A stretch of DNA of 64,000 nt from Anabaena sp. UHCC 0204 (GTDB taxonomy: Bacteria; Cyanobacteriota; Cyanobacteriia; Cyanobacteriales; Nostocaceae): assembly GCF_009711975.1 (NCBI RefSeq), contig NZ_VIKW01000008.1, positions 1-64,000 on the forward strand, in the 5' to 3' direction. A model generated the notes under the pieces. It was not told the DNA's origin, did no database searches, and saw only the letters and a list, made by a program, of their open reading frames with translations. Shown here one piece after another: positions 1 through 64,000 of the stretch. Each line of letters opens with the position of its first letter. Position 1 is the stretch's first letter. Both the position numbers and the translations under genes were made by a program.

Positions 1-247
1 ACTTTTTTTAAAAAACGAACCGCAGAGACACAGAGGACACAGAGGTAGAGAAATAAGAGATGAGATACCTACGGTACGCTTTGCGAACACATTTTATTTA
101 GGATAGCTATGGTTATCTATTTGAGGTTGATAGTTGATGATGAAATTCCAGTCTTAATCCTGTACATCCTCTAATCCTGGACATCCTGATTCTGACAATA
201 ATCATGGTGCGTTACGCTGTCGCTAACGCACCCTACATGGATTTTGA
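1..247. other. Non-coding, repeat-rich flank
   Basis: No gene seen. The segment holds dispersed repeat debris of the kind common in Nostocales: a purine-rich CGCAGAGACACAGAGG stretch near 20-46 and a palindrome, GGTGCGTTACG...CTAACGCACC, near 204-232. The palindrome sits just beyond the stop codon of the STAND gene and may act as its terminator. Confidence 0.5.
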
Positions 248-1822
248 TTATAAGTTCATCTGGTTCTCCATATAATCAGCCATACTCTTATTAAGTTCTT
301 TAAAAAATTTCTTACGTTTATCTTTATCTAACGTATCCTGACCTTTAAGAAACTCTAGAAAACTGCGATGATAAATACTATAGTAGGTTTTCTTTTCATC
401 TTTATTTTCTTTCGGTGTTACATATTCAATCCAATCATCTAACACATCTTTGACATCAAATTCATCTTCATCCAAAATATCTGCAATCATTCCACTAGAA
501 ATTGGTTCTCCTCTTTCTACTAAGATATAAAGTATTTTCACTTTCTTTTCATTAGTTTCTTTATCCATCCCCATCCGTGTCCAATGACTTGTATAATAGG
601 CTTGTAAACCTTGGGGTAAACCCGTTAAAGTTAAATCGTTATATTTACCTTCAGCTATTCCCGGTAAAAGATAGCGTAAATAAATAAAATTCTCCTCACT
701 CTTAACCGCTATTTGTTCCACAAAACTATCTTCAGAAATGTTGCGTTCATTAATCCAATTTCTGAGTTTTGCGTCGTTATTCAAAAATAAATACAGATAT
801 TCTTTTACGTCTTCCTGACTCAAAGCTGTATAATCACTCTTGGTTAAATCCAATTCACCTACAGGTGTATCTGGAGACAAAGTTAAACGTTTTGTTTCTT
901 GATTATAAGGTCTTCTTGTTAGTAAAAAATAAATTCCATTAGGAACATTTTGTGGTAAATCTAAAAGATTGCTATTTCCTTCTTGTTCTACTTCATCTAG
1001 TGCATCTACAACAATGACTAATTTTTGTCCTTGGAGTTTTTCACTGGTTTTTTCTAGTAAGGTTCTTAAATCAGCGTTATCTACATTTTGAAGAGAATAA
1101 CGTTTAATTAATTGTTGACGAATACCCGCTAAAAACTTTTCTGGTTTGTTACGTCCTTCTGCGAAAACATTAAAATAGCAGGGAAATTTAGTAGCTAAAA
1201 CGTATTTAGACGCTATAGCACTTTTTCCCATCCCCGCATCCCCAATCACCGTAAAATAACCCTTGGGGTTAGATGTGAAGAAGTTATTAATCGCTTTAAA
1301 TACAAAATCACGACCACAAAATAAGCGAGTTTTTTCAAAGATTAAGGCTTTAAATTCCTTCGGATAAACGTCTAAATTCCAATCTGGGTAAGGTTGATAT
1401 TTTGAGGCTTTCGTTTGTTTAGCAACTGCAATAAAAGCTTCACCAAATTCTTCTAATTCCGCCAAAAAATTAATTTTTGCATTAATGATCTCTGTCTTTA
1501 ATACGTTGTTTTGATTAAGAAATTTTTTGGTATTTTCTACAAACTCAAAAGGAGCATTATTACTGTAAGCATCCCAAAAATAACCTTTAATTACTTTTTC
1601 TCTAAACAGGTTTAAAATTGCTTCTGGTTTAAATACACCATATCTTACCAAAGTGTAACCATAAACAGTATCCACGTCATCAAGAATTTGGGTAGGATTG
1701 AGTTTTAATTCTTGTAAAACTTTGATAACAGCTTCATTTTTTTGAGCTTGTTTAATAATTAGTTGACTAGCTTGAGGAGCATATTTACTAATCACCGAAG
1801 TAATAGCGGCAAATTCTATCAT
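248..1822 (-). CDS. STAND/NACHT-type P-loop ATPase without C-terminal repeats
   Basis: A 524-residue protein with a helical N-terminal region (about 1-160) and a NACHT/STAND ATPase core. Walker A is GDAGMGKSA (about 194-202). Walker B is LVIVVDALDE (about 268-277), the usual hydrophobic stretch ending in DxxDE. A winged-helix-like segment (YYSIYHRSFLEFL) follows near residues 480-500 and the protein then ends. Cyanobacterial relatives usually continue into WD40 or TPR repeats that sense a signal; here there are none, so the gene is either a short form or has lost its sensor end. STAND NTPases act in signalling, cell death and anti-phage defence. The actual role is not visible from sequence. 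The ATG start has no strong Shine-Dalgarno site. Confidence 0.8.
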   Translation of the reverse strand: MIEFAAITSVISKYAPQASQLIIKQAQKNEAVIKVLQELKLNPTQILDDVDTVYGYTLVRYGVFKPEAILNLFREKVIKGYFWDAYSNNAPFEFVENTKKFLNQNNVLKTEIINAKINFLAELEEFGEAFIAVAKQTKASKYQPYPDWNLDVYPKEFKALIFEKTRLFCGRDFVFKAINNFFTSNPKGYFTVIGDAGMGKSAIASKYVLATKFPCYFNVFAEGRNKPEKFLAGIRQQLIKRYSLQNVDNADLRTLLEKTSEKLQGQKLVIVVDALDEVEQEGNSNLLDLPQNVPNGIYFLLTRRPYNQETKRLTLSPDTPVGELDLTKSDYTALSQEDVKEYLYLFLNNDAKLRNWINERNISEDSFVEQIAVKSEENFIYLRYLLPGIAEGKYNDLTLTGLPQGLQAYYTSHWTRMGMDKETNEKKVKILYILVERGEPISSGMIADILDEDEFDVKDVLDDWIEYVTPKENKDEKKTYYSIYHRSFLEFLKGQDTLDKDKRKKFFKELNKSMADYMENQMNL

Positions 1823-2699
1823 GGATGATTACTGAAGGTTTACTATTTTGCTTACAAGTATTATTACACTTAATATACTAATAGTATTTGAATTTTGAAA
1901 AAATTTAAGTATTTCTAGGGTACGTTAGGCAACGTTAGGCGATCGCTCTAAGCGTAGCTATGGACACAAGGGATTTATGCACCCTAAGTATCTTGATAGC
2001 TTTGCTGGCACTGACAAAAATAAAATATTAGTCCTATATGGGTCTTACGTATTTTTAAAATTAAAATATACACATTTGTAAATGAATCTTAACAAAATGT
2101 TAAAACTTTATATAATTAGAAATTCAAATAGATTAAGTTAACAAAAGTTGAAAAATAACTTATTGAATTATTGATATATTGTGGGGTAAGCTACAAATTC
2201 ACTGATGTGCAACTTTTTCTCCCTTGCTCATCCCAGACTAAACCTGTCTTCAGTGAATTTGCCTCATGATCAATCTTTACCCGCATTAGGTAGAGGAATC
2301 AGAGTAAAAAAAGAGAATTGCTGCAAACCAGCTTCAAAAACTGGAATGCCATCATTTTTCCGGCAAAAACTCCACAGACGGCTTGTAAAGCCAAGAAGTT
2401 GATCTTGAATCAAGTAGGTTTAGTAGGGTATGCAAACTCAAGATGACAAGATTTTGTATTCCTGGGACGAAAAATAACAGCGTCACCTAGTGTGTCTGAA
2501 GAATATGGTAAAAAATTTGTTGCGGTAAATTGCTACCACAACTAGGTTTGTGCAGCAATCCTGCCACCATAGAAACTGATCGCCCCTAATCATAAGCAAA
2601 ACTTATAATCTTATTAAGAATGAATAAAGAGTAGGAATGAGAAAAAGTTGCACATAACGTGATTTGATAGTAAAAAGAGTGACTCCTTGGAAGGAAAAT
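1823..2699. other. rbcL upstream region and long leader
   Basis: This 877-bp gap separates the divergent STAND gene from rbcL. The left part holds repeat-like sequence with a HIP1 octamer near 1940. The middle carries a sigma70-like promoter, listed separately. The rest would be a leader of roughly 570 nt, in keeping with the long rbcL leaders known in Anabaena. A 65-codon reading frame at 2205-2402 lies inside the leader but resembles no family I know. GGA in AAGGAAAAT, directly before the rbcL ATG, is the only ribosome-binding sequence. Confidence 0.55.
2089..2116 (+). promoter_or_regulatory. Probable rbcL operon promoter
   Basis: TTAACA at 2089-2094 and TATAAT at 2111-2116, separated by 16 bp, form a good sigma70-type promoter. 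It faces rbcL from about 575 bp upstream. The distance resembles the known major rbcL start in Anabaena, but the transcription start itself is inferred. No clear NtcA site of the form GTA-N8-TAC was found next to it. Confidence 0.45.
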
Positions 2700-4130
2700 A
2701 TGTCTTACGCACAAACGAAGACTCAGGCTAAGTCTGGGTATCAAGCTGGGGTTAAAGATTACAGACTAACTTATTACACACCTGATTACACACCTAAAGA
2801 TACAGACCTTTTAGCAGCATTCCGGATGACTCCCCAACCCGGCGTTCCTCCAGAAGAAGCTGGTGCGGCTGTAGCTGCCGAGTCTTCCACTGGTACTTGG
2901 ACAACTGTGTGGACAGACTTGTTGACCGACCTAGATCGCTACAAAGGTCGTTGTTACGATATCGAACCAGTTCCTGGTGAAGACAACCAATACATCTGTT
3001 ACGTTGCTTATCCTTTGGACCTGTTTGAAGAAGGTTCTGTAACCAACGTATTAACCTCCATCGTAGGTAACGTATTTGGTTTCAAAGCTTTACGGGCGTT
3101 ACGTTTGGAAGACATTCGTTTCCCTGTAGCTTACATCAAGACTTTCCAAGGACCTCCTCACGGTATTCAAGTTGAACGCGACAAGTTGAACAAGTACGGT
3201 CGTCCTCTATTGGGTTGTACAATTAAGCCCAAATTAGGTCTTTCTGCTAAGAACTACGGACGTGCTGTTTACGAATGTTTACGTGGTGGTTTGGACTTCA
3301 CCAAAGACGACGAAAACATCAACTCTGCACCATTCCAAAGATGGCGCGATCGCTTCTTGTTTGTAGCTGAAGCTATCAACAAAGCACAAGCAGAAACCGG
3401 CGAAATCAAGGGTCACTACCTGAACGTTACCGCTCCTACCTGCGAACAAATGATCCAACGGGCTGAGTACGCTAAAGAACTCAAAATGCCCATCATCATG
3501 CACGATTACCTGACCGCAGGTTTCACCGCTAACACCACATTGTCTCATTGGTGTCGTAATAACGGTATTCTGTTGCACATTCACCGTGCTATGCACGCTG
3601 TAATTGACCGTCAGAAAAACCACGGTATCCACTTCCGTGTATTGGCTAAAGCTCTCCGCTTGTCTGGTGGTGATCACATCCACACCGGTACAGTAGTTGG
3701 TAAGTTAGAAGGTGAACGTGGAATCACAATGGGTTTCGTTGACCTATTGCGTGAAAACTACGTTGAGCAAGACAAGTCTCGCGGTATTTACTTTACCCAA
3801 GACTGGGCTTCTCTACCTGGTGTAATGGCAGTTGCTTCTGGTGGTATCCACGTATGGCATATGCCCGCGTTGGTAGAAATCTTTGGTGATGACTCCGTAC
3901 TACAATTCGGTGGTGGTACTCTCGGACATCCTTGGGGTAACGCTCCTGGTGCTACAGCTAACCGCGTAGCTCTAGAAGCAGTTGTTCAAGCTCGTAACGA
4001 AGGTCGTAACTTGGCTCGTGAAGGTAATGATATTATCCGCGAAGCTGCTAAGTGGTCTCCTGAGTTGGCTGTTGCTTGCGAACTGTGGAAAGAAATTAAG
4101 TTCGAGTTTGAAGCAATGGATACCGTCTGA
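2700..4130 (+). CDS. rbcL: Ribulose-1,5-bisphosphate carboxylase/oxygenase large subunit
   Basis: Catalytic subunit of form IB rubisco, which fixes CO2 onto ribulose bisphosphate in the carboxysome (L8S8 with RbcS). The 476-residue product begins [11 protein letters not shown] and shows the active-site segment [13 protein letters not shown], containing the lysine carbamylated for activity, and the loop-6 region near [14 protein letters not shown]. The reading frame is open 12 codons further upstream, but ATG at 2700 gives the standard cyanobacterial N-terminus and follows AAGGAAAAT. First gene of rbcL-rbcX-rbcS. Confidence 0.99.
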
Positions 4131-4200
4131 TAATTGAGGATTTGGGATTTTGGATTTATCAACAATCCAAAATCTAAAATCTATAGGGCTGGGGTCAAGC

Positions 4201-4608
4201 ATGGATCTAAAGCAAATTGCGAAAGAAACAGCCAAAACTCTCCAAAGTTACCTGACTTATCAGGCACTTAGGACTGTATTAGCACAGCTAGGCGAAACAA
4301 ATCCTCCATTAGCACATTGGTTGCAAAACTTTTCCGCTGGGAAAATCCAAGACGGAGAAGCATATATTGAGGAACTGTTTCTGGAAAAGTCAGATTTGGC
4401 ATTACGGATTATGACTGTCAGGGAACATATAGCGGCAGAAGTGATCGAGTTCTTACCAGAAATGGTACGAACTGGCATTCAGCAAGCCAATATGGAACAG
4501 CGTCGCCAGCATCTCGAACGCATCACGCAACTAAATTTATCAAGTCCCAGCCCGAAAACTGAAAAGCAGATAATATCAGATCCTAATTTGGATAATTTAT
4601 CTAATTAG
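4201..4608 (+). CDS. rbcX: Rubisco assembly chaperone RbcX
   Basis: A 135-residue dimeric chaperone that clamps the C-terminus of newly folded RbcL and promotes L8 core assembly. It has the typical all-helical sequence, beginning MDLKQIAKETAKTLQSYLTY, with the variable polar tail of the family. ATG at 4201 is preferred over an in-frame codon at 4150 because it matches the family N-terminus. It lies 70 bp after rbcL and 45 bp before rbcS, the arrangement usual in filamentous cyanobacteria. The intervening 70 bp contains an imperfect inverted repeat (GGATTTTGGATT...AATCCAAAATC) that could slow transcription or processing. Confidence 0.97.
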   Translation: MDLKQIAKETAKTLQSYLTYQALRTVLAQLGETNPPLAHWLQNFSAGKIQDGEAYIEELFLEKSDLALRIMTVREHIAAEVIEFLPEMVRTGIQQANMEQRRQHLERITQLNLSSPSPKTEKQIISDPNLDNLSN

Positions 4609-4653
4609 TCAGTCAACCAAGTAATAAAAAATCTCCCCCACTTATCAAAAACT

Positions 4654-4983
4654 ATGCAAACTTTACCTAAAGAGCGTCGTTACGAAACCCTTTCTTACCT
4701 TCCCCCTCTGTCTGACGCGCAAATTGCCAAGCAAGTTCAGTACATTATCACACAAGGTTTCATTCCCGCAATTGAATTCAATGAAACTTCTGAACCAACA
4801 GAACTTTATTGGACAATGTGGAAATTGCCTTTGTTCGGCGCTAAAACTACTCAAGAAGTATTGAGCGAAGTTCAAGGTTGCCGTTCTCAGTATGGTAACT
4901 GCTACATCCGTGTTGTTGGTTTTGACAACATTAAGCAGTGTCAAGTTATGAGCTTCCTTGTTCACAAACCCAGCAGATACTAA
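4654..4983 (+). CDS. rbcS: Ribulose bisphosphate carboxylase small subunit
   Basis: The 109-residue small subunit that caps the L8 core of rubisco. It begins [20 protein letters not shown] and has the conserved [13 protein letters not shown] and YIRVVGFDN segments. Length and sequence are standard for cyanobacterial form IB. It is the last gene of the operon, followed 30 bp later by a strong intrinsic terminator. Its beta-sheet fold is mimicked by the C-terminal domain of the activase at 7110-8333. Confidence 0.98.
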
Positions 4984-5015
4984 GAGCTAATTAGCTAATA
5001 GTTATTTGATAAATT

Positions 5016-5051
5016 AAAAAGAGGGGTAGAGTTTTCTATCTCTCTTTTTTT
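5016..5051 (+). terminator. Intrinsic terminator of rbcLXS
   Basis: AGAGGGGTAGA and TCTATCTCTCT form an 11-bp stem (one G-T pair) around a short GTTT loop. A run of seven T residues follows, and A residues precede the stem. It is placed correctly to end the rbc transcript before the toxin-antitoxin genes. Confidence 0.85.
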
Positions 5052-5114
5052 AGTTTTGATAGACAATAGAATTGTCGGTTGAGTCGCACACACAAACAAC
5101 TAAAGGTGGTAATT

Positions 5115-5342
5115 ATGCAACAAATTACTCTTGATGAAGCATCTCAACACTTATCTGATTTAATTGAAGCAGCACTCAATGGTGATGAAATTTTCATCAT
5201 GAAAGATAATCAACCTGTGGTGAAATTAATTCCTGTATTACCAGTTAAAATTCGTCCTAAATTTGGTAGTGCTAAGGGAATGATCAAAATGTCTGATGAT
5301 TTTGATGAATCGCTGGAAGAGTTGAAGGAGTATATGGAATGA
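5115..5342 (+). CDS. Phd/YefM-family antitoxin (VapB-like)
   Basis: A 75-residue protein beginning MQQITLDEASQHLSDLIEAA, typical of Phd/YefM antitoxins: an N-terminal DNA-binding half and an acidic, flexible C-terminal toxin-binding tail (SDDFDESLEELKEYME). ATG at 5115 follows a GGTGG ribosome-binding sequence, so the in-frame codons upstream are not used. Its last codons overlap the PIN toxin start as ATGA, so the two are translated together. It probably represses its own promoter and neutralises the toxin. Confidence 0.9.
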   Translation: MQQITLDEASQHLSDLIEAALNGDEIFIMKDNQPVVKLIPVLPVKIRPKFGSAKGMIKMSDDFDESLEELKEYME

Positions 5343-5719
5343 GGCAATTAATTGATACTCATACTCTCCTTTGGTTTACTATGGGTAATCCCAGAATCAG
5401 CGATAATTTGAGATTACAAATTGAAAATAACGACAATCTTTTGAGTGTTGCTAGTGTTTGGGAAATGGCAATTAAACACAGTATAGGTAAACTCAACTTG
5501 GAAATGAGTTTTGATGATTTTGTCGAACAGCAAATAATTGGGAACGGTATTACATTAAAGGAAATCAACCAACAGCATATTTCAGTTATTGCCCAACTGC
5601 CTTTACATCATCGTGATCCTTTTGACAGAATGTTAATTGCACAGGCTATGGTGGAAAATATACCTATAATAAGTGCTGATACAATTTTTGATGCTTATCC
5701 GATAAGGCGTTTATGGTGA
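5339..5719 (+). CDS. PIN-domain ribonuclease toxin (VapC family)
   Basis: A 126-residue PIN nuclease, toxin partner of the preceding antitoxin. It shows the acidic active-site set: D in LIDTHTLLW, E in VWEMAIK, D in HHRDPFDRMLIAQA and D in SADTIFDAY. VapC-type toxins cleave RNA and halt growth when the antitoxin is degraded. The start overlaps the antitoxin stop (ATGA). The length is normal and no defect is seen, so the pair looks functional. The RNA target cannot be read from the sequence. Confidence 0.92.
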   Translation: MRQLIDTHTLLWFTMGNPRISDNLRLQIENNDNLLSVASVWEMAIKHSIGKLNLEMSFDDFVEQQIIGNGITLKEINQQHISVIAQLPLHHRDPFDRMLIAQAMVENIPIISADTIFDAYPIRRLW

Positions 5720-5773
5720 AGACTAAACGCTAACAGACCCTAATAAAGTAAACTATAGTTGGAGGTAATGATC

Positions 5774-6025
5774 ATGCCAATATTGACATTGAGTGAATCA
5801 CAAATTATTGAATTAGTCAAACAGCTACCACCAGAAAGTAAACGGGTAGTTTTGTTAGAACTAGCTAAGGAAAGTGAAAATGGGCGTGAGTCTCGCATGG
5901 AATATGCTGAAACTCAACTACATAACTTATGTACTGAACGTGGTTTAAATTGGAATACCATGTCAGAAGATGAACGTGAATCATTTATAGATGATTTGGT
6001 GCATGAGGATAGACAGTGCGCCTAA
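5774..6025 (+). CDS. Probable antitoxin of a PIN-type pair
   Basis: An 83-residue acidic protein (MPILTLSESQIIELVKQLPP...). The helical N-terminus around QIIELVKQLPPESKRVVLLEL resembles small cyanobacterial antitoxins that precede PIN toxins. ATG at 5774 lies 8 nt after GGAGG; the earlier in-frame TTG and ATG codons fit that site less well. The 3' end overlaps the next gene by 10 nt. The antitoxin role is inferred mainly from this coupling. Confidence 0.75.
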   Translation: MPILTLSESQIIELVKQLPPESKRVVLLELAKESENGRESRMEYAETQLHNLCTERGLNWNTMSEDERESFIDDLVHEDRQCA

Positions 6026-6429
6026 TAGTTGTATTTGATACAAATGTTTTACTCTCTGGTATTGGCTGGAGAAGCAAACCTTTCCGTTGTCTTGAATTGG
6101 CACGTAGCGGCATAATAGAAGGTGTAATATGTCCAGAAATACTTGAGGAAGTTACAGAAAAATTGCAGCAGAAGTTAAAATTTTCAGATACTCAAGTAAT
6201 TGATACAATAGCTGATTTACTTAGCTTCCTCAGATTAGTAACAATTACTAACACTTTGAATTTTCTCACTACTGACCCAGATGATAATATGGTTTTAGAA
6301 TGTGCAGTTTTGGCAAATGCAACTCACATCGTTACAGGTGACAAAAAACATTTGTTACCTTTAGTTACTTATGAAGGTATTGCAATTGTGAATGCAACAG
6401 ATTTCCTTACTTTAATATTGCCTGAATAA
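6016..6429 (+). CDS. PIN-family putative toxin (COG1569 type)
   Basis: A 137-residue PIN protein starting from GTG inside the end of the antitoxin gene. Motifs are VVFDTNVLLSGI (first Asp), an acidic helix (EILEEVTEKL), TTDPDDNMVLECA (Asp pair) and THIVTGDKKHLL (last Asp). This pattern defines the 'putative toxin component, PIN family' group, which is distinct from the VapC pair just upstream. It is a predicted Mg-dependent ribonuclease. All acidic residues are present. Confidence 0.88.
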   Translation: MRLIVVFDTNVLLSGIGWRSKPFRCLELARSGIIEGVICPEILEEVTEKLQQKLKFSDTQVIDTIADLLSFLRLVTITNTLNFLTTDPDDNMVLECAVLANATHIVTGDKKHLLPLVTYEGIAIVNATDFLTLILPE

Positions 6430-6468
6430 TTAACTTAATAAAGTTAAGAAGAATTAGTTTTCTATCTC

Positions 6469-6984
6469 TTAAATATCATAACCCATGATATAATCATCCA
6501 AAACAAAGCCACCACCAAAATCTATTACCTGACTATCAATAATTTTAAAACCAAATCGAGAATAAGCTTTAATCCCTTTTTCATTCCTTTTATTAACATT
6601 GAGAATTATTTGTTGTAGATTCATATTTTTAGCTTTTTCGTATACATGAGATAACATCATTTGACCATAACCCAAACCATGCAATGATGTTAATAAATAA
6701 CATTTGTGTAATTTTAAATAACTCATATTATCCATTACTTCTGAACTATAAGATAAATAACCAACTAATTGAGAATTATGCAAGACCTGATCATAAAATA
6801 TCCCTTGTTTATAAATTTCATTTTCAATTACGCCTATTCCATACATTTTATCTAGCATATACTCAATTTGTGCATTGCTGATAATTGTAGAGTAATGGTT
6901 ATACCAAATTTCTCGACTGATTTTTCTCAGTTCTTCTAAATCTGTATTTAATAACTTAGTAATAGTAATTGATGAATTATTCAT
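6469..6984 (-). CDS. GNAT-family N-acetyltransferase
   Basis: A 171-residue acetyltransferase of the GNAT fold. The acetyl-CoA-binding segment reads CYLLTSLHGLGYGQMMLSH (motif A, Q/R-x-x-G-x-G/A form), followed by the usual IILNVNKRNEKGIKAYSRFGFK (motif B with the AYxxxGF signature). The substrate is unknown. It lies on the opposite strand to the surrounding rubisco-locus genes. About 125 bp separate its start from that of activase, so the two share a divergent promoter region. Confidence 0.88.
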   Translation of the reverse strand: MNNSSITITKLLNTDLEELRKISREIWYNHYSTIISNAQIEYMLDKMYGIGVIENEIYKQGIFYDQVLHNSQLVGYLSYSSEVMDNMSYLKLHKCYLLTSLHGLGYGQMMLSHVYEKAKNMNLQQIILNVNKRNEKGIKAYSRFGFKIIDSQVIDFGGGFVLDDYIMGYDI

Positions 6985-7109
6985 AGTGATAATTATATTT
7001 TTATTAAACTTATCTGTACGAATTTACAAATTTAATTTACCACTTAATTGACTATCGTTACCAAAAAAATCTATTATAATTTTAATAAATCATAACCAGG
7101 GATAATTCT

Positions 7110-8333
7110 ATGAGTTACTATATTGCTCCTAGCTTTCTTGATAAACTTGCAGTTCATATTACCAAAAACTTCTTAAACATTCCTGGTATTCGAGTTCCCC
7201 TGATTTTAGGTATTCATGGCCGCAAAGGAGAGGGAAAATCCTTTCAATGCGAGTTAGTCTTTGAAAAAATGGGTATCGAAGTCACTTTAATATCTGGGGG
7301 AGAATTAGAAAGTCCAGATGCTGGAGATCCTGCGCGGTTGATACGTCTGCGTTATCGGGAAACAGCAGAATTAATCAAAGTGCGGGGGAAAATGTGCGTA
7401 CTGATGATTAATGATTTAGATGCAGGTGCAGGACGCTTTGACGAAGGAACTCAATATACAGTAAATACCCAGTTGGTAAATGCTACACTGATGAATATTG
7501 CTGATAATCCCACAGATGTGCAGTTACCGGGAAGTTATGACTCCAATCCTTTATGTCGTGTCCCGATTATTGTGACAGGAAATGATTTTTCTACTCTCTA
7601 TGCACCATTAATTCGTGATGGGAGAATGGATAAATTTTACTGGGAACCCAACCGCGATGATAAAGTGGGAATTGTCGGCGGAATTTTTGCACCTGATGGA
7701 CTTTCACCACGAGAAATTGAACAATTAGTTGATACTTTTCCTCAACAATCTATTGACTTTTTTAGTGCTTTGCGATCGCGGATTTATGATGAGCAAATTC
7801 GCCAATTCATTCATCAAGTCGGTTTTGAAAATGTTTCTTTACGAGTTGTGAATAGTTTAGAAGGTCCTCCAGCATTTAAAAAGCCAGATTTTACGTTATC
7901 TCATTTAATTGAGTCTGGTAAATTTATGGTGGGTGAACAAAAACGGGTGGAAACTTCTCATTTAGTTGATGAATATAATCGCTTAAATCGAGGCAAAGGT
8001 TATCAAGCAGCTTCTCCTATTGCAGAAGTTCCAGTTAGTAAACCTGTAATTAATCAACCTCCTCATTTAAGTTTAGAAACTCAAGAACAGGTTCGGCAAA
8101 TTTTAGCTCAAGGTTGTCAAATTGGGATTGAACACGTTGATGAAAGACGTTTCCGTACTGGTTCTTGGCAAAGTTGCGGTACTCTTAATATTGATGCACA
8201 TTCAGATGCTATTTCTGCTTTAGAATCTTGTTTAGATGAATATAGCGGTGAATATGTGCGTTTAGTGGGGATTGACACAAAAGCCAAAAGACGAGTTGTG
8301 GAAACAATTATTCAACGCCCCAATGGGAAATAA
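7110..8333 (+). CDS. rca: Rubisco activase with small-subunit-like (SSUL) domain
   Basis: AAA+ ATPase that strips inhibitory sugar phosphates from rubisco. The N-terminal AAA+ module (about 1-290) has Walker A GRKGEGKS (37-44) and Walker B VLMINDLD (97-104). A Pro-rich linker leads to a C-terminal domain (about 320-407) resembling RbcS ([20 protein letters not shown], ...[17 protein letters not shown]). In Nostoc-type activases this SSUL domain docks on rubisco and recruits the activase to carboxysomes. 407 residues is the normal length. It lies 2.1 kb downstream of rbcS on the same strand, separated from it by TA genes. Confidence 0.95.
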
Positions 8334-8344
8334 TTAGGATTTTT

Positions 8345-8456
8345 GGCGTTGCTGATTAAGAGTATGATTTTGTTTCACGCAGAGGCGCAGAGTCTACAGA
8401 GAGTAAGAGTTTGAAATCATTGATTTTTGAATTTCATACCCTAATTCAGCAACGCC
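8345..8456. mobile_element. 112-bp MITE, copy 1, with 8-bp target duplication
   Basis: The element begins GGCGTTGCTGATTAAG and ends with CTAATTCAGCAACGCC, an imperfect terminal inverted repeat of about 25 bp. It is flanked on both sides by the 8-mer GGATTTTT (8337-8344 and 8457-8464), a target-site duplication. The copy at 26679-26790 differs at one base in 112. It has no coding capacity, so it must have been moved by a transposase from elsewhere. It lies just beyond the rca stop codon. Confidence 0.88.
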
Positions 8457-8466
8457 GGATTTTTTT

Positions 8467-8500
8467 CATGTAGAGATGCTTTATGGACTATCTCTACATG
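8467..8500. terminator. Bidirectional terminator-like hairpin between rca and lysozyme
   Basis: CATGTAGAGAT and ATCTCTACATG form a perfect 11-bp stem with a 12-nt loop between two convergent genes. A T run precedes it on the plus strand, which gives U residues after the stem on the minus-strand transcript. It also resembles the GTAGAGACG...CGTCTCTAC palindromes found at 12219 and 14642. Confidence 0.6.
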
Positions 8501-8518
8501 GATTAAAGTCATTTAATA

Positions 8519-9634
8519 CTAAACCGGAGTTAAAAATAGTTTAGCTTCTGCCTGTCTTCTCCGTCTTAATCCTGCTTCCACATTAGTTCCAGGATTCCTG
8601 TATTTTAGAAAAGTTTCTTCAATTTCATCCCATTTCTTGTCTCTCAAAACTCTAGTCATGCTGGAGAAGTTGGAATTACCATAAAAATTAGCACCCAAGT
8701 TATAAGCAAAACTCAATAAAGCTCCTTGTTGATTGACATTTAACTCGTTCCAAACAGGAATTTTGATTAGGGGTGGTAGATAGCTATTATCTAATTGTAA
8801 AATCAAAATTTCTTCGGCTTGTGCTTTAGTAATTGTTTCACCCAATTTCCATTCACTACCATCTTTTTTGCGAGTAGTTCCCCAACCAATTGTGATAGGT
8901 TTACCTCCAGAGAGAGGATCAGGATAAGCTTTGAGAAATAATCCTTCAAATTCTTTAATCAAAGCAACTCCAGGAAGTGGTACTTTTCCAGATGAACCAC
9001 CATAAAGTCCTGTAATATTCAGACTTTTTTCCTGAACTACGACTTTTTCTGAGGTTTTATTTGGTGTGACGATAAGGTTTCCCAGGGATTTATTTAAAGC
9101 ATCCTGGGTTTTTTTCCCGACTATTCCATCTGCGGTTAAACCCTGTTGTTGTTGAAATTGTTGGACTGCTGCTAGAGTTTTGTTACCAAAATCACCATCT
9201 ATTTCTCCAAGATTAAATTTAAGTTCTGTTAAAATTCTTTGTAACTGTTCAACTTTTGCACCTTGAGAACCTTTTTTGAGAGTTTCGTTAATAAGATAAA
9301 GTTCGGAAATAGATGATTTTATAGATAAATTGTTATTCAGATTGTTTTCTGACATTACGGCCTTTTCTGCGGATTTATTTGGTGTGGATATGAGGTTTTC
9401 AAGAGATTTATTTAAAGCATCCTGGGTTTTTGTTCCGACTATTCCATCGGCTGTTAAACCTTGTTGTTGTTGAAATTGTTGGACTGCTGCTAGAGTTTTG
9501 TTACCAAAATCACCATCTATTTCCCCAAGATTAAATTTAAGTTCTGTTAAAATTCTTTGCAATTGTTCAACTTTTGCGCCTTGAGAACCTTTCTTTAGAA
9601 TTTCATTGATATTGAGAATTAATTTGCCGACCAT
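8519..9634 (-). CDS. Phage-type lysozyme (GH24) with two peptidoglycan-binding domains
   Basis: A 371-residue modular muramidase. Two PG_binding_1 repeats (about 8-75 and 118-185) each contain LKKGSQGAKVEQLQRILTEL and FGNKTLAAVQQFQQQQGL. The C-terminal half is a GH24 lysozyme with the T4-like Glu-Asp-Thr triad in EFEGLFLKAYPD and ITIGWGT. The two repeats are almost identical in DNA as well, so the duplication is recent. No signal peptide or membrane segment is seen. ATG at 9634 is preferred: the frame is open to 9826, but that extension is not domain-like. It could be a host autolysin or a captured endolysin; no other phage gene is nearby. Confidence 0.88.
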   Translation of the reverse strand: MVGKLILNINEILKKGSQGAKVEQLQRILTELKFNLGEIDGDFGNKTLAAVQQFQQQQGLTADGIVGTKTQDALNKSLENLISTPNKSAEKAVMSENNLNNNLSIKSSISELYLINETLKKGSQGAKVEQLQRILTELKFNLGEIDGDFGNKTLAAVQQFQQQQGLTADGIVGKKTQDALNKSLGNLIVTPNKTSEKVVVQEKSLNITGLYGGSSGKVPLPGVALIKEFEGLFLKAYPDPLSGGKPITIGWGTTRKKDGSEWKLGETITKAQAEEILILQLDNSYLPPLIKIPVWNELNVNQQGALLSFAYNLGANFYGNSNFSSMTRVLRDKKWDEIEETFLKYRNPGTNVEAGLRRRRQAEAKLFLTPV

Positions 9635-9773
9635 AATGATACCCTGATAAGTGAGTCTAAGTTGCTGGCTATTGATGAGGATACTATAACAATTATTAGT
9701 ATATTTGAATGATTCAATGAAAGTGAATTTTTGTAAAGAAAGTTTTTGTATTTTTCTGCAAAAGAAGGAGAAA

Positions 9774-10160
9774 TTACAGTGTTGGACAAAAAGCAAATTT
9801 TGATTTGATATTCCAGCATTTCCCATTATGAATCAGTAGGGTTAAATGAGTTGCTGTGTATTCAAAATGCAACTGACGCTGTACAAATTCTGGCCAAGCA
9901 GTCCGAAAATTCTGCTTTGTTAAATCCCGAAATGCTACTGTTAAATGAGGAACAAAGGGACTAGTCTTACTAACTTGGTCAATAATTCCTAAGTTTGATA
10001 CGGCATTATCTGGCCATTCAAAGGGTGGTTGTAAGGTAATATGGGGTGGTGATTTTTGGGCGCTACGACTGGCGTATTTATCTGCAAAGTATTGTTTAAT
10101 GCTATTGGCATATTCTTGAATATGTTGTGGTGGTAATAAGGCAATAAAAAAGCGATCCAT
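9774..10160 (-). CDS. 2'-5' RNA ligase/LigT-like phosphoesterase with internal deletion
   Basis: It belongs to the 2H phosphoesterase family, which acts on 2',3'-cyclic or 2'-5' phosphodiester RNA ends. Both HxT motifs are present: PHITLQPPFEW (near residue 40) and PHLTVAFRDL (near residue 71). Only about 30 residues lie between them, whereas family members have roughly 80-100 and total about 170-190 residues (here 128). About 60 central residues are therefore missing in frame, after EWPDNAVSNL. Much of the beta-sheet core should be lost, so it is probably inactive or under decay, although the frame is intact. Confidence 0.75.
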   Translation of the reverse strand: MDRFFIALLPPQHIQEYANSIKQYFADKYASRSAQKSPPHITLQPPFEWPDNAVSNLGIIDQVSKTSPFVPHLTVAFRDLTKQNFRTAWPEFVQRQLHFEYTATHLTLLIHNGKCWNIKSKFAFCPTL

Positions 10161-10317
10161 TAAATTTTAGAGTGTAATTAGATAGACAATTTAATTATAG
10201 TAGCGGTTAATCTTGAAGTGTGATAGAAACAAATCTATGAATTAATACAAATATGATCACAAATCATGATAAGTTTTAGTAAATGAAAAATTGCTAATCT
10301 AAAATCCAATCCAATAT

Positions 10318-10584
10318 ATGCCTTGGTTTGTCAAGATTGAAGCTGGTAAGGTTGATAAACCTACCTTTGACCAATATGTACCCGCCCACAGAGCCTATGT
10401 ACAAGAGTTGATTACTAAAGGACACAAGGCTAAAACGGGTTATTGGGCGCAAAAGGGTGGTGGGATGATGTTATTTGAGGCGGCTTCGATGGATGAAGCC
10501 CAAGCAATCGTAGCTGGTGATCCCTTGGTACAGAACGATTGTGTCAGCTATCAACTATTTGAATGGCGAATTGTTATCGAATGA
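10318..10584 (+). CDS. YciI-like domain protein
   Basis: An 88-residue single-domain protein of the YciI/YCII family (ferredoxin-like fold). It begins MPWFVKIEAGKVDKPTFDQY and has the family hallmarks: a His in PAHRAYVQELITKGH, and an acidic AGDPLVQNDCVSYQLFEW tail. YciI proteins are dimers with a putative His-Asp active site, and most have no assigned reaction. It lies upstream of the SRP RNA gene on the same strand. Confidence 0.8.
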   Translation: MPWFVKIEAGKVDKPTFDQYVPAHRAYVQELITKGHKAKTGYWAQKGGGMMLFEAASMDEAQAIVAGDPLVQNDCVSYQLFEWRIVIE

Positions 10585-10620
10585 CACACAAATTCTGAAT
10601 TTTAGTGTTATGATTCTAAA

Positions 10621-10717
10621 AGACCTGGATCTATGCAACTTCAACGCCCAAATCTTGTCAGGACCGGAAGGTAGCAGCAATAAGGGATGCTTGTGGTAGG
10701 CGTAGTCTCCGGGTCGC
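10621..10717 (+). ncRNA. ffs: Signal recognition particle RNA (4.5S-type)
   Basis: The sequence contains the conserved SRP domain IV core TCAGGACCGGAAGGTAGCAG (10658-10677), which binds Ffh. Flanking arms pair: GACCTGGA (10622-10629) with TCCGGGTC (10708-10715), and CGCC (10645-10648) with GGCG (10699-10702). This gives the single long hairpin of the small bacterial SRP RNA, about 97 nt. The exact ends are estimates. It directs membrane and secretory proteins to the membrane with Ffh and FtsY. Confidence 0.93.
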
Positions 10718-10743
10718 CTTATTTGTAGGAGCTTTCAGTAGCA

Positions 10744-11136
10744 ATGCCTGGTTTTGGAGATATTGTACAAAAAGCTTTTTATCTCGGTGTTGGGTTAGCC
10801 TCTTACGCTGGTGAAAAAGCTGGGGGGAAATTAGCCGAACTGCGATCGCAAGTCCAAAAATTAGCAGATGAAATGGTAGCCAAAGGCGAGATGAACACAG
10901 AAGAAGCTCGCCGCTTTGTCGAAGATATGATGAAGCAAGCTCAACAGCAACCAACGTCTGGAGAAACATCGGAAAGAACAGCCCCTTCTGAACCTCGTCG
11001 GATCGAAATCCTTGAGGTAGACGAAGAACCAACTGTGAAAGAGGCGCAAAAAGAAAATGGCGATAATGTAGATCACTTGCGCGATCAAGTGCTAGAACTA
11101 CAGGAAGAGTTAAAACGTCTGCAACGCGAACCGTAA
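10744..11136 (+). CDS. Phasin-like coiled-coil protein
   Basis: A 130-residue, helix-rich protein. The N-terminal part (MPGFGDIVQKAFYLGVGLASYAG...) is amphipathic, followed by a charged helix (about 30-65), an acidic disordered linker and a C-terminal coiled coil (DHLRDQVLELQEELKRLQRE). Similar cyanobacterial proteins are annotated as phasin family, a group that coats polyhydroxyalkanoate granules. No pha gene is nearby, so that role is unproven here. It starts 27 bp after the SRP RNA. Confidence 0.65.
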   Translation: MPGFGDIVQKAFYLGVGLASYAGEKAGGKLAELRSQVQKLADEMVAKGEMNTEEARRFVEDMMKQAQQQPTSGETSERTAPSEPRRIEILEVDEEPTVKEAQKENGDNVDHLRDQVLELQEELKRLQREP

Positions 11137-11292
11137 AAAGCAATCTTTTACTTTGGGTATCAGTAGCATTTAATTCTGGAAAAATGACGCTATACCCAAT
11201 ATGGCTTTGTGTGCGTTACCTATTGTGTACTCTAGCATTTCCAGCCAGATGGTGTTATGCGTCATGTTTTTAGCCAGTAAGGGCATTAAGTT

Positions 11293-11712
11293 ATGGAACA
11301 GTGGCAAAAAGACTTAATAGACATGATCGAAACCGTGGCTGATGACGTAGAGCAGTTCTTCCTGGGAATGAATGATATGGTAGATGCTTTTTTTGAGTTC
11401 ACGGAAGAAATTACTGAAGAAGTACAAAACACATTTCTAGCTGATATTGATGCCTTCAGTACATTACACGAACAGTTTTTACAAGACTTAGCTGAACCAC
11501 TTTTGGAAATTTACTGGGAACTCGAAGACATCGCAGAAGATGTAGATTCTGGTTTTCCTTATGCGGTAGAACCTACACTCGAAAAAAATGCAGCTTGTAT
11601 TGGTTGTAGTCACTATCACGGACAAGTTTATAGCGGTAATTTGTTAGTTTGTGGTATGCACCCTCACGGCTGGGATGATGAAAGTTGTCCAGATTGGGAA
11701 AAAGGGAATTAA
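11293..11712 (+). CDS. Conserved cyanobacterial protein with Cys/His-rich C-terminus
   Basis: A 139-residue protein. The acidic helical N-terminal two thirds (IETVADDVEQFFLGMNDMVD...) joins a compact tail with C-x2-C-x-H-x-H (ACIGCSHYHGQ), then LLVCGMHPHG and ESCPDWE. The four Cys and several His residues could hold a metal ion, zinc or iron. It resembles an uncharacterised cyanobacterial family; no function is assigned. It stands alone between the phasin-like gene and queF. Confidence 0.7.
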   Translation: MEQWQKDLIDMIETVADDVEQFFLGMNDMVDAFFEFTEEITEEVQNTFLADIDAFSTLHEQFLQDLAEPLLEIYWELEDIAEDVDSGFPYAVEPTLEKNAACIGCSHYHGQVYSGNLLVCGMHPHGWDDESCPDWEKGN

Positions 11713-11791
11713 TTCAGCAATCCATCAAGCAAGCTGGGGAGAAATGTTAAGTTAATAATTGTGAATCTCTGCATTTATTTCTACTAACATA

Positions 11792-12208
11792 ATGAGTAAC
11801 TTTGCACCGGAAACTGTATCCCCAGCCAGTCAAGAAATTAAGTATGGTGAACGCGAGATTGCGGAAGGAAAATTAATTACCTTTCCTAACCCCCGCATTG
11901 GGCGACGCTATGATATTAGTATTACATTACCGGAATTTACTTGTAAATGCCCTTTTTCCGGTTATCCTGACTTTGCAACTATTTATATTAGTTACATTCC
12001 AGATCAACGGGTGGTTGAGTTGAAGGCACTTAAGCTTTATATTAACAGCTACCGCGATCGCTACATATCCCACGAAGAAACAGCCAATCAAATTTTAGAT
12101 GATGTAGTTGCAGCTTGTGATCCTTTAGAAATTACTGTGAAAACCGATTTTACCCCCCGTGGAAATGTGCATACAGTAGTTGAAGTTAGACATCAGAAAG
12201 GTGTCTAA
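11792..12208 (+). CDS. queF: NADPH-dependent preQ0 reductase QueF
   Basis: It reduces 7-cyano-7-deazaguanine (preQ0) to preQ1 in queuosine biosynthesis for tRNA wobble modification. The 138 residues match the short, single-domain (type I) QueF. Visible motifs are the nucleophilic Cys in FTCKCPFSGYPDFA and the QueF signature in ELKALKLYINSYRD. The fold is a tunnelling (T-fold) oligomer. No other que gene and no preQ1 riboswitch was seen next to it. Confidence 0.95.
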   Translation: MSNFAPETVSPASQEIKYGEREIAEGKLITFPNPRIGRRYDISITLPEFTCKCPFSGYPDFATIYISYIPDQRVVELKALKLYINSYRDRYISHEETANQILDDVVAACDPLEITVKTDFTPRGNVHTVVEVRHQKGV

Positions 12209-12218
12209 ACAAAAAATA

Positions 12219-12250
12219 TTGTAGAGACGTTCCATGGAACGTTTCTACAA
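12219..12250. repeat. 32-bp palindrome after queF
   Basis: TTGTAGAGACGTTCCA is followed directly by its reverse complement with one G-T mismatch. It can act as a hairpin terminator for queF, but it lacks a T run. The related arms GTAGAGACG...CGTCTCTAC occur at 14642-14680, so it is also a member of a dispersed palindrome family. Confidence 0.7.
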
Positions 12251-12326
12251 GCATTATGGATTTATGAGAATGTTTTATCAAATTAGGGCTAGGAGTCAAT
12301 TGTCAATTATCAATTGTCCTTGTCTG

Positions 12327-13400
12327 TTAACTAACTAAAACATTGCGAAAATAACCATTTTGTTGAGCTAATTTTTCTCCAATAATCTGTTGATAAACAG
12401 CCTCATAACTTTTAGTCATCTGTTGAACACTGAAATTTTCTTCCACATATTGACGACAAACGTAACGATTCAAGCTACCTATTTTGTCAATAGAATCAAT
12501 ACATTCTTCGATATTATTACAGAGAAAGCCAGTTTTCCCATCAACAATAACTTCCTCTGTTGAACCTAGTCGCATAGCAATTACAGGTGTACCTGATGCC
12601 ATTGATTCTACCATGACTAATCCAAAAGGTTCTCGCCAAGTAATGGGGAATAAAGTTGCATAAGCACCTCCCATAATTGCATTTTTCTGCACATGATTAG
12701 CTTCACCTAAATATTCAATTTGCTTACCATCAATATGTGGTTTAATTTCTTGTTCAAAATATTCCACATCAACTACATCCACTTTACCTGCTATTTTTAA
12801 CCTCTGACCAGTTTTTTTCGCAATCTCAATTGCTAAATGTGTTCCTTTTTCTGGAGATATTCTTCCTAGAAAAGCTAAGTAAGATGGTTCTATTGGTTGA
12901 GGATAAAATTCATAACTACTAACATCTATTCCATTATAAACAGTGTCTACATAGTTTAATCCTAATCTGGGTTCTCTTTGAGAATTAGAAATACTAATAT
13001 AAGGCTGTTTTCGACAATGTTTAAAGATTTTTTCATTGTCTGGTGTAAAAATGCCATGTAAAGTATGTACCGTAGGAGTTGCGACTAAGTTTGCAGATGT
13101 CAATGTTGCGACTCCCATGTGGGAATGAATAATATCAAAATCTGCTGCTTGTTCATAGACTGATGCTAGTTGTAGAAATTCATAAATACTTGAATCTCTG
13201 ATAGTAGAATCTAGCCTTAAAGCGCGGGGATGAACTGATACTAATTTTGCTAAAGTTAAAGAATCTCCTGATGCAAATAGTGTCACTTCATGTCCAAGAC
13301 GGACTAATTCATCAGTTAATAAACCTACAACCAATTCTATGCCACCATAAGCTGGTGGTGGTACTCTCTCCCACAATGGAGCAATTTGAGCAATTTTCAT
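12327..13400 (-). CDS. Glycosyltransferase family 4
   Basis: A 357-residue GT-B enzyme. The N-terminal half begins MKIAQIAPLWERVPPPAYGGIE, a common start for this family, and has the acceptor-side loop IIHSHMGVATL. The C-terminal half has the donor-binding segment FLGRISPEKGTHLAIEIAKK and the EX7E-type region EPFGLVMVESMASGTPVIA. It transfers a sugar from a nucleotide-sugar donor; neither substrate can be read here. ATG at 13400 lies 7 nt after AGGAG; the upstream TTG is less likely. It stands alone on the minus strand between queF and potC. Confidence 0.9.
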   Translation of the reverse strand: MKIAQIAPLWERVPPPAYGGIELVVGLLTDELVRLGHEVTLFASGDSLTLAKLVSVHPRALRLDSTIRDSSIYEFLQLASVYEQAADFDIIHSHMGVATLTSANLVATPTVHTLHGIFTPDNEKIFKHCRKQPYISISNSQREPRLGLNYVDTVYNGIDVSSYEFYPQPIEPSYLAFLGRISPEKGTHLAIEIAKKTGQRLKIAGKVDVVDVEYFEQEIKPHIDGKQIEYLGEANHVQKNAIMGGAYATLFPITWREPFGLVMVESMASGTPVIAMRLGSTEEVIVDGKTGFLCNNIEECIDSIDKIGSLNRYVCRQYVEENFSVQQMTKSYEAVYQQIIGEKLAQQNGYFRNVLVS

Positions 13401-13694
13401 TATCAATCTCCTAAAATATCAGATTTATATTTCCAGTTATTTGAAAATAAATTGAATAACTAACAGGAAATAGCTAAAAGTTAAAAGAAATCGCCCTTAT
13501 TCATGATTGTACTACCAAATCTTATGCTTTGCTTTTGTTATTTTTTGTCTATCTTAGGTAGTGTAATTATCTGATTCTTAAGAAAGAAATTAGACAAAAG
13601 ATCATGGTGATATTTTTGATTTTTAACTTGACTTAAAACAAAATATCAAGTATAATATAATACGATTTATCAATAGTCGCAGATATTAAGCAAA

Positions 13695-14498
13695 ATGAAT
13701 ATATACAAACAAATAAATAAACCGCGTGTTTCATGGCAGGCGGTTTTCGCACTAGTCGTATTTGTGTTTATGTACCTACCGATTTTGGTACTAGCTTTTT
13801 ATAGTTTTAATAAATCACCTTACAGTGCTAAATGGGAGGGATTCACCTTAGAATGGTACGAAAAATTATTTAGTGATGAACGGATTTTATCCGGGTTATA
13901 TAATAGTTTATTAGTTGCTTTTTGTGCTGTGGGAGTTTCCGCAGTGTTGGGAACATTAATGGCTGTAGGGTTGGCACGTTATGAATTTCCTGGTAAAAAA
14001 ATATATCGAGGAATTGCTTATTTACCCTTATTAATTCCTGATATTGCGATCGCTGTCTCGACACTAGTATGTTTAGCAGCTTTTGCTATTCCTTTGAGTA
14101 TATGGACTATCATCGCTGCCCATATCGTATTTTGTCTATCCTATGTGGGCTTGGTAGTTTCTGCGCGGATGAATAATATCAATCCTGATTTAGAAGAAGC
14201 AGCTTTAGATTTAGGTGCAACCCCCATACAAGCCTTCATTTTGGTTTTATTACCTCAATTAATGCCGGGGATTATTTCGGGGTGTTTACTGGCTTTTGTA
14301 TTGAGTTTAGATGATTTTTTAATTGCTAGTTTTACCGCTGGAAGTGGTGCGAATACCTTACCAATAGAAATTTTTAGCCGCATTAGAACCGGAGTAAAAC
14401 CCGATATTAATGCCTTAAGTGTAATGTTAATTTCTATGACTGCTATTGTCGCTTTAATAGGGGAATTAATTCGGACTGCGGGAGAAAAGAGAGAATAG
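13695..14498 (+). CDS. potC: Spermidine/putrescine ABC transporter permease PotC
   Basis: A 267-residue inner-membrane permease with six predicted membrane segments. It carries the EAA loop EEAALDLGATPIQAFILVLL, which contacts the ATPase, and the PotC-type ends (MYLPILVLAFYSFNKSPYS; LDDFLIASFTAG). PotC normally works with PotA, PotB and PotD, but none is in this window. The ATG start follows a long AT-rich upstream region. A transporter for another small cation or opine cannot be excluded. Confidence 0.88.
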   Translation: MNIYKQINKPRVSWQAVFALVVFVFMYLPILVLAFYSFNKSPYSAKWEGFTLEWYEKLFSDERILSGLYNSLLVAFCAVGVSAVLGTLMAVGLARYEFPGKKIYRGIAYLPLLIPDIAIAVSTLVCLAAFAIPLSIWTIIAAHIVFCLSYVGLVVSARMNNINPDLEEAALDLGATPIQAFILVLLPQLMPGIISGCLLAFVLSLDDFLIASFTAGSGANTLPIEIFSRIRTGVKPDINALSVMLISMTAIVALIGELIRTAGEKRE

Positions 14499-14857
14499 GA
14501 GATCATGAAAAAGATCCTTGATGAGGATTTCTACAGGTTATAGAGGATTTGGGAAGAATTGCTTGACAAAAGTAGAGTAGGTATTACCAGCCTTTTCAAC
14601 GCGAACTAATGAACTACTTAATCAACATCTCCAGAAAAGAATGTAGAGACGAGAATCCCTACCCATGGAACGTCTCTACAAGGGTTCAGTGACAATAAAT
14701 ACCTTGTATTTGTAACTTGTATGACTACAAATCTAAAATTAAAAGAAAATATTGACATTAGTATTATTAACAACATTTAAAAATGTCTACCTCGGAAAGA
14801 ATCTTCTAGAATGAGAAATAAGACTTGAGTACATATACTAAGGGAGAATAGTAAGTC
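14499..14857. other. Intergenic region with palindrome, upstream of the LuxR-type gene
   Basis: The 359 bp hold an interrupted inverted repeat with outer arms TGTAGAGACG/CGTCTCTACA (about 14641-14681), related to the palindrome after queF. AT-rich sequence with TTGACATTAGTATT near 14751 may contain the promoter of the downstream regulator. No gene was found. Confidence 0.5.
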
Positions 14858-15136
14858 ATGGCTGCTAGTGAGTCTGGGACACCTGTTAGTCTGTCAGACA
14901 GAGAACTGCAAATTATCGACTTAGTGGCCACTGGCTTAACTAACCAAGAAATTGCAGCTAAACTGGAAATTAGTAAACGTACAGTTGATAACCACATCAG
15001 TAACATTCTCACAAAGACTAAAACTGATAACCGTGTGGCTTTGGTGCGTTGGGCTTTACAATGGGGCAAAGTTTGTTTGAATGATGTTAATTGCTGTTCT
15101 CTTCCCCCTCGGAATGATGAAAGTCTGTCTTTGTAA
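14858..15136 (+). CDS. Small LuxR-type regulator, PedR-like
   Basis: A 92-residue protein that is almost entirely a LuxR/GerE helix-turn-helix: LSDRELQIIDLVATGLTNQEIAAKLEISKRTVDNHISNIL. No receiver domain precedes it. Size and solo architecture match cyanobacterial PedR (Synechocystis Ssl0564), which responds to photosynthetic electron transport through thioredoxin and a conserved Cys. Here Cys residues occur in VCLNDVNCCS near the C-terminus. Assignment as PedR is likely but rests on these features. GGGAG precedes the ATG by about 12 nt. Confidence 0.8.
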   Translation: MAASESGTPVSLSDRELQIIDLVATGLTNQEIAAKLEISKRTVDNHISNILTKTKTDNRVALVRWALQWGKVCLNDVNCCSLPPRNDESLSL

Positions 15137-15386
15137 AGCAACATAGTAGTCAAGAAGCTGATTCATCAGATTTTTTAACTATTTTGTAGGTTGCTTATTG
15201 AAAGTAGGAGTGATTGATTTACGCTGTTGTGTACTAATCACAGTGCATACTTGAAAAGCACAAGTGTTAGAGGCGTAAATCAATTATCTTCCGCATTATA
15301 ATTTATACAATTGACACTAATAGCAAATCTCCGAATCATCTAAATTGTGGTAAAATTAATCTTAATTTTCGATGGAGAAAATAATT

Positions 15387-15971
15387 ATGCTTTCATCTCC
15401 TTTGATATTACATTTTCCCTCATCAATGCCAATGACAGATGATCAATTTTTTGAATTCTGTCAAGAAAACCGTGATTTACGTATTGAGAGGAATAAATTT
15501 GGAGATATATCAATCATGTCACCCGCAGGTTCAGAAACAGGAAATAGAGAAGTTAATATCCTTGGACAGTTATGGGTCTGGTCAGAAAAAGATGGAACAG
15601 GTATAACTTTTAGTTCCAGTACAGGGTTTAAACTTTCTACAGGTGCAGAACGTTCTCCTGATGCTTCTTGGATCAAGTTAGAAAGATGGAATAAACTTAC
15701 ACCACAACAACAGAAAAAATTTGCTCCTATTTGTCCTGATTTGGTAATTGAATTAAGGTCACCTTCTGATAACTTGCAACCTTTAAAAGACAAAATGCAG
15801 GAATATATGCAAGAACCAGAAATACAATTAGGTTTATTCATTGATCGTAAAAATCGCCGAGTTTATATTTATCGTCCTGGACAAGCAGAAGAATGTTTAG
15901 AAAATCCTGATACTGTTAGTTGTGATCCTGTTTTATCAGGATTTGTTTTGAATATGGGGAAAATTTGGTAG
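15387..15971 (+). CDS. Uma2-family (DUF820) putative PD-(D/E)XK nuclease, copy 1
   Basis: A 194-residue member of the large cyanobacterial Uma2 family, with a restriction-endonuclease-like fold. Motifs are a conserved E in the first helix region, RSPDASWIKLERW and CPDLVIELRSPSD with the acidic/basic catalytic set, and the C-terminal GLFIDRKNRRVYIYRPG strand. The biological role of the family is unknown. ATG at 15387 lies 9 nt after GGAG and is preferred over 15372. Similar genes occur at 35735 and 53506. Confidence 0.87.
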   Translation: MLSSPLILHFPSSMPMTDDQFFEFCQENRDLRIERNKFGDISIMSPAGSETGNREVNILGQLWVWSEKDGTGITFSSSTGFKLSTGAERSPDASWIKLERWNKLTPQQQKKFAPICPDLVIELRSPSDNLQPLKDKMQEYMQEPEIQLGLFIDRKNRRVYIYRPGQAEECLENPDTVSCDPVLSGFVLNMGKIW

Positions 15972-15985
15972 TTATAAAAGGGAAG

Positions 15986-16090
15986 ATGCACGTTATTAGT
16001 TTTAGAATAGTAAGAGAATATGCAAAAAATCATGCAGATTGTCAGGAATCACTAAACAACTGGTATAACATTGCTAGTAAAGCTAAATGA
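15986..16090 (+). pseudogene. higB: higB toxin remnant (N-terminal 34 codons)
   Basis: Translation from ATG at 15986 gives MHVISFRIVREYAKNHADCQ and then ESLNNWYNIASKAK before TGA. This matches the start of HigB-type mRNA interferases (MHVIS...REF...HPDAE..L..WY...KKA). HigB is about 95 residues long, so about 60 C-terminal residues, including the catalytic region, are gone. The stop overlaps the antitoxin start as ATGA. The reading frame is too short to be reported by ordinary gene callers. Confidence 0.8.
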
Positions 16091-16488
16091 CCCTTACTTT
16101 TAATCCAGAGAAATACAAGGAACTATTAACAGCATATCTCCCCAAAATTATCAAGACTGAAGCTGAAAATGAACAAGCTTTAGCTATTGTAGAAGATTTA
16201 ATGCACCGAAACCGCAGTCCTGAAGAAGATGAACTTTATCAGTTATTAATTACTTTAATTGAAAAATTTGAACAAGAATATTATCAGATTAATCAACAAC
16301 ATGATCCTCAATCTATGTTGTTATTTCTTTTGGAACAATCTGATAAAAGCAAAGTTGATTTACAAGCGGTTTTGGGTTCAGAAAGTGTAGTTGATCATAT
16401 TTTAAGTGGAAAGCAGAAAATAACTCTAGATTTAGCGCAAAAACTGGGAGATTTTTTTCATGTAGAAGCAAGTTTATTTCATGAGTAG
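16087..16488 (+). CDS. higA: HigA-type antitoxin with HTH domain
   Basis: A 133-residue protein. Its N-terminal part (FNPEKYKELLTAYLPKIIKTEAENEQALAIVEDLMHR) is typical of the longer HigA antitoxins. The C-terminal HTH (about 85-130) reads SKVDLQAVLGSESVVDHILSG...LAQKLGDFFHVEASLF. It should bind its own promoter. Because the adjacent higB is reduced to 34 codons, the antitoxin is now an orphan that may still counter HigB toxins elsewhere. The start overlaps the remnant stop. Confidence 0.88.
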   Translation: MTLTFNPEKYKELLTAYLPKIIKTEAENEQALAIVEDLMHRNRSPEEDELYQLLITLIEKFEQEYYQINQQHDPQSMLLFLLEQSDKSKVDLQAVLGSESVVDHILSGKQKITLDLAQKLGDFFHVEASLFHE

Positions 16489-16551
16489 AATTTATTTGTC
16501 CTGAATATCGGCAGGTTAAAGATTTTTCTGTAGCTTAGTTAGTGATAAAAA

Positions 16552-16776
16552 CTAATGATATATTTGTAAATATTTCCTGAATATGGAAGATATATTTAGC
16601 AATTTTTCATGAGTGTTTAATTTAGTTAACAAAAATCGTCTATTTAATGATTGTAAGCCATTGATTAAATCCTCTGACGACAAAGATAATGAATCTCTAA
16701 TATTATCTCTAGTTACAGGGTTTTTATCTTGACTGATATTTAATAATATCTGTTTTTCAATATTAAATAATTTCAC
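16552..16776 (-). pseudogene. Winged-helix fragment of a STAND/WD-repeat type protein
   Basis: The 74-codon frame (MKLFNIEKQILLNISQDKNPVTRDNI...) resembles the winged-helix part of cyanobacterial NACHT/STAND ATPases: a pattern like 'EQ.IL..L....PVT...L...L......L..LL.SL.RR.LI'. No ATPase or repeat domain is found on either side, so it looks like a remnant rather than a complete gene. The similarity is from memory of the family pattern and is modest. Confidence 0.4.
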
Positions 16777-17002
16777 CCACGTTGCATCGATTTAATAAGT
16801 TATTGGTATTTATATCTTCGCTTTTTACGTTTAATTACTGACGGGATGACGAGGAATTTTCGCCTATAAAAAGCAATTGTGTATACAAGAAATGTTCCGT
16901 GATTTTAAAAGTAGTGGTTACAATTTGAATGTAGTGTGTGGTTTTTTCCGAAAACTGTATCTAAATCAACAAAACTTGTAACAATGTAAGAATAGTATAT
17001 TG

Positions 17003-17983
17003 ATGGAGATTACCAGAAGAGGACAAGTGAATCAGTTTAAAACCCTTATTTATGAACAAGAGTTAGAACACATTGCAGGATGGGTTCAAGAAGATCCCAA
17101 CTTAGAAACAGGTGGAGATTTATTTGGCTTTTGGACTCATTCAGGTTTTCCTGTTGTTCAGTTTGTTCTAGGTCCTGGAAAAACTAGCAGACATAATCAA
17201 ACTAGTTTTTATCAAGATAGAGAACATTTAATTAAAGCAGGAGAAATTCTCAGACAGAAACATGGTCTTCAACATATTGGAGAATGGCACTCTCATCATC
17301 AGATGGGATTAGCACAACCTAGTGGGGGTGATGAAAAGACTGTTTTTAACGCCTTAAAGCAATACAAGTTTCCTAAGTTTTTGCTATGTATTGCTAATTT
17401 ACGTTCAGAAAGGGAAAGTTCAGGAAGTAAATATAAAGTTAATGTTGGCTGTTTTTTATTTACTCCTTCATCTACTGAGTATCAAACAGGTTCTTGGGTA
17501 GTATTGCCTGATCAAAGTCCAATTCGTCAAGGATTAAGTCGGGGCGATAATCAAAGTTTATTGAGGAATTGTAGACGTGATAAAAACTGGGAAGTTGACA
17601 TAACAACATTAGAAGAACAAAGATTAATTTCTACTGAACCAATTGAAATATCAAAGGATATATGGTATTCAACAACGAGAGGTAAGGCTTTATTAAAAGA
17701 AATTTTTGATGGCTTAAAAAACAGTTATCAAAATTGTGAAATGTTCCGTACTCCATTGGAAGAGATTTATTTTACATTTGAGCAAAATCCTAATTATGGA
17801 TATGGATCTGCTTCTGATAAATGGCGTGTTGATATTCCTAATAATTTCCCTCAATCTTCACCGAAAATAAAGGTTAATGAGCGTTCATCATCGAAAATAA
17901 AAGATTGGAATGGGGCGTCTCAAGTTTTCAGGCAAATCGAAGCTTGTATCCAAAGATATTACAATGGTGAATGGAGTAAATAA
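17003..17983 (+). CDS. JAB/JAMM metalloprotease with C-terminal UBC-like segment
   Basis: First gene of a ubiquitin-like conjugation operon. The N-terminal domain (about 10-160) is a JAMM peptidase: E35 in LETGGDLFG, H96 and H98 in GEWHSHHQMG, and S107 and D110 in QPSGGDEKT, the full zinc-binding and catalytic set. JAMM enzymes cleave ubiquitin-like proteins from targets or process precursors. The C-terminal part (about 225-326) has ALLKEIFDGLKNSY and WRVDIPNNFPQSSPKIKV, which look like the first helix and the 'P-x-x-F/YP-x-x-P' strand of an E2 fold, but with no catalytic Cys. ATG at 17003 follows an in-frame TTG. The next gene starts 2 bp after the stop. Confidence 0.85.
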   Translation: MEITRRGQVNQFKTLIYEQELEHIAGWVQEDPNLETGGDLFGFWTHSGFPVVQFVLGPGKTSRHNQTSFYQDREHLIKAGEILRQKHGLQHIGEWHSHHQMGLAQPSGGDEKTVFNALKQYKFPKFLLCIANLRSERESSGSKYKVNVGCFLFTPSSTEYQTGSWVVLPDQSPIRQGLSRGDNQSLLRNCRRDKNWEVDITTLEEQRLISTEPIEISKDIWYSTTRGKALLKEIFDGLKNSYQNCEMFRTPLEEIYFTFEQNPNYGYGSASDKWRVDIPNNFPQSSPKIKVNERSSSKIKDWNGASQVFRQIEACIQRYYNGEWSK

Positions 17984-17985
17984 TT

Positions 17986-18447
17986 ATGTCATGGAATCAA
18001 GTACAGCGTCAAAGATTAGCATTAGAAAGAGATATTCTACACAAATATTTTCCTCAATTTAACTGGATTAATCCCACGGATACTAATAATACAAGAATTG
18101 AAGGAGAAGTGAAAACTAATGTAGGTAATGTCTATAAACTCCGAGTCTATGTTCCTTCTGATTTTCCTAACTCTTTACCAGATATGGTTGTTATCTCTCC
18201 ATATCCGTTAAAAGGTGATAAAGGACAAGATATGAAACAACATGAAACGAGTAGTAGTAGTATGCACACTTTAACTCCCAGAGATGGGTATGTGAAGATT
18301 TGCCACTATCGAGATTGGTTGCCTAATATAACTTTATATAAAGTTGTTTTTAAAGGTCGTCTTTGGTTAGAAGCACTCGAAGCACACAAAAGAACAGGTC
18401 AACCAATTGACGCTTTTTTAGGACATATGTATTCAACACAAGATTAA
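17986..18447 (+). CDS. E2-like ubiquitin-conjugating protein (UBC fold)
   Basis: A 153-residue protein with an E2-type layout: an N-terminal helix (residues 1-20), strand and loop YKLRVYVPSDFPNSLPDMVV with the UBC proline motif, H93 in MHTL near the HPN position, a candidate active Cys106 in GYVKICHYRDWLP with the usual W-x-P after it, and a C-terminal helix (YKVVFKGRLWLEALEAH). Bacterial E2s of this type accept a ubiquitin-like protein from the partner E1. It lies between the JAB gene (2 bp gap) and the E1 gene (15 bp gap). Assignment is by motif order; overall identity to eukaryotic E2s must be low. Confidence 0.82.
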   Translation: MSWNQVQRQRLALERDILHKYFPQFNWINPTDTNNTRIEGEVKTNVGNVYKLRVYVPSDFPNSLPDMVVISPYPLKGDKGQDMKQHETSSSSMHTLTPRDGYVKICHYRDWLPNITLYKVVFKGRLWLEALEAHKRTGQPIDAFLGHMYSTQD

Positions 18448-18462
18448 AATAAAGGCAAAATC

Positions 18463-19947
18463 ATGAGTCAAGCAGAATCTCAAGAAGTTCAAAATTTCTT
18501 CCAACAAACAGTAGCAGCAGGAGAGACTCCTGAAGATCAAAACCTAGTATTTGACCCTACAACGGGTGAGTTAGTTGTGCAAGGGAAGAATGAAAAATTA
18601 CCTAATCCTGATGCTGTAGTAGCTGATCAAATTGCTGAAGAAGGTTTTTTTGGAAAAACTTCTTTTGTGTATATGCACGAAAACCAAATTTCAACTATTT
18701 ATCAAAGCTGGAAAGTATCCAAAATTGATCAAGTTCCTGCGGTAGCTTTTGGATTTGATGAGGGAGAAGTATTTCATGTATATACGTCACAACCTAAAGC
18801 TCATTTTGCGGGTATTTCTGTTACTTCAGTTATCCAAATTTTACCACAGTTTGGAAATAATGATGAAGTCTTGAATGTGGTTAATGAAATTGTTAATACA
18901 AGATTATATCAACACGAAAAACAATCGTATAATATTATAGTTTTATCTGCAATTGAAGAAGATAAATTACAATGTCGTGTTTTTATTAAGCAACCTGACG
19001 GTTCTTTGAATGAAGGAATTGTGAAATTCATTCCTGAACATTCTGAGCTTTATTCCAGAAGCCAAGGTTTGCTAGAAACTTCATTGCTTGAAGATTTTAA
19101 GGTTGGAATAGTAGGATTAGGAAGTGGTGGTTCTTCCGTAGCAATAGAATTGGCCAAAGCGGGAGTTGGTAATTTTGTCTTAATTGACTTTGATCGCTTA
19201 GAGTTAGGAAACGTAGCGCGTCATACTTGTGGAACTGGTGATTTAGGACGTTATAAAACTAAATCTGTTAGAGATTTATTATATGGCAAAAATCCTTATC
19301 TTCAAGTAGAAACTGCTGAAATAGATATCAATACTAATCTAGATCAGACTAAACTTTTACTCAAAGATTGTCATTTAATTATTGCTGCAACTGATAATAA
19401 TCGTAGTCGCTTTAATCTCAATAGTATTGCATTGGAATATAAAATACCTACTATTTTTGGGAGGGCGTTAACTCGTGCTTGTGGTGGAGATATTTTAAGA
19501 GTTCGTCCTTTTGCAGGACCTTGTTTAGCCTGTGTTTTTACTAAGGATTTTTTGGAATCTCGGCAAGAAGAAGTTTCTCAATTTCGACAAGCTAGAGAGG
19601 ATAATCCTGCTTATGTTCCTGATAATGAAGTCAAAGCAACTGTTCAAGTAGGTTTATCTTCTGATATTTTGCCTATATCAAATATGATTGTCAAATTGGC
19701 ATTAGTTGAATTATCTCGTGGTAAAGATAGTGGTATTAAGTCTTTAGAGGAAGATTTAATTGCAGATTTTTATATTTGGGCTAATCGCCGAGATAATACT
19801 TATGAAAGTTGGCCTAAGATGGAATATGGCTCAAAAACACCTTCTATTTTACGTTGGTATGGGGCTAGATGGGAACGTAATTTATCCTGTGCAGTTTGTG
19901 GAGAAAGACAAGATACAATAAATGGCGATGATGGCTTTTTTGGATAA
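18463..19947 (+). CDS. E1-like ThiF-family adenylyltransferase
   Basis: A 494-residue E1-like enzyme. The C-terminal ThiF domain (about 205-485) has the nucleotide loop GIVGLGSGG (215-223), the Asp after the second strand (VLIDFDRLELGNVARH), the ATDNNRSR segment and two CxxC pairs, C354/C357 and C476/C479, which form the structural zinc site. Candidate thioester cysteines are C340 (LTRACGG) or C256. About 200 N-terminal residues are not recognised. ThiF domains adenylate the C-terminal glycine of a ubiquitin-like protein. The product itself ends in GFFG. A terminator follows at 20011. Confidence 0.87.
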   Translation: MSQAESQEVQNFFQQTVAAGETPEDQNLVFDPTTGELVVQGKNEKLPNPDAVVADQIAEEGFFGKTSFVYMHENQISTIYQSWKVSKIDQVPAVAFGFDEGEVFHVYTSQPKAHFAGISVTSVIQILPQFGNNDEVLNVVNEIVNTRLYQHEKQSYNIIVLSAIEEDKLQCRVFIKQPDGSLNEGIVKFIPEHSELYSRSQGLLETSLLEDFKVGIVGLGSGGSSVAIELAKAGVGNFVLIDFDRLELGNVARHTCGTGDLGRYKTKSVRDLLYGKNPYLQVETAEIDINTNLDQTKLLLKDCHLIIAATDNNRSRFNLNSIALEYKIPTIFGRALTRACGGDILRVRPFAGPCLACVFTKDFLESRQEEVSQFRQAREDNPAYVPDNEVKATVQVGLSSDILPISNMIVKLALVELSRGKDSGIKSLEEDLIADFYIWANRRDNTYESWPKMEYGSKTPSILRWYGARWERNLSCAVCGERQDTINGDDGFFG

Positions 19948-20010
19948 CTGATTCAAATATCAAGATTATTGAGATTAGATAGAAATTCGTTTCTACATTT
20001 TTATATACGG

Positions 20011-20041
20011 GTAGGGGGTTAGCTAAAAGCTAAACCCCTAC
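20011..20041. terminator. Hairpin terminator after the JAB-E2-E1 operon
   Basis: GTAGGGGGTTAGCT pairs with AGCTAAACCCCTAC over 14 bp (one G-T/A-C type mismatch region) with a 3-nt loop. It lies 64 bp after the E1 stop. The T run is weak, so it may also be a dispersed palindrome. Confidence 0.6.
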
Positions 20042-20084
20042 GTTATGTGTTCATGAAAATGCTATAATTATATCAAAATTTATC

Positions 20085-20188
20085 CTAGTACAATGCAACG
20101 CAAGTACATGAACCATTAAAAATCTTCAAAAAGCTTGTGTAATCAGCCTTTTTAATTATTAATTTTTAATTCCGCCTGACGGTACTAG
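20085..20188. repeat. CTAGTAC-bounded repeat, copy A
   Basis: About 104 bp running from CTAGTAC to GTACTAG. The core, CCATTAAAAATCTTCAAAAAGCTT followed by a T-rich run and ATTCCGCCTGACGG, is shared with copies at 47489-47597 and 55786-55874. No coding capacity. The inverted ends suggest a non-autonomous mobile element or a REP-like sequence. Confidence 0.75.
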
Positions 20189-20265
20189 CCACATTAACTT
20201 CAAAAGAGCGATACCTGCGGTAAGCTAACGCTAACGCTTTTCTGTATCTATGGAAATTAGTTATT

Positions 20266-20616
20266 CTATTCCATAAGCTGTTCTACAATTCCTTGAATGG
20301 TTGCAACACCAATATCCTCTTGATCAGATTTTGAATATACTGTTAACAAAATAATATTTGTAGCAGTTTGTAGATAATAAATAACTCGATATCCTGCACT
20401 TTTGCCTTTTTGAATATTGCTATTTTTCACCCTAACCTTATAAACTTGATATTCTTCTCCTAACCCTACGAGACGATCTCCTATTATTTCTCCTTCCTGC
20501 AACTGCAAAATAATGGGTTCAATATCATCACGAATTTTCCGATATCGTTTTGATAGTTTATATAATTGTTTTTCAAATTCAGGAGAAAATTTAACTGAGA
20601 TATCATTCACTTTCAA
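20266..20616 (-). CDS. relE: RelE/ParE-family toxin
   Basis: A 116-residue toxin of the RelE/ParE fold: VKFSPEFEKQLYKLSKRYRKIRDDIEPII at the N-terminus, then GYRVIYYLQTATNIILLTVYSKSDQEDI, the usual central and C-terminal strands. RelE enzymes cut mRNA in the ribosome. It overlaps the preceding antitoxin gene by 14 nt on the minus strand. With that RelN-like partner it corresponds to the cyanobacterial RelNE type. Confidence 0.88.
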   Translation of the reverse strand: MKVNDISVKFSPEFEKQLYKLSKRYRKIRDDIEPIILQLQEGEIIGDRLVGLGEEYQVYKVRVKNSNIQKGKSAGYRVIYYLQTATNIILLTVYSKSDQEDIGVATIQGIVEQLME

Positions 20617-20845
20617 TTCTCTCCCATAATTCAGAAATAGGTCTAGCCTTACCTGATTTTACTTCTGCAAAAGCCCTGGTTAAACTCTCTTTTATTTCTT
20701 CAATGGGAGTATCATCAAGATCATAATCATCTGCTTCTGGTAAAAGAATAATTACTTTGACAGCATTAATATTATCAATTTGTAAAGGATAATCTAAGGT
20801 TAATTGTCCTTCTTGTATTTTTCCAGTAACTTCTAAGGCTTTCAT
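20603..20845 (-). CDS. relN: RelN-family antitoxin
   Basis: An 80-residue antitoxin. The N-terminus MKALEVTGKIQEGQLTLDYPLQ forms beta strands. The acidic middle, with DDTPIEEIKESLTRAFAEVKSGKARPISELW, is the family signature of RelN antitoxins known with RelE in Synechocystis. It should neutralise RelE and autoregulate the operon. Its stop codon lies inside the toxin start region, so the two are translationally coupled. Confidence 0.87.
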   Translation of the reverse strand: MKALEVTGKIQEGQLTLDYPLQIDNINAVKVIILLPEADDYDLDDTPIEEIKESLTRAFAEVKSGKARPISELWERIESE

Positions 20846-22610
<1,765 letters not shown>

Positions 22611-22612
<2 letters not shown>

Positions 22613-22733
22613 GTGACAGGTGACAGGTGACAGGTGACAGTAAAAGAAGGTAAGAGGTGAAAGAAAGATCATATTTCTTGCCTATTCCCTATTCCCTATT
22701 CCCTATTCTCTGTCACCTGTCACCTGTTCCCTG
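22611..22733. repeat. STRR arrays between eno and argC
   Basis: Four copies of AGGTGAC (22611-22638) and, 45 bp on, about four copies of CTATTCC/CCTATTC (22682-22709), then inverted copies TCACCTG (22711-22725). The outer arrays are complementary, so the 129-bp gap between the convergent genes can fold into a long hairpin. Heptameric STRRs are characteristic of heterocystous cyanobacteria. Confidence 0.85.
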
Positions 22734-22741
22734 TAACCTAA

Positions 22742-23800
22742 TTAAGGATAAAACCCAACTTTAGGTAATCCTAAGGTTTCATCCCAACCCAACATGATAT
22801 TCATACACTGAATTGCTTGTCCGGCTTGACCTTTAATCAGGTTATCAATGGCTGACATGACGATAACGCGCCCGGTGCGGGGGTCAACTTCTAAGCCGAT
22901 ATAACAATTGTTACTTCCACACGCCCATTTAGTTTGGGGATAAGTGCCACTATTACAGATTTTCACCCAAGGGGAATTGCGGTAAAAGGCGCTGTAGATG
23001 GTAATCAGGTCATCACGGACTAAACCGGGATCGCGCATGGTGGCGTACACAGTGGCTAAAATCCCCCGCACCATGGGGATCAGGTGGGGTGTAAATTGGA
23101 TTTTTACGTCATGTCCTGCCAATTCACTACAAATCTGCTCAATTTCTGGGGTGTGGCGGTGTCTACCGACGTTATAAGCACCCAGAGAGTTATCGGCTTC
23201 GGCTAACAACAGGTTGACTTTGGCTTGTCTTCCGCCCCCAGATGTGCCGGATTTGGCATCAATGATGGCTGTTTCAGGAACTATTAAACCTTGTTTTAGA
23301 AGTGGGGAGAGTGCCAGCAAACTAGCTGTAGGATAGCAACCAGGACAGCCGACCAGATTGGCTTCGGCAATGCGATCGCGGTACAATTCCGGTAAACCAT
23401 AAACTGCTGTTGCTGCTATAGTGCGATCGCTTCTTTCTGTTCCATACCAAGTCGTATAAGTTTTCAAATCACCGAAGCGATAATCAGCACTCAGATCCAG
23501 TACCTTACAACCTTTTTCTATAAGTTGGGGAGCGATTTGGCAAGCTAGTCCATTGGGTAAAGATAGAAATACCACTTCACAACGACTAGCAATAATATCC
23601 GGTTGGACTGCCTCAATGGGCAAATTAACTATATTACCGAACTGTGGATACAGGTCAGCAAAGGATTTACCTGCGCTGCTTTCACCACCTAAATAAACGA
23701 TTTCTACTTCAGGATGATCCATCAGCAGTCGCACTAGCTGCACTCCACCATACCCTGACGCGCCAACGATTCCAACTGGTACGCGTCTTAAATTTCCCAT
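22742..23800 (-). CDS. argC: N-acetyl-gamma-glutamyl-phosphate reductase
   Basis: Third step of arginine synthesis: NADPH-dependent reduction of N-acetylglutamyl phosphate. The 352 residues show the nucleotide-binding start ([18 protein letters not shown]), the active-site Cys in [11 protein letters not shown] and the [10 protein letters not shown] loop. It is a normal type I ArgC length. It stands as a single gene converging on eno; no other arg gene is in the window. Confidence 0.98.
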
Positions 23801-24162
23801 GATCTTAAATCCTTATCCACTTTTAGTTATCTATTATCAGTCATCAGCAGTCCAGCTAGTCGCTAATTACTAAAGACTTCTTGCTATTGAACTTTCGCTG
23901 CATTGTATAGCAAAGAGCATCTTTTAGCGTACCTATAATTACAAATATCTTTAAAAAAGAATCACACTCATAGTGTGTATAAAATCAGTACCACTAAAGA
24001 TTATGTTTTTTATGTGACAGAAAATTATAAATTTCCAAGCCCGATACCAAGTTAGTTTTACTGTGGTATAGTATTGGTAAGTAACGGCAAGTATTGACAC
24101 TCTAGAATTAAGTTATCCGAAAAGGTTATAAATAGCGTTATAACGACGCTGATTATATCAAA
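23801..24162. other. Divergent promoter region of argC and the RHH operon, with palindrome
   Basis: The 362 bp separate argC from the ribbon-helix-helix gene. Eighteen bases before the RHH start lies the perfect palindrome CGTTATAACG (24136-24145), nested in AGCG...CGCT; it is a plausible autorepressor operator. TTGACA is present near 24093, but no well-spaced -10 follows it. Confidence 0.45.
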
Positions 24163-24321
24163 ATGATTGTGGCTACCAAAAAACCTAAAGTGACTATTTA
24201 CTTGCCAACTGAATTAAAAGCAGAATTAGACAATTGGGCTGAAGAAGAAAACAGGAGTGTTAGCAATCTTGTGGAAACTGTCCTCAAGAATGCGATCGCC
24301 AACCGTCAAAATAAAAAATAG
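24163..24321 (+). CDS. Small ribbon-helix-helix (CopG-like) protein
   Basis: A 52-residue frame (MIVATKKPKVTIYLPTELKA...). It has the RHH pattern: a beta strand KVTIYLP, helix ELKAELDNWAEEEN, turn RS and second helix VSNLVETVLKNAI. Such proteins bind DNA as dimers and are often antitoxins or autorepressors. A perfect palindrome lies 18 bp upstream. It is followed after 8 bp by the 66-residue gene, so it is the first of a three-gene micro-operon. Confidence 0.78.
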   Translation: MIVATKKPKVTIYLPTELKAELDNWAEEENRSVSNLVETVLKNAIANRQNKK

Positions 24322-24329
24322 TTGACAAC

Positions 24330-24530
24330 ATGAATGACAAGAATGAACCAAATAACCCAGATGAGGAGGAATTTGATCCAGTAACAGATACAAGAGATTG
24401 GTCTGCGGCTGTTACAGAGTTAGCTTGTTTTGCTTTAGCAAGAAGAAAGGGAAAACGGCTGGTCAAAATTATTAATACGAAAAAGTCATCAATGCCTATC
24501 ATTTGTATTTTTGAGGATTACCCAGAATGA
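24330..24530 (+). CDS. Hypothetical protein of the RHH micro-operon
   Basis: A 66-residue protein, not recognised. The first 25 residues are acidic (MNDKNEPNNPDEEEFDPVTD), followed by a hydrophobic/basic half (VTELACFALARRKGKRLVKII). It has no signal peptide. It overlaps the next frame by 4 nt (ATGA), showing translational coupling. The context, RHH gene upstream and coupled small gene downstream, suggests a toxin-antitoxin-like or regulatory set, but no family was identified. Confidence 0.6.
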   Translation: MNDKNEPNNPDEEEFDPVTDTRDWSAAVTELACFALARRKGKRLVKIINTKKSSMPIICIFEDYPE

Positions 24531-24769
24531 TTACCGTAGCGACCCAAGTTCCCATTAATACTATTGTTCCTATGTTAATTGCTATTAGCGATCGCAATTG
24601 GGAACAATTTAAAACTCTAGAGTCTGATTTTGTTGATCAGTATGGAGTGGATGTATGGGAAGAAGTTTTTAATTTCCGCCTCAAACCAGCACTAGACAAA
24701 GATTCTGACCGATGGTTACTGGTTCAGTGGTGCAGTACAGGTATCAAATCCGTCAAAAATGTGACTTAG
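24527..24769 (+). CDS. Hypothetical protein, third gene of the RHH micro-operon
   Basis: An 80-residue protein, not recognised. It begins MITVATQVPINTIVPMLIAI and has a Trp-rich, charged C-terminal half (YGVDVWEEVFNF, DRWLLVQWCST). Its ATG overlaps the stop of the preceding gene. It is followed 90 bp later by ribBA. No catalytic motif is evident. Confidence 0.6.
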   Translation: MITVATQVPINTIVPMLIAISDRNWEQFKTLESDFVDQYGVDVWEEVFNFRLKPALDKDSDRWLLVQWCSTGIKSVKNVT

Positions 24770-24859
24770 TTTTTAGACAAAATCTAATTCTGAGAAACAA
24801 GCTACAATTTACAATAAGAAATTGTTAAAAAAATTTACGTTGGTAGCTGGAAATTTTCT

Positions 24860-26533
24860 GTGTCACAGCCTAAGACAACTCAAACCTTTAAATTTGATAC
24901 TATTGATGCCGCTTTGGCCGATCTCAAAGCTGGTCGTGTCATCGTCGTCGTAGATGACGAAAATCGAGAAAATGAAGGCGATTTAATTTGTGCCGCCCAA
25001 TTTGCCACCCCTGACATGATTAACTTCATGGCCGTAGAAGCCAGAGGGTTGATTTGTCTGGCTATGACAGGCGATCGCTTGGATGAACTAGACTTACCAT
25101 TAATGGTGAGCAAGCTGACAGATACTAACCAAACTGCATTCACCGTTAGTATTGATGCTGGTCCCCATTTGGGCGTTAGCACTGGTATTTCCGCCGAAGA
25201 CCGCGCCCGCACGATTCAAGTCACCCTCAACCCAGCCACCAAACCGGAAGAATTGCGCCGTCCAGGTCATATTTTCCCACTACGGGCTAGGGCGGGAGGC
25301 GTACTCAAACGGGCAGGACATACAGAAGCCGCTGTTGACTTAGCCAGACTAGCTGGACTTTACCCAGCCGGGGTAATTTGTGAAATTCAAAACCCTGATG
25401 GTTCAATGGCTCGGTTAAATCAGTTAGTTGAATATGCCAAAAATCATCACCTGAAAATAATTAGCATTGCTGATTTAATCAGTTATCGTCTGCAAAACGA
25501 TCGCCTGGTATATCGCGAAATTATTACCAAGCTACCCAGCGAGTTTGGTCAATTTGATATTTACGGCTACCGCCACACCCTAGATAATACAGATCACGTC
25601 GCTATTGTCAAGGGAGATCCAGCAAATTTCCAAGATCAACCAATCATGGTGCGAATGCACTCAGAATGTTTAACGGGTGATGCTTTGGGTTCTTTGCGCT
25701 GCGACTGTCGAATGCAATTGCAAGCCGCATTGAAAATGATTGAAAATGCTGGTCAAGGTGTCGTTGTTTACCTGCGTCAAGAGGGACGGGGAATAGGCTT
25801 AATTAACAAGCTGAAAGCCTACTCTTTGCAGGATATGGGCTTGGATACGGTAGAAGCAAATGAGCGTTTAGGATTTCCGGCTGATTTGCGCGATTATGGC
25901 ATGGGGGCGCAAATTCTCATGGATTTGGGCATCAAAAAAATCCGCCTCATTACCAATAATCCCCGGAAAATTGCTGGTGTCAAAGGTTATGGTTTAGAAG
26001 TTGTAGATCGTCTTCCCCTCTTAATTGAGTCTAATGATTTCAATTCCTATTATCTAGCTACCAAAGCCAAGAAATTGGGACATATGTTGTTACAAACTTA
26101 TCTAGTAACAATAGCGATACATTGGCAAGATGAACCGGAATCCGTAACTGAACGTTATGAACGATTAGAAAAAATACGGCATTTATCAAAGAATCAGCAT
26201 TTATTGTTACAAGAAGAAGCCCGTCCATTAGGAATCGCTTTATTTGATCAACCATCTTTAACTGTACATTTAGGTTTTGATCAAGCTAATATTGCTGAAT
26301 CTAATTGGTATCAACAAAAAGGACATCCTTACCTGCAAGCAATTTGCCAGATTTTAGATGAAATCGCAACTTTACCCTATATTCAGAAAATGGAATTTCT
26401 CATTGCGACAGGTAGCGATCCTTTGAGTAATTTGCAGGTACAGTTAGACAGGCAAATCTTCTCTGTTGGTTTACTACCTTCATCTTTAAAAGATAACTTA
26501 CAAACTCAGCAGATTTACAGTTTTAGTAAGTAG
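24860..26533 (+). CDS. ribBA: Bifunctional DHBP synthase / GTP cyclohydrolase II
   Basis: Makes both early riboflavin precursors. The N-terminal DHBP synthase domain (about 10-205) has VVDDENRENEGD and RAGGVLKRAGHTEAA. The GTP cyclohydrolase II domain (about 210-400) has the zinc cysteines in CLTGDALGSLRCDC and the catalytic RQEGRGIGLINK loop. About 150 extra C-terminal residues, usual in cyanobacterial RibBA, have no assigned role. Translation begins at GTG. No FMN riboswitch was seen upstream. Confidence 0.97.
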   Translation: MSQPKTTQTFKFDTIDAALADLKAGRVIVVVDDENRENEGDLICAAQFATPDMINFMAVEARGLICLAMTGDRLDELDLPLMVSKLTDTNQTAFTVSIDAGPHLGVSTGISAEDRARTIQVTLNPATKPEELRRPGHIFPLRARAGGVLKRAGHTEAAVDLARLAGLYPAGVICEIQNPDGSMARLNQLVEYAKNHHLKIISIADLISYRLQNDRLVYREIITKLPSEFGQFDIYGYRHTLDNTDHVAIVKGDPANFQDQPIMVRMHSECLTGDALGSLRCDCRMQLQAALKMIENAGQGVVVYLRQEGRGIGLINKLKAYSLQDMGLDTVEANERLGFPADLRDYGMGAQILMDLGIKKIRLITNNPRKIAGVKGYGLEVVDRLPLLIESNDFNSYYLATKAKKLGHMLLQTYLVTIAIHWQDEPESVTERYERLEKIRHLSKNQHLLLQEEARPLGIALFDQPSLTVHLGFDQANIAESNWYQQKGHPYLQAICQILDEIATLPYIQKMEFLIATGSDPLSNLQVQLDRQIFSVGLLPSSLKDNLQTQQIYSFSK

Positions 26534-26560
26534 GATTTCCTAAATTTCCATATATTGATC

Positions 26561-26588
26561 ATAGCTCTAGTTTTATAGCTGGAGCTAT
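26561..26588 (+). terminator. Terminator after ribBA
   Basis: ATAGCTCTAG pairs with CTGGAGCTAT (one G-T pair) around an 8-nt loop. TTTGTT follows. Correct place and direction for ribBA. Confidence 0.65.
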
Positions 26589-26678
26589 TTGTTCATTATT
26601 TATGTATGCTTGAGTAAGCCCACAAATAAAAGTTGCTATAAACTAGATAATTAGCAAGTACAAAAAGTATAATTTTTA

Positions 26679-26790
26679 GGTGTTGCTGATTAAGAGTATG
26701 ATTTTGTTTCACGCAGAGGCGCAGAGTCTACAGAGAGTAAGAGTTTGAAATCATTGATTTTTGAATTTCATACCCTAATTCAGCAACGCC
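26679..26790. mobile_element. 112-bp MITE, copy 2, with 8-bp target duplication
   Basis: Identical to the copy at 8345-8456 at 111 of 112 positions (T for C at position 3). It is flanked by its own 8-bp direct repeat AATTTTTA (26671-26678 and 26791-26798), so it inserted independently. It lies 61 bp upstream of the RloA start, and its inverted ends may influence that promoter. Confidence 0.88.
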
Positions 26791-26851
26791 AATTTTTAGT
26801 ATTTAGAATAATTTGTGGGTTATATGCGGATAACCAACTAAGAATAAAGTT

Positions 26852-28144
26852 ATGCTTGTAGAATTCAGTGTAGAAAATTATCGTTCAATCCAAGAAAAGC
26901 AAACATTAATTATGGTAGCTTCTGAAGATGAAACCATGCTAGATAGTAATACTTTTTCTATCCCTAATAATGATGATTTACGCTTAGTTACAAGCACTGC
27001 TATTTATGGTCCTAATGCTTCAGGTAAAAGTAATTTACTCAAAGCTATGCAAACCCTGAAAAATCTTGTAATTAACTCAGCTAGTAGAATGCAAATTGGT
27101 GATAAATTACCTGTTGAAGCATTTAGATTAAATAGTGAATCAGCAAAAAAGCCTAGTAGTTTTGAAGTAATTTTTATTCGTGATGATATTCGTTATGAAT
27201 ATGGAGTTTCTTTAAATCGAGAACGAGTATTTGAAGAGTGGTTAATTGCTTATCCCAATGAAATTCAGCAAAACTGGTTTTCTCGTGAATATCTGCCAGA
27301 TAATCCAAAATTTCAACCAGATGAAGGATATAAATGGTCTTTTGGTAAAGGATTAAAAGGGGAAAAAAAACGTATTCAAAGATTTGTTCGTTCTAATTCT
27401 TTATTTATATCTCATGCTGCACAAAATAATCATCCTCAATTAACAGAGGTATTTATTTTTTTTCAAGATGAAATAAATATTCTTCTCCATATAGATACTC
27501 CCTACATAGTTGATGATAATAATAATAAAAATTTTCAGAACCAAATTGCTAAGTTATTAACTGAAGCAGATACTGATATTGCTGATCTAAAGATTGAAAG
27601 TACACCTAAGACATTAAATTCTAGTTTGACTTATTTTCTTCAACAGGAAATGGAGAATAGAGGAATGAATATAAGTATGAAAGATATCACTGATGTGGGA
27701 AAATTAGATATTATAACTGTTCATAAAATGAATGACTCCGAACAAGAAGTAGAATTTGATATAGATGATGAATCTGATGGTACACAACGTTTATTTGAAA
27801 TAGCTGGACTTTGGCTGTATGTATTAGAATATGGAGAAGTAATATTCATAGATGAACTAGATAGAAGTTTACACCCAGTTCTTTCTAAAGCCTTAATTAA
27901 AATGTTTAATAATCCAGAAATTAATAAAAACAATGCCCAATTAATATTTACAACTCATGACACTACACTGTTAGATGATGAAATATTCAGACCTGACCAA
28001 GTATGGTTTACTGAGAAAGATAACAGCATGACTCAACTATATTCATTGCTTGATTTTCGACCTCGTGAAAATGAATCTTTACAAAAAGGTTATCTACTAG
28101 GTCGCTATGGTGCTATTCCTTTTATTAATGGGTTAACTATCTAA
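26852..28144 (+). CDS. RloA/AbiLi-like AAA ATPase of a defence pair
   Basis: A 430-residue ABC/SMC-type ATPase of the OLD/RloA group: Walker A IYGPNASGKSN (51-61), a long insertion with helical segments, the signature region DDESDGTQRLFEIAGLWL and Walker B VIFIDELDRSLHP, with the H-loop in FTTHDTTLL. The following gene encodes the TOPRIM-like RloB partner 6 bp on. Such pairs (AbiLi/AbiLii, RloA/RloB) are phage-abortive systems. A MITE lies directly upstream. Confidence 0.87.
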   Translation: MLVEFSVENYRSIQEKQTLIMVASEDETMLDSNTFSIPNNDDLRLVTSTAIYGPNASGKSNLLKAMQTLKNLVINSASRMQIGDKLPVEAFRLNSESAKKPSSFEVIFIRDDIRYEYGVSLNRERVFEEWLIAYPNEIQQNWFSREYLPDNPKFQPDEGYKWSFGKGLKGEKKRIQRFVRSNSLFISHAAQNNHPQLTEVFIFFQDEINILLHIDTPYIVDDNNNKNFQNQIAKLLTEADTDIADLKIESTPKTLNSSLTYFLQQEMENRGMNISMKDITDVGKLDIITVHKMNDSEQEVEFDIDDESDGTQRLFEIAGLWLYVLEYGEVIFIDELDRSLHPVLSKALIKMFNNPEINKNNAQLIFTTHDTTLLDDEIFRPDQVWFTEKDNSMTQLYSLLDFRPRENESLQKGYLLGRYGAIPFINGLTI

Positions 28145-28150
28145 AAATAT

Positions 28151-28816
28151 ATGTCACGGGGAAAATCTACCAATAATTTAAAACGAAGTTCAAGAAATCA
28201 AAACTCTAGAAGTTACTTCTTAATTGTAGTTGAAGGTGAAGAAACAGAATATAACTATTTCAATTCTCTAATAAGAGAACTAAAATTAACAACAATTAAA
28301 ATAAAAGTTGTTTCTGCTGCTGGTGGAGATCCTTTGGTGATTGTAAATACAGCTTATAAGTTATTTCAAGAAAAACAACAGGAAAGTAAAAGGGGAGGTG
28401 AACCAAAATATGATGAGGTATTTTGTATATTTGATGATGATAATAAACCAGAAAAATATAAACAAGCTCTCAGTACAGCAAAAGAATATAATTTTGAATC
28501 TATAACATCAATACCCTGTTTTGAATTTTGGTTTTTACTACATTATTGTTATACTACAACTCCCTTTAGTAGTTACAAAGAATTACGTCCAAAGCTAGAA
28601 TCGGAAATGAAAAAAGAGGGTATTCTCAAACAAGGAGAAACTTATAATAAAAGTTATAAATTGCTATATGAAAAACTCAAACTCAATCAAGATAAAGCTA
28701 TTGATCATGCTATTAAACTAGAGCAAAAGCATCCTAACGAAGATGGATGTACTAAACCATCAACAAAAGTACATATTCTAATTGATAAACTGAAAAAACA
28801 AAAAAACTTTGAATGA
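28151..28816 (+). CDS. RloB/AbiLii-like TOPRIM-type effector
   Basis: A 221-residue RloB-family protein. TOPRIM-like motifs are the Glu in FLIVVEGEETEYNYF (E28) and the acidic FDDDNKPEKY (D95-D97). The family hallmark IPCFEFWFLLHY follows. The C-terminus is basic and helical. It is the predicted nuclease effector controlled by the upstream ATPase. RloB is distinct from the DUF4435 effector of PARIS, although the two systems share layout. Confidence 0.87.
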   Translation: MSRGKSTNNLKRSSRNQNSRSYFLIVVEGEETEYNYFNSLIRELKLTTIKIKVVSAAGGDPLVIVNTAYKLFQEKQQESKRGGEPKYDEVFCIFDDDNKPEKYKQALSTAKEYNFESITSIPCFEFWFLLHYCYTTTPFSSYKELRPKLESEMKKEGILKQGETYNKSYKLLYEKLKLNQDKAIDHAIKLEQKHPNEDGCTKPSTKVHILIDKLKKQKNFE

Positions 28817-28820
28817 GCAG

Positions 28821-29699
28821 TTAATTTTTTACATTATTAAAAGTTTTTAATTGCCGAAAAGAATGCAATTTATTTAGAAACTTATCACCATCAAAACTCA
28901 AGGGATCAACTTTTCCACCTGCCACATCTACAGCTTTATGAGTAGTAATTCTATCATCTGGAACTTGACTTTGAGCAATTAACCAAGCTAAAGAATCGTA
29001 TTGAGCTTCCGTATATCCTGTATGTTCCTTAATATTACGTTTACCCCAAGCATCAGGAGGAGTTTCTAGAGAAACATGATAAGCAAAATTATTCACAGAT
29101 GGAGGTAAATTAGGATTAGTCTGGACAGTTTCCACACCATTAGCACCATTGAACACCGAATTACCAGCACCAAAAGCGCGTTTTTCTGGAGGAACTAAAT
29201 AAATCACTTGTCCCTCTAAAGTAATTAAAGCGTGATAACTGGCTTGAACATTTTCATCATCATGAGGTGTTTGAAAAAAATTAATGGCGCTAGAAGTTGA
29301 ATTAGTGGTTTCATGAAGGACAATAATAGGTTGATGATTAAAAGGGACACCATTAATATCTGCGGTATAGCGATCGCCATAATTACTAGGATCAACTTTA
29401 GCTTGGACAAAATTAGGTCTATACTGAGTAAAGGCTTTAGTCGTGGAGTATCTGCTAATAACTCGCTTGGTTTGTTCAGAAGAGTTAGTTAAATTAGGTA
29501 AATTAGGTTGCTGTTCCTCGGTTTTTTTTGCTGACTGAAATAGGGTTTGTGGATATTGACTCCAGATTGTAGGATCTGAATTCGATGTACTAATATTATT
29601 TTGTGGTTTTCTAGATCCACCAACAAATAAGGCTAAAATCAGAGCCGCAAGCAGGAAAAAAATTAGCATTACTCTAGTCGCCCAGTCTCGAAATCTCAT
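28821..29699 (-). CDS. N-acetylmuramoyl-L-alanine amidase (Amidase_2/PGRP type), membrane-anchored
   Basis: A 292-residue cell-wall amidase. An N-terminal membrane segment (VMLIFFLLAALILALFVGG, about 10-28) is followed by a low-complexity linker and a zinc amidase domain (about 120-280). Zinc ligands appear in PIIVLHETTN and ITTHKAVDVAGGKVDP, with ASYHALITLEGQVIYLVP between them. It should cleave the amide between MurNAc and the stem peptide on the periplasmic side. It is tail to tail with RloB (4 bp between stops). Confidence 0.88.
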   Translation of the reverse strand: MRFRDWATRVMLIFFLLAALILALFVGGSRKPQNNISTSNSDPTIWSQYPQTLFQSAKKTEEQQPNLPNLTNSSEQTKRVISRYSTTKAFTQYRPNFVQAKVDPSNYGDRYTADINGVPFNHQPIIVLHETTNSTSSAINFFQTPHDDENVQASYHALITLEGQVIYLVPPEKRAFGAGNSVFNGANGVETVQTNPNLPPSVNNFAYHVSLETPPDAWGKRNIKEHTGYTEAQYDSLAWLIAQSQVPDDRITTHKAVDVAGGKVDPLSFDGDKFLNKLHSFRQLKTFNNVKN

Positions 29700-29736
29700 A
29701 TATTTAATATAGATGTTTAATCAACTAAATTTAATG

Positions 29737-30171
29737 TTACTTATTCAACCAATAATCTGGTATCCAGAAATTATTAATATTCATTAAAATTGCCCCTGAG
29801 ATAAAATTCTCATTGTTATCTTCAAAAGAAGCTGTTGGGAAAGTTAAACCAAAAATTTCATCATTGTCCATTACCTGAGCAAGTATACAATCAAAATTAA
29901 ATTCTAATTCATTAATGCTAATACATGGGATGCCAGATTCATCATCATCATATTCTTCATCTAGCTGAAATTGACCATATTGGATATCATACCTCAACCA
30001 CTCAAGACGTTCAAATTCATCATCAGGGATAATAGCAGCTACGTCTTTTCCCCATTTTGCCAATACGAGGCGCTGTTTCTCCAATATCACCTCACTAATA
30101 ATCAACGAAATTTTACTCTGGATTACATCTATTTGTAAGCGGATAAAACCATCCTCTTGACTTTTCAACAT
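29737..30171 (-). CDS. Hypothetical protein with Phd/YefM-like core segment
   Basis: A 144-residue acidic protein. Residues around LEKQRLVLAKWGKDVAAIIPDDEFERLEWL resemble the Phd/YefM antitoxin pattern (a self-repression strand and 'aaivp.eeferl'), but the rest does not match known antitoxins and no toxin gene is adjacent. The long C-terminal part (FNFDCILAQVMDNDEIFGLTFP...) is unknown. ATG at 30171 is preferred over an upstream TTG at 30204. It is divergent from metH with 95 bp between starts. Confidence 0.5.
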   Translation of the reverse strand: MLKSQEDGFIRLQIDVIQSKISLIISEVILEKQRLVLAKWGKDVAAIIPDDEFERLEWLRYDIQYGQFQLDEEYDDDESGIPCISINELEFNFDCILAQVMDNDEIFGLTFPTASFEDNNENFISGAILMNINNFWIPDYWLNK

Positions 30172-30266
30172 ATTGTTTTCTTGACAACCTGTATAAACTA
30201 TCAAAATCTAGGAAAATAATAAATTAAGTGTACTATCACAAAACTAACTCTATTTTTTCACATAAT

Positions 30267-33200
30267 ATGACCCATCCTTTCCTCAAACACCTACATAGTC
30301 CAGCACGTCCCGTTATCGTCTTTGACGGCGCAATGGGAACAAATCTGCAAACCCAAAACCTCACGGCTGAGGACTTCGGAGGCGCACAGTATGAAGGCTG
30401 TAACGAATATCTAGTCCACAGTAAGCCCGAAGCCATAATTAAAGTTCACCGTGACTTTCTGACTGCTGGTGCTGATGTCATTGAAACCGACACCTTTGGA
30501 TCTATGTCCATAGTTTTAGCAGAATATGACCTAGCAGACCAGGCTTACTACCTCACCAAAACCGCCGCCGAACTCGCCAAAAGTGTGGCTGTGGAATTTT
30601 CTACACCAGAAAAACCCCGATTTGTAGCCGGTTCGATTGGTCCAACAACCAAACTACCCACCTTGGGACATATTGATTTTGACACCATGAAAGATTCTTT
30701 TGCTGAACAAGCAGAAGCACTGTTTGATGGTGGTGTTGATTTATTTCTAGTGGAAACCTGCCAAGATGTGCTGCAAATTAAAGCCGCATTAAATGGGATT
30801 GAGGAAGTTTTTGCCAAAAAAGGGGAAAGAAGACCCTTAATGGTGTCTGTGACTATGGAAAGCATGGGAACAATGCTGGTAGGTACAGAAATCAATGCTG
30901 TTCTGACGATTTTAGAACCTTATCCGATTGATATTCTCGGTTTGAACTGCGCCACTGGTCCAGACTTGATGAAACCACATATCAAGTATTTATCAGAACA
31001 TTCACCTTTCGTAGTTTCCTGTATTCCTAACGCCGGTTTACCGGAAAATGTTGGTGGTCAAGCGCATTACCGACTGACACCGATGGAATTACGGATGTCT
31101 TTAATGCACTTTATCGAAGATTTAGGTGTCCAAGTGATTGGGGGTTGCTGTGGGACACGGCCAGAACACATTCAACAATTAGCAGAAATTGCTAAAGAGT
31201 TAAAACCGAAAGTTAGACAGCCAAGTTTAGAACCAGCAGCCGCATCAATTTATTCTACTCAGCCTTATGAACAAGATAATTCTTTCTTGATTGTTGGTGA
31301 ACGTCTTAACGCCAGTGGTTCTAAAAAATGCCGGGATTTACTCAACGCCGAAGACTGGGATGGTTTAGTCTCAATGGCGCGAAGTCAAGTTAAAGAAGGC
31401 GCACACATCCTTGATGTTAACGTTGATTATGTGGGACGTGACGGCGTGCGTGATATGCACGAGCTAGTTTCCCGAATTGTTAATAATGTTACATTACCGT
31501 TAATGCTCGATTCCACAGAATGGGAAAAAATGGAAGCGGGTTTAAAGGTGGCTGGTGGTAAGTGTTTGCTCAATTCTACCAACTATGAAGATGGCGAACC
31601 GCGATTTTTGAAAGTGCTAGAATTGGCGAAAAAATACGGTGCTGGTGTAATTATTGGGACAATTGACGAAGATGGTATGGCGCGGACAGCCGAGAAAAAG
31701 TTTCAAATTGCCCAACGTGCTTACCGTCAAGCGGTAGAATATGGTATTGCTCCCACGGAAATCTTTTTTGATACTTTGGCTCTACCTATTTCTACTGGGA
31801 TTGAAGAAGATCGGGAAAATGGCAAGGCTACCATTGAATCAATTCGCCGTATTCGTCAAGAATTGCCAGGAAGTCATGTAATTCTTGGTGTTTCCAATAT
31901 ATCTTTTGGGTTAAATCCAGCATCGCGGATGGTGTTAAACTCGATGTTTTTGCATGAAGCGATGACTGCGGGTATGGATGCAGCTATTGTCAGCGCGAGT
32001 AAAATTTTACCACTGGCGAAAATTGATCCCCAGCATCAAGAAGTTTGTCGGCAGTTAATTTATGATGAACGCAAATTTGATGGTAATGTCTGCGTTTATG
32101 ATCCTTTGGGAGAATTGACAACAATTTTTGCGGGAGTCAAAACCAAACGGAATACGGGAATTGATGAAAATCTCCCTATTCCCGAACGTTTGAAACGGCA
32201 TATTATTGACGGTGAACGCATTGGTTTAGAAACACAATTAACCAAGGCTTTAGAACAATATCCACCTTTAGAAATCATCAATACTTTCTTATTAGACGGG
32301 ATGAAAGTAGTGGGTGAATTGTTCGGTTCTGGACAAATGCAATTACCTTTTGTATTACAATCAGCCGAAACCATGAAAGCTGCGGTTGCGTATCTTGAAC
32401 CGTTTATGGAAAAGTCGGAATCTGGTAATAATGCGAAGGGAACTTTTGTAATTGCTACGGTGAAAGGTGATGTTCACGATATTGGTAAAAACCTGGTAGA
32501 TATCATTTTATCTAACAATGGCTACAAGGTGATTAACCTGGGAATTAAGCAATCTGTGGAAAACATCATTCAAGCTTACGAACAGTATAAACCTGATTGT
32601 ATTGCTATGAGTGGATTGTTAGTAAAATCTACTGCTTTTATGAAGGAGAATTTACAGGCTTTTAATGAAAAAGGAATTACTGTGCCGGTAATTTTAGGTG
32701 GTGCTGCTTTAACTCCTAAGTTTGTAAATCAAGATTGCCAAAATGCTTACAAAGGTAAAGTTGTTTATGGCAAAGATGCTTTTTCTGATTTGCATTTTAT
32801 GGATAAGTTAATGCCAGCTAAAACCGCAGGTAATTGGCATGATTTGCAGGGATTTTTGGATGAATTAGGAGAATCTGAAGAGTCAACAAATGGACAGAAG
32901 GAAACAGTAGATAATGCTGTTAAAGATCAAGTACCTGCTGAACCTAAAGTAATAGATACCCGTCGTTCGGAAGCAGTAGCTGTAGATATTGAACGTCCAA
33001 AACCACCTTTTTGGGGAACACAGTTTTTACAATCTGATGATATTTCTTTAGAGGAATTATTCTGGTATTTGGATTTGCAAGCTTTGGTAGCTGGACAATG
33101 GCAATTTCGCAAGCCAAAAGAACAATCTAAGGATGAATATCAGGCATTTTTAGCTGAGAAGGTTTATCCAATTTTAGAAGATTGGAAGCAGCGAATTATT

Positions 33201-33797
33201 GAGGAGAATTTATTACACCCTCAAGTAATTTATGGGTATTTCCCTTGTCAATCTGAAGGGAATACTTTACATATATATGATGTGGAGAATCAATCAAAAC
33301 AGGTGACAAGTTTTGAGTTTCCGCGTCAAAGGTCTTTTAATAGGTTATGTATTGCCGATTTCTTTGCACCAAAGGAGTCTGGAATAATTGATGTTTTCCC
33401 TATGCAAGCGGTGACTGTGGGGGAAATTGCAACGGAGTTTGGACAGAAATTATTTGCCAATAATCAATACACTGATTATCTGTATTTTCATGGTATGGCT
33501 GTACAGGTAGCGGAAGCTTTAGCAGAATGGACTCACGCGAGAATCCGTCGGGAGTTAGGTTTTGGTGATTCTGAACCGGATAATATTCGGGATATGTTAG
33601 CGCAGCGTTATCAAGGTTCTCGGTATAGTTTCGGCTATCCGGCTTGTCCGAATATTCAAGATCAGTTTAAGCAGTTGGAGTTGCTGGGAGTTGATAGGAT
33701 GAAGATGCACATGGATGAAAGTGAGCAATTATATCCTGAACAGTCTACAACGGCGATTATTACTTATCACCCTGTAGCGAAGTATTTCACGGCTTAA
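30267..33797 (+). CDS. metH: Cobalamin-dependent methionine synthase
   Basis: Transfers a methyl group from methyl-tetrahydrofolate to homocysteine. The 1176-residue product contains a homocysteine-binding domain (about 1-320, zinc cysteines in GGCCGT), a pterin-binding domain (about 345-600), a cap and B12-binding domain (about 640-870, with [10 protein letters not shown], the His ligand) and an AdoMet activation domain (about 940-1176). All four modules are present. ATG at 30267 gives the usual short N-terminus. A terminator follows at 33811. Confidence 0.98.
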
Positions 33798-33810
33798 TCG
33801 TATTTTCTCA

Positions 33811-33836
33811 CCCCCTTTATTGTCAGATAGAGGGGG
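33811..33836 (+). terminator. Terminator after metH
   Basis: CCCCCTTTA pairs with TAGAGGGGG over nine positions (one mismatch) and an 8-nt loop. The following T/A-rich stretch is short. It sits 13 bp after the stop codon. Confidence 0.6.
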
Positions 33837-33904
33837 GATTTAATTTAATATTAATAATGGGTTATGCGATCGCTCACTAATTTACCCTACAAACTAATTA
33901 GGGA

Positions 33905-34372
33905 TTAATGGAACATAGAAGCAGCTATTGCCGATGCGTTGTTCAAAACCTCCATAGTATTTCGCGCTGCCTCATTCACTCTGTCCAATGGGGTAGAATT
34001 GTTTAATATTGGTGCTGAACTGGCCAGTTGTGCGTAGACACCTAAAAGAAAATCAGGATCAACAACTGGCACACCATTGGTCTGGAAATGAGCGTTTCTT
34101 GTCACAACTAAAACTGGTTGATTTTGATAAAGGACAAAAGGGGGGTTGAGGCAGAAAATGTTATAAGGACTGTAAATACCGGATGTACCGCTATACATTC
34201 CAACAGAGTTACGGATGCTTTGGATTCCACTAAAACTGCCGTATATGCCATCAAGATTATTGATAGAGTTTGGATCATACTGGTTACTTGACAACAATCC
34301 TAGAAATACTCTATCAGCACTCCATAACTCAGCCATGCCATTAATCGCAATGAGAAACTCTAAAATTGACAT
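33905..34372 (-). CDS. Conserved cyanobacterial hypothetical protein
   Basis: A 155-residue protein beginning MSILEFLIAINGMAELWSADR. A Gly/Tyr/Ser-rich middle (DGIYGSFSGIQSIRNSVGMYSGTSGIYSPYN) leads into a strand-rich segment (NPPFVLYQNQPVLVVTRNAHF) and an Ala-rich end. No known domain, signal peptide or membrane segment is evident. ATG at 34372 is taken because the preceding 30 codons of open frame (to 34462) lack protein-like composition. A structural or surface role is possible but unsupported. Confidence 0.6.
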   Translation of the reverse strand: MSILEFLIAINGMAELWSADRVFLGLLSSNQYDPNSINNLDGIYGSFSGIQSIRNSVGMYSGTSGIYSPYNIFCLNPPFVLYQNQPVLVVTRNAHFQTNGVPVVDPDFLLGVYAQLASSAPILNNSTPLDRVNEAARNTMEVLNNASAIAASMFH

Positions 34373-34574
34373 TGTTTTAGCGGGTATAATTAGTTTTTCG
34401 GTCTTATACTGATTAAAGCAGAAGATATTTAGCCTACCAACACTCAGACAAATGTGATCCATTTGGTTGCAGCTTTGCGTGATAGCATCATAGAATAAAT
34501 TGAAAGAAATAGCATATTAGTAGATTAAACTGTAATTAATCACCAATAGGATAACGTAGTCAATAAAGCTATCT

Positions 34575-35069
34575 ATGTCTAACGAAAAGAAGCAAATTCC
34601 AACTTGGAAAGTTAATAGCAAAACTACAAACTATCAATGGGAGGGTGTGTTAGTTGCCTATTGGGAAGTTAGTCTTGATACAATAAGTGATGATTACACT
34701 CCTCAAGAAATTGATGCTCAAACCTTATTTAAAAAATGGGTAAAACTAGTTCATTTAAAATACCCCAATGGCTTGATTCCTATTCATTGGTTTGTTGAAC
34801 AGCCGGGACGTACTCAAACTGAGTTTATGCCCTTTGAGTTCAAGCATTACCCAAATTTAATGAATGAAAATTTCCTAACTTTCTATAATTGGCCAGTCAA
34901 CTCTTTAACAGGAGAGAGGTTGAATTGGCTAGAACTTCCAGTAATAGATAAATTTTGGAATTCTACGTATGCAGAGAAAGGAGGATTTATTCAGGAGGCT
35001 ACCGGTTGGAAACCTTCGATACTTCAGCCTTATGTTTACTTGCCAACTCTGACACAGATATTAGAATAG
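34575..35069 (+). CDS. Hypothetical protein
   Basis: A 164-residue protein without a recognised domain (MSNEKKQIPTWKVNSKTTNY...). It is soluble and rich in Trp and Pro; notable segments are WEGVLVAYWEVSLDTISDD, PIHWFVEQPGRTQTEFMPFE and TGWKPSILQPYVYLPTLTQ. It is divergent from the gene at 33905. The next gene on the same strand is a DUF4351 protein 83 bp on, too far to argue for an operon. Confidence 0.6.
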   Translation: MSNEKKQIPTWKVNSKTTNYQWEGVLVAYWEVSLDTISDDYTPQEIDAQTLFKKWVKLVHLKYPNGLIPIHWFVEQPGRTQTEFMPFEFKHYPNLMNENFLTFYNWPVNSLTGERLNWLELPVIDKFWNSTYAEKGGFIQEATGWKPSILQPYVYLPTLTQILE

Positions 35070-35152
35070 GTTTAAGAATATTTAATAATTTTTTTATCAA
35101 AAATAGTGTGGCGTAAATCTATCACTGTCTCAGTCCCCAGGAGTTAGCAAGA

Positions 35153-35395
35153 ATGTTTACTATGAGTGATTTAAAGAATACCAGATATTATCAAGAAGTG
35201 CGCTATGAGTCTGAGTTAAATCTGGTCATACGTCAGTTGGAACGTCGCATAGGTGGAATTAGTCAAGATTTACAGGTAAAAATTAATAAGTTGTCTGTGG
35301 AAGATTTAGAGAATTTAGGTTTAGCGTTGTTAGATTTTACCAGTAAAGCTGATTTGGTGGCTTGGTTGAATGATAAAGCAAATTTAGTTAGTTAA
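35153..35395 (+). CDS. DUF4351-domain protein, tandem copy 1
   Basis: 80 residues comprising a short N-terminal segment (MFTMSDLKNTRYYQEVRYES) and a DUF4351 domain (LERRIGGISQDLQVKINKLSVEDLENLGLALLDFTSKADLVAWL). In cyanobacteria this domain usually ends a longer Rpn/PD-(D/E)XK transposase-like nuclease. Here it stands alone, so it is either a domain fragment kept as a small protein or a remnant. The next gene is a close paralogue. Confidence 0.75.
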   Translation: MFTMSDLKNTRYYQEVRYESELNLVIRQLERRIGGISQDLQVKINKLSVEDLENLGLALLDFTSKADLVAWLNDKANLVS

Positions 35396-35486
35396 AAATT
35401 AATGGTGGGTTACGCTTTTTCTAACTCACCCTACTGCTATTATTTCCTATAAATTACCTCGTTTTAGTCTTCAGGATTTAATAAGA

Positions 35487-35729
35487 ATGTTTAGTATTAG
35501 TGATTTAAAAAATACAAGATATTATCAAGAAGTTCGCTATGAAGAGGCGTTAAATTACACTATGCGTCTACTTGAACGTCGTATAGGTGGAGTTAGTCAG
35601 GATTTACAGGTAAAAATTAATAAGTTGTCTGTGGAAGATTTGGAGAATTTAGGTTTAGCTTTGTTGGATTTTACCAGTGTAAATGATTTGGTTATTTGGT
35701 TAAATAATCAAGTTAGTTCTGAGGGTTAA
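35487..35729 (+). CDS. DUF4351-domain protein, tandem copy 2
   Basis: 80 residues, about 80% identical to the gene 92 bp upstream, including the start MFSISDLKNTRYYQEVRYE and the DUF4351 domain. The upstream regions also share the TTTA-rich leader and AAGAATG start context, so gene and leader were duplicated together. The stop lies 6 bp from that of the convergent Uma2 gene. Function unknown. Confidence 0.75.
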   Translation: MFSISDLKNTRYYQEVRYEEALNYTMRLLERRIGGVSQDLQVKINKLSVEDLENLGLALLDFTSVNDLVIWLNNQVSSEG

Positions 35730-35734
35730 ATTTA

Positions 35735-36298
35735 TCACTTTTTCCTTTGTAACCAAGCAAATATTTCCTCAACTGTGATGATTAAATTCACACCTTCTAA
35801 AACGGGTAATCTATCTGTTCCAGTTAACAATTCTGGTAAACTATGAGGCTGATAAACTAAAATTGAACGCTCATTTGGATCAAGCAACCATCCCAGTTTA
35901 GTACCATGTTTGATACAATGTAAAATATTGCCAGTTACCTTAGTTTGACTTTGAGCAGGTGAAAGAATTTCAATTACCCAATCTGGTGCAAAATTAATTC
36001 CACTGCTAATAATATCACCGCTTTCATCTAATGGAATTAAATCAGTAGTAATCACTGCAATATCAGGAACTACAGAACGATTACCACAGCTACAACGCAA
36101 TTCTGGAAATGCTTCATAATCACTTGTGGCTGTGTCAATAACTGTAACTAATCGTTTTTGTAAAAGACTATGTTTACCTCCACCCATCGGTTTTTGAATT
36201 GCTTCTGAGTTAATATATTCCCAAGCTGGTGACTCATCAATATAATCCAGTTTTAAGAATTCTTCTATGGTAATTATTTTTGCAACTGTTGTTGTCAT
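35735..36298 (-). CDS. Uma2-family (DUF820) putative nuclease, copy 2
   Basis: A 187-residue Uma2 protein. It has the usual start (ITIEEFLKLDYIDESPAWEYI), GGGKHSLLQKRL, the acidic VVPDIAVI strand, PDWVIEILSPAQSQ with the E-x-x-x-P motif and KLGWLLDPNERSILVYQP. It is probably a PD-(D/E)XK fold; the substrate is unknown. It converges on the DUF4351 pair. The copies at 15387 and 53506 are only distantly similar. Confidence 0.88.
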   Translation of the reverse strand: MTTTVAKIITIEEFLKLDYIDESPAWEYINSEAIQKPMGGGKHSLLQKRLVTVIDTATSDYEAFPELRCSCGNRSVVPDIAVITTDLIPLDESGDIISSGINFAPDWVIEILSPAQSQTKVTGNILHCIKHGTKLGWLLDPNERSILVYQPHSLPELLTGTDRLPVLEGVNLIITVEEIFAWLQRKK

Positions 36299-36437
36299 TT
36301 ATTTAAACTCAGCAGTTAAGATCAATTCTATCACGACTCTCAGTAAAAGTATTGCTTGTATATAAATAATCAGCTATCTCTTGTATTCTTGGTAAATTCA
36401 AGTTTTCAGATGTGAGACTAGAATAATTTCTTGAAGA

Positions 36438-36456
36438 GGGTGGGGTTTCCCCACCC
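36438..36456 (-). terminator. Terminator-like hairpin after putA
   Basis: GGGTGGGG-TTT-CCCCACCC is a perfect 8-bp stem, 15 bp beyond the putA stop on the minus strand. No T run follows in the putA direction (TCTTCAAG), so it is either a weak terminator or a dispersed repeat. Confidence 0.5.
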
Positions 36457-36470
36457 CTACATGATTTGGT

Positions 36471-39449
36471 TTAATCTGCACCTTCAATTGGTGCAAAACC
36501 TTGACGTTGGATGTTTTCTGTGATATGGCGTGGTTCTAGGAATTGCAAAAGATAATCTGGACCTCCTGCTTTTGAACCGACACCAGAAAGTTTAAACCCA
36601 CCAAAAGGTTGACGTGAGACTATTGCCCCGGTTATATTCCGGTTAATATATAAATTGCCTACTTCAAATTCTGCTTGTGCTTGTTCAATATGGGAAGGTG
36701 TACGGGAATAAAGTCCACCAGTTAAAGCGTAATTTGTCCCATTGGCAACTTCCAAAGCTTCTTGAAAATCTTTAACGCGAATTACTGCTAAGACGGGTCC
36801 AAATATTTCCTGTTGGGCGATCGCTCCATTTGCAGGAACTTCCGAAAAAATCACCGGACCGATAAAATAACCTTGGGTGGGTGCGGGTAATTCCAAAGCA
36901 ACTTTCGCTTCTTCTTTTCCTTTTTGAATATACTCCAAAATGCGATCGCGCGAATTAGCATCAATCACTGGACCAACTTGGGTACTGGGTAATTCCGTTT
37001 CCCCAATATTCAAAGATTTTGTTGCTTCAACCAACCTTTCCACAAAAGCATCATAAATTGGTTCAAGCACAATTACCCGTGAACAAGCAGAACATTTTTG
37101 GCCACTATAACCAAAAGCAGATTGGACAACGCCGACTACAGCCTGGTCTAAATCAGCACTTTCATCAACAATGATGGCATTTTTGCCCCCCATTTCCGCA
37201 ATTACCTTTTTGAGATGCTTTTGACCAGGTTGCAAGATAGCTGCTTCTGCGTAAATTCTACAGCCTACTTCTTGAGAACCAGTAAAAGCAATTACATGGG
37301 TATCAGGATGATTGACCAGATAAGCACCGACTTGAGAACCCTTACCGGGAACGTATTGAAAAACACCTTTTGGTATTCCAGCTTCAATCAAAATTTCTGT
37401 AAATTTTGCCGTAATTACCGAAGAAGTTTCCGCAGGTTTGAGTAAAGTACAATTTCCAGAAACCAAAGCAGCAACAGTCATACCGCAAGCAATAGCCAAC
37501 GGAAAATTCCAGGGAGAAATCACAACAGCGATACCTTTCGGCTGGTAAATATAACGATTAGTCTCACCAACAACGTCATAAATTACACCTTTATCCAGCC
37601 GTTCCATTTCCTCAGCGTAATAAAGACAAAAATCAATCGCTTCCGAAACCTCCGCGTCAGCTTCCTTAACGGGTTTTCCCACCTCCAAAACTATCCAAGC
37701 AGAGAGTTCAGCGCGTCTTTCCTCCATTAACTCCCCAGCTTTCCGCAAAATATCAGCACGTTGTTTAACTGGAGTTTTCTTCCAAGCGGGAAAAGCAGCT
37801 TTAGCAAACTTCATTGCTTCCTCAGCTTGTTCAACACTCAGAAGTCCAATTTTTCCAACTACCTGACTAAAATTAGAAGGATTCAGAGAATCAACAAACG
37901 TTGTAGTATTCACATATTCCCCATTCAGCAACGGTAAATAAGTCTTTCCCAACTGCTGACGCACACCCTCAAAAGCTAAACGCGACTTATTCCTTCTCTC
38001 CTCCTCCGCAAAATCCGTATCCGCAACACCAACAAAACCTCCTTCTTCCTCTCTGTGCCTCTGCGTCTCTGCGTGAGCTACAATTGGAGGAGCTAACAAC
38101 TCCTCAACCGGACGATTTTCCAGATTTTGCCTTAAAAACGAACTATTCGCCGTATTTTCCAACAACCGCCGAATTAGATAAGCCATTCCGGGGAGAAGTT
38201 CACCATAGGGACAATAAACCCGCACACGATAACCCTTATCTACCAAAGCTTTAGCAATTTTATCACCCATGCCGTAAAGAACCTGCATTTCAAAACGACG
38301 ACGGGGGACATTGAGACTTTCCGCAATAGCGATCGCGCGAGATTGCGATCGCACATTATGACTTCCTATGGCAGAATAGACATACTGATGATTTTCTAGT
38401 AATAGTTGCGTAATCGTTTCAAAATTCGCATCTGTGGCGACTTTATCATTATAAACTGGTTGTGGCCAATGTTTTTGGGCAGCTTTGATAGTTTCCTGAT
38501 CCCAATATGCACCTTTAACTAAGCGAATACTCAGAGGATAACCGCGTTGTTTTAACCAAGCGATAATGTCTTTAGCATCTTGTTCACTATCGCGCAGATA
38601 TGCTTGAATAGTCATACCGATATCGGTACGCTGACGAAATTCTTCTTCTAGTAACAGCTTTTTGAGAATATTGAAAGTAATATCCTTGTAGGCGTATTGC
38701 TCCATATCAAAATGGACTGCTGCACCTAATTCCTTCGCTCGACGTAATAAAATCCGAATGCGATCGCTTACTCGTGCTTCACTACCTTCAGCATCCAAAG
38801 GATCAAATTGGGAATAAAACGCCGTTAATTTGACAGAAACCTGCACTTTTGGGATATTTTCGCCGTCAGCTTCATCAATAGCCGGAATTTTCCCCCAATT
38901 TTTGGATGCTTCCACCAATTGCTGCATTAATTCCAGGTATCTTTCTAAATAAGATTGGGCTTCTGTCTCCGTAATTACCGCTTCACCAAGTAAATCAATG
39001 GTGAAAGCCATCTTCTCCTTTCGCAGTCTCTCAACAGTTTTGATGACTTGCTTAATATTTTCCCCAGAAATATACTTATGTGCTAAAGTTTCTACAGCAG
39101 TGCCTACAGTTGTCGCTGCTACCTGTGCGGGCATAGAATCAGGGTTAGCAAAGTTTAAGATCGCTTTTAAAGCTGCGGGTAATTCTACGGACTCATCTCC
39201 CAAATACTCTTGCAAATGGGACGCAATTTCTGATTTACTATGTAAAGCGGGCAAAGTGTCAATAAACCTAAATAACTGTACCCGTAAACCCGGATTACTC
39301 ATAGCCCAATCGAGTAATTTATCATCCCAGCGCATTTGATCCCGTAAAGCAGCCAAAAATGAGCGATTTTCTCCAGTAGCAGCAAGAACCTGTTTAGCTA
39401 TTTCTTGAGTTTTCGCTTCGTAAACGCTGTTTTGTACTTGTAATACCAT
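36471..39449 (-). CDS. putA: Bifunctional proline dehydrogenase / P5C dehydrogenase
   Basis: Oxidises proline to glutamate. The 992 residues hold an N-terminal PRODH flavin domain (about 130-440; segments LLGEAVITETEAQSYL, HFDMEQYAYKDITF, RLVKGAYWDQE) and a C-terminal aldehyde dehydrogenase (about 515-985; catalytic Glu in VIAEMGGKN and Cys in GQKCSACSRV). It lacks the DNA-binding N-terminus of E. coli PutA. The linker near residues 455-490 contains HAETQRHREEE, encoded by a copy of the genome's CTCTGTGCCTCTGCGTCTC repeat, kept in frame. Confidence 0.96.
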   Translation of the reverse strand: MVLQVQNSVYEAKTQEIAKQVLAATGENRSFLAALRDQMRWDDKLLDWAMSNPGLRVQLFRFIDTLPALHSKSEIASHLQEYLGDESVELPAALKAILNFANPDSMPAQVAATTVGTAVETLAHKYISGENIKQVIKTVERLRKEKMAFTIDLLGEAVITETEAQSYLERYLELMQQLVEASKNWGKIPAIDEADGENIPKVQVSVKLTAFYSQFDPLDAEGSEARVSDRIRILLRRAKELGAAVHFDMEQYAYKDITFNILKKLLLEEEFRQRTDIGMTIQAYLRDSEQDAKDIIAWLKQRGYPLSIRLVKGAYWDQETIKAAQKHWPQPVYNDKVATDANFETITQLLLENHQYVYSAIGSHNVRSQSRAIAIAESLNVPRRRFEMQVLYGMGDKIAKALVDKGYRVRVYCPYGELLPGMAYLIRRLLENTANSSFLRQNLENRPVEELLAPPIVAHAETQRHREEEGGFVGVADTDFAEEERRNKSRLAFEGVRQQLGKTYLPLLNGEYVNTTTFVDSLNPSNFSQVVGKIGLLSVEQAEEAMKFAKAAFPAWKKTPVKQRADILRKAGELMEERRAELSAWIVLEVGKPVKEADAEVSEAIDFCLYYAEEMERLDKGVIYDVVGETNRYIYQPKGIAVVISPWNFPLAIACGMTVAALVSGNCTLLKPAETSSVITAKFTEILIEAGIPKGVFQYVPGKGSQVGAYLVNHPDTHVIAFTGSQEVGCRIYAEAAILQPGQKHLKKVIAEMGGKNAIIVDESADLDQAVVGVVQSAFGYSGQKCSACSRVIVLEPIYDAFVERLVEATKSLNIGETELPSTQVGPVIDANSRDRILEYIQKGKEEAKVALELPAPTQGYFIGPVIFSEVPANGAIAQQEIFGPVLAVIRVKDFQEALEVANGTNYALTGGLYSRTPSHIEQAQAEFEVGNLYINRNITGAIVSRQPFGGFKLSGVGSKAGGPDYLLQFLEPRHITENIQRQGFAPIEGAD

Positions 39450-39477
39450 AAATTTGTTAGTTGTTGTAGGGGCGCAG

Positions 39478-39550
39478 GGTCTGCGCCCAATTGTTTTAAC
39501 AGGACCTACACCCAGTTGTTTTAACCGGGTCTGCGCCCAATTGTTAGTAG
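39478..39550. repeat. Three tandem ~25-bp units upstream of putA
   Basis: GGGTCTGCGCCCAATTGTTTTAAC, a diverged GGACCTACACCCAGTTGTTTTAAC and GGGTCTGCGCCCAATTGTTAGTAG follow each other with a period of about 25 bp. They lie between putA and the divergent oxidoreductase gene, in the promoter zone. No gene here. Confidence 0.7.
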
Positions 39551-39661
39551 TCAGTTTCCAAACGACATTTTTTTGGCGTAATGTTGAATGATAGTGTAAA
39601 AATGGATTACGGTGTTATTTCTAACTTAGTTAACGCCATTTTGTAAACTTTCCTAGTAGTC

Positions 39662-40714
39662 TTGAATGTGGTTGTCTTGAATGTCTGGAAAAACTTAACT
39701 TTAGTATATTTGGGGATAGTGATAGTCTGCTTAGGAGGTTGTATAAAAAAGCCGACCAATTTACAATTGGAAGTATGGCGGAAAGAAGCAAGCGATAGCG
39801 AAGCGCTGCTGCAAGCAGTTCGCAATGCGGAAATTCTAGCAGATAAAGCCAAAAACAACTCACAGCGTCAGTGGAATTTAGTTATTCAGGGTGAAACAAA
39901 AGATGGTAAATCTAAAACCTTAAATTGGACAGAGTTGCTTAAATTAGCTACAACCAACGTCAATACCATTGATGCCAATAATATTATTACCCCAAATCAA
40001 GTATTTAAATTTCAAGGAATACCTGTATCCACACTCCTCAAAAACTTCGGAGTTCCCCCAGAAGTAACAGAAATAACTTTTGTGTGCTATGACGCTTATC
40101 AAGTCACAGTAAAGATCCAAGATTTGCTTACTTACCCAATTATTTTAGCACTAGCCAAAGATGATAAACCAATTCAGCGCGATCAAGGCGGTCCTCTTTA
40201 TTTAATCTTTCCCTATACTGAATATCCGCAAATTAGACAAAAATATAATGAAGGATCTTGGGCTTTTTATGTAACTCATGTTATCTTTGGTACAGAAAAA
40301 GCATTAGTGCGTGTAGGTGAACGTGAACTGAATTTAGCTGCACTTGATAAATTACCACAAGTAACCCTAAATCAAAATGTAGGTTATCGCGTCTGGTGGC
40401 CTAGTAGCAAAGTAAAACTACATGGTGTCAGAGTCCGTGATGTCCTTTCTCTAGCTGGTATAAAACCTCAAAGTTCTGTCATCGTCACCGGAAAACCAGC
40501 AATTTACCGTAGAAATTCCGAACCTACAGAATTAGCATCAACAGACATAAATAACTGTAATGTCATTTTAGCAACTAGATGGGGTGAAAATAAACAGCCA
40601 ATTTTAGCAAAAATGGGTGGTCCTGTGACACTGGCCTTTGGTAATGATTGTCCAAGCAAAACTAAAAATAAACGTTGGGTAACTTTTGTAGAAGAGTTAA
40701 CTCCACAGATATGA
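39662..40714 (+). CDS. Lipoprotein of the molybdopterin-dependent (sulfite-oxidase-like) oxidoreductase family
   Basis: A 350-residue exported lipoprotein: N-terminal hydrophobic segment then the lipobox CLGGC (Cys about 27). The mature part resembles two linked Oxidored_molyb-type halves: FKFQGIPVSTLLKNFGVPPE, FVCYDAYQVTV, DQGGPLYLIFPYTEYPQIRQKYN and a second KLHGVRVRDVLSLAGIKP. Cofactor binding is not proven. Only TTG/GTG starts are available (39662, 39668). Codons 41-55 (ASDSEALLQAVRNAE) derive from a palindromic repeat inserted in frame. It overlaps the cyclase gene by 4 nt. Confidence 0.75.
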   Translation: MNVVVLNVWKNLTLVYLGIVIVCLGGCIKKPTNLQLEVWRKEASDSEALLQAVRNAEILADKAKNNSQRQWNLVIQGETKDGKSKTLNWTELLKLATTNVNTIDANNIITPNQVFKFQGIPVSTLLKNFGVPPEVTEITFVCYDAYQVTVKIQDLLTYPIILALAKDDKPIQRDQGGPLYLIFPYTEYPQIRQKYNEGSWAFYVTHVIFGTEKALVRVGERELNLAALDKLPQVTLNQNVGYRVWWPSSKVKLHGVRVRDVLSLAGIKPQSSVIVTGKPAIYRRNSEPTELASTDINNCNVILATRWGENKQPILAKMGGPVTLAFGNDCPSKTKNKRWVTFVEELTPQI

Positions 40715-42192
40715 AAATGTTTACTTTTCGTTCTATCCGTACCCAAATCATGGTTTCTACCACCTTGCTGATTCTTGGTTTGATTGGTGCGATAGTTACG
40801 GTATGGGTAAAAAGTGAAGATACCCTTTATCGTCAGGAAAAGTTGAATGATGCGAAAAGTATTTCTAACATTCTCAGTTATACATATTCTAATGAATTAT
40901 CAGAAGAAAATTGGAGTCAAATCCGCTTAAACATAGATTTGATCTTACGAGAAAATGAAGACTTTGTTTATGTCTTTGTCTCTGATAACCGTCAAGACAA
41001 TCAAATTGCTGCTGCTTCCCCTAACGAACATCAAAACCAGTACATTCCCGATATTGTTCCTTTAAATATTACTAAGAATGCCTTAAAATCTTCCGAAAAA
41101 GCTCGCATATCTGAAACATTTATCCTCAAAGATATTTATTTTGCAGATAAATTACGGATTAAACGCGGTGAACCCATCATTGAAGTAGCTTCAGATATTC
41201 GCACACTAGCTGGTAAAAAACTAGGCGTTTTAAGAATTGGGATGTCTCTACAAAAAGTAGATCGTGCTGTTGCTAATGCAGTGAATCAAGCTTTAACAGT
41301 CGGTTCTGTAGGACTTGCTGTAGGTTGGTTGTGTGCCTACATCCTAGCACGACAGTTAAGTGATCCTGTACAGCGTTTACAGTCCAGTGTAGCCCAAATT
41401 GCTGGAGGTGATTTACAACATCGTGCAGATATTGATAATCGTACAGATGAAATTGGCGCATTAGCAACTTCCTTTAATGAAATGTCGGCAACATTGCAGA
41501 TATCCTTCAGCAAATTACAAAAAACTTTAGATTCATTTGAAAGATTTGTACCAGATAAATTCGTTTCTGTCATCGCCCCCCAAGGAATAGAAAACATAGA
41601 AGTTGGTATGGCCTCAACACAGAAAATGACAATTTTATTCTGTGATATTCGGGGTTATACTTCTATGTCTGAAGCCATGGCACCAATGGAAATTTTTACA
41701 TTTTTGAATGACTATTTAGCTTGTATGGGAAAAGCCATAGATGATGCAGGTGGTTTTATAGATAAATATATTGGTGATGCCATTATGGCTTTATTTGATG
41801 ATGATAGTACAGACTGTGCTGTAAAAGCAGCTATTTTAATGCTAGAGGCTTTAGATAAATTTAATTATGAACGATGCCTACAACACGAACAAAGCCCCAC
41901 AGAAACAAGATTACCTCATATTTCCGTTGGTATTGGTATTCATCGTGGTACAGTGGTCATGGGTACAGTTGGTTTCACATCCCGCATTGACTCCACTGTG
42001 ATCGGAGATGCAGTTAATATTGCCTCTCGAATTGAGGGATTAACAAAACAATATAACTGCAACATTTTGATCACAGAAGCAGTAGTTAATAGCTTATATA
42101 ATCCAGAATTATTGTCTTTAAGACTTGTAGATGAATCTGTCAAAGTCAAAGGTAAAGATCAAGCTATTTCTATCTATGAAGTTCTCATTTAA
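40711..42192 (+). CDS. Membrane class III adenylate cyclase with HAMP domain
   Basis: A 493-residue receptor cyclase. TM1 (about 11-33), an extracytoplasmic sensor (about 35-190), TM2 (about 195-214), HAMP (about 215-265) and the cyclase domain (about 300-490). Metal-binding Asp residues are in ILFCDIRGYTS (D312) and YIGDAIMALF (D356). DKYIGD (K352) and DSTVIGDAVNIASRIE indicate ATP rather than GTP use. It makes cAMP. ATG at 40711 overlaps the stop of the lipoprotein gene (ATGA), so periplasmic partner and cyclase are co-translated. Confidence 0.92.
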   Translation: MKMFTFRSIRTQIMVSTTLLILGLIGAIVTVWVKSEDTLYRQEKLNDAKSISNILSYTYSNELSEENWSQIRLNIDLILRENEDFVYVFVSDNRQDNQIAAASPNEHQNQYIPDIVPLNITKNALKSSEKARISETFILKDIYFADKLRIKRGEPIIEVASDIRTLAGKKLGVLRIGMSLQKVDRAVANAVNQALTVGSVGLAVGWLCAYILARQLSDPVQRLQSSVAQIAGGDLQHRADIDNRTDEIGALATSFNEMSATLQISFSKLQKTLDSFERFVPDKFVSVIAPQGIENIEVGMASTQKMTILFCDIRGYTSMSEAMAPMEIFTFLNDYLACMGKAIDDAGGFIDKYIGDAIMALFDDDSTDCAVKAAILMLEALDKFNYERCLQHEQSPTETRLPHISVGIGIHRGTVVMGTVGFTSRIDSTVIGDAVNIASRIEGLTKQYNCNILITEAVVNSLYNPELLSLRLVDESVKVKGKDQAISIYEVLI

Positions 42193-42253
42193 GTAACTAG
42201 ACAAAAATAAATTAACTTAGATTAAGTAATGTAAAAAATATTGAGATGATTTG

Positions 42254-42299
42254 GTAGTAAGGGCTTCAGCCCTTAAATGAGGACTAAAGTCCTCACTAC
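42254..42299. repeat. Compound palindromic repeat
   Basis: GTAGT and ACTAC arms enclose two hairpins, AAGGGCTTCAGCCCTT and AGGACTAAAGTCCT. The motif 'GGGCTTTAGCCC...GGACTAAAGTCC' is a widespread cyanobacterial intergenic repeat. It follows the cyclase gene by 60 bp and could end its transcript. Confidence 0.75.
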
Positions 42300-42343
42300 A
42301 AACTTATCAATGGTCAATTATCTAAATTAAGCAAGCCATACCT

Positions 42344-42973
42344 ATGATTCAAGAAAAACTATTTCTTCATTGGCAACAAACAATCAAACCCTTTAACATA
42401 GAAAAGATCGCAGCCAATCAAGCTTTTACTGACTTAGTTAACACTTATTCTCAGCCTTATCGCTACTACCACAACCTCAAACATCTTGATCATATTCTCA
42501 GTACAATTAATATTTTACAAATATATGCTCAAGATTTACCTTCTGTCAAACTTGCAGCTTGGTTTCATGATATAATTTATAATACTCATGCTCAAGATAA
42601 TGAAGAAAAAAGTGCTGACTATGCTGCCAATATCCTAGAAAGTTTAGGAATTCCTACTAGCAATATTAACACAGTTCATCAGTTAATTTTAAATACTAAA
42701 AATCATCAAAGTAATGATTTAAATAGCCAGGTTTTACTTGATGCAGACTTAGCAATCTTAGCGGCAAAACCAGTTGAATATCAAGAATATGCCGAAGCCA
42801 TTCGTCAAGAATATGCGTGGATATCAGAATTAGAATATATCACAGGCAGGAGACAAATTTTAAAAGGATTTTTGCAGCGGGAAAGAATCTATTTTACACC
42901 TTTGATGTTTGAGAGTAGCGAAAAATTTGCCCGTGATAATTTAGAAAGAGAAATAAATTATTTATCTCTTTAA
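42344..42973 (+). CDS. HD-domain metal-dependent phosphohydrolase
   Basis: A 209-residue predicted HD hydrolase: YYHNLKHLDHIL supplies the first His residues, LAAWFHDIIYNTHAQDNEEKSA carries the His-Asp doublet, and VLLDADLAILAA supplies the last Asp. The family is often mislabelled 'N-methyl-D-aspartate receptor NMDAR2C-like'. Nucleotides are likely substrates but none is established. It is preceded by a compound palindrome and is not coupled to its neighbours. Confidence 0.85.
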   Translation: MIQEKLFLHWQQTIKPFNIEKIAANQAFTDLVNTYSQPYRYYHNLKHLDHILSTINILQIYAQDLPSVKLAAWFHDIIYNTHAQDNEEKSADYAANILESLGIPTSNINTVHQLILNTKNHQSNDLNSQVLLDADLAILAAKPVEYQEYAEAIRQEYAWISELEYITGRRQILKGFLQRERIYFTPLMFESSEKFARDNLEREINYLSL

Positions 42974-42999
42974 AAAGAATAACCAAACATTACTTAAAT

Positions 43000-43077
43000 T
43001 AGGTAGGTTGGGTTGACGCGAGAAAACCCAACATTTACGGAATTTTGTTGGGTTGCGCTGTCGCTTAACTCAACCTA
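43000..43077. repeat. Dispersed inverted repeat between HD gene and chrA
   Basis: TAGGTTGGGTTGACG...AAAACCCAAC and GTTGGGTTGCGCTGTCGCTTAACTCAACCTA make an interrupted inverted repeat of 78 bp. The pattern is common intergenically in Nostocales. It ends 6 bp before the chrA stop. Confidence 0.65.
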
Positions 43078-43083
43078 TAAAAA

Positions 43084-44277
43084 CTACAAAAAGTTGTAAC
43101 CAAAAATTGCTGCACCCCAACCAATCATAGCACCACCTAAAATTAAATAAACTGCATTAATCCGGTAACGAAGCACTAAAATTCCCGAAATTATAGCAAT
43201 TCCTAAACCCAAAAAATCTATACAAGGGGTTTTTGTTAAACTTAAAGTAGCGATCGCTAATTGAATAGTAGTTAACACCATTAATCCTACAGCACTAACA
43301 TTTACGGCATCTAAAAAAGGTCTTGTTAACGATGAATTACGGATACGATTTATCAGAGGATTTAAAGCAGCCACAAATAAAAATGAAGGCATGAAAATTC
43401 CCAAAGTTGCGACAATTGCCCCAGGAAATCCAGCAATTACATAACCAATAAATGTAGCAGTAGAAAGGATAGGTCCAGGAGTAAATTGGCCAATAGCAAT
43501 TGCATCTAATAACTGTTGTTGTGTTAACCAACCATATTGTTCTACTAATCCTCCTTGCAAAAATGCTATCAACAAATAACCACCACCAAACAGTACACTA
43601 CCAACTTTCAGGAAAAATAAACCCAATTGCCATAAAGGTACAGATACATTATTGCTGATAGTTGTAGTTACAGTTGCGGTAGTTTGCCAAAGTGTACCTG
43701 TAGTGAAAATAGCCATCATTAAATTAGTTTGATTACTGCTACGTAACCAAATCATGCCTAATATTCCTCCTAGCAATAAAGCGATAACTTCATTAACTTT
43801 AGCAAACCCAGTTATTAATCCAACTACGATAGCAATTATCAGTAATTCTCGCGTTTTTACTGATTTTTTTGCCAAACCCCAAATAGCATTCATGATAATT
43901 GCCAAAACAACGGGTTTTATGCCATAAAGTAGAGGTGCAACTTGTGGTAAAGTCCCATAATTAACATATATCCAAGCAAATACACCTGTAATTAAAACCG
44001 CGGGTAAAATAAAACAAACACCAGCTACAATTAATCCTAACCAACCTGCATAAATGTATCCAATATGAATTACCATTTCTGTGGAGTTGGGTCCAGGAAT
44101 TAAATTAGTTGCCCCTACCAAATCTAGAAAATGTTCTTGTGTCAACCATTGACGACGTTTTACTACTTCATCTTCAATCAAGGCAATATGGGCAACTGGT
44201 CCACCAAAACCAATAATCCCCAATTTGAGAAAAAGTTGGGCAATTTCGGTTAAACGATTTAAAGGTAAATTACTCAT
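43084..44277 (-). CDS. chrA: Chromate transporter ChrA family
   Basis: A 397-residue membrane protein with two homologous halves, each opening with the ChrA motif: FLKLGIIGFGGPVAHIALIE near the N-terminus and FFLKVGSVLFGGGYLLIAFL near residue 215. About 10-12 membrane segments. Members export chromate or, in some bacteria, act in sulfate or other anion balance. It shares an 8-nt overlap with the upstream glpQ gene, so the two are co-transcribed. Confidence 0.92.
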   Translation of the reverse strand: MSNLPLNRLTEIAQLFLKLGIIGFGGPVAHIALIEDEVVKRRQWLTQEHFLDLVGATNLIPGPNSTEMVIHIGYIYAGWLGLIVAGVCFILPAVLITGVFAWIYVNYGTLPQVAPLLYGIKPVVLAIIMNAIWGLAKKSVKTRELLIIAIVVGLITGFAKVNEVIALLLGGILGMIWLRSSNQTNLMMAIFTTGTLWQTTATVTTTISNNVSVPLWQLGLFFLKVGSVLFGGGYLLIAFLQGGLVEQYGWLTQQQLLDAIAIGQFTPGPILSTATFIGYVIAGFPGAIVATLGIFMPSFLFVAALNPLINRIRNSSLTRPFLDAVNVSAVGLMVLTTIQLAIATLSLTKTPCIDFLGLGIAIISGILVLRYRINAVYLILGGAMIGWGAAIFGYNFL

Positions 44278-45268
44278 TTGCTTGATATAAAAATCTAGAA
44301 TTGCGGATATTTACAGCCATATCTGGATAATCACTAAATAAGCCATCTATCCCTAAACTGAAAAACATTTCATATTCTCTGTCTGGATTTCCTTTTAAGT
44401 CTAGAGGCAAAAAGACATCTTCATTTCTAAAAGTCCAGAGATGAACTTGTAAATTAGCTACATGAGCATCTATAATTAAAGAGGTTGACGAAAGTAATTT
44501 ACCATTAATATCTTGAGGAATCAACAAGTTTTTATTTACACCAATCGCTTGGGCATATTCAGCGATTTCTCTTAAACCTTGTTGATTTAATAAATCCGTA
44601 TATGTCCGAGGATCATTATCAATTACGAAATCATATGGTTTACCACTATCATTAATTAATTGCACAAGAGGTAAATTTGTTTTTTTTGATAATTCTTGCA
44701 AATTGCCAACTTCAAATGACTGAATAAATACAGGTAAATTAATGTTTTGTAAATTGAATAATAAAGTTTCTTCTAAGGGTAAGCCAATAGATTTAAAATA
44801 ACTAGGATGTTTAGTTTCTGGATAAATGCCAATATTCCGGCCAATTGCTTGACTTTTTTGCTGTGCTAAATCAATTACTTCTTGAAAAGTGGGAATAGCA
44901 AACATTCCGTTATAAGCGGTATTTTGGGGACGGATTTGGGGAATACGTTCTTTCGCGGTTAAAGTTTTGATTTCTGCTATAGTAAAATCTTCTGTAAACC
45001 AACCAATTTTAATTTCACCATCAATAATTTTAGTAGTTTTTAAATGAGCAAATTCGGGATGATTAGCAATATCCGTAGTTTCTGATATTTCATTTTCATG
45101 CCGCGCAATTAAAACCCCATCTTTAGTAATAACTAAATCTGGTTCAATATAATCAGCCCCCAAATCAATTGCTAATTCATAACTGGCTAAAGTGTGTTCG
45201 GGACGGTAGCCGCTTGCACCCCGATGAGCGATAATAATAGGGGGTTTAATTGTGAAATTTTTAGTCAT
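44270..45268 (-). CDS. glpQ: Glycerophosphodiester phosphodiesterase
   Basis: A 332-residue GDPD enzyme that releases glycerol-3-phosphate and an alcohol from deacylated phospholipids. Motifs: IIAHRGASGYRPEHTLASYELA with catalytic His, GADYIEPDLVITKDGVLIARHE with the metal-binding Glu/Asp and second His, and GIYPETKHPSYF. No signal peptide is seen, which suggests a cytoplasmic form. It is first gene of the glpQ-chrA unit; ATG follows GAAGGAAGC. Confidence 0.92.
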   Translation of the reverse strand: MTKNFTIKPPIIIAHRGASGYRPEHTLASYELAIDLGADYIEPDLVITKDGVLIARHENEISETTDIANHPEFAHLKTTKIIDGEIKIGWFTEDFTIAEIKTLTAKERIPQIRPQNTAYNGMFAIPTFQEVIDLAQQKSQAIGRNIGIYPETKHPSYFKSIGLPLEETLLFNLQNINLPVFIQSFEVGNLQELSKKTNLPLVQLINDSGKPYDFVIDNDPRTYTDLLNQQGLREIAEYAQAIGVNKNLLIPQDINGKLLSSTSLIIDAHVANLQVHLWTFRNEDVFLPLDLKGNPDREYEMFFSLGIDGLFSDYPDMAVNIRNSRFLYQANE

Positions 45269-45293
45269 GTATGCTTCCTTCTCTTCTTTATAA

Positions 45294-47378
<2,085 letters not shown>

Positions 47379-47488
47379 TGAGAGTTTTTGGAAAACAAAC
47401 TATGAATTCCATCCTTGTAATTATTCCTAATTTTTCAATTCTACTGTAGTATGTCAAAGAACAGGCAAAAAGGAGTCATTTAAAATCA

Positions 47489-47597
47489 CTAGATACAAAG
47501 GCGGGAGTCAACAGACCATTAAAAATTCTTAAAAAGCTTACATCATCTGCTTGTTAATTTTTAATTTTTAATTTTTAATTCCGCCCTTTGGTACTAG
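47489..47597. repeat. CTAGTAC-bounded repeat, copy B
   Basis: About 109 bp, from CTAGATACAAAGGCGGG to CCGCCCTTTGGTACTAG; the ends form a good inverted repeat. The core shares CCATTAAAAATTCTTAAAAAGCTT and the T-rich AATTCCGCC with copies A and C. It lies upstream of the RNA-binding protein gene. Confidence 0.78.
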
Positions 47598-47660
47598 TCA
47601 CGGGTATTATATGGTTTAGACATCTGTACACGTCCACTTTTTAATTTCTGGAGCAATTCT

Positions 47661-47957
47661 ATGTCAATTTATGTTGGTAATCTATCCTATGAGGTTAGAG
47701 AACAAGACCTTGAGCAGGCTTTTGCAGAATATGGAACTGTTAAAAAAGTTCAACTACCTACAGACCGGGAAACTGGACGAGTTAGAGGTTTTGGCTTTGT
47801 AGAAATGTCATCAGACGCAGAAGAAGAAGCGGCAATTACCGCACTTGACGGCGCTGAATGGATGGGTCGCAACTTAAAAGTTAACAAAGCCAAACCCAAA
47901 GAAGAAGGTGGTGGACGACGTGGTGGAGACGGCGGTGGCTATTCTCGCCGTTACTAA
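47661..47957 (+). CDS. rbp: Glycine-rich RRM RNA-binding protein
   Basis: A 98-residue RNA-binding protein with one RRM domain: RNP2 is IYVGNLSYEV and RNP1 is RGFGFVEM. A Gly/Arg-rich tail (GGGRRGGDGGGYSRRY) follows. This is the cyanobacterial Rbp type, often induced by cold and implicated in mRNA localisation. GGAGCAATTCT before the ATG is the ribosome-binding site. The long 5' region may hold cold-regulated elements, but none is identifiable. Confidence 0.95.
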   Translation: MSIYVGNLSYEVREQDLEQAFAEYGTVKKVQLPTDRETGRVRGFGFVEMSSDAEEEAAITALDGAEWMGRNLKVNKAKPKEEGGGRRGGDGGGYSRRY

Positions 47958-48037
47958 GTTTTATACTCAACAGGACTTACGCGAGTGTCACACTAAAAAT
48001 CTGTTGTAGGGTGTGGTTCGGCAAGCTCACCAACCAC

Positions 48038-48164
48038 GTCAGACTAGATAAATCCTGCAAATAAACAGATAATTAAAATCTGACGCACTCTATCAAAAAT
48101 CTTTTGTAGGGTGCGTCAGACTAGATAAATCCTGCAAATAAACAGATCATTGAAATCTGACGCA
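48038..48164. repeat. 50-bp direct repeat, two copies, each a hairpin
   Basis: Units at 48038-48087 and 48115-48164 differ at 2 of 50 positions. Each begins GTCAGACTAGATAAATCCTG and ends TCTGACGCA, so (T)GCGTCAGA/TCTGACGC(A) arms pair. A TTGTAGGGTG stretch precedes both. A partial relative (GTCTGACTAGATAAACACCTG) lies near 55888. The whole 489-bp gap 47958-48446 has no gene; its right part also holds a TTGTCAATTATCAATTG-type repeat. Confidence 0.75.
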
Positions 48165-48446
48165 TATTTTTAATAAACTTTAAATTACATTTTGTAACTT
48201 AAAATTACACATTCAAAATTAATATTACCCGGACTCATAGCCAAGAGCCAGAAATAATTAACTATTCCTGGTACTTAACTACTGTGCAAAAATCAACAAT
48301 GGACAATTGTCTCCCACTTCTAGGGCGAGAATTGAGAAAAAGGAATTTTTTGGCTTTTTTCTCCTTTAAAGGAGAGGTTTTAAACATTGAATGAAACAAT
48401 TGTCAATGATCAATTGATAACTTGTCCTACTTAGTAATTATTAATA

Positions 48447-49364
48447 ATGCATCAAAGTTCTGGTCGTTGGCGCTTAGGGCTAGGTTTATCATTGGTAACG
48501 GTTTTTTTATGGGGAGTTTTACCTCTAGCCTTAACAGTAACCTTACAAGTTCTAGATGTCTACACCATCGTTTGGTTTCGCTTTTTAACTGCCTTCCTTT
48601 TACTAGCAATTTATTTATTTGTCAAGAAAAAATTACCAACTTTAGCAGAATTACGTGCTACTTCGTGGCAATTATTAGTAGTTGCTACCATATTTTTGGC
48701 CGCCAACTATTTTCTGTTTATGCAAGGTTTAGCATTTACAGCCCCAGCTAATGCTGAAGTCATCATTCAATTATCTAGTGTGTTATTAAGTTTCGGTGGA
48801 TTAGTAATTTTTCACGAACGCTATACATTATATCAATGGTTAGGTGTTGGTATCTTGGCTTCAGGTTTTGCCCTATTTTTTCATGCCCAATTAGCCACTA
48901 TCATCACAGCTAAAGGTCAATATTTATTAGGTAGCGGTTTACTGGTTTTAGGAGCAGTAGCATGGGCTATTTATGCCTTATCACAAAAACAACTATTGCA
49001 ATCTTTATCCTCTGCCAAAATCATGTTGATTATTTACGGTGGCTGTGCTTTATTATTCACGCCATTGGCAAAAATCAATACAATTTTCACTCTTGATAAC
49101 TTTCATTTTACAACATTGGTATTTTGTGCTTTTAATACTCTCATTGCCTATGGTGCTTTTGCTGAATCATTGGAACATTGGCAAGCATCAAGAGTAAGTG
49201 CTGTCATAGCTTTAGCTCCAATTATTACCTTATTTTCCGGTTGGCTCATGTCCGCAATTGCTCCTAATATTATCTCTCATGAACAAATATCATTGTTAGG
49301 AATTCTTGGCGCTTTTTTAGTTGTTCTTGGTTCAATATCTATTACTTTAGGCAAAGCCCATTAA
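48447..49364 (+). CDS. EamA/DMT-superfamily transporter
   Basis: A 305-residue membrane protein with ten predicted transmembrane helices in two EamA repeats (LVTVFLWGVLPLALTVTLQ...; LVLGAVAWAIYALSQKQLL...). Both repeats show the family's Trp/Pro pattern. DMT exporters carry amino acids, nucleotides or other metabolites; the substrate is unknown here. It is a stand-alone gene. Confidence 0.9.
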   Translation: MHQSSGRWRLGLGLSLVTVFLWGVLPLALTVTLQVLDVYTIVWFRFLTAFLLLAIYLFVKKKLPTLAELRATSWQLLVVATIFLAANYFLFMQGLAFTAPANAEVIIQLSSVLLSFGGLVIFHERYTLYQWLGVGILASGFALFFHAQLATIITAKGQYLLGSGLLVLGAVAWAIYALSQKQLLQSLSSAKIMLIIYGGCALLFTPLAKINTIFTLDNFHFTTLVFCAFNTLIAYGAFAESLEHWQASRVSAVIALAPIITLFSGWLMSAIAPNIISHEQISLLGILGAFLVVLGSISITLGKAH

Positions 49365-49654
49365 TAGAACTTATTCGCATAATTTCAGGTTAATCAATCT
49401 TAATACACAATAAATACTGATGTAGAACATTTATGTATTTATTATGATTTTAACAGAAATGCTAGTAATGAGAAGTGAACTTTGCCCAGCAACTCCATTA
49501 CATTTCTAATTTGATTTTGGCATTTTTGCTAAGAAATATATCTCAATTAATCAATGATATCTGAAGCAAACAATACTTTATTAATTGATCAGGGTGTTTA
49601 AATAACTACCAAAATTTGAGCCTCGCTCAACAATATCACCACACAAGTTAAGCG

Positions 49655-51358
49655 ATGAATATGTTTGGTAATTGGGGCAGCACCCTCAGAAAAAATTCCC
49701 TGTCACTTGTGCTATCAATGTTGCTGCCAACATTTGGTATAAGTAACTCTGTCATGGCAGCAGAACAAATTCATGCTTCTTATTCAGCACTAGAAATTTC
49801 TATCCCTATTAGTATCTTAGAAAGTTATGCTAAACATGGTATAATTAATGCGGATTTAGCAGGATATTACCAATATATTCCGGCTCATAAACTGCAAGAA
49901 TTAAGAAATATTCTGATGCAACCGCTCAGAATTAGCCCTTCTGTAGCTTCCCAATTTTTGGACACTCAACAAGGGAAATTTATCTTACAAAGATTGACCG
50001 AATTAATTAAAACATCTTCTCATCCCCAAGAATCAGAATTTCAGGCTTTACGCACAGCTTTAATTGCTGCTGCGGCTGAACCAGAAGGGTTAAATTTATT
50101 AAATTTATTACGTAAATATCCTCAAAAAAGTATTAGTATTGATGTAGCTTCTGGTATGCAAATTGCTGATGAATTAGAAAAAATGATCAGCGAAACAGAA
50201 AAAGCAATTTCTACAATTATCCAAGCATCCCATTTAGAAGCAGCTACAATTCCTCTAGAGAAATTATCTCAATTACCAGAGTTATCAAATCAACCAAATT
50301 TGCTAACTCAAAAACAAACATTACAGTTATTTGATTCAATCCGTAATCGGCATTTATCCACAGATATATATATTCCCAATACCTTACAACCTGCACCTGT
50401 AATTGTGATTTCTCATGGGTTAGGTTTAGATAGTAGTAACTTTCGCTATTTAGCTAATTACTTAGCTAAAAATGGTTTTGCGGTTGTTATTCCCAATCAT
50501 CCAGGTAGTGATGCTAAACAATTACAATCTTTAATTAAGAGAAATAGTAATCAAGTTGCCCACCCGAATGAATTTAAAGATAGACCCTTAGATATAAAAT
50601 ATATCTTAGATCAACTAGAATCAGATTCACGATTTCAACATCGGCTCAACTTGCAACAAGTGGGAGTATTTGGTCAGTCTTTAGGAGGTTATACTGCATT
50701 AGCTTTAGTTGGAGCAAAAATTAACTTTGAACAACTCAAACAAGACTGTCATGCAGAGAAAGTAAGAAATACTTGGAATATGTCTTTACTGTTGCAATGT
50801 CGGGCTTTAGAACTGCCAAATCAGTCAGGACAAGAGGATAATTTACAAGATCAAAGAATCAAAGCAGCGATCGCTGTTAATCCTATCACTAGTTCTATTT
50901 TTGGACAAGCTGGTTTAAGTCAAATTCACACCCCAGTCATGATTATTGGTAGCAGTGAAGATACTGTTGCACCAGCTTTATATGAGCAAATTTTACCTTT
51001 CTCTTGGATTACTTATCCCCAAAAATATTTAGTCATGTTACTAGGTGCTACTCATTTTTCTACCATTGGTAATAGCAACCCTGGAAGTACACAAATAGCC
51101 TTATCTACTGATATGGTAGGTGATGTTTTCCAAGCCCAGCATTACATGAATGCTTTAAGTTTACCTTTCTTCCAAACTTATGTAGCCAAGAAACCAGAAT
51201 ATCTTCCCTATCTGAATGCTGCTTATGCTCAAAGTATTTCTAGTCAGTCTCTCGGTTTAAATTTGGTGCAATCCCTTGATCATCTTAAATTAGCACCAGC
51301 TTTAGATGATCACTCTCCAGAAACAAATCCCGTAAAAAAAAACTTTCCCATACCATAG
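49655..51358 (+). CDS. Exported alpha/beta hydrolase (DUF1400 + dienelactone-hydrolase-like)
   Basis: A 567-residue protein with a signal peptide (LSLVLSMLLPTFGISNSVMAA). It has an N-terminal DUF1400 region (about 37-170) known from cyanobacteria and a C-terminal alpha/beta hydrolase (about 245-510). The oxyanion region is VIVISHGLGLDSSNFRY, the nucleophile elbow GVFGQSLGGYT, and the likely acid and His lie in GSSEDTVAP and GATHFSTIG. A lipase/esterase in the periplasm or thylakoid lumen is likely; the substrate is unknown. Confidence 0.88.
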   Translation: MNMFGNWGSTLRKNSLSLVLSMLLPTFGISNSVMAAEQIHASYSALEISIPISILESYAKHGIINADLAGYYQYIPAHKLQELRNILMQPLRISPSVASQFLDTQQGKFILQRLTELIKTSSHPQESEFQALRTALIAAAAEPEGLNLLNLLRKYPQKSISIDVASGMQIADELEKMISETEKAISTIIQASHLEAATIPLEKLSQLPELSNQPNLLTQKQTLQLFDSIRNRHLSTDIYIPNTLQPAPVIVISHGLGLDSSNFRYLANYLAKNGFAVVIPNHPGSDAKQLQSLIKRNSNQVAHPNEFKDRPLDIKYILDQLESDSRFQHRLNLQQVGVFGQSLGGYTALALVGAKINFEQLKQDCHAEKVRNTWNMSLLLQCRALELPNQSGQEDNLQDQRIKAAIAVNPITSSIFGQAGLSQIHTPVMIIGSSEDTVAPALYEQILPFSWITYPQKYLVMLLGATHFSTIGNSNPGSTQIALSTDMVGDVFQAQHYMNALSLPFFQTYVAKKPEYLPYLNAAYAQSISSQSLGLNLVQSLDHLKLAPALDDHSPETNPVKKNFPIP

Positions 51359-51474
51359 TCCGATTTGGATTTTGGATGCTAGGTATCGGTGTTTCCCTAC
51401 TGCATTTATTAACATTTTCCTAGTTTTAACAATTTGTGTAAAAATACAAAAATATCAAATCTCAAATTAAAATT

Positions 51475-52353
51475 GTGCAAGGTTTTCTGAATTTAAACAA
51501 ACCATTTGACTGGACTTCTCATGACTGCGTAGCCAAAGTACGAAAACTCCTGAACATGAAGCGAGTCGGACACGCAGGAACTTTAGATCCCAAAGCTACC
51601 GGAGTATTACCTATAGCTTTGGGGAAAGCGACAAGATTATTACAATATTTACCAGGGGAAAAAGCTTATCAAGCCACTATTCGTCTAGGTATACGCACTA
51701 CTACTGATGATTTGGAAGGTGACATTATTACCTCCACACCTTGTCCAGGATTAAATTTGGAGAATGTGAAAACCACACTTTCCCAGTTTATCGGCAAAAT
51801 TGAGCAAATTCCCCCCAGTTATAGCGCCATTCAAGTAGATGGAAAACGTCTATATGATTTAGCACGGAAAGGGGAAATAGTCGAAGTTCCAGTGCGAACA
51901 GTCGAAGTTTCCCAAATTCAGGTGTTAGACTGGCGAGACGGAGATTTCCCAGAATTAGACGTAGCCATATCTTGTGGTGCGGGAACATATATACGAGCGA
52001 TCGCCCGCGATTTGGGTATAGCATTAAATACAAATGGTACTTTAGCAGGTTTAATCCGTACAGAAAGCAGCAGTTTTCATCTCCAAAACAGTCTTACCTT
52101 CACAGATTTAGAAACTCAACTCCAATCTGGTATATTTCAACCTCTATCCCCAGATGCACCATTACAACATCTACCATCTATAGATTTACCACCACTATCA
52201 GCAAAAAAATGGTGTCAAGGTCAAAAAATTCCCCTTAATCTGAATATTCCCGATTTTGTGCGTGTTTATGAAACAGAATCCAATTTTTTAGGAATCGGCA
52301 AATTAGAAGATGATTTATTAATTCCCCAAATGGTACTTTTTGAATTTAATTAG
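51475..52353 (+). CDS. truB: tRNA pseudouridine-55 synthase
   Basis: Makes pseudouridine 55 in the T-loop of tRNAs. 292 residues. The catalytic Asp lies in [19 protein letters not shown], and the family motifs [21 protein letters not shown] and [15 protein letters not shown] are present, followed by a short C-terminal PUA-like region. Translation starts at GTG (51475), giving the usual [17 protein letters not shown] start. Confidence 0.97.
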
Positions 52354-52372
52354 GGCTATATAAAGTGAAATA

Positions 52373-52402
52373 ATTGACAATTGATAATTGACAATTGACA
52401 AC
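52373..52402. repeat. ATTGACA/ATTGATA heptamer repeat
   Basis: Four tandem heptamers of ATTGACA with one ATTGATA variant. Related stretches lie at 12295-12319, near 48395-48420 and at 62163-62179. It is a short tandem repeat of STRR type, in the 215-bp gap between truB and the PIN gene. The remainder of that gap contains dispersed GTCAGAATCAGG and TTGCGTAAGTCCT pieces. Confidence 0.7.
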
Positions 52403-52568
52403 GTTTAATAACGTAAGTTGTTAGTTAGGGAAATTGTCAGAATCAGGTGGTTATCGAGCGGAGTCGAGATAATTTACAAGATTTAAGGATGTACAGGATT
52501 AAGACTGAGATTTTATCACCAATTACCAATGTGCCAGTTGCGTAAGTCCTAGATAATTTTTTATTTTT

Positions 52569-53015
52569 TTAAACTGTCAACTCAACCATAGTCAAAACTC
52601 GCAATTCCTGTACCCGTTTTAAAGCCACATCATTTGTCAAAAACGCCTCACAACCAGAAGCAATAGCAGTTGCTACCTGTAAAGCATCTGGTAACTTCAG
52701 CCCATACTGAATTCGTAACTCAGCCGCTTGTTGGGCAATTGCAGCATCAATATTCACCAATAAAATTCCCTCCGTAGCTGTCAATAAATCTGTAAATCTC
52801 TGTCGTAACGTTACCTGTCCCAACCGAATAGGTAAAGTTACACATTCAGCCAAGGTTACAGGAGACACTACACCTTGTATTTGTCCTTTCTCTATCAGAG
52901 TAAATATTCCCTTTGCTACCTCAGCAAAAGCAGGTACAGCCTCCACATAATAAACCACAGGAGATGTATCTAAAAAAACTTTATTCACACCCTGCAAAGC
53001 ATCACTTAGCTTCAT
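52569..53015 (-). CDS. PIN-domain toxin
   Basis: A 148-residue PIN nuclease. Acidic motifs are VFLDTSPVVYYVE, LAECVT, LKLPDALQVATA and FLTNDVALKRV. It lies directly after an antitoxin gene, with an ATGA overlap that fixes the start at 53015 (the frame is open to 53048). The toxin should act as a ribonuclease. All acidic residues are present. Confidence 0.9.
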   Translation of the reverse strand: MKLSDALQGVNKVFLDTSPVVYYVEAVPAFAEVAKGIFTLIEKGQIQGVVSPVTLAECVTLPIRLGQVTLRQRFTDLLTATEGILLVNIDAAIAQQAAELRIQYGLKLPDALQVATAIASGCEAFLTNDVALKRVQELRVLTMVELTV

Positions 53016-53269
53016 TGAGGCTGTCTCCATGTTTCGCGTTCTTCCCACTCATCTCGCAACTGATTTACCCATTCTTGGGCATCCATTCCTTCTAGTAAAT
53101 TGGGAGCTATGCCATAAAAATCAGTTACCTTATACTTAGGTTTTGGAGTTACCGCAACAGCTTCTACAGATTGTTTCATCTGCTTCACCAAATGCTCTAA
53201 TACTTGCATTTGTTCTACTAGAGTCAATTGATCAATTTCACTTAAAACACGCTCAATTGAAAGGCTCAT
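53012..53269 (-). CDS. Antitoxin of the PIN pair
   Basis: An 85-residue protein (MSLSIERVLSEIDQLTLVEQ...). The N-terminal helical segment resembles small cyanobacterial antitoxins (LTLVEQMQVLEHLVKQM), and the C-terminal part is charged (WVNQLRDEWEERETWRQPQ). ATG at 53269 follows AGGAG and is preferred over GTG at 53290. The stop overlaps the toxin start. Role inferred from this coupling. Confidence 0.78.
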   Translation of the reverse strand: MSLSIERVLSEIDQLTLVEQMQVLEHLVKQMKQSVEAVAVTPKPKYKVTDFYGIAPNLLEGMDAQEWVNQLRDEWEERETWRQPQ

Positions 53270-53505
53270 TCTTTCTCTCCTAGAACTCACACACCTAATT
53301 TTTTTATTAATCCACGTTTTACAGATTCACTCAATGCAGTAGTTTTATGCAAAAGTCCTTCTTAATAAATTTGCATTAGTGTTTGTAATTCAGAATGTTC
53401 TGATTCTGCAAGAATACCACTTTACCTTAACATTATCAAGAAATTAATTAGGTTTATCTTCGTTTAACTCAACCTACTACAATAGAGTATAATTAAGTAA
53501 AAAGT

Positions 53506-54108
53506 ATGGCGGTTTTTTCTATGAAAGTTCCACTTTTAGAACAGGAAGAAGAAAAACTGGTAACTGTCCCTGGTGTTTCTTGGCAACAGTTTAAAACTAT
53601 TGAGGTGCAGTTACAAGAAAATCATGCTGTGAAATTGGCATATTTAGCAGGGGTGCTGGAAATTATGTCTCCTATTGGTGATAAACATGAATATGTCAAA
53701 AAAACGCTTTCTTATTTATTAGAAGCGTACATGAGACATAAGGGTATTCGGTTTTATGGTAGGGGTGGTTTTACTTTAGAAGAATCTGGTTATGCTTCGG
53801 GAACACCTGATGAGTCTTATTGTATTGGGACTAATAAAGAAGTTCCTGATATTGTGATTGAAATTATAGTTAGTAGTGGCACAATTAAGAGAACTGAATT
53901 GTATAAACCTAAGAGAGTTCCAGAAGTTTGGTTTTGGAAGAATAATAAAACCCAAATTTTTAGTTTAAATACTGTTTTTGAATATGAGGAAGTTAACCGC
54001 AGTCGGTTTTTACCAGACTTGGATAAGGAGTTATTATTGCAGTTTTTAGCTATTCCTGATCAATATGATGCTGTATCTCAATTTATTGAGTTGATTAGTG
54101 AGAAATAA
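53506..54108 (+). CDS. Uma2-family (DUF820) putative nuclease, copy 3
   Basis: A 200-residue Uma2 protein: VPGVSWQQFKTIEVQLQEN, YLAGVLEIMSP, HEYVKKTLSYLLEAYM, GTPDESYCIG and VPDIVIEIIVSSG with the acidic catalytic pattern, then VPEVWFWKNNKTQIFSL. The family fold is PD-(D/E)XK. It lies between two TA loci, and its stop is 4 bp from that of the PIN gene on the other strand. Two ATG codons, 53506 and 53521, are possible starts. Confidence 0.87.
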   Translation: MAVFSMKVPLLEQEEEKLVTVPGVSWQQFKTIEVQLQENHAVKLAYLAGVLEIMSPIGDKHEYVKKTLSYLLEAYMRHKGIRFYGRGGFTLEESGYASGTPDESYCIGTNKEVPDIVIEIIVSSGTIKRTELYKPKRVPEVWFWKNNKTQIFSLNTVFEYEEVNRSRFLPDLDKELLLQFLAIPDQYDAVSQFIELISEK

Positions 54109-54112
54109 AAAT

Positions 54113-54565
54113 TCATTCTAAATACTTATTCACAAACTCTTGAGGAGTTAAACATTCAAACTCTTTTGTTTCTTGGACTAAACAACGAATTAGTTTATAA
54201 TTAGCAGAAACAAAGCATTGAGTTTCACCCTTACTAGCAGTTAAATAAACTCCAATATCTTCACGAGGAATTAATCCTAACTCTTCTATTTTTAGCCATT
54301 CATCAGCAGTAAAATTTACATAAATAACTTGTAATTGCTGCCAAATTCTAGCAACAATCTGACTACCCCAGTCTTTGTTATACAAACGTTTGGAAACTCG
54401 TAAAATCTGATCTAATAAATCTTCTGAAATGATAATTTCTATAGATGATGTTTGTTGAAAACCAACCGATTCTAATATTTTTCTTTCATAACTATTCTGG
54501 TTAGCAACACCAATAATATAAATATTAGTATCTAAAAATAGACGTTGAGGGATATTATGACTCAT
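54113..54565 (-). CDS. PIN-domain toxin of a three-gene module
   Basis: A 150-residue protein with a PIN-type start, RLFLDTNIYIIGVAN, a central IIISEDLLDQILRV and later acidic residues (GLIPREDIGVYLTASKGE; FVSANYKLI). The last Asp of the canonical set is not clear, so the activity is less certain than for the other PIN proteins here. It overlaps the RHH antitoxin gene by 11 nt. Confidence 0.75.
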   Translation of the reverse strand: MSHNIPQRLFLDTNIYIIGVANQNSYERKILESVGFQQTSSIEIIISEDLLDQILRVSKRLYNKDWGSQIVARIWQQLQVIYVNFTADEWLKIEELGLIPREDIGVYLTASKGETQCFVSANYKLIRCLVQETKEFECLTPQEFVNKYLE

Positions 54566-54863
54566 TTTGATGCCGTGCTTTTAATAAATATTCTTCAGCC
54601 ATTTCTTTTTTCACATCTTGAATTAAATCAATAATTTTACCATACTCATTATATCCTGCATTATCTAAGGAATCTTTTACCTGTGATCCTAATGTTTCTA
54701 GGGTAATTAATGGTTGTTTGTGAAAATATTCTTGCTGAATTTGTGCAGCAGCTTGTGTTAAAATTAGCTTTAACTCAGATTGGAGAGTGCGTCCATTTTG
54801 TTCTGCTTGATATTTGAGTTTTTCCACTAGGTTGGGTTCTAGGTTATCTATAATTATTTTCAT
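54555..54863 (-). CDS. FitA-like ribbon-helix-helix antitoxin
   Basis: A 102-residue protein. The N-terminus MKIIIDNLEPNLVEKLKYQAEQNGRTLQSELKLILTQA is an Arc/FitA-type RHH domain that binds DNA as a dimer. The C-terminal 55 residues are helical and charged (DLIQDVKKEMAEEYLLK) and should bind the PIN toxin. It overlaps both neighbours (20 nt upstream, 11 nt downstream), so all three genes are translated as a unit. Confidence 0.85.
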   Translation of the reverse strand: MKIIIDNLEPNLVEKLKYQAEQNGRTLQSELKLILTQAAAQIQQEYFHKQPLITLETLGSQVKDSLDNAGYNEYGKIIDLIQDVKKEMAEEYLLKARHQNES

Positions 54864-55083
54864 ATTTGGTATCTGGGTTTTGGTTAGTTGATATTATAGC
54901 ATATTGAGGACGATTTTGCTCATCAGGATAATGACAATGAACAGCATCTTTAATTAATTTTCTTAGTTCTTGAAGACTATCAGCTTGAGTAAAAATTGAT
55001 TGATTAATAGCTTTAGCAATATAACCACCTTCATGATCTGCTTCAACTAAGAAAATAATTTCTTTGATCCTATTTTCACTCAT
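54844..55083 (-). CDS. HicB-like small protein
   Basis: A 79-residue protein, MSENRIKEIIFLVEADHEGG..., followed by YIAKAINQSIFTQADSLQEL and a DAVHCHYPDEQNRPQ end. It belongs to a small family with a HicB-like fold, often mislabelled '2-oxoisovalerate dehydrogenase'. No HicA partner is adjacent; instead it is the first gene before an RHH antitoxin and a PIN toxin. ATG at 55083 is preferred because the upstream open frame is not conserved in this family. Confidence 0.72.
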   Translation of the reverse strand: MSENRIKEIIFLVEADHEGGYIAKAINQSIFTQADSLQELRKLIKDAVHCHYPDEQNRPQYAIISTNQNPDTKYENNYR

Positions 55084-55292
55084 AATGCACTTTCTTAAAC
55101 AATTACGTTGAAAGTCATAATAATTATATCCCTTGAAAATTAAGATATGATGAAAATATTGTTCAATCAATTGTCACAACTAAATGAAGAATGAAAAATC
55201 ATTAAGTTCTGATGTTTGAGTTTTGACTTCACGGCGGTACTAGGTTGGGTTCAAAGATAATCGTAAGTTTAAGAGATTATTGAAAAAGCATC

Positions 55293-55311
55293 GGGCGGTT
55301 AGAAACCGCCC
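55293..55311. terminator. Hairpin GGGCGGTT-AGA-AACCGCCC
   Basis: A perfect 8-bp GC-rich stem with a 3-nt loop, 16 bp beyond the stop of the glutaredoxin-like gene on the minus strand. TGCTTTTTCA follows in that direction, so it can serve as its terminator. Confidence 0.65.
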
Positions 55312-55326
55312 TTCTAATCGCCCATT

Positions 55327-55590
55327 TCAACTTTTCACATACTTACCTAACATTGTTTCCAGACGTTCAACACTCAGCCGAGGAGAAGGGCGAGGTATAG
55401 ATTGTTCTGTACCGTCGCTAGTAAGTAAATGTAGTACCGGGACTTCATATTGATATGCTGCAAACCAATCATCACGGGTGGTAATATCCCGAACTTCTAA
55501 CTCAAAACTGAGATTTTTGATTTGTTCGAGTTTTTCCTGTAACCCTTCACAGAGATGACAACCTGGTTTGCTGTAGAGAATTAATTGCAT
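55327..55590 (-). CDS. Glutaredoxin-family protein
   Basis: An 87-residue thioredoxin-fold protein (DUF836/glutaredoxin-like). It opens MQLILYSKPGCHLCEGLQEKL with a C-x-x-C redox motif, then has LSFELEVRDITTRDDWFAAY and the cis-Pro segment YEVPVLHL. It is a probable dithiol reductant in the cytosol. It is a stand-alone gene with a hairpin terminator. Confidence 0.9.
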   Translation of the reverse strand: MQLILYSKPGCHLCEGLQEKLEQIKNLSFELEVRDITTRDDWFAAYQYEVPVLHLLTSDGTEQSIPRPSPRLSVERLETMLGKYVKS

Positions 55591-55934
55591 GGTCTAGGAT
55601 TGAATAAGGTTGAAGTATGACTTTTTTCATGTTTTGATAGCAGTTTTCAGGAAATAGTTGACATCCAGTGAGGATAAAACTCTTACACACAAAGACTTTC
55701 CACCCATTTTCTTTTCCCTACTAGAGCCGTTACCAAAATTGTAACAGTTGAGGATTTATAGACCTGGACGTGGGATATTGAACAACTAGTACAGCACGGC
55801 GTAAGTTAACAAACGATTAAAAATACCTAAAAAGCCTGTTTAATCTGCTTTTTTAATTCCACCCGCGGTACTAGCACATGATCAACGTCTGACTAGATAA
55901 ACACCTGAAAATCTGGAGCTATTGAGGTAAAAGA
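55591..55934. other. Intergenic region with repeat copy C
   Basis: The 344-bp gap between divergent genes holds repeat copy C (listed separately) and a short relative of the 48038 repeat near 55888. A GGAG sequence sits 15 nt before the downstream lipoprotein ATG. No further gene was found. Confidence 0.5.
55786..55874. repeat. CTAGTAC-bounded repeat, copy C
   Basis: About 89 bp from CTAGTACAGCACGGCG to CGCGGTACTAG, with the core CGATTAAAAATACCTAAAAAGCCTG and a T-rich run. It matches copies A (20085) and B (47489) in order and ends but is shorter by 15-20 bp in the T-rich part. Confidence 0.75.
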
Positions 55935-56147
55935 ATGAACCGAGAGAAATTGAATTCTGTAAAAACCAATTTTCTACAACGACGTTATGGCGTAAGTTTA
56001 GGAAGACGTTATGTTTTAGCGGCTGCTAGTGTTATGCTGATCAGTGTATTTGGTTGTTCCTCGGTAGACAATAGTAGTAACGCCCTCTCTAAATCTTATT
56101 TACCTGGCTCTAAACCCAGCCTTTCGCCGGAAAACAATCCATTTTGA
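55935..56147 (+). CDS. Small lipoprotein
   Basis: A 70-residue protein with a long, twin-arginine-containing N-terminus (YGVSLGRRYVLAAASVML), a hydrophobic segment and a lipobox-like VFGC at about residue 41. The mature part is only about 30 residues, Ser/Pro-rich (SYLPGSKPSLSPENNPF). No domain is known. GGAG lies 15 nt before the ATG. It converges on the AI-2E-family gene with 16 bp between stops. Confidence 0.65.
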   Translation: MNREKLNSVKTNFLQRRYGVSLGRRYVLAAASVMLISVFGCSSVDNSSNALSKSYLPGSKPSLSPENNPF

Positions 56148-56163
56148 GGTCAATAGGTTAATT

Positions 56164-57324
56164 TTAAGAAACACTCAAGGAATTATTCGCTTCAATTTTT
56201 GAAGATTCTTCTGGTGTCATGGGTGCAGCTATCTCCCCTGGAGAAGAGTCTTCTGTGTCGAGATTACGACTGGGAGGGCGAATGGCGCTAATGATGCTTT
56301 TAATGACAACAGCACAGGGGACAGCTACAATTACCCCTAAAAGTCCACCAATTCTCGCCCCAGTCAAAACAGAAATTAAAATCCAAACAGGGTTTAAACC
56401 AGTAAAACTGCCTAAAATTCGGGGTGCAATCAGATTTTCGAGAATTTGCTGCACGATGACGGCGGCTATTAATACCCTCACCCCCATAGAAACATCTTGC
56501 AGTGAGACTAAAGAAGTTGTCAGGGCGATACCTACAGAGCCGCCAAAGGGGATAAGTGCCATGACTCCAATAGTTAACCCAAATAATAAACCAAAGGGAA
56601 CTTTCAGCCACAAGAAGGTGGGAATGAGAGCAGATGCCATGCAGGTTGATAAAATTAATTGGGTAATAAAAAAGTTTTGAAAGCTCAAACGCACTGTTTT
56701 AGAGAAGGGAACGCGAAATTTAGAAGGTAGCCATTCTACTAAACTTTGCCAAAGTTCACCGCCATGCTGTAATAAATAAAACGTTAGTACCATTGTCAGC
56801 AGGAAATCTAGCAAACTGGTAAAAGTGACTACAGCTAAATTTAATACCTGTCCAGCGATCGCCTGTAATTGTCCTTTGACGCGATCGTTAATTTGTGCCG
56901 CTAAAGCATCGAGGTTGATGGGTAAACCCATACCTTCCGCTTTTTCATTGAGTATCATTAATTGAGAACGCCCTGAATCAATTAAGTCTGGTAAACGAGC
57001 CACCAGTTGCTGTGCTTGACTCAGCGCCAGAGGAAACAGGGTGACACCTAGTGCTAATAAAATGGATAATGCTAATAGAAATACCAGGATGGCTACTTGT
57101 TCGCGTTTAGCACCATGAGTCTCCATCCAACTAACAGGGTAGTTGAGTAGAAATGCTAGTACCGAAGCTCCGACTAAAATCACTATTAAGGAATGGAAGT
57201 AATTGAAAATTGCAGCGATCGCCCAACCATTGAGAACTAATAAGGGAGCAAGAAGAGCGATCGCTAAAAATCTTGCTATAGGTGTCAGTGTTTGCCACCA
57301 ATTGAGTAGCTTACGTGTCTGCAT
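56164..57324 (-). CDS. AI-2E-family membrane transporter
   Basis: A 386-residue membrane protein of the AI-2E (TqsA/YdiK) family with eight predicted transmembrane helices: a pair near residues 15-65, one near 80-105 and a C-terminal cluster (VTFTSLLDFLLTMVLTFYLL... onwards). The signature PFGGSVGIAL and GLNPVWILISVLTGARIGG segments are present. The family exports autoinducer-2 or other small solutes; some members are Na+/H+ antiporters. The last 40 residues are a polar acidic tail. Substrate unknown. Confidence 0.9.
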   Translation of the reverse strand: MQTRKLLNWWQTLTPIARFLAIALLAPLLVLNGWAIAAIFNYFHSLIVILVGASVLAFLLNYPVSWMETHGAKREQVAILVFLLALSILLALGVTLFPLALSQAQQLVARLPDLIDSGRSQLMILNEKAEGMGLPINLDALAAQINDRVKGQLQAIAGQVLNLAVVTFTSLLDFLLTMVLTFYLLQHGGELWQSLVEWLPSKFRVPFSKTVRLSFQNFFITQLILSTCMASALIPTFLWLKVPFGLLFGLTIGVMALIPFGGSVGIALTTSLVSLQDVSMGVRVLIAAVIVQQILENLIAPRILGSFTGLNPVWILISVLTGARIGGLLGVIVAVPCAVVIKSIISAIRPPSRNLDTEDSSPGEIAAPMTPEESSKIEANNSLSVS

Positions 57325-57415
57325 TTTTAAATAATTACACTATAGAACCAAATTGATTTCTTCTTTACAGACTATTATCTCTAACTAAATCACTGTTATT
57401 CACCATCTCTAGTTT

Positions 57416-57796
57416 ATGATCACATCAACCACTATGAATAACCTCCCACCACCAGATCCAGATACATCAAAAACACAGCTTATTTTATATTTGATTCCCA
57501 TTGTCGGCTTTTTTCCATCCCTATGGACTCTCTACCACCGTCAGGGTAGCCGGGAACAACTGGCTACAAGCCGTTTGTCTATTACCTTGGCTTTTATCTG
57601 GATGTTAAGTTATTTATTGTTAACTACTGGGGCGGCTGCGGATTTTTTGACACTGCGCCTATTAATCCTCAATAGTTTCTTAACTTCTGGTTATTTTTTA
57701 GTGAGTGTTTGGTTAATTTTTCGCATAATTCAACGGAAATCTTCTCGTTTACCAGGATTTAGTAATTTGGCAGAGCGAGTATTGCGTAAGTTGTGA
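57416..57796 (+). CDS. Small membrane protein preceding the LCP gene
   Basis: A 126-residue protein with three or four predicted membrane helices (ILYLIPIVGFFPSLWTLY; RLSITLAFIWMLSYLLLTTGAAA; FLVSVWLIFRII) and a basic C-terminus. It resembles short cyanobacterial membrane proteins of unknown function (DUF4870-like layout). It lies 253 bp before the LCP protein gene on the same strand. A second ATG (57434) could be the start. Confidence 0.7.
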   Translation: MITSTTMNNLPPPDPDTSKTQLILYLIPIVGFFPSLWTLYHRQGSREQLATSRLSITLAFIWMLSYLLLTTGAAADFLTLRLLILNSFLTSGYFLVSVWLIFRIIQRKSSRLPGFSNLAERVLRKL

Positions 57797-57880
57797 ATAG
57801 GGAAGAGGTAGGATGCAGCACTATGGCTTACGCCACGCTACGCTATCGGCTACGCTCAGTGACCGGGGAAAATGGACTTC

Positions 57881-57936
57881 CCAATCACCAATCACCAATC
57901 ACCAATCACCAATCACCAATCACCAATCACCAATCA
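57881..57936. repeat. STRR array (CCAATCA)8
   Basis: Eight perfect tandem CCAATCA heptamers between the small membrane protein and LCP genes. Typical STRR of heterocystous cyanobacteria; copy number is expected to vary between strains. A palindrome-like CGCTACGC stretch (57831-57857) lies just before it. Confidence 0.92.
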
Positions 57937-58049
57937 CTTATGATATTTGGAAGTTTCTCATAGCAAATTTCATAGAGAGTTGGTTATCATAGTCTGATTT
58001 GTTTTAGATGTATTAAGTCGGCAAGTTTGTTTTCTTAAAAATCGTAGGT

Positions 58050-59501
58050 GTGAGGAAGTCTGTGACTAGTCAAAAAACAACAGCAGCACAACAAAAAGCC
58101 GCGAAAGCTAAATATAAGGGTAAAAGTTCTCGCTCATCGAAATCGGGGCGCTGGCTATGGTTTGCAGTAGGGATGGGGGGAATTGCCATGGTATCAGGAA
58201 TTGCCGGGGCGTTGTTGGCAGTTTCTTGGGAAAGTACGCCATTGCAACAAGCTCAACTGAGTCCCCAAGAAGAAGCAGTATTTGGTAGTGATAGCATCTC
58301 TGGAAATGGGTTACAATTTTCCCAACTGACGCGCCCAGTGAATATCCTCGTCATGGGCATGAGCATACTTCCTCCAGATGTACAAAACCCTCCAGAAGAA
58401 ACAAAAGACCTTGGTTATTTACCGCAAATTAATTCTTTTGATGGTCTTGCTGATGTCATGTTGTTGATCAAATTTGATCCAGAGACACAAAAGATAGTCA
58501 TGCTTTCCGTTCCTAGAGATACTCGAACAAGAATTGAAGGCTATGGAATCAAAAAAATTAACGCCGCTAATGTAGACGGAGGACCAGCTTTAACAGCAAA
58601 AACCGTCAGTAATCTTTTAGGCGGAGTGGGAATTGATCGATATGTTCGTATTAACGTTTTAGGAGTTAGTAAGCTAATTGAGGCTTTGGGTGGAGTCAAT
58701 GTCTACGTCCCCAAAGATATGAAATATCAGGATGATTCCCAGCATTTATACATTAATTTAAAAGCAGGGCAACAACATCTTAGTGGTGAACAAACGTTAC
58801 AATTACTGCGCTATCGGCATGATGAACTAGGAGATATTGGTCGGATTCAACGCCAGCAAATGGTATTGCGTGCCTTGATTGAACAGACCCTTAATCCCAC
58901 AACTCTGACTCGAGTACCAGATATTCTCAATGTTGTTAAAGAAAATATTGATACTAATCTATCTGTTGAGGAATTAGTCGCACTAGTTGGTTTTGGTTCA
59001 AGAACTAATCGCTCGAATATGCAAATGTTAATGCTACCAGGACGCTTTAGCGAAACAGGCGAATTTGATGCTAGTTATTGGATACCTTACAAAAAAAATA
59101 TTGCTAAATTGATGTCCCAACACTTTGGTTTAGAAGGGACTTCACAAGAACAAGAGATGATTGAGCCTAGTCGGCTACGTATAGCTATTCAAGATAGTAC
59201 AGGCGGTAATACAAACAGCGATCGCTATAATCGCTCTCAGTTGCGTCCCCTAATTCAAACATTGGAAAAAGCTGGATATAGCAATATCTTTATCTCTAAG
59301 CCTTGGGGACAACCTCTAGATGTAACTCATATTGTTGCTCAACAAGGAGATGGAGACAGCGCCGAATCACTACGCAGTATCTTGGGATTTGGTGAAGTGC
59401 GCGTAGAAAGCACTGGTAATATCGGCTCAGATATTACTATCCAGGTGGGTAAGGATTGGTTTCAAAACCAAGCTATTTTCTCGGATTCTACCAGTCAGTA
59501 G
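58050..59501 (+). CDS. LytR-CpsA-Psr (LCP) family protein with LytR_C domain
   Basis: A 483-residue membrane-anchored protein: a basic Ser/Lys-rich cytoplasmic end, a TM segment (WFAVGMGGIAMVSGIAGALLA, about 34-54), the LCP domain (about 95-290; DVMLLIKFDP, SVPRDTRTRI, LRYRHDELGDIGRIQRQQ with the pyrophosphate-binding arginines) and a LytR_C domain (about 375-475). LCP enzymes attach polymers to peptidoglycan from lipid-linked donors. Translation starts at GTG. Convergent with the helicase gene. Confidence 0.92.
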   Translation: MRKSVTSQKTTAAQQKAAKAKYKGKSSRSSKSGRWLWFAVGMGGIAMVSGIAGALLAVSWESTPLQQAQLSPQEEAVFGSDSISGNGLQFSQLTRPVNILVMGMSILPPDVQNPPEETKDLGYLPQINSFDGLADVMLLIKFDPETQKIVMLSVPRDTRTRIEGYGIKKINAANVDGGPALTAKTVSNLLGGVGIDRYVRINVLGVSKLIEALGGVNVYVPKDMKYQDDSQHLYINLKAGQQHLSGEQTLQLLRYRHDELGDIGRIQRQQMVLRALIEQTLNPTTLTRVPDILNVVKENIDTNLSVEELVALVGFGSRTNRSNMQMLMLPGRFSETGEFDASYWIPYKKNIAKLMSQHFGLEGTSQEQEMIEPSRLRIAIQDSTGGNTNSDRYNRSQLRPLIQTLEKAGYSNIFISKPWGQPLDVTHIVAQQGDGDSAESLRSILGFGEVRVESTGNIGSDITIQVGKDWFQNQAIFSDSTSQ

Positions 59502-59550
59502 GGGATTGGGTATTGGGGACTGGGTAATTTTTCTTTCTTTCTTCTTTCTT

Positions 59551-59660
59551 AGGACTTACGCACAAGTCACGAAAGAACGAACTACGAAGGAACGAACCAC
59601 GAAGGAACGAAGGACACGAAGAAAAGAAAGAAGGTTTCAGAGATATTTTGCGTAAGTCCT
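59551..59660. repeat. 110-bp inverted-repeat element (MITE-like)
   Basis: AGGACTTACGCA (59551-59562) and TGCGTAAGTCCT (59649-59660) are perfect 12-bp inverted ends. The interior holds direct repeats of ACGAAGGAACGAA. Single ends of the same type occur near 47971 and 52548. No target duplication could be identified. Confidence 0.7.
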
Positions 59661-59688
59661 GTTTCTTTCTTTCTCCTGACTCCTGACT

Positions 59689-59707
59689 GGGCGCAGGGAC
59701 TGCGCCC
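59689..59707. terminator. Hairpin GGGCGCAG-GGA-CTGCGCCC
   Basis: An 8-bp perfect stem with a 3-nt loop between the convergent LCP and helicase genes. It can end either transcript. Similar GGGCGCAGGGxCTGCGCCC units occur upstream of putA near 39471-39489. Confidence 0.6.
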
Positions 59708-59736
59708 CTACCTCCTGTAGAGACTTTCTAGCATCT

Positions 59737-62061
59737 CTATGAACTTAGGAAATTTTGGGGAAATTGGCGTTTTAAAGCTGCAAACACAGGACAAGGAACA
59801 GAGGTTTGTACATTCTCTGGTTTACTCCATGTAAAGGGTGCTTTTTGCGCCGCAGACATCCATAAAAGTTGTTTAGCTCTAGTCATAGCGACATATAGTA
59901 ACCGATATTCTTCAGCCATTTTTAAATATTTCGATTCTTCCCAAGCTTGTTTAATATCAGGTAGAGGTTGTTTATGAAGTCCGGCGCGAATTTGAGCGCG
60001 TGCTACTTCTGATAAAGTAAAATCGCCTAAAAATTTTCCTTGGGGTGGAATCCAAAATTTCCCAGGAATTAAATTTTCATGGAGAAAAGGCAAAAATACA
60101 TAATCCCAGTCTAACCCTTTGGCTTTGTGCATGGTGATAATTGTTAATTGCCCTTTTTTTGTATATTGTTCTTCAACATTTTCTGGTTCTACAGATTCAA
60201 ATCTTTCCGAACTGACAATTTCACCTAAAACTGAGATCATTTCCCTAATAGAACTATTACCAAAAATTTGCTGATTTACCCGTTCTGCAAGTTTGTCAGC
60301 AGTGGCTAATTCTGATTGATCATATTTTAAAGTTAAAGCTAAAAAAGAAATGATTTGATAATATGGTAATTCTAAATAGGCGCGGAGTAAACTCCGACAA
60401 AGATGAGCCGCTTTTTGCACTATTTCTGTTTGGGCTGGAGCTAAAGGACTTGGATATAAAAATTCTTCAGGAAGACTAGCGAGAGTATTAATATCTTGGG
60501 TAGGAATTAATTGACGTTCCACAAGGACATCTAAAGTAGCTTTAAGATAATCTGGAGAATGAGGGCGATCGCAAAATTGTAATAATGATAAAATTTCTTG
60601 AGGTACATGAGAACGTCGTTCTTTTTCTCCCACATCATAAAGTTGAATTTTATGCTCTTTACATATCTCTGCTAAATTAGCCGCTAACCACCTTCCCTGA
60701 CGATTTTCTCTAACTAATATTGCCGCACAGGCTTGAGGATTTTCTGTAAATAACTCAATTACTCTTTGGGAAAGTAATCCAACTGTGTGATGAATATCTA
60801 GAGGAGTATAAAGTTCTAATCCCTGTCCCACTGGTTGAGGATTTTGTTGGTTATCACCAATATCAAGAGAGTGAATTTTCTGATTTAAAAATGGTGTTTG
60901 TCCATTTTTTGTTTTAGCTGAACCATGATTATTTACCCATTCTAAAGCAAAATTAGCAGCATCAATAATTATGTGTGTACTGCGACCAGCTTGATACATT
61001 TGAGCTAGTCTATTTTTCTTTTGGCAATCTTCGCAAAATTCCCGAAAATAAATAGGATCTGCGGGAGTAAAAGTAGAATTAATGGCTTGATTAGGATCAC
61101 CAACTCTGATTAAATTTAATGTTGATTTATCTAATTTATTGCCATCTAAGCCACTAGCTAATATTTCTAATAAATCCGTCTGTAAAGGACTAGAATCTTG
61201 AGCTTCATCTTCAAAAACAGCAAAAACTTTATTTTGTTCAAGACGACGAGAGCTAGGATTTTGGAGAACTTTTAAAGCCCCTAAAATCATATCATCATAA
61301 TCAATAAAATCCTGTAACTGCATGATTTTTTGATATTGTTCATATAACCCTGCTGCTACTTTTAAAATTTCATATTTATCTTGAGTTTGTTCACTCCAAT
61401 TGAATAAATCTTGTGGTGATATTCCTGAACTTTTAGCTTCATGAATAACGGTATAAGCTAAATCTGGTAATACTTCTGTTCGTAACACAGACTGACGACG
61501 AAGTTTTTCTGTTTCTTCCCCATCAAATTGTTGTCCTGCAAGTAATTGCAGATAGATTTCTGGATGATGAGTAATCCATTGTTCTACGGCTGTGCGGATA
61601 AATTTATGACTTTGATTCGGTGTAATTAATGTTGTATTTTCTAACTGTAACCCAGATAAATCAGGATAACGAGTAGCAATAATTAAGGCTAAACCATGTA
61701 GTGTATAAACCGCAAATCCTGTTTGTGGTAAAGATAATTTTTTTAAATTTTCTCGAATTTTAAATTTAATATTGGCAGTAGCAGAACGGGTGAAAGTAAC
61801 CACTATTAACTGTTTATATTCTTTGTTGCCTGTATTAAGATAATCCTGATATTGCCGGGCTATAGCGATCGCCGCAGCCGCAGCCATTCCCGTAGATTTT
61901 CCCGCTCCAGGCACAGCAGAAACAGCTAATGACCCCCCTTGCCAATCAGCCATTTGTGTTTGTCCTGGACGAAGTTTGGCACGAATTTCGGCAATATTTT
62001 CTTTTAATTGAGAACTAGGTGATAGTGGTAATACTTCAGCAGTAATTTGAGAATTTGACAT
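59737..62061 (-). CDS. UvrD/Rep-like superfamily 1 helicase
   Basis: A 774-residue SF1 helicase. Motifs in order: Walker A SAVPGAGKSTGMAAAAA (about 48-64), VTFTRSATANIKFKIRENL (motif Ia), VFEDEAQDSSPLQ (motif II, DEAQD form), IRVGDPNQAIN (III), an arginine motif (MYQAGRSTH), IITMHKAKGLDWDYVFLP (V) and LLYVAMTRAKQLLWM (VI). It translocates 3'-5' on single-stranded DNA in repair or replication restart. The DEAQD rather than DExQD-UvrD spacing suggests a cyanobacterial side branch. It follows the histidine kinase gene after 104 bp and may be co-transcribed. Confidence 0.93.
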   Translation of the reverse strand: MSNSQITAEVLPLSPSSQLKENIAEIRAKLRPGQTQMADWQGGSLAVSAVPGAGKSTGMAAAAAIAIARQYQDYLNTGNKEYKQLIVVTFTRSATANIKFKIRENLKKLSLPQTGFAVYTLHGLALIIATRYPDLSGLQLENTTLITPNQSHKFIRTAVEQWITHHPEIYLQLLAGQQFDGEETEKLRRQSVLRTEVLPDLAYTVIHEAKSSGISPQDLFNWSEQTQDKYEILKVAAGLYEQYQKIMQLQDFIDYDDMILGALKVLQNPSSRRLEQNKVFAVFEDEAQDSSPLQTDLLEILASGLDGNKLDKSTLNLIRVGDPNQAINSTFTPADPIYFREFCEDCQKKNRLAQMYQAGRSTHIIIDAANFALEWVNNHGSAKTKNGQTPFLNQKIHSLDIGDNQQNPQPVGQGLELYTPLDIHHTVGLLSQRVIELFTENPQACAAILVRENRQGRWLAANLAEICKEHKIQLYDVGEKERRSHVPQEILSLLQFCDRPHSPDYLKATLDVLVERQLIPTQDINTLASLPEEFLYPSPLAPAQTEIVQKAAHLCRSLLRAYLELPYYQIISFLALTLKYDQSELATADKLAERVNQQIFGNSSIREMISVLGEIVSSERFESVEPENVEEQYTKKGQLTIITMHKAKGLDWDYVFLPFLHENLIPGKFWIPPQGKFLGDFTLSEVARAQIRAGLHKQPLPDIKQAWEESKYLKMAEEYRLLYVAMTRAKQLLWMSAAQKAPFTWSKPENVQTSVPCPVFAALKRQFPQNFLSS

Positions 62062-62165
62062 AGTTAAAAATAGGTGACAGGTGACAGGAAAGAAGGAAGA
62101 ATGAGGAGGAGATCAGAATAGTGTCCTAATAGTCTCGAATCTTGGTTATTAAGAGTTTTTAGTTG

Positions 62166-64000
62166 TCAATTGTCAATTATCTCCTCCAATAGGCGTTGAA
62201 TTGTATTTGCTAAATGCTTGAGTTTTAGAGGCTTTGTGAGATAGTCATTTGCACCGGCTGTTAAACATTTTTCCCGATCACCAGGCATAGCTAAAGCTGT
62301 CAGAGCGATAATAGGTAAATTGGCTAAATTGGGGATAAATCGAATTTGTTCCATAGCTTCCAAACCATTCATTCCTGGCATTTGAATATCCATCAAAATT
62401 AAATCAGGGAGATGGGATTTAGTAAGGGCGATCGCTTCTTGACCATTTTTTGCTAAAACGATACGGTAGCCTTTAGCCTCTAAATAACTAGAGACAGTGA
62501 GGATATTCACTTCATTATCTTCTGCTAGCAAAATCAGGGGAGATTTCAATAATTTTCCTGGAGTCATAGCAACTAATTCAGATGCGTCTGGATTTACAGA
62601 TTCAGTCCAATTCCCAGAGATATTAGCAGATGGTAAATCAACCATAAAACAACTCCCCACACCGATTGTACTGCTTACTCCCACTTGTCCACCGTGCATT
62701 TCTACAATTCGCTTCACGAGAGAAAGTCCTAAACCAGTCCCAGTATATTGGCGGTTTAAGGAACTATCAATTTGTACGAAGGGTTGAAATAGTTTATGGA
62801 GATTTTCCGGAGCGATGCCGATACCTGTATCAATGATTGCTATCCTAATAAAATCACAAAAATGTGTAATCTTTGTTTCCGGAGAATGTTGTTCTCGAAG
62901 CACAGATAAGGTAATAGATCCTCCTTCTGGAGTGAATTTGACAGCATTATTGAGTAAATTAATTAAAACTTGTCGCATTCGCCGTTCATCTACTAACAGT
63001 TCTGGTAAATTAGGTTGAATCTTGATGTCTAGATGAATGCGTTTTTGGAAAGCTTGGTGTTTGATAAAAGACAGACTGGATTTACAAAGTTGACGGATGA
63101 CTACTGGGGTACAGTCTAATTCCATTTGTCCCGCTTCAATTTTGGATAAGTCGAGGATGTCGTTAATTAATTCCAATAGATGAGTACCACTGCGTTCAAT
63201 GGTTTGTAAACCCTGACGTTGTTTCTCATTGATTACCCCAAATACCTGATCTTGCAATCCTTCCGTGATGCCAAGAATGGCGTTAAGGGGAGTGCGGAGT
63301 TCGTGACTCATACTGGCGAGAAATTCATCTTTGAGGCGAGTAGCGCGAGCAAGTTGTTTATTAGTATCGTGAAGTTGAGTTTCTGCTTGTTTGCGATCGC
63401 TAATATCTGTGACTCGCACCAGGTTCATTTTTTGACCTGCGACAGTAATTTGTTTGGCGGCCAGGTTGCCCCAAAATATTTTACCTGTGAAGGTTTTGTA
63501 TTCAATTTCCCGACTCCAAAAGCCTTGTTGCTCCATATCATCTTTAATTGCTTGTAACTCTTCAATAGTGAATTGCTGCTTTTGTAATTGATGTCCTTCA
63601 ATCCCAATTAAGTCGGTTTTATTAGTGACTGCAAACATCTCAACAGCCCGTTGGTTGCAATCTATGGTTCGGACTGTTTCTGCATCAACTAGAAAGAGGG
63701 CATCAGCCGATTCATTAAAAATAGCTTCTCGTAAATCCCGACTACGGATAATCTCAGCTTCCGCTTGTTTGCGATCGCTAATGTCGTAGTTAATGCCGAT
63801 CATGCGTTGGGGTTGCCCTTGGGAATTACGCTGAACGAGTCCATAGCCTTTGAGAATGCGAATTTTGCTATTGGGTAATACAATTCTAAACTCAATATCT
63901 AGTTCTTTCTCCTCAGCAATAGCTTGTTTGACTGCTTGACGGATGGTAACTCTATCATCAGGATGCAGGAGGGTTTCAAATTTTGCTAAAGCTTCCTCAC
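62166..64000 (-). CDS. PAS-containing hybrid histidine kinase (5' end outside window)
   Basis: The frame is open from the right edge to the stop at 62166 (about 611 residues seen). In order: a PAS domain whose start is cut off (LHPDD..., ending IGINYDISDRKQAE), a second PAS with PAC (about NESADALFLVDAETVRTIDC to VTDISDRKQ), a coiled linker, HisKA (ASMSHELRTPLNAILG, phospho-His), HATPase (INLLNNAVKFTPEGG; DTGIGIAPENL; TGTGLGLSLVK) and a C-terminal receiver (ILLAEDNEVN; LILMDIQMPGMNG, phospho-Asp). Signal and output are unknown. Confidence 0.93.
   Translation of the reverse strand, partial: EEALAKFETLLHPDDRVTIRQAVKQAIAEEKELDIEFRIVLPNSKIRILKGYGLVQRNSQGQPQRMIGINYDISDRKQAEAEIIRSRDLREAIFNESADALFLVDAETVRTIDCNQRAVEMFAVTNKTDLIGIEGHQLQKQQFTIEELQAIKDDMEQQGFWSREIEYKTFTGKIFWGNLAAKQITVAGQKMNLVRVTDISDRKQAETQLHDTNKQLARATRLKDEFLASMSHELRTPLNAILGITEGLQDQVFGVINEKQRQGLQTIERSGTHLLELINDILDLSKIEAGQMELDCTPVVIRQLCKSSLSFIKHQAFQKRIHLDIKIQPNLPELLVDERRMRQVLINLLNNAVKFTPEGGSITLSVLREQHSPETKITHFCDFIRIAIIDTGIGIAPENLHKLFQPFVQIDSSLNRQYTGTGLGLSLVKRIVEMHGGQVGVSSTIGVGSCFMVDLPSANISGNWTESVNPDASELVAMTPGKLLKSPLILLAEDNEVNILTVSSYLEAKGYRIVLAKNGQEAIALTKSHLPDLILMDIQMPGMNGLEAMEQIRFIPNLANLPIIALTALAMPGDREKCLTAGANDYLTKPLKLKHLANTIQRLLEEIIDN

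Follow-up and report, generated by a model that had tools for sequence, protein, structure and literature searches.

What does a bacterial conjugation operon act on when it encodes a JAB peptidase, an E2 and an E1, with neither a ubiquitin-like gene nor a CD-NTase recognised beside them? The question is raised by three genes in the window, the 64,000-nucleotide stretch of an Anabaena sp. UHCC 0204 contig that was analysed here. An earlier note on this DNA gave the order, coordinates and reading frames of the genes and the gaps between them (2 and 15 bp), all of which were reproduced from the ORF list (Table 1). Its observations on the surroundings were borne out as well: no ORF of at least 50 aa is listed within the 226 bp upstream (16777-17002), scanning and reading of nearby window ORFs found no CD-NTase in or beside the operon, and E2 and E1 are not fused, either in the window or in the relatives read. 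Its description of a three-component operon did not stand. Relatives carry a fourth gene, which matches the first ~64 residues of the window E1, and we tentatively propose the product of this gene as the substrate.

Table 1. Features of the operon and its surroundings, in coordinates of the window unless residues are given
Feature	Position	Strand	Basis or remark
Variable stretch, from HTH gene (16087-16488) to eno	16513..21010	.	Comparison with congeners
C-terminal remnant (74 aa) of divergent NB-ARC STAND protein	16552..16776	-	E 1.5e-11
JAB/JAMM peptidase, 326 aa	17003..17983	+	ORF list, Pfam, PADLOC, alignment
JAMM domain	JAB residues ~23-133		E35, H96-S97-H98, S107, D110
JAB C-terminal region, ~100 aa			Weak E2/RWD-like motif KWRVDIPNNFPQSSPKIKV
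E2 (UBC-fold) protein, 153 aa	17986..18447	+	Alignment, AF2, Foldseek; candidate catalytic Cys106 = 18301-18303
E1 (ThiF family), 494 aa	18463..19947	+	ORF list, Pfam, alignment, structure search; mini-module fused at N-terminus
Mini-module, E1 residues 1-64	18463..18654	+	Comparison with relatives, HMM, AF2
AEEGFFG, end of mini-module disordered tail	18634-18654
Alpha/beta domain, E1 residues 67-200	18661..19062	+	AF2, pLDDT block means 52-85
E1 adenylation domain, two CxxC pairs	19084..19929	+	Pfam, alignment
E1 C-terminal tail DGFFG	19930..19944	+	Alignment

The first gene encodes a predicted JAB isopeptidase, a component expected of type II CBASS. It matches the PADLOC JAB model (E 1.9e-14) and Pfam Prok-JAB at 24.2 bits, slightly below the 25-bit cut-off, and the JAMM residues E35, H96, S97, H98, S107 and D110 are invariant in 10/10 aligned JABs. 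An hhalign comparison of its C-terminal region, a possible UEV/RWD domain, with E2 gave a probability of only 16.7% (E 0.0015 over 24 columns).

The second protein found no Pfam family, reached only E 0.012 with the PADLOC E2 model, and gave nothing significant by sequence against the PDB, where the best match (E 0.024) was set aside as a chance hit. Its AF2 model (pLDDT 76) shows the predicted order H-E-E-E-E..E-H, which is that of the UBC fold, and Cys106 is invariant in 10/10 aligned sequences, in agreement with the earlier reading of an E2-like protein with a candidate cysteine there; a UBC fold with a putative catalytic Cys is what membership of the E2 superfamily would predict. Foldseek searches with the model returned 356 matches (E <= 10), and among the 50 listed an E2 is named in the title of 49, the remaining one being a Fanconi core complex chain. 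These 50 matches have E values of 0.0037-0.06, none at or below 0.001, and TM-scores of about 0.39-0.52 by query length. In the phylum sample, the E2 profile hit 3 of 386 genomes including its own, the other two hits being partial and one of them lying in the sister locus of genome G179; on viral contigs it gave 19 pattern matches and 0 relatives.

The third protein is a putative ThiF/MoeB-type E1 (Pfam ThiF, E 1e-30), as had been read before, and its predicted adenylation domain carries zinc CxxC pairs (C354/C357 and C476/C479) that are both invariant in 10/10 aligned sequences. The best hits in the structure search were Cap2 (7to3, over 418 columns) and Atg7, with MccB and PaaA also among the sequence and structure hits; the AF2 model is poor (pLDDT 53). 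In that model, residues 67-200 would occupy the place of the Cap2 wing or ATG7 N-terminal domain, a correspondence of position that does not imply homology. With regard to a thioester-forming cysteine, the only invariant ones of the nine cyanobacterial rows besides the zinc pairs are C256 and C303, and both are missing from the E1 of the Bradyrhizobium locus L044. The family to which this E1 belongs is found in 11 of 388 genomes of the order, its own included (E <= 1.4e-128); at E <= 1e-10 the matches extend to 178/388 genomes, those beyond the 11 being taken by score, as a group and not by individual sorting, as ThiF/MoeB- or Cap2-type.

The operon lies in a stretch that differs among close relatives, with no aligned piece longer than 150 bp in the six congeners compared, and we agree with the earlier note that the setting is of the conflict type. 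SMODS, the one CD-NTase family searched, had 0 matches in the genome; no cyclic-oligonucleotide effector (SAVED, patatin and the like) was seen near the window operon by ORF scan and reading, and reading of ORFs of at least 90 aa in the fetched flanks of the relatives showed neither a CD-NTase nor SAVED or any other CBASS effector. A divergent gene of the NB-ARC STAND type was seen at 8 of 11 loci, whether intact, broken or displaced; several relatives have the protein complete close to the operon, and the window keeps a C-terminal remnant.

The fourth component came to light on comparison with homologous operons. Among the 11 genomes with this type of E1, seven have a separate gene of 63-69 aa between E2 and E1, three (our own included) have the module fused in frame to E1, and in one the contig begins inside E1. 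A module HMM hits 10/388 genomes of the order at E <= 4.4e-29, every one of them an operon carrier, and the operon genome outside these ten is the 11th, the one that starts at a contig edge. In the E1 tree, the fused (four) and separate (five) rows are split by one branch with support 100/99, the edge-cut row being labelled fused. The stop of the free gene overlaps the E1 start as ATGA in 4/6 junctions read, two of them near-copies. The suggestion that something lay hidden in the E1 N-terminus stands as to anatomy, since residues 1-64 equal the separate gene of the relatives, but the residues are not a recognisable beta-grasp ubiquitin. Two free copies matched no Pfam family, and the AF2 model (low confidence) has a helix (6-18), a hairpin (26-31/36-41) and a disordered tail, which is not the beta-grasp order; a beta-grasp Ubl inside E1 was rejected on these grounds. 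The motif [ED]GFF is kept in 10/10 copies read, the three fused ones included. In the free copies it is followed by two to five variable residues (RG, RNQIV, IIELL, WSQT, GSWPS), and because the motif is constant and these residues vary, the conserved end of the mini-protein precedes the end of its gene. The actual last residues seen are V, G, L, T and S, with no conserved Gly/Ala.

By sequence profile, the operon E2 is related to that of Bradyrhizobium locus L044, which the HMM matched at E 6.6e-32 (among 1,579 frames); L044 is a CBASS locus with a Cyclase match at E 8.8e-71. The module can be aligned by position with the N-terminus of the L044 E1; its presence there was rejected, the tblastn match beginning at residue 177 and an HMM built without that E1 giving no hit, and this E1 was left out of the member count. 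A second locus, L099, read as CD-NTase-E2-patatin, shows similarity only to the sister E2 (30% over 113 aa, E 7.3e-8). A cyanobacterial sister family and a Mesorhizobium operon (L045) have another small protein where the CD-NTase would be; L045, whose E2 match is weak (E 0.0027), is placed with the sister family by the ending of its 57-aa protein only. The sister-type proteins have KGEY (three), GGEY or KAEY at or near the end, with G or A before EY in 5/5. Between these proteins and the mini-module homology was undetectable (hhalign probability 0.2%; no hit with the module HMM). The gene that precedes Cap2 was read in eight fetched loci and ends GFA or ASA, two of these genes being annotated CD-NTases and the others judged by position. 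As side observations, the relative search for the MBL protein of L045 returned seven plasmid records, itself included. By annotation and gene length, plasmid loci L057, L059, L060 and L062 resemble Cap2-type E1 with JAB, and L061 has an E1 near a SAVED gene; by its ORFs, L058 resembles a small-Ubl-E2-E1-JAB operon.

We tentatively favour, at a little under an even chance, the reading that the operon is a CBASS-derived conjugation module with the mini-protein, not a CD-NTase, as its substrate or modifier, trimmed or released by JAB. On this reading the mini-protein could represent a tag of a new kind and of unusually small size. JAB would trim the tail, which is unconstrained beyond ...[ED]G(FF), and, in the window, free the mini-protein from the E1 fusion; E1 would adenylate the C-terminal end of the mini-protein; transfer straight to E2 Cys106 could occur, because no E1 cysteine outside the zinc pairs is shared with the Bradyrhizobium E1; E2 would place the mini-protein onto a target, and JAB may reverse the conjugation. 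The divergent NB-ARC protein may be a sensor or controller of a system with a putative defence role, in which case control would be gone in the window.

The mini-protein as substrate is favoured by the confinement of the module to operon genomes, where it is free in 7/11 and fused in three, by the conserved [ED]GFF ahead of a variable gene end, by kin E2s that adjoin CD-NTases (L044, and L099 via the sister E2 only), and by the replacement of the CD-NTase with a small protein in the sister family and Mesorhizobium. It also gains from precedent: the CD-NTase conjugated in CBASS is likewise not beta-grasp and has a Gly or Ala terminus, according to the available part of PMC10097602, to which the GFA/ASA ends above correspond, and for other systems it has been proposed, in the excerpt of PMC7159879, that JAB frees a Ubl from a fusion protein. 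It is weakened by the last residue of the free mini-protein, which is not a conserved Gly/Ala; by the E1 C-terminus, a closer match to the Gly/Ala rule (F[GA] in 9/9); by the failure to detect homology between the module and either the small proteins of the sister family or, in the HMM search, the N-terminus of the Bradyrhizobium E1; by the end of the L099 CD-NTase-like protein, FYGN and not Gly/Ala; by the poor E1 model; and by disruption of E1 in 2/11 carriers (G127, G180).

In the main rival reading, the module could be an accessory part of E1 that some species encode on its own and others join to the enzyme. It would serve E2, JAB or the E1 active site as a docking or pseudo-substrate segment, and a different protein of the cell would be the true substrate. 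Its co-occurrence with E1 and its fusion in 3/11 suit such a role, and the similar [DE]-[GN]-[FI]-F in the E1 tail would be expected if two segments bound one pocket. Against this, [ED]GFF is kept in 3/3 fusions despite its location in a linker, the sister operons carry another small protein in its place, and the substrate is left unexplained; we regard an accessory role as possible but on the whole unlikely.

The E1 tail itself might be the activated end, with E1 conjugating itself under regulation by the module. We know of no precedent for such an E1. The tail has the form [DE]-[GN]-[FI]-F-[GA] in 9/9 cyanobacterial rows and ends exactly in FFG in 4/4 rows of the fused clade, and CBASS substrates have Gly/Ala termini (PMC10097602, available part). 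However, one or two residues follow F[GA] in 5/5 unfused rows, G or A being last in only 2/5, and a tail of this kind is absent from the sister E1s read; self-conjugation appears improbable.

Decay is less probable again: a CBASS leftover could depend on a substrate encoded elsewhere, such as a ThiS-type Ubl, or be non-functional in this strain. The genome does encode three ThiS-family proteins by family search, a family whose usual role is thiamine or molybdenum cofactor synthesis; the NB-ARC gene is a remnant, and E1 is broken in some carriers. Yet all three window genes are open and well conserved, the relatives keep the fourth component with no CD-NTase seen among the flanking ORFs read, and the genome has no SMODS match. 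A RiPP-like pathway would have E1 activate the core at the C-terminal end of a precursor, as with MccB or PaaA. Those E1 hits and the small protein, precursor-like and conserved at its C-terminal end, would suit it, but it is very improbable: such pathways do not usually include a JAMM protease or an E2 with an invariant Cys, and a precursor-E1 fusion with its core in the linker would be odd.

Several known systems share parts of this anatomy. Type II CBASS has JAB, E2 and E1 in common with the operon, the E2 is related to that of a CBASS locus, Cap2 is the best structural hit of E1, and the substrate here would also be non-beta-grasp; the operon differs in its separate E2 and E1 genes and in having a 64-aa module in place of any CD-NTase, SAVED or other effector seen. 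Pup and UBact, like the proposed modifier here, are small and disordered with a conserved C-terminal end, but Pup is attached by a single ligase and is not known to use E1, E2 or JAB. Bil (BilABCD: Ubl, E2, JAB, E1) resembles the free-gene relatives in its four separate genes, whereas BilA consists of two ubiquitin-like domains and our module is predicted to be helix-hairpin-tail, with no Ubl match. The Bil modifier end must be exposed by JAB, as reviewed in PMC11354881 (part available). FtsH-ternary systems with a Ubl-E2 fusion also place the modifier inside a larger protein with JAB as proposed releaser, but their Ubl, RING E3 and vWA-MoxR partners, as given in the excerpt of PMC7159879, were not recognised in the operon. 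Finally, E1 (E 9.5e-14) and JAB (E 2.7e-9) match parts of the NCBIfam model 6A-MBL_cap2_3 (Iyer row 6a), both under its cut-off; unlike that system, the operon has no single E2-E1-JAB protein, and no MBL gene was recognised on reading the window ORFs.

In its broader form, which we hold at clearly less than an even chance, the proposal that the mini-protein is the substrate would define a second kind of E1/E2/JAB system, conjugating a non-ubiquitin-fold mini-modifier of ~60 residues, helix-hairpin-tail in build and with an internal G(FF) processing site. The modifier would be a free precursor in some cyanobacteria and part of a modifier-E1 polyprotein in others, the system having arisen from CBASS by replacement of the CD-NTase; the sister family would rely on another mini-modifier, one ending [G/A]EY. 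If this is true, CBASS-type conjugation machinery runs without nucleotide signalling, and modifiers have been overlooked since they are short, lack the ubiquitin fold or lie inside E1. Concrete candidates are at hand in this operon and the sister family, and the natural fused and free variants allow direct testing.

The JAB-E2-E1 operon of the window has a fourth component, a small module that makes up the N-terminus of its E1 and is a gene of its own in other genomes. Among 388 genomes of the order searched with this E1 (counted at E ≤1.4e-128), 11 carry it, the window's own included. In seven of these, residues 4-66 of the window E1 match an open frame of 68-80 codons directly upstream of E1, read at these loci as a gene for a protein of 63-69 aa, placed between E2 and E1; in three, including the window, the module is fused to E1, and in the last (G212) the contig start falls inside the E1 frame. 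The survey of homologous operons that the earlier note proposed has thus recovered a missing gene, and the note's alternative of something hidden in the E1 N-terminus is borne out anatomically. With a module profile, ten of the 388 genomes gave matches at E ≤4.4e-29, every one an operon genome, and six further matches at E ≤0.05 all lay between E 0.004 and 0.05. One branch of the E1 tree (nine rows, with the edge-cut G212 entered as fused) parts fused from separate E1s with support 100/99, so that a single fusion or fission suffices among these rows. Since three genomes share the fusion, an assembly error in the window is unlikely.

We found no description of a JAB-E2-mini-protein-E1 operon or of the mini-protein in the literature searched, which was mostly open access, and an earlier description is possible. 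Neither appears in the portions covered of PMC10097602, PMC11153139, PMC7159879, PMC8195603, PMC11354881, PMC12355090, and PMC1779556, and operon types 6a-6e, as given in the portion of PMC1779556 covered, include no JAB-E2-small-E1 type.

Features of the operon and its upstream flank in the window
Feature	Position	Strand	Evidence
STAND remnant (last 74 residues)	16552-16776	-	E 1.5e-11
JAB	17003-17983		PADLOC JAB E 1.9e-14; Pfam Prok-JAB 24.2 bits (below the 25-bit cut-off)
E2	17986-18447		UBC order of elements in AF2 model; Cys106 kept
E1 (ThiF family)	18463-19947		Pfam ThiF E 1e-30; two CxxC pairs
Mini-module (E1 residues 1-64)	18463-18654	+	

The three genes are as tightly packed as the earlier note had described (gaps of 2 and 15 bp), and the residues it singled out, the candidate catalytic Cys106 of E2 and the two zinc CxxC pairs of E1, are invariant in all ten aligned proteins, as are the JAMM residues of JAB. 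A Pfam search with E2 gave no match, and PADLOC gave a weak E2 match (E 0.012). Of the 50 Foldseek matches listed for the E2 model (pLDDT 76, nine-row alignment), 49 name E2 in the title, the exception being a chain of the Fanconi core complex; their E values are 0.0037-0.06, none being ≤0.001, and their TM-scores about 0.39-0.52. E1 matches MoeB among PDB sequences (E 8.9e-20), and the whole E1 model has its best structural matches in Cap2 (418 columns) and Atg7, both of which, according to the portion of PMC12355090 covered, have a wing or N-terminal domain at the place of E1 residues 67-200, a predicted alpha/beta domain (pLDDT block means 52-85).

The conserved parts of the module are an N-terminal predicted helix, a hairpin (LVFDPxTGxLVV), and PDAVVADQI..[ED]GFF, whose [ED]GFF is present in all ten copies read; free copies end 2-5 variable residues beyond it. 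Of six module/E1 junctions read, four show stop and start codons overlapping as ATGA; two of the four are near-copies. The E1 model (whole-model pLDDT 53, and <50 across residues 44-64) places a helix at 6-18 and strands at 26-31 and 36-41, an order that differs from that of a beta-grasp and speaks against that fold, as far as a model of this confidence allows. Two free copies had no match in Pfam.

Our preferred reading, held tentatively and at somewhat less than even confidence, is a candidate conjugation module in which JAB would expose the C-terminal end of the mini-protein, in the window severing it from E1, and E1 and E2 would conjugate it. Counted against this substrate is its free C-terminus, which is not a conserved Gly or Ala. 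That the module is an accessory domain we regard as rather unlikely. Self-conjugation of E1 is improbable. The E1 tail reads [DE]-[GN]-[FI]-F-[GA] in all nine cyanobacterial rows, ending exactly at FFG in the four of the fused clade and running 1-2 residues further in the five unfused E1s. Apart from the zinc pairs, E1 has no cysteine that stays invariant when the Bradyrhizobium row is added to the alignment; C256 and C303 are invariant in the nine cyanobacterial rows only. In two relatives (G180 and G127) E1 lies in two frames or bears stop codons, so in some lineages the operon is decaying; a decayed or foreign-substrate system is a distinctly improbable account, and a peptide-modifying pathway is the least credible of all.

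Related operons link the window's E2 to CBASS. The window-family E2 profile matches an E2 of a Bradyrhizobium conjugative plasmid (E 6.6e-32; 1,579 frames, 13 loci), where JAB-E2-E1 precedes CD-NTase, Cap4/SAVED nuclease (E 1.2e-243), and TIR genes (L044:4023-10393); this is a CBASS operon in which E2 and E1 are not fused. Its CD-NTase ends FGSTFGA and occupies two frames (the larger PADLOC Cyclase, E 8.8e-71), through a frameshift or sequencing error. In a sister family, present in four genomes of cyanobacteria (G179, G245, G193, and G152), the order is small protein-E2-E1-JAB. The profile matches three of its E2s (E 1.4e-16 to 8.2e-12); the fourth shares 76% identity with the G193 E2, which as query finds the window E2 at E 1.7e-9. 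Its small proteins, between which and the module family homology is undetectable, end KGEY, KGEY, KAEY, and KGEYSGFRGYND, one of the four with a further tail. Diverging upstream of three of the four sister operons are small genes that resemble one another and look HTH-like by eye. With the G193 E2 as query, an E2 in G258 is matched as well (E 7.3e-8); next to it lie a patatin-like protein and a gene read as a CD-NTase, with the ending FYGN, as in type II short CBASS. A Mesorhizobium locus (L045:4778-9684), whose E2 matches the profile weakly, encodes a 57-aa protein ending LGGEY, an annotated E2, a second gene that by eye is E2-like, E1, JAB, an MBL fold, and patatin; the E2-like gene owes its Phd/YefM antitoxin annotation to its N-terminus. 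In CBASS, Cap2 activates a C-terminal Gly or Ala (PMC10097602, portion covered), and in eight fetched loci the gene preceding a Cap2-type E1 ends GFA or ASA. With CD-NTases in some loci and distinctively tailed small proteins in others, these operons carry one or the other.

A divergently transcribed gene for an NB-ARC STAND protein of about 450-480 aa (Pfam E 1.3e-8) occurs in some form at eight of the 11 loci: it adjoins the operon directly in four, lies two genes further off in another, is broken in one, on the opposite side in one, and a remnant in the window; it was unseen on the short contigs of the others. Downstream of the Prochloron operon (L040:3739-5641) are tandem near-identical 300-aa genes that by eye resemble Rpn-type nucleases. 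The STAND protein has 2-28 matches, fragments counted, in each of eight genomes, and at eight chosen paralogue loci each gene has a divergent neighbour. These neighbours differ widely; as named by reading ORFs of at least 80 aa, they comprise GTPases, a DNA methyltransferase, vWA-PP2C-kinase sets, and unknown genes. These short (~450 aa), multi-copy NB-ARC proteins look like portable regulators or sensors.

On the minus strand between operon and eno (20266-20845), a gene for a ParE/RelE-like toxin (Pfam E 6.9e-7) has a small partner upstream of it, and a 92-aa frame at 14858-15136, which by eye resembles the HTH portion of a LuxR-type regulator, is probably a remnant. Nothing >150 bp of the stretch 16513-21010 beside eno aligns in the six congeners compared. 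Three of them align, in addition, to sequence left of the operon, and in two the gene next to eno is an intact STAND gene whose neighbours differ; the operon is thus cargo at a variable locus. Of 217 genomes of the family, one has the E2. From this variable setting and the kinship with CBASS, we infer that the operon may serve in defence.
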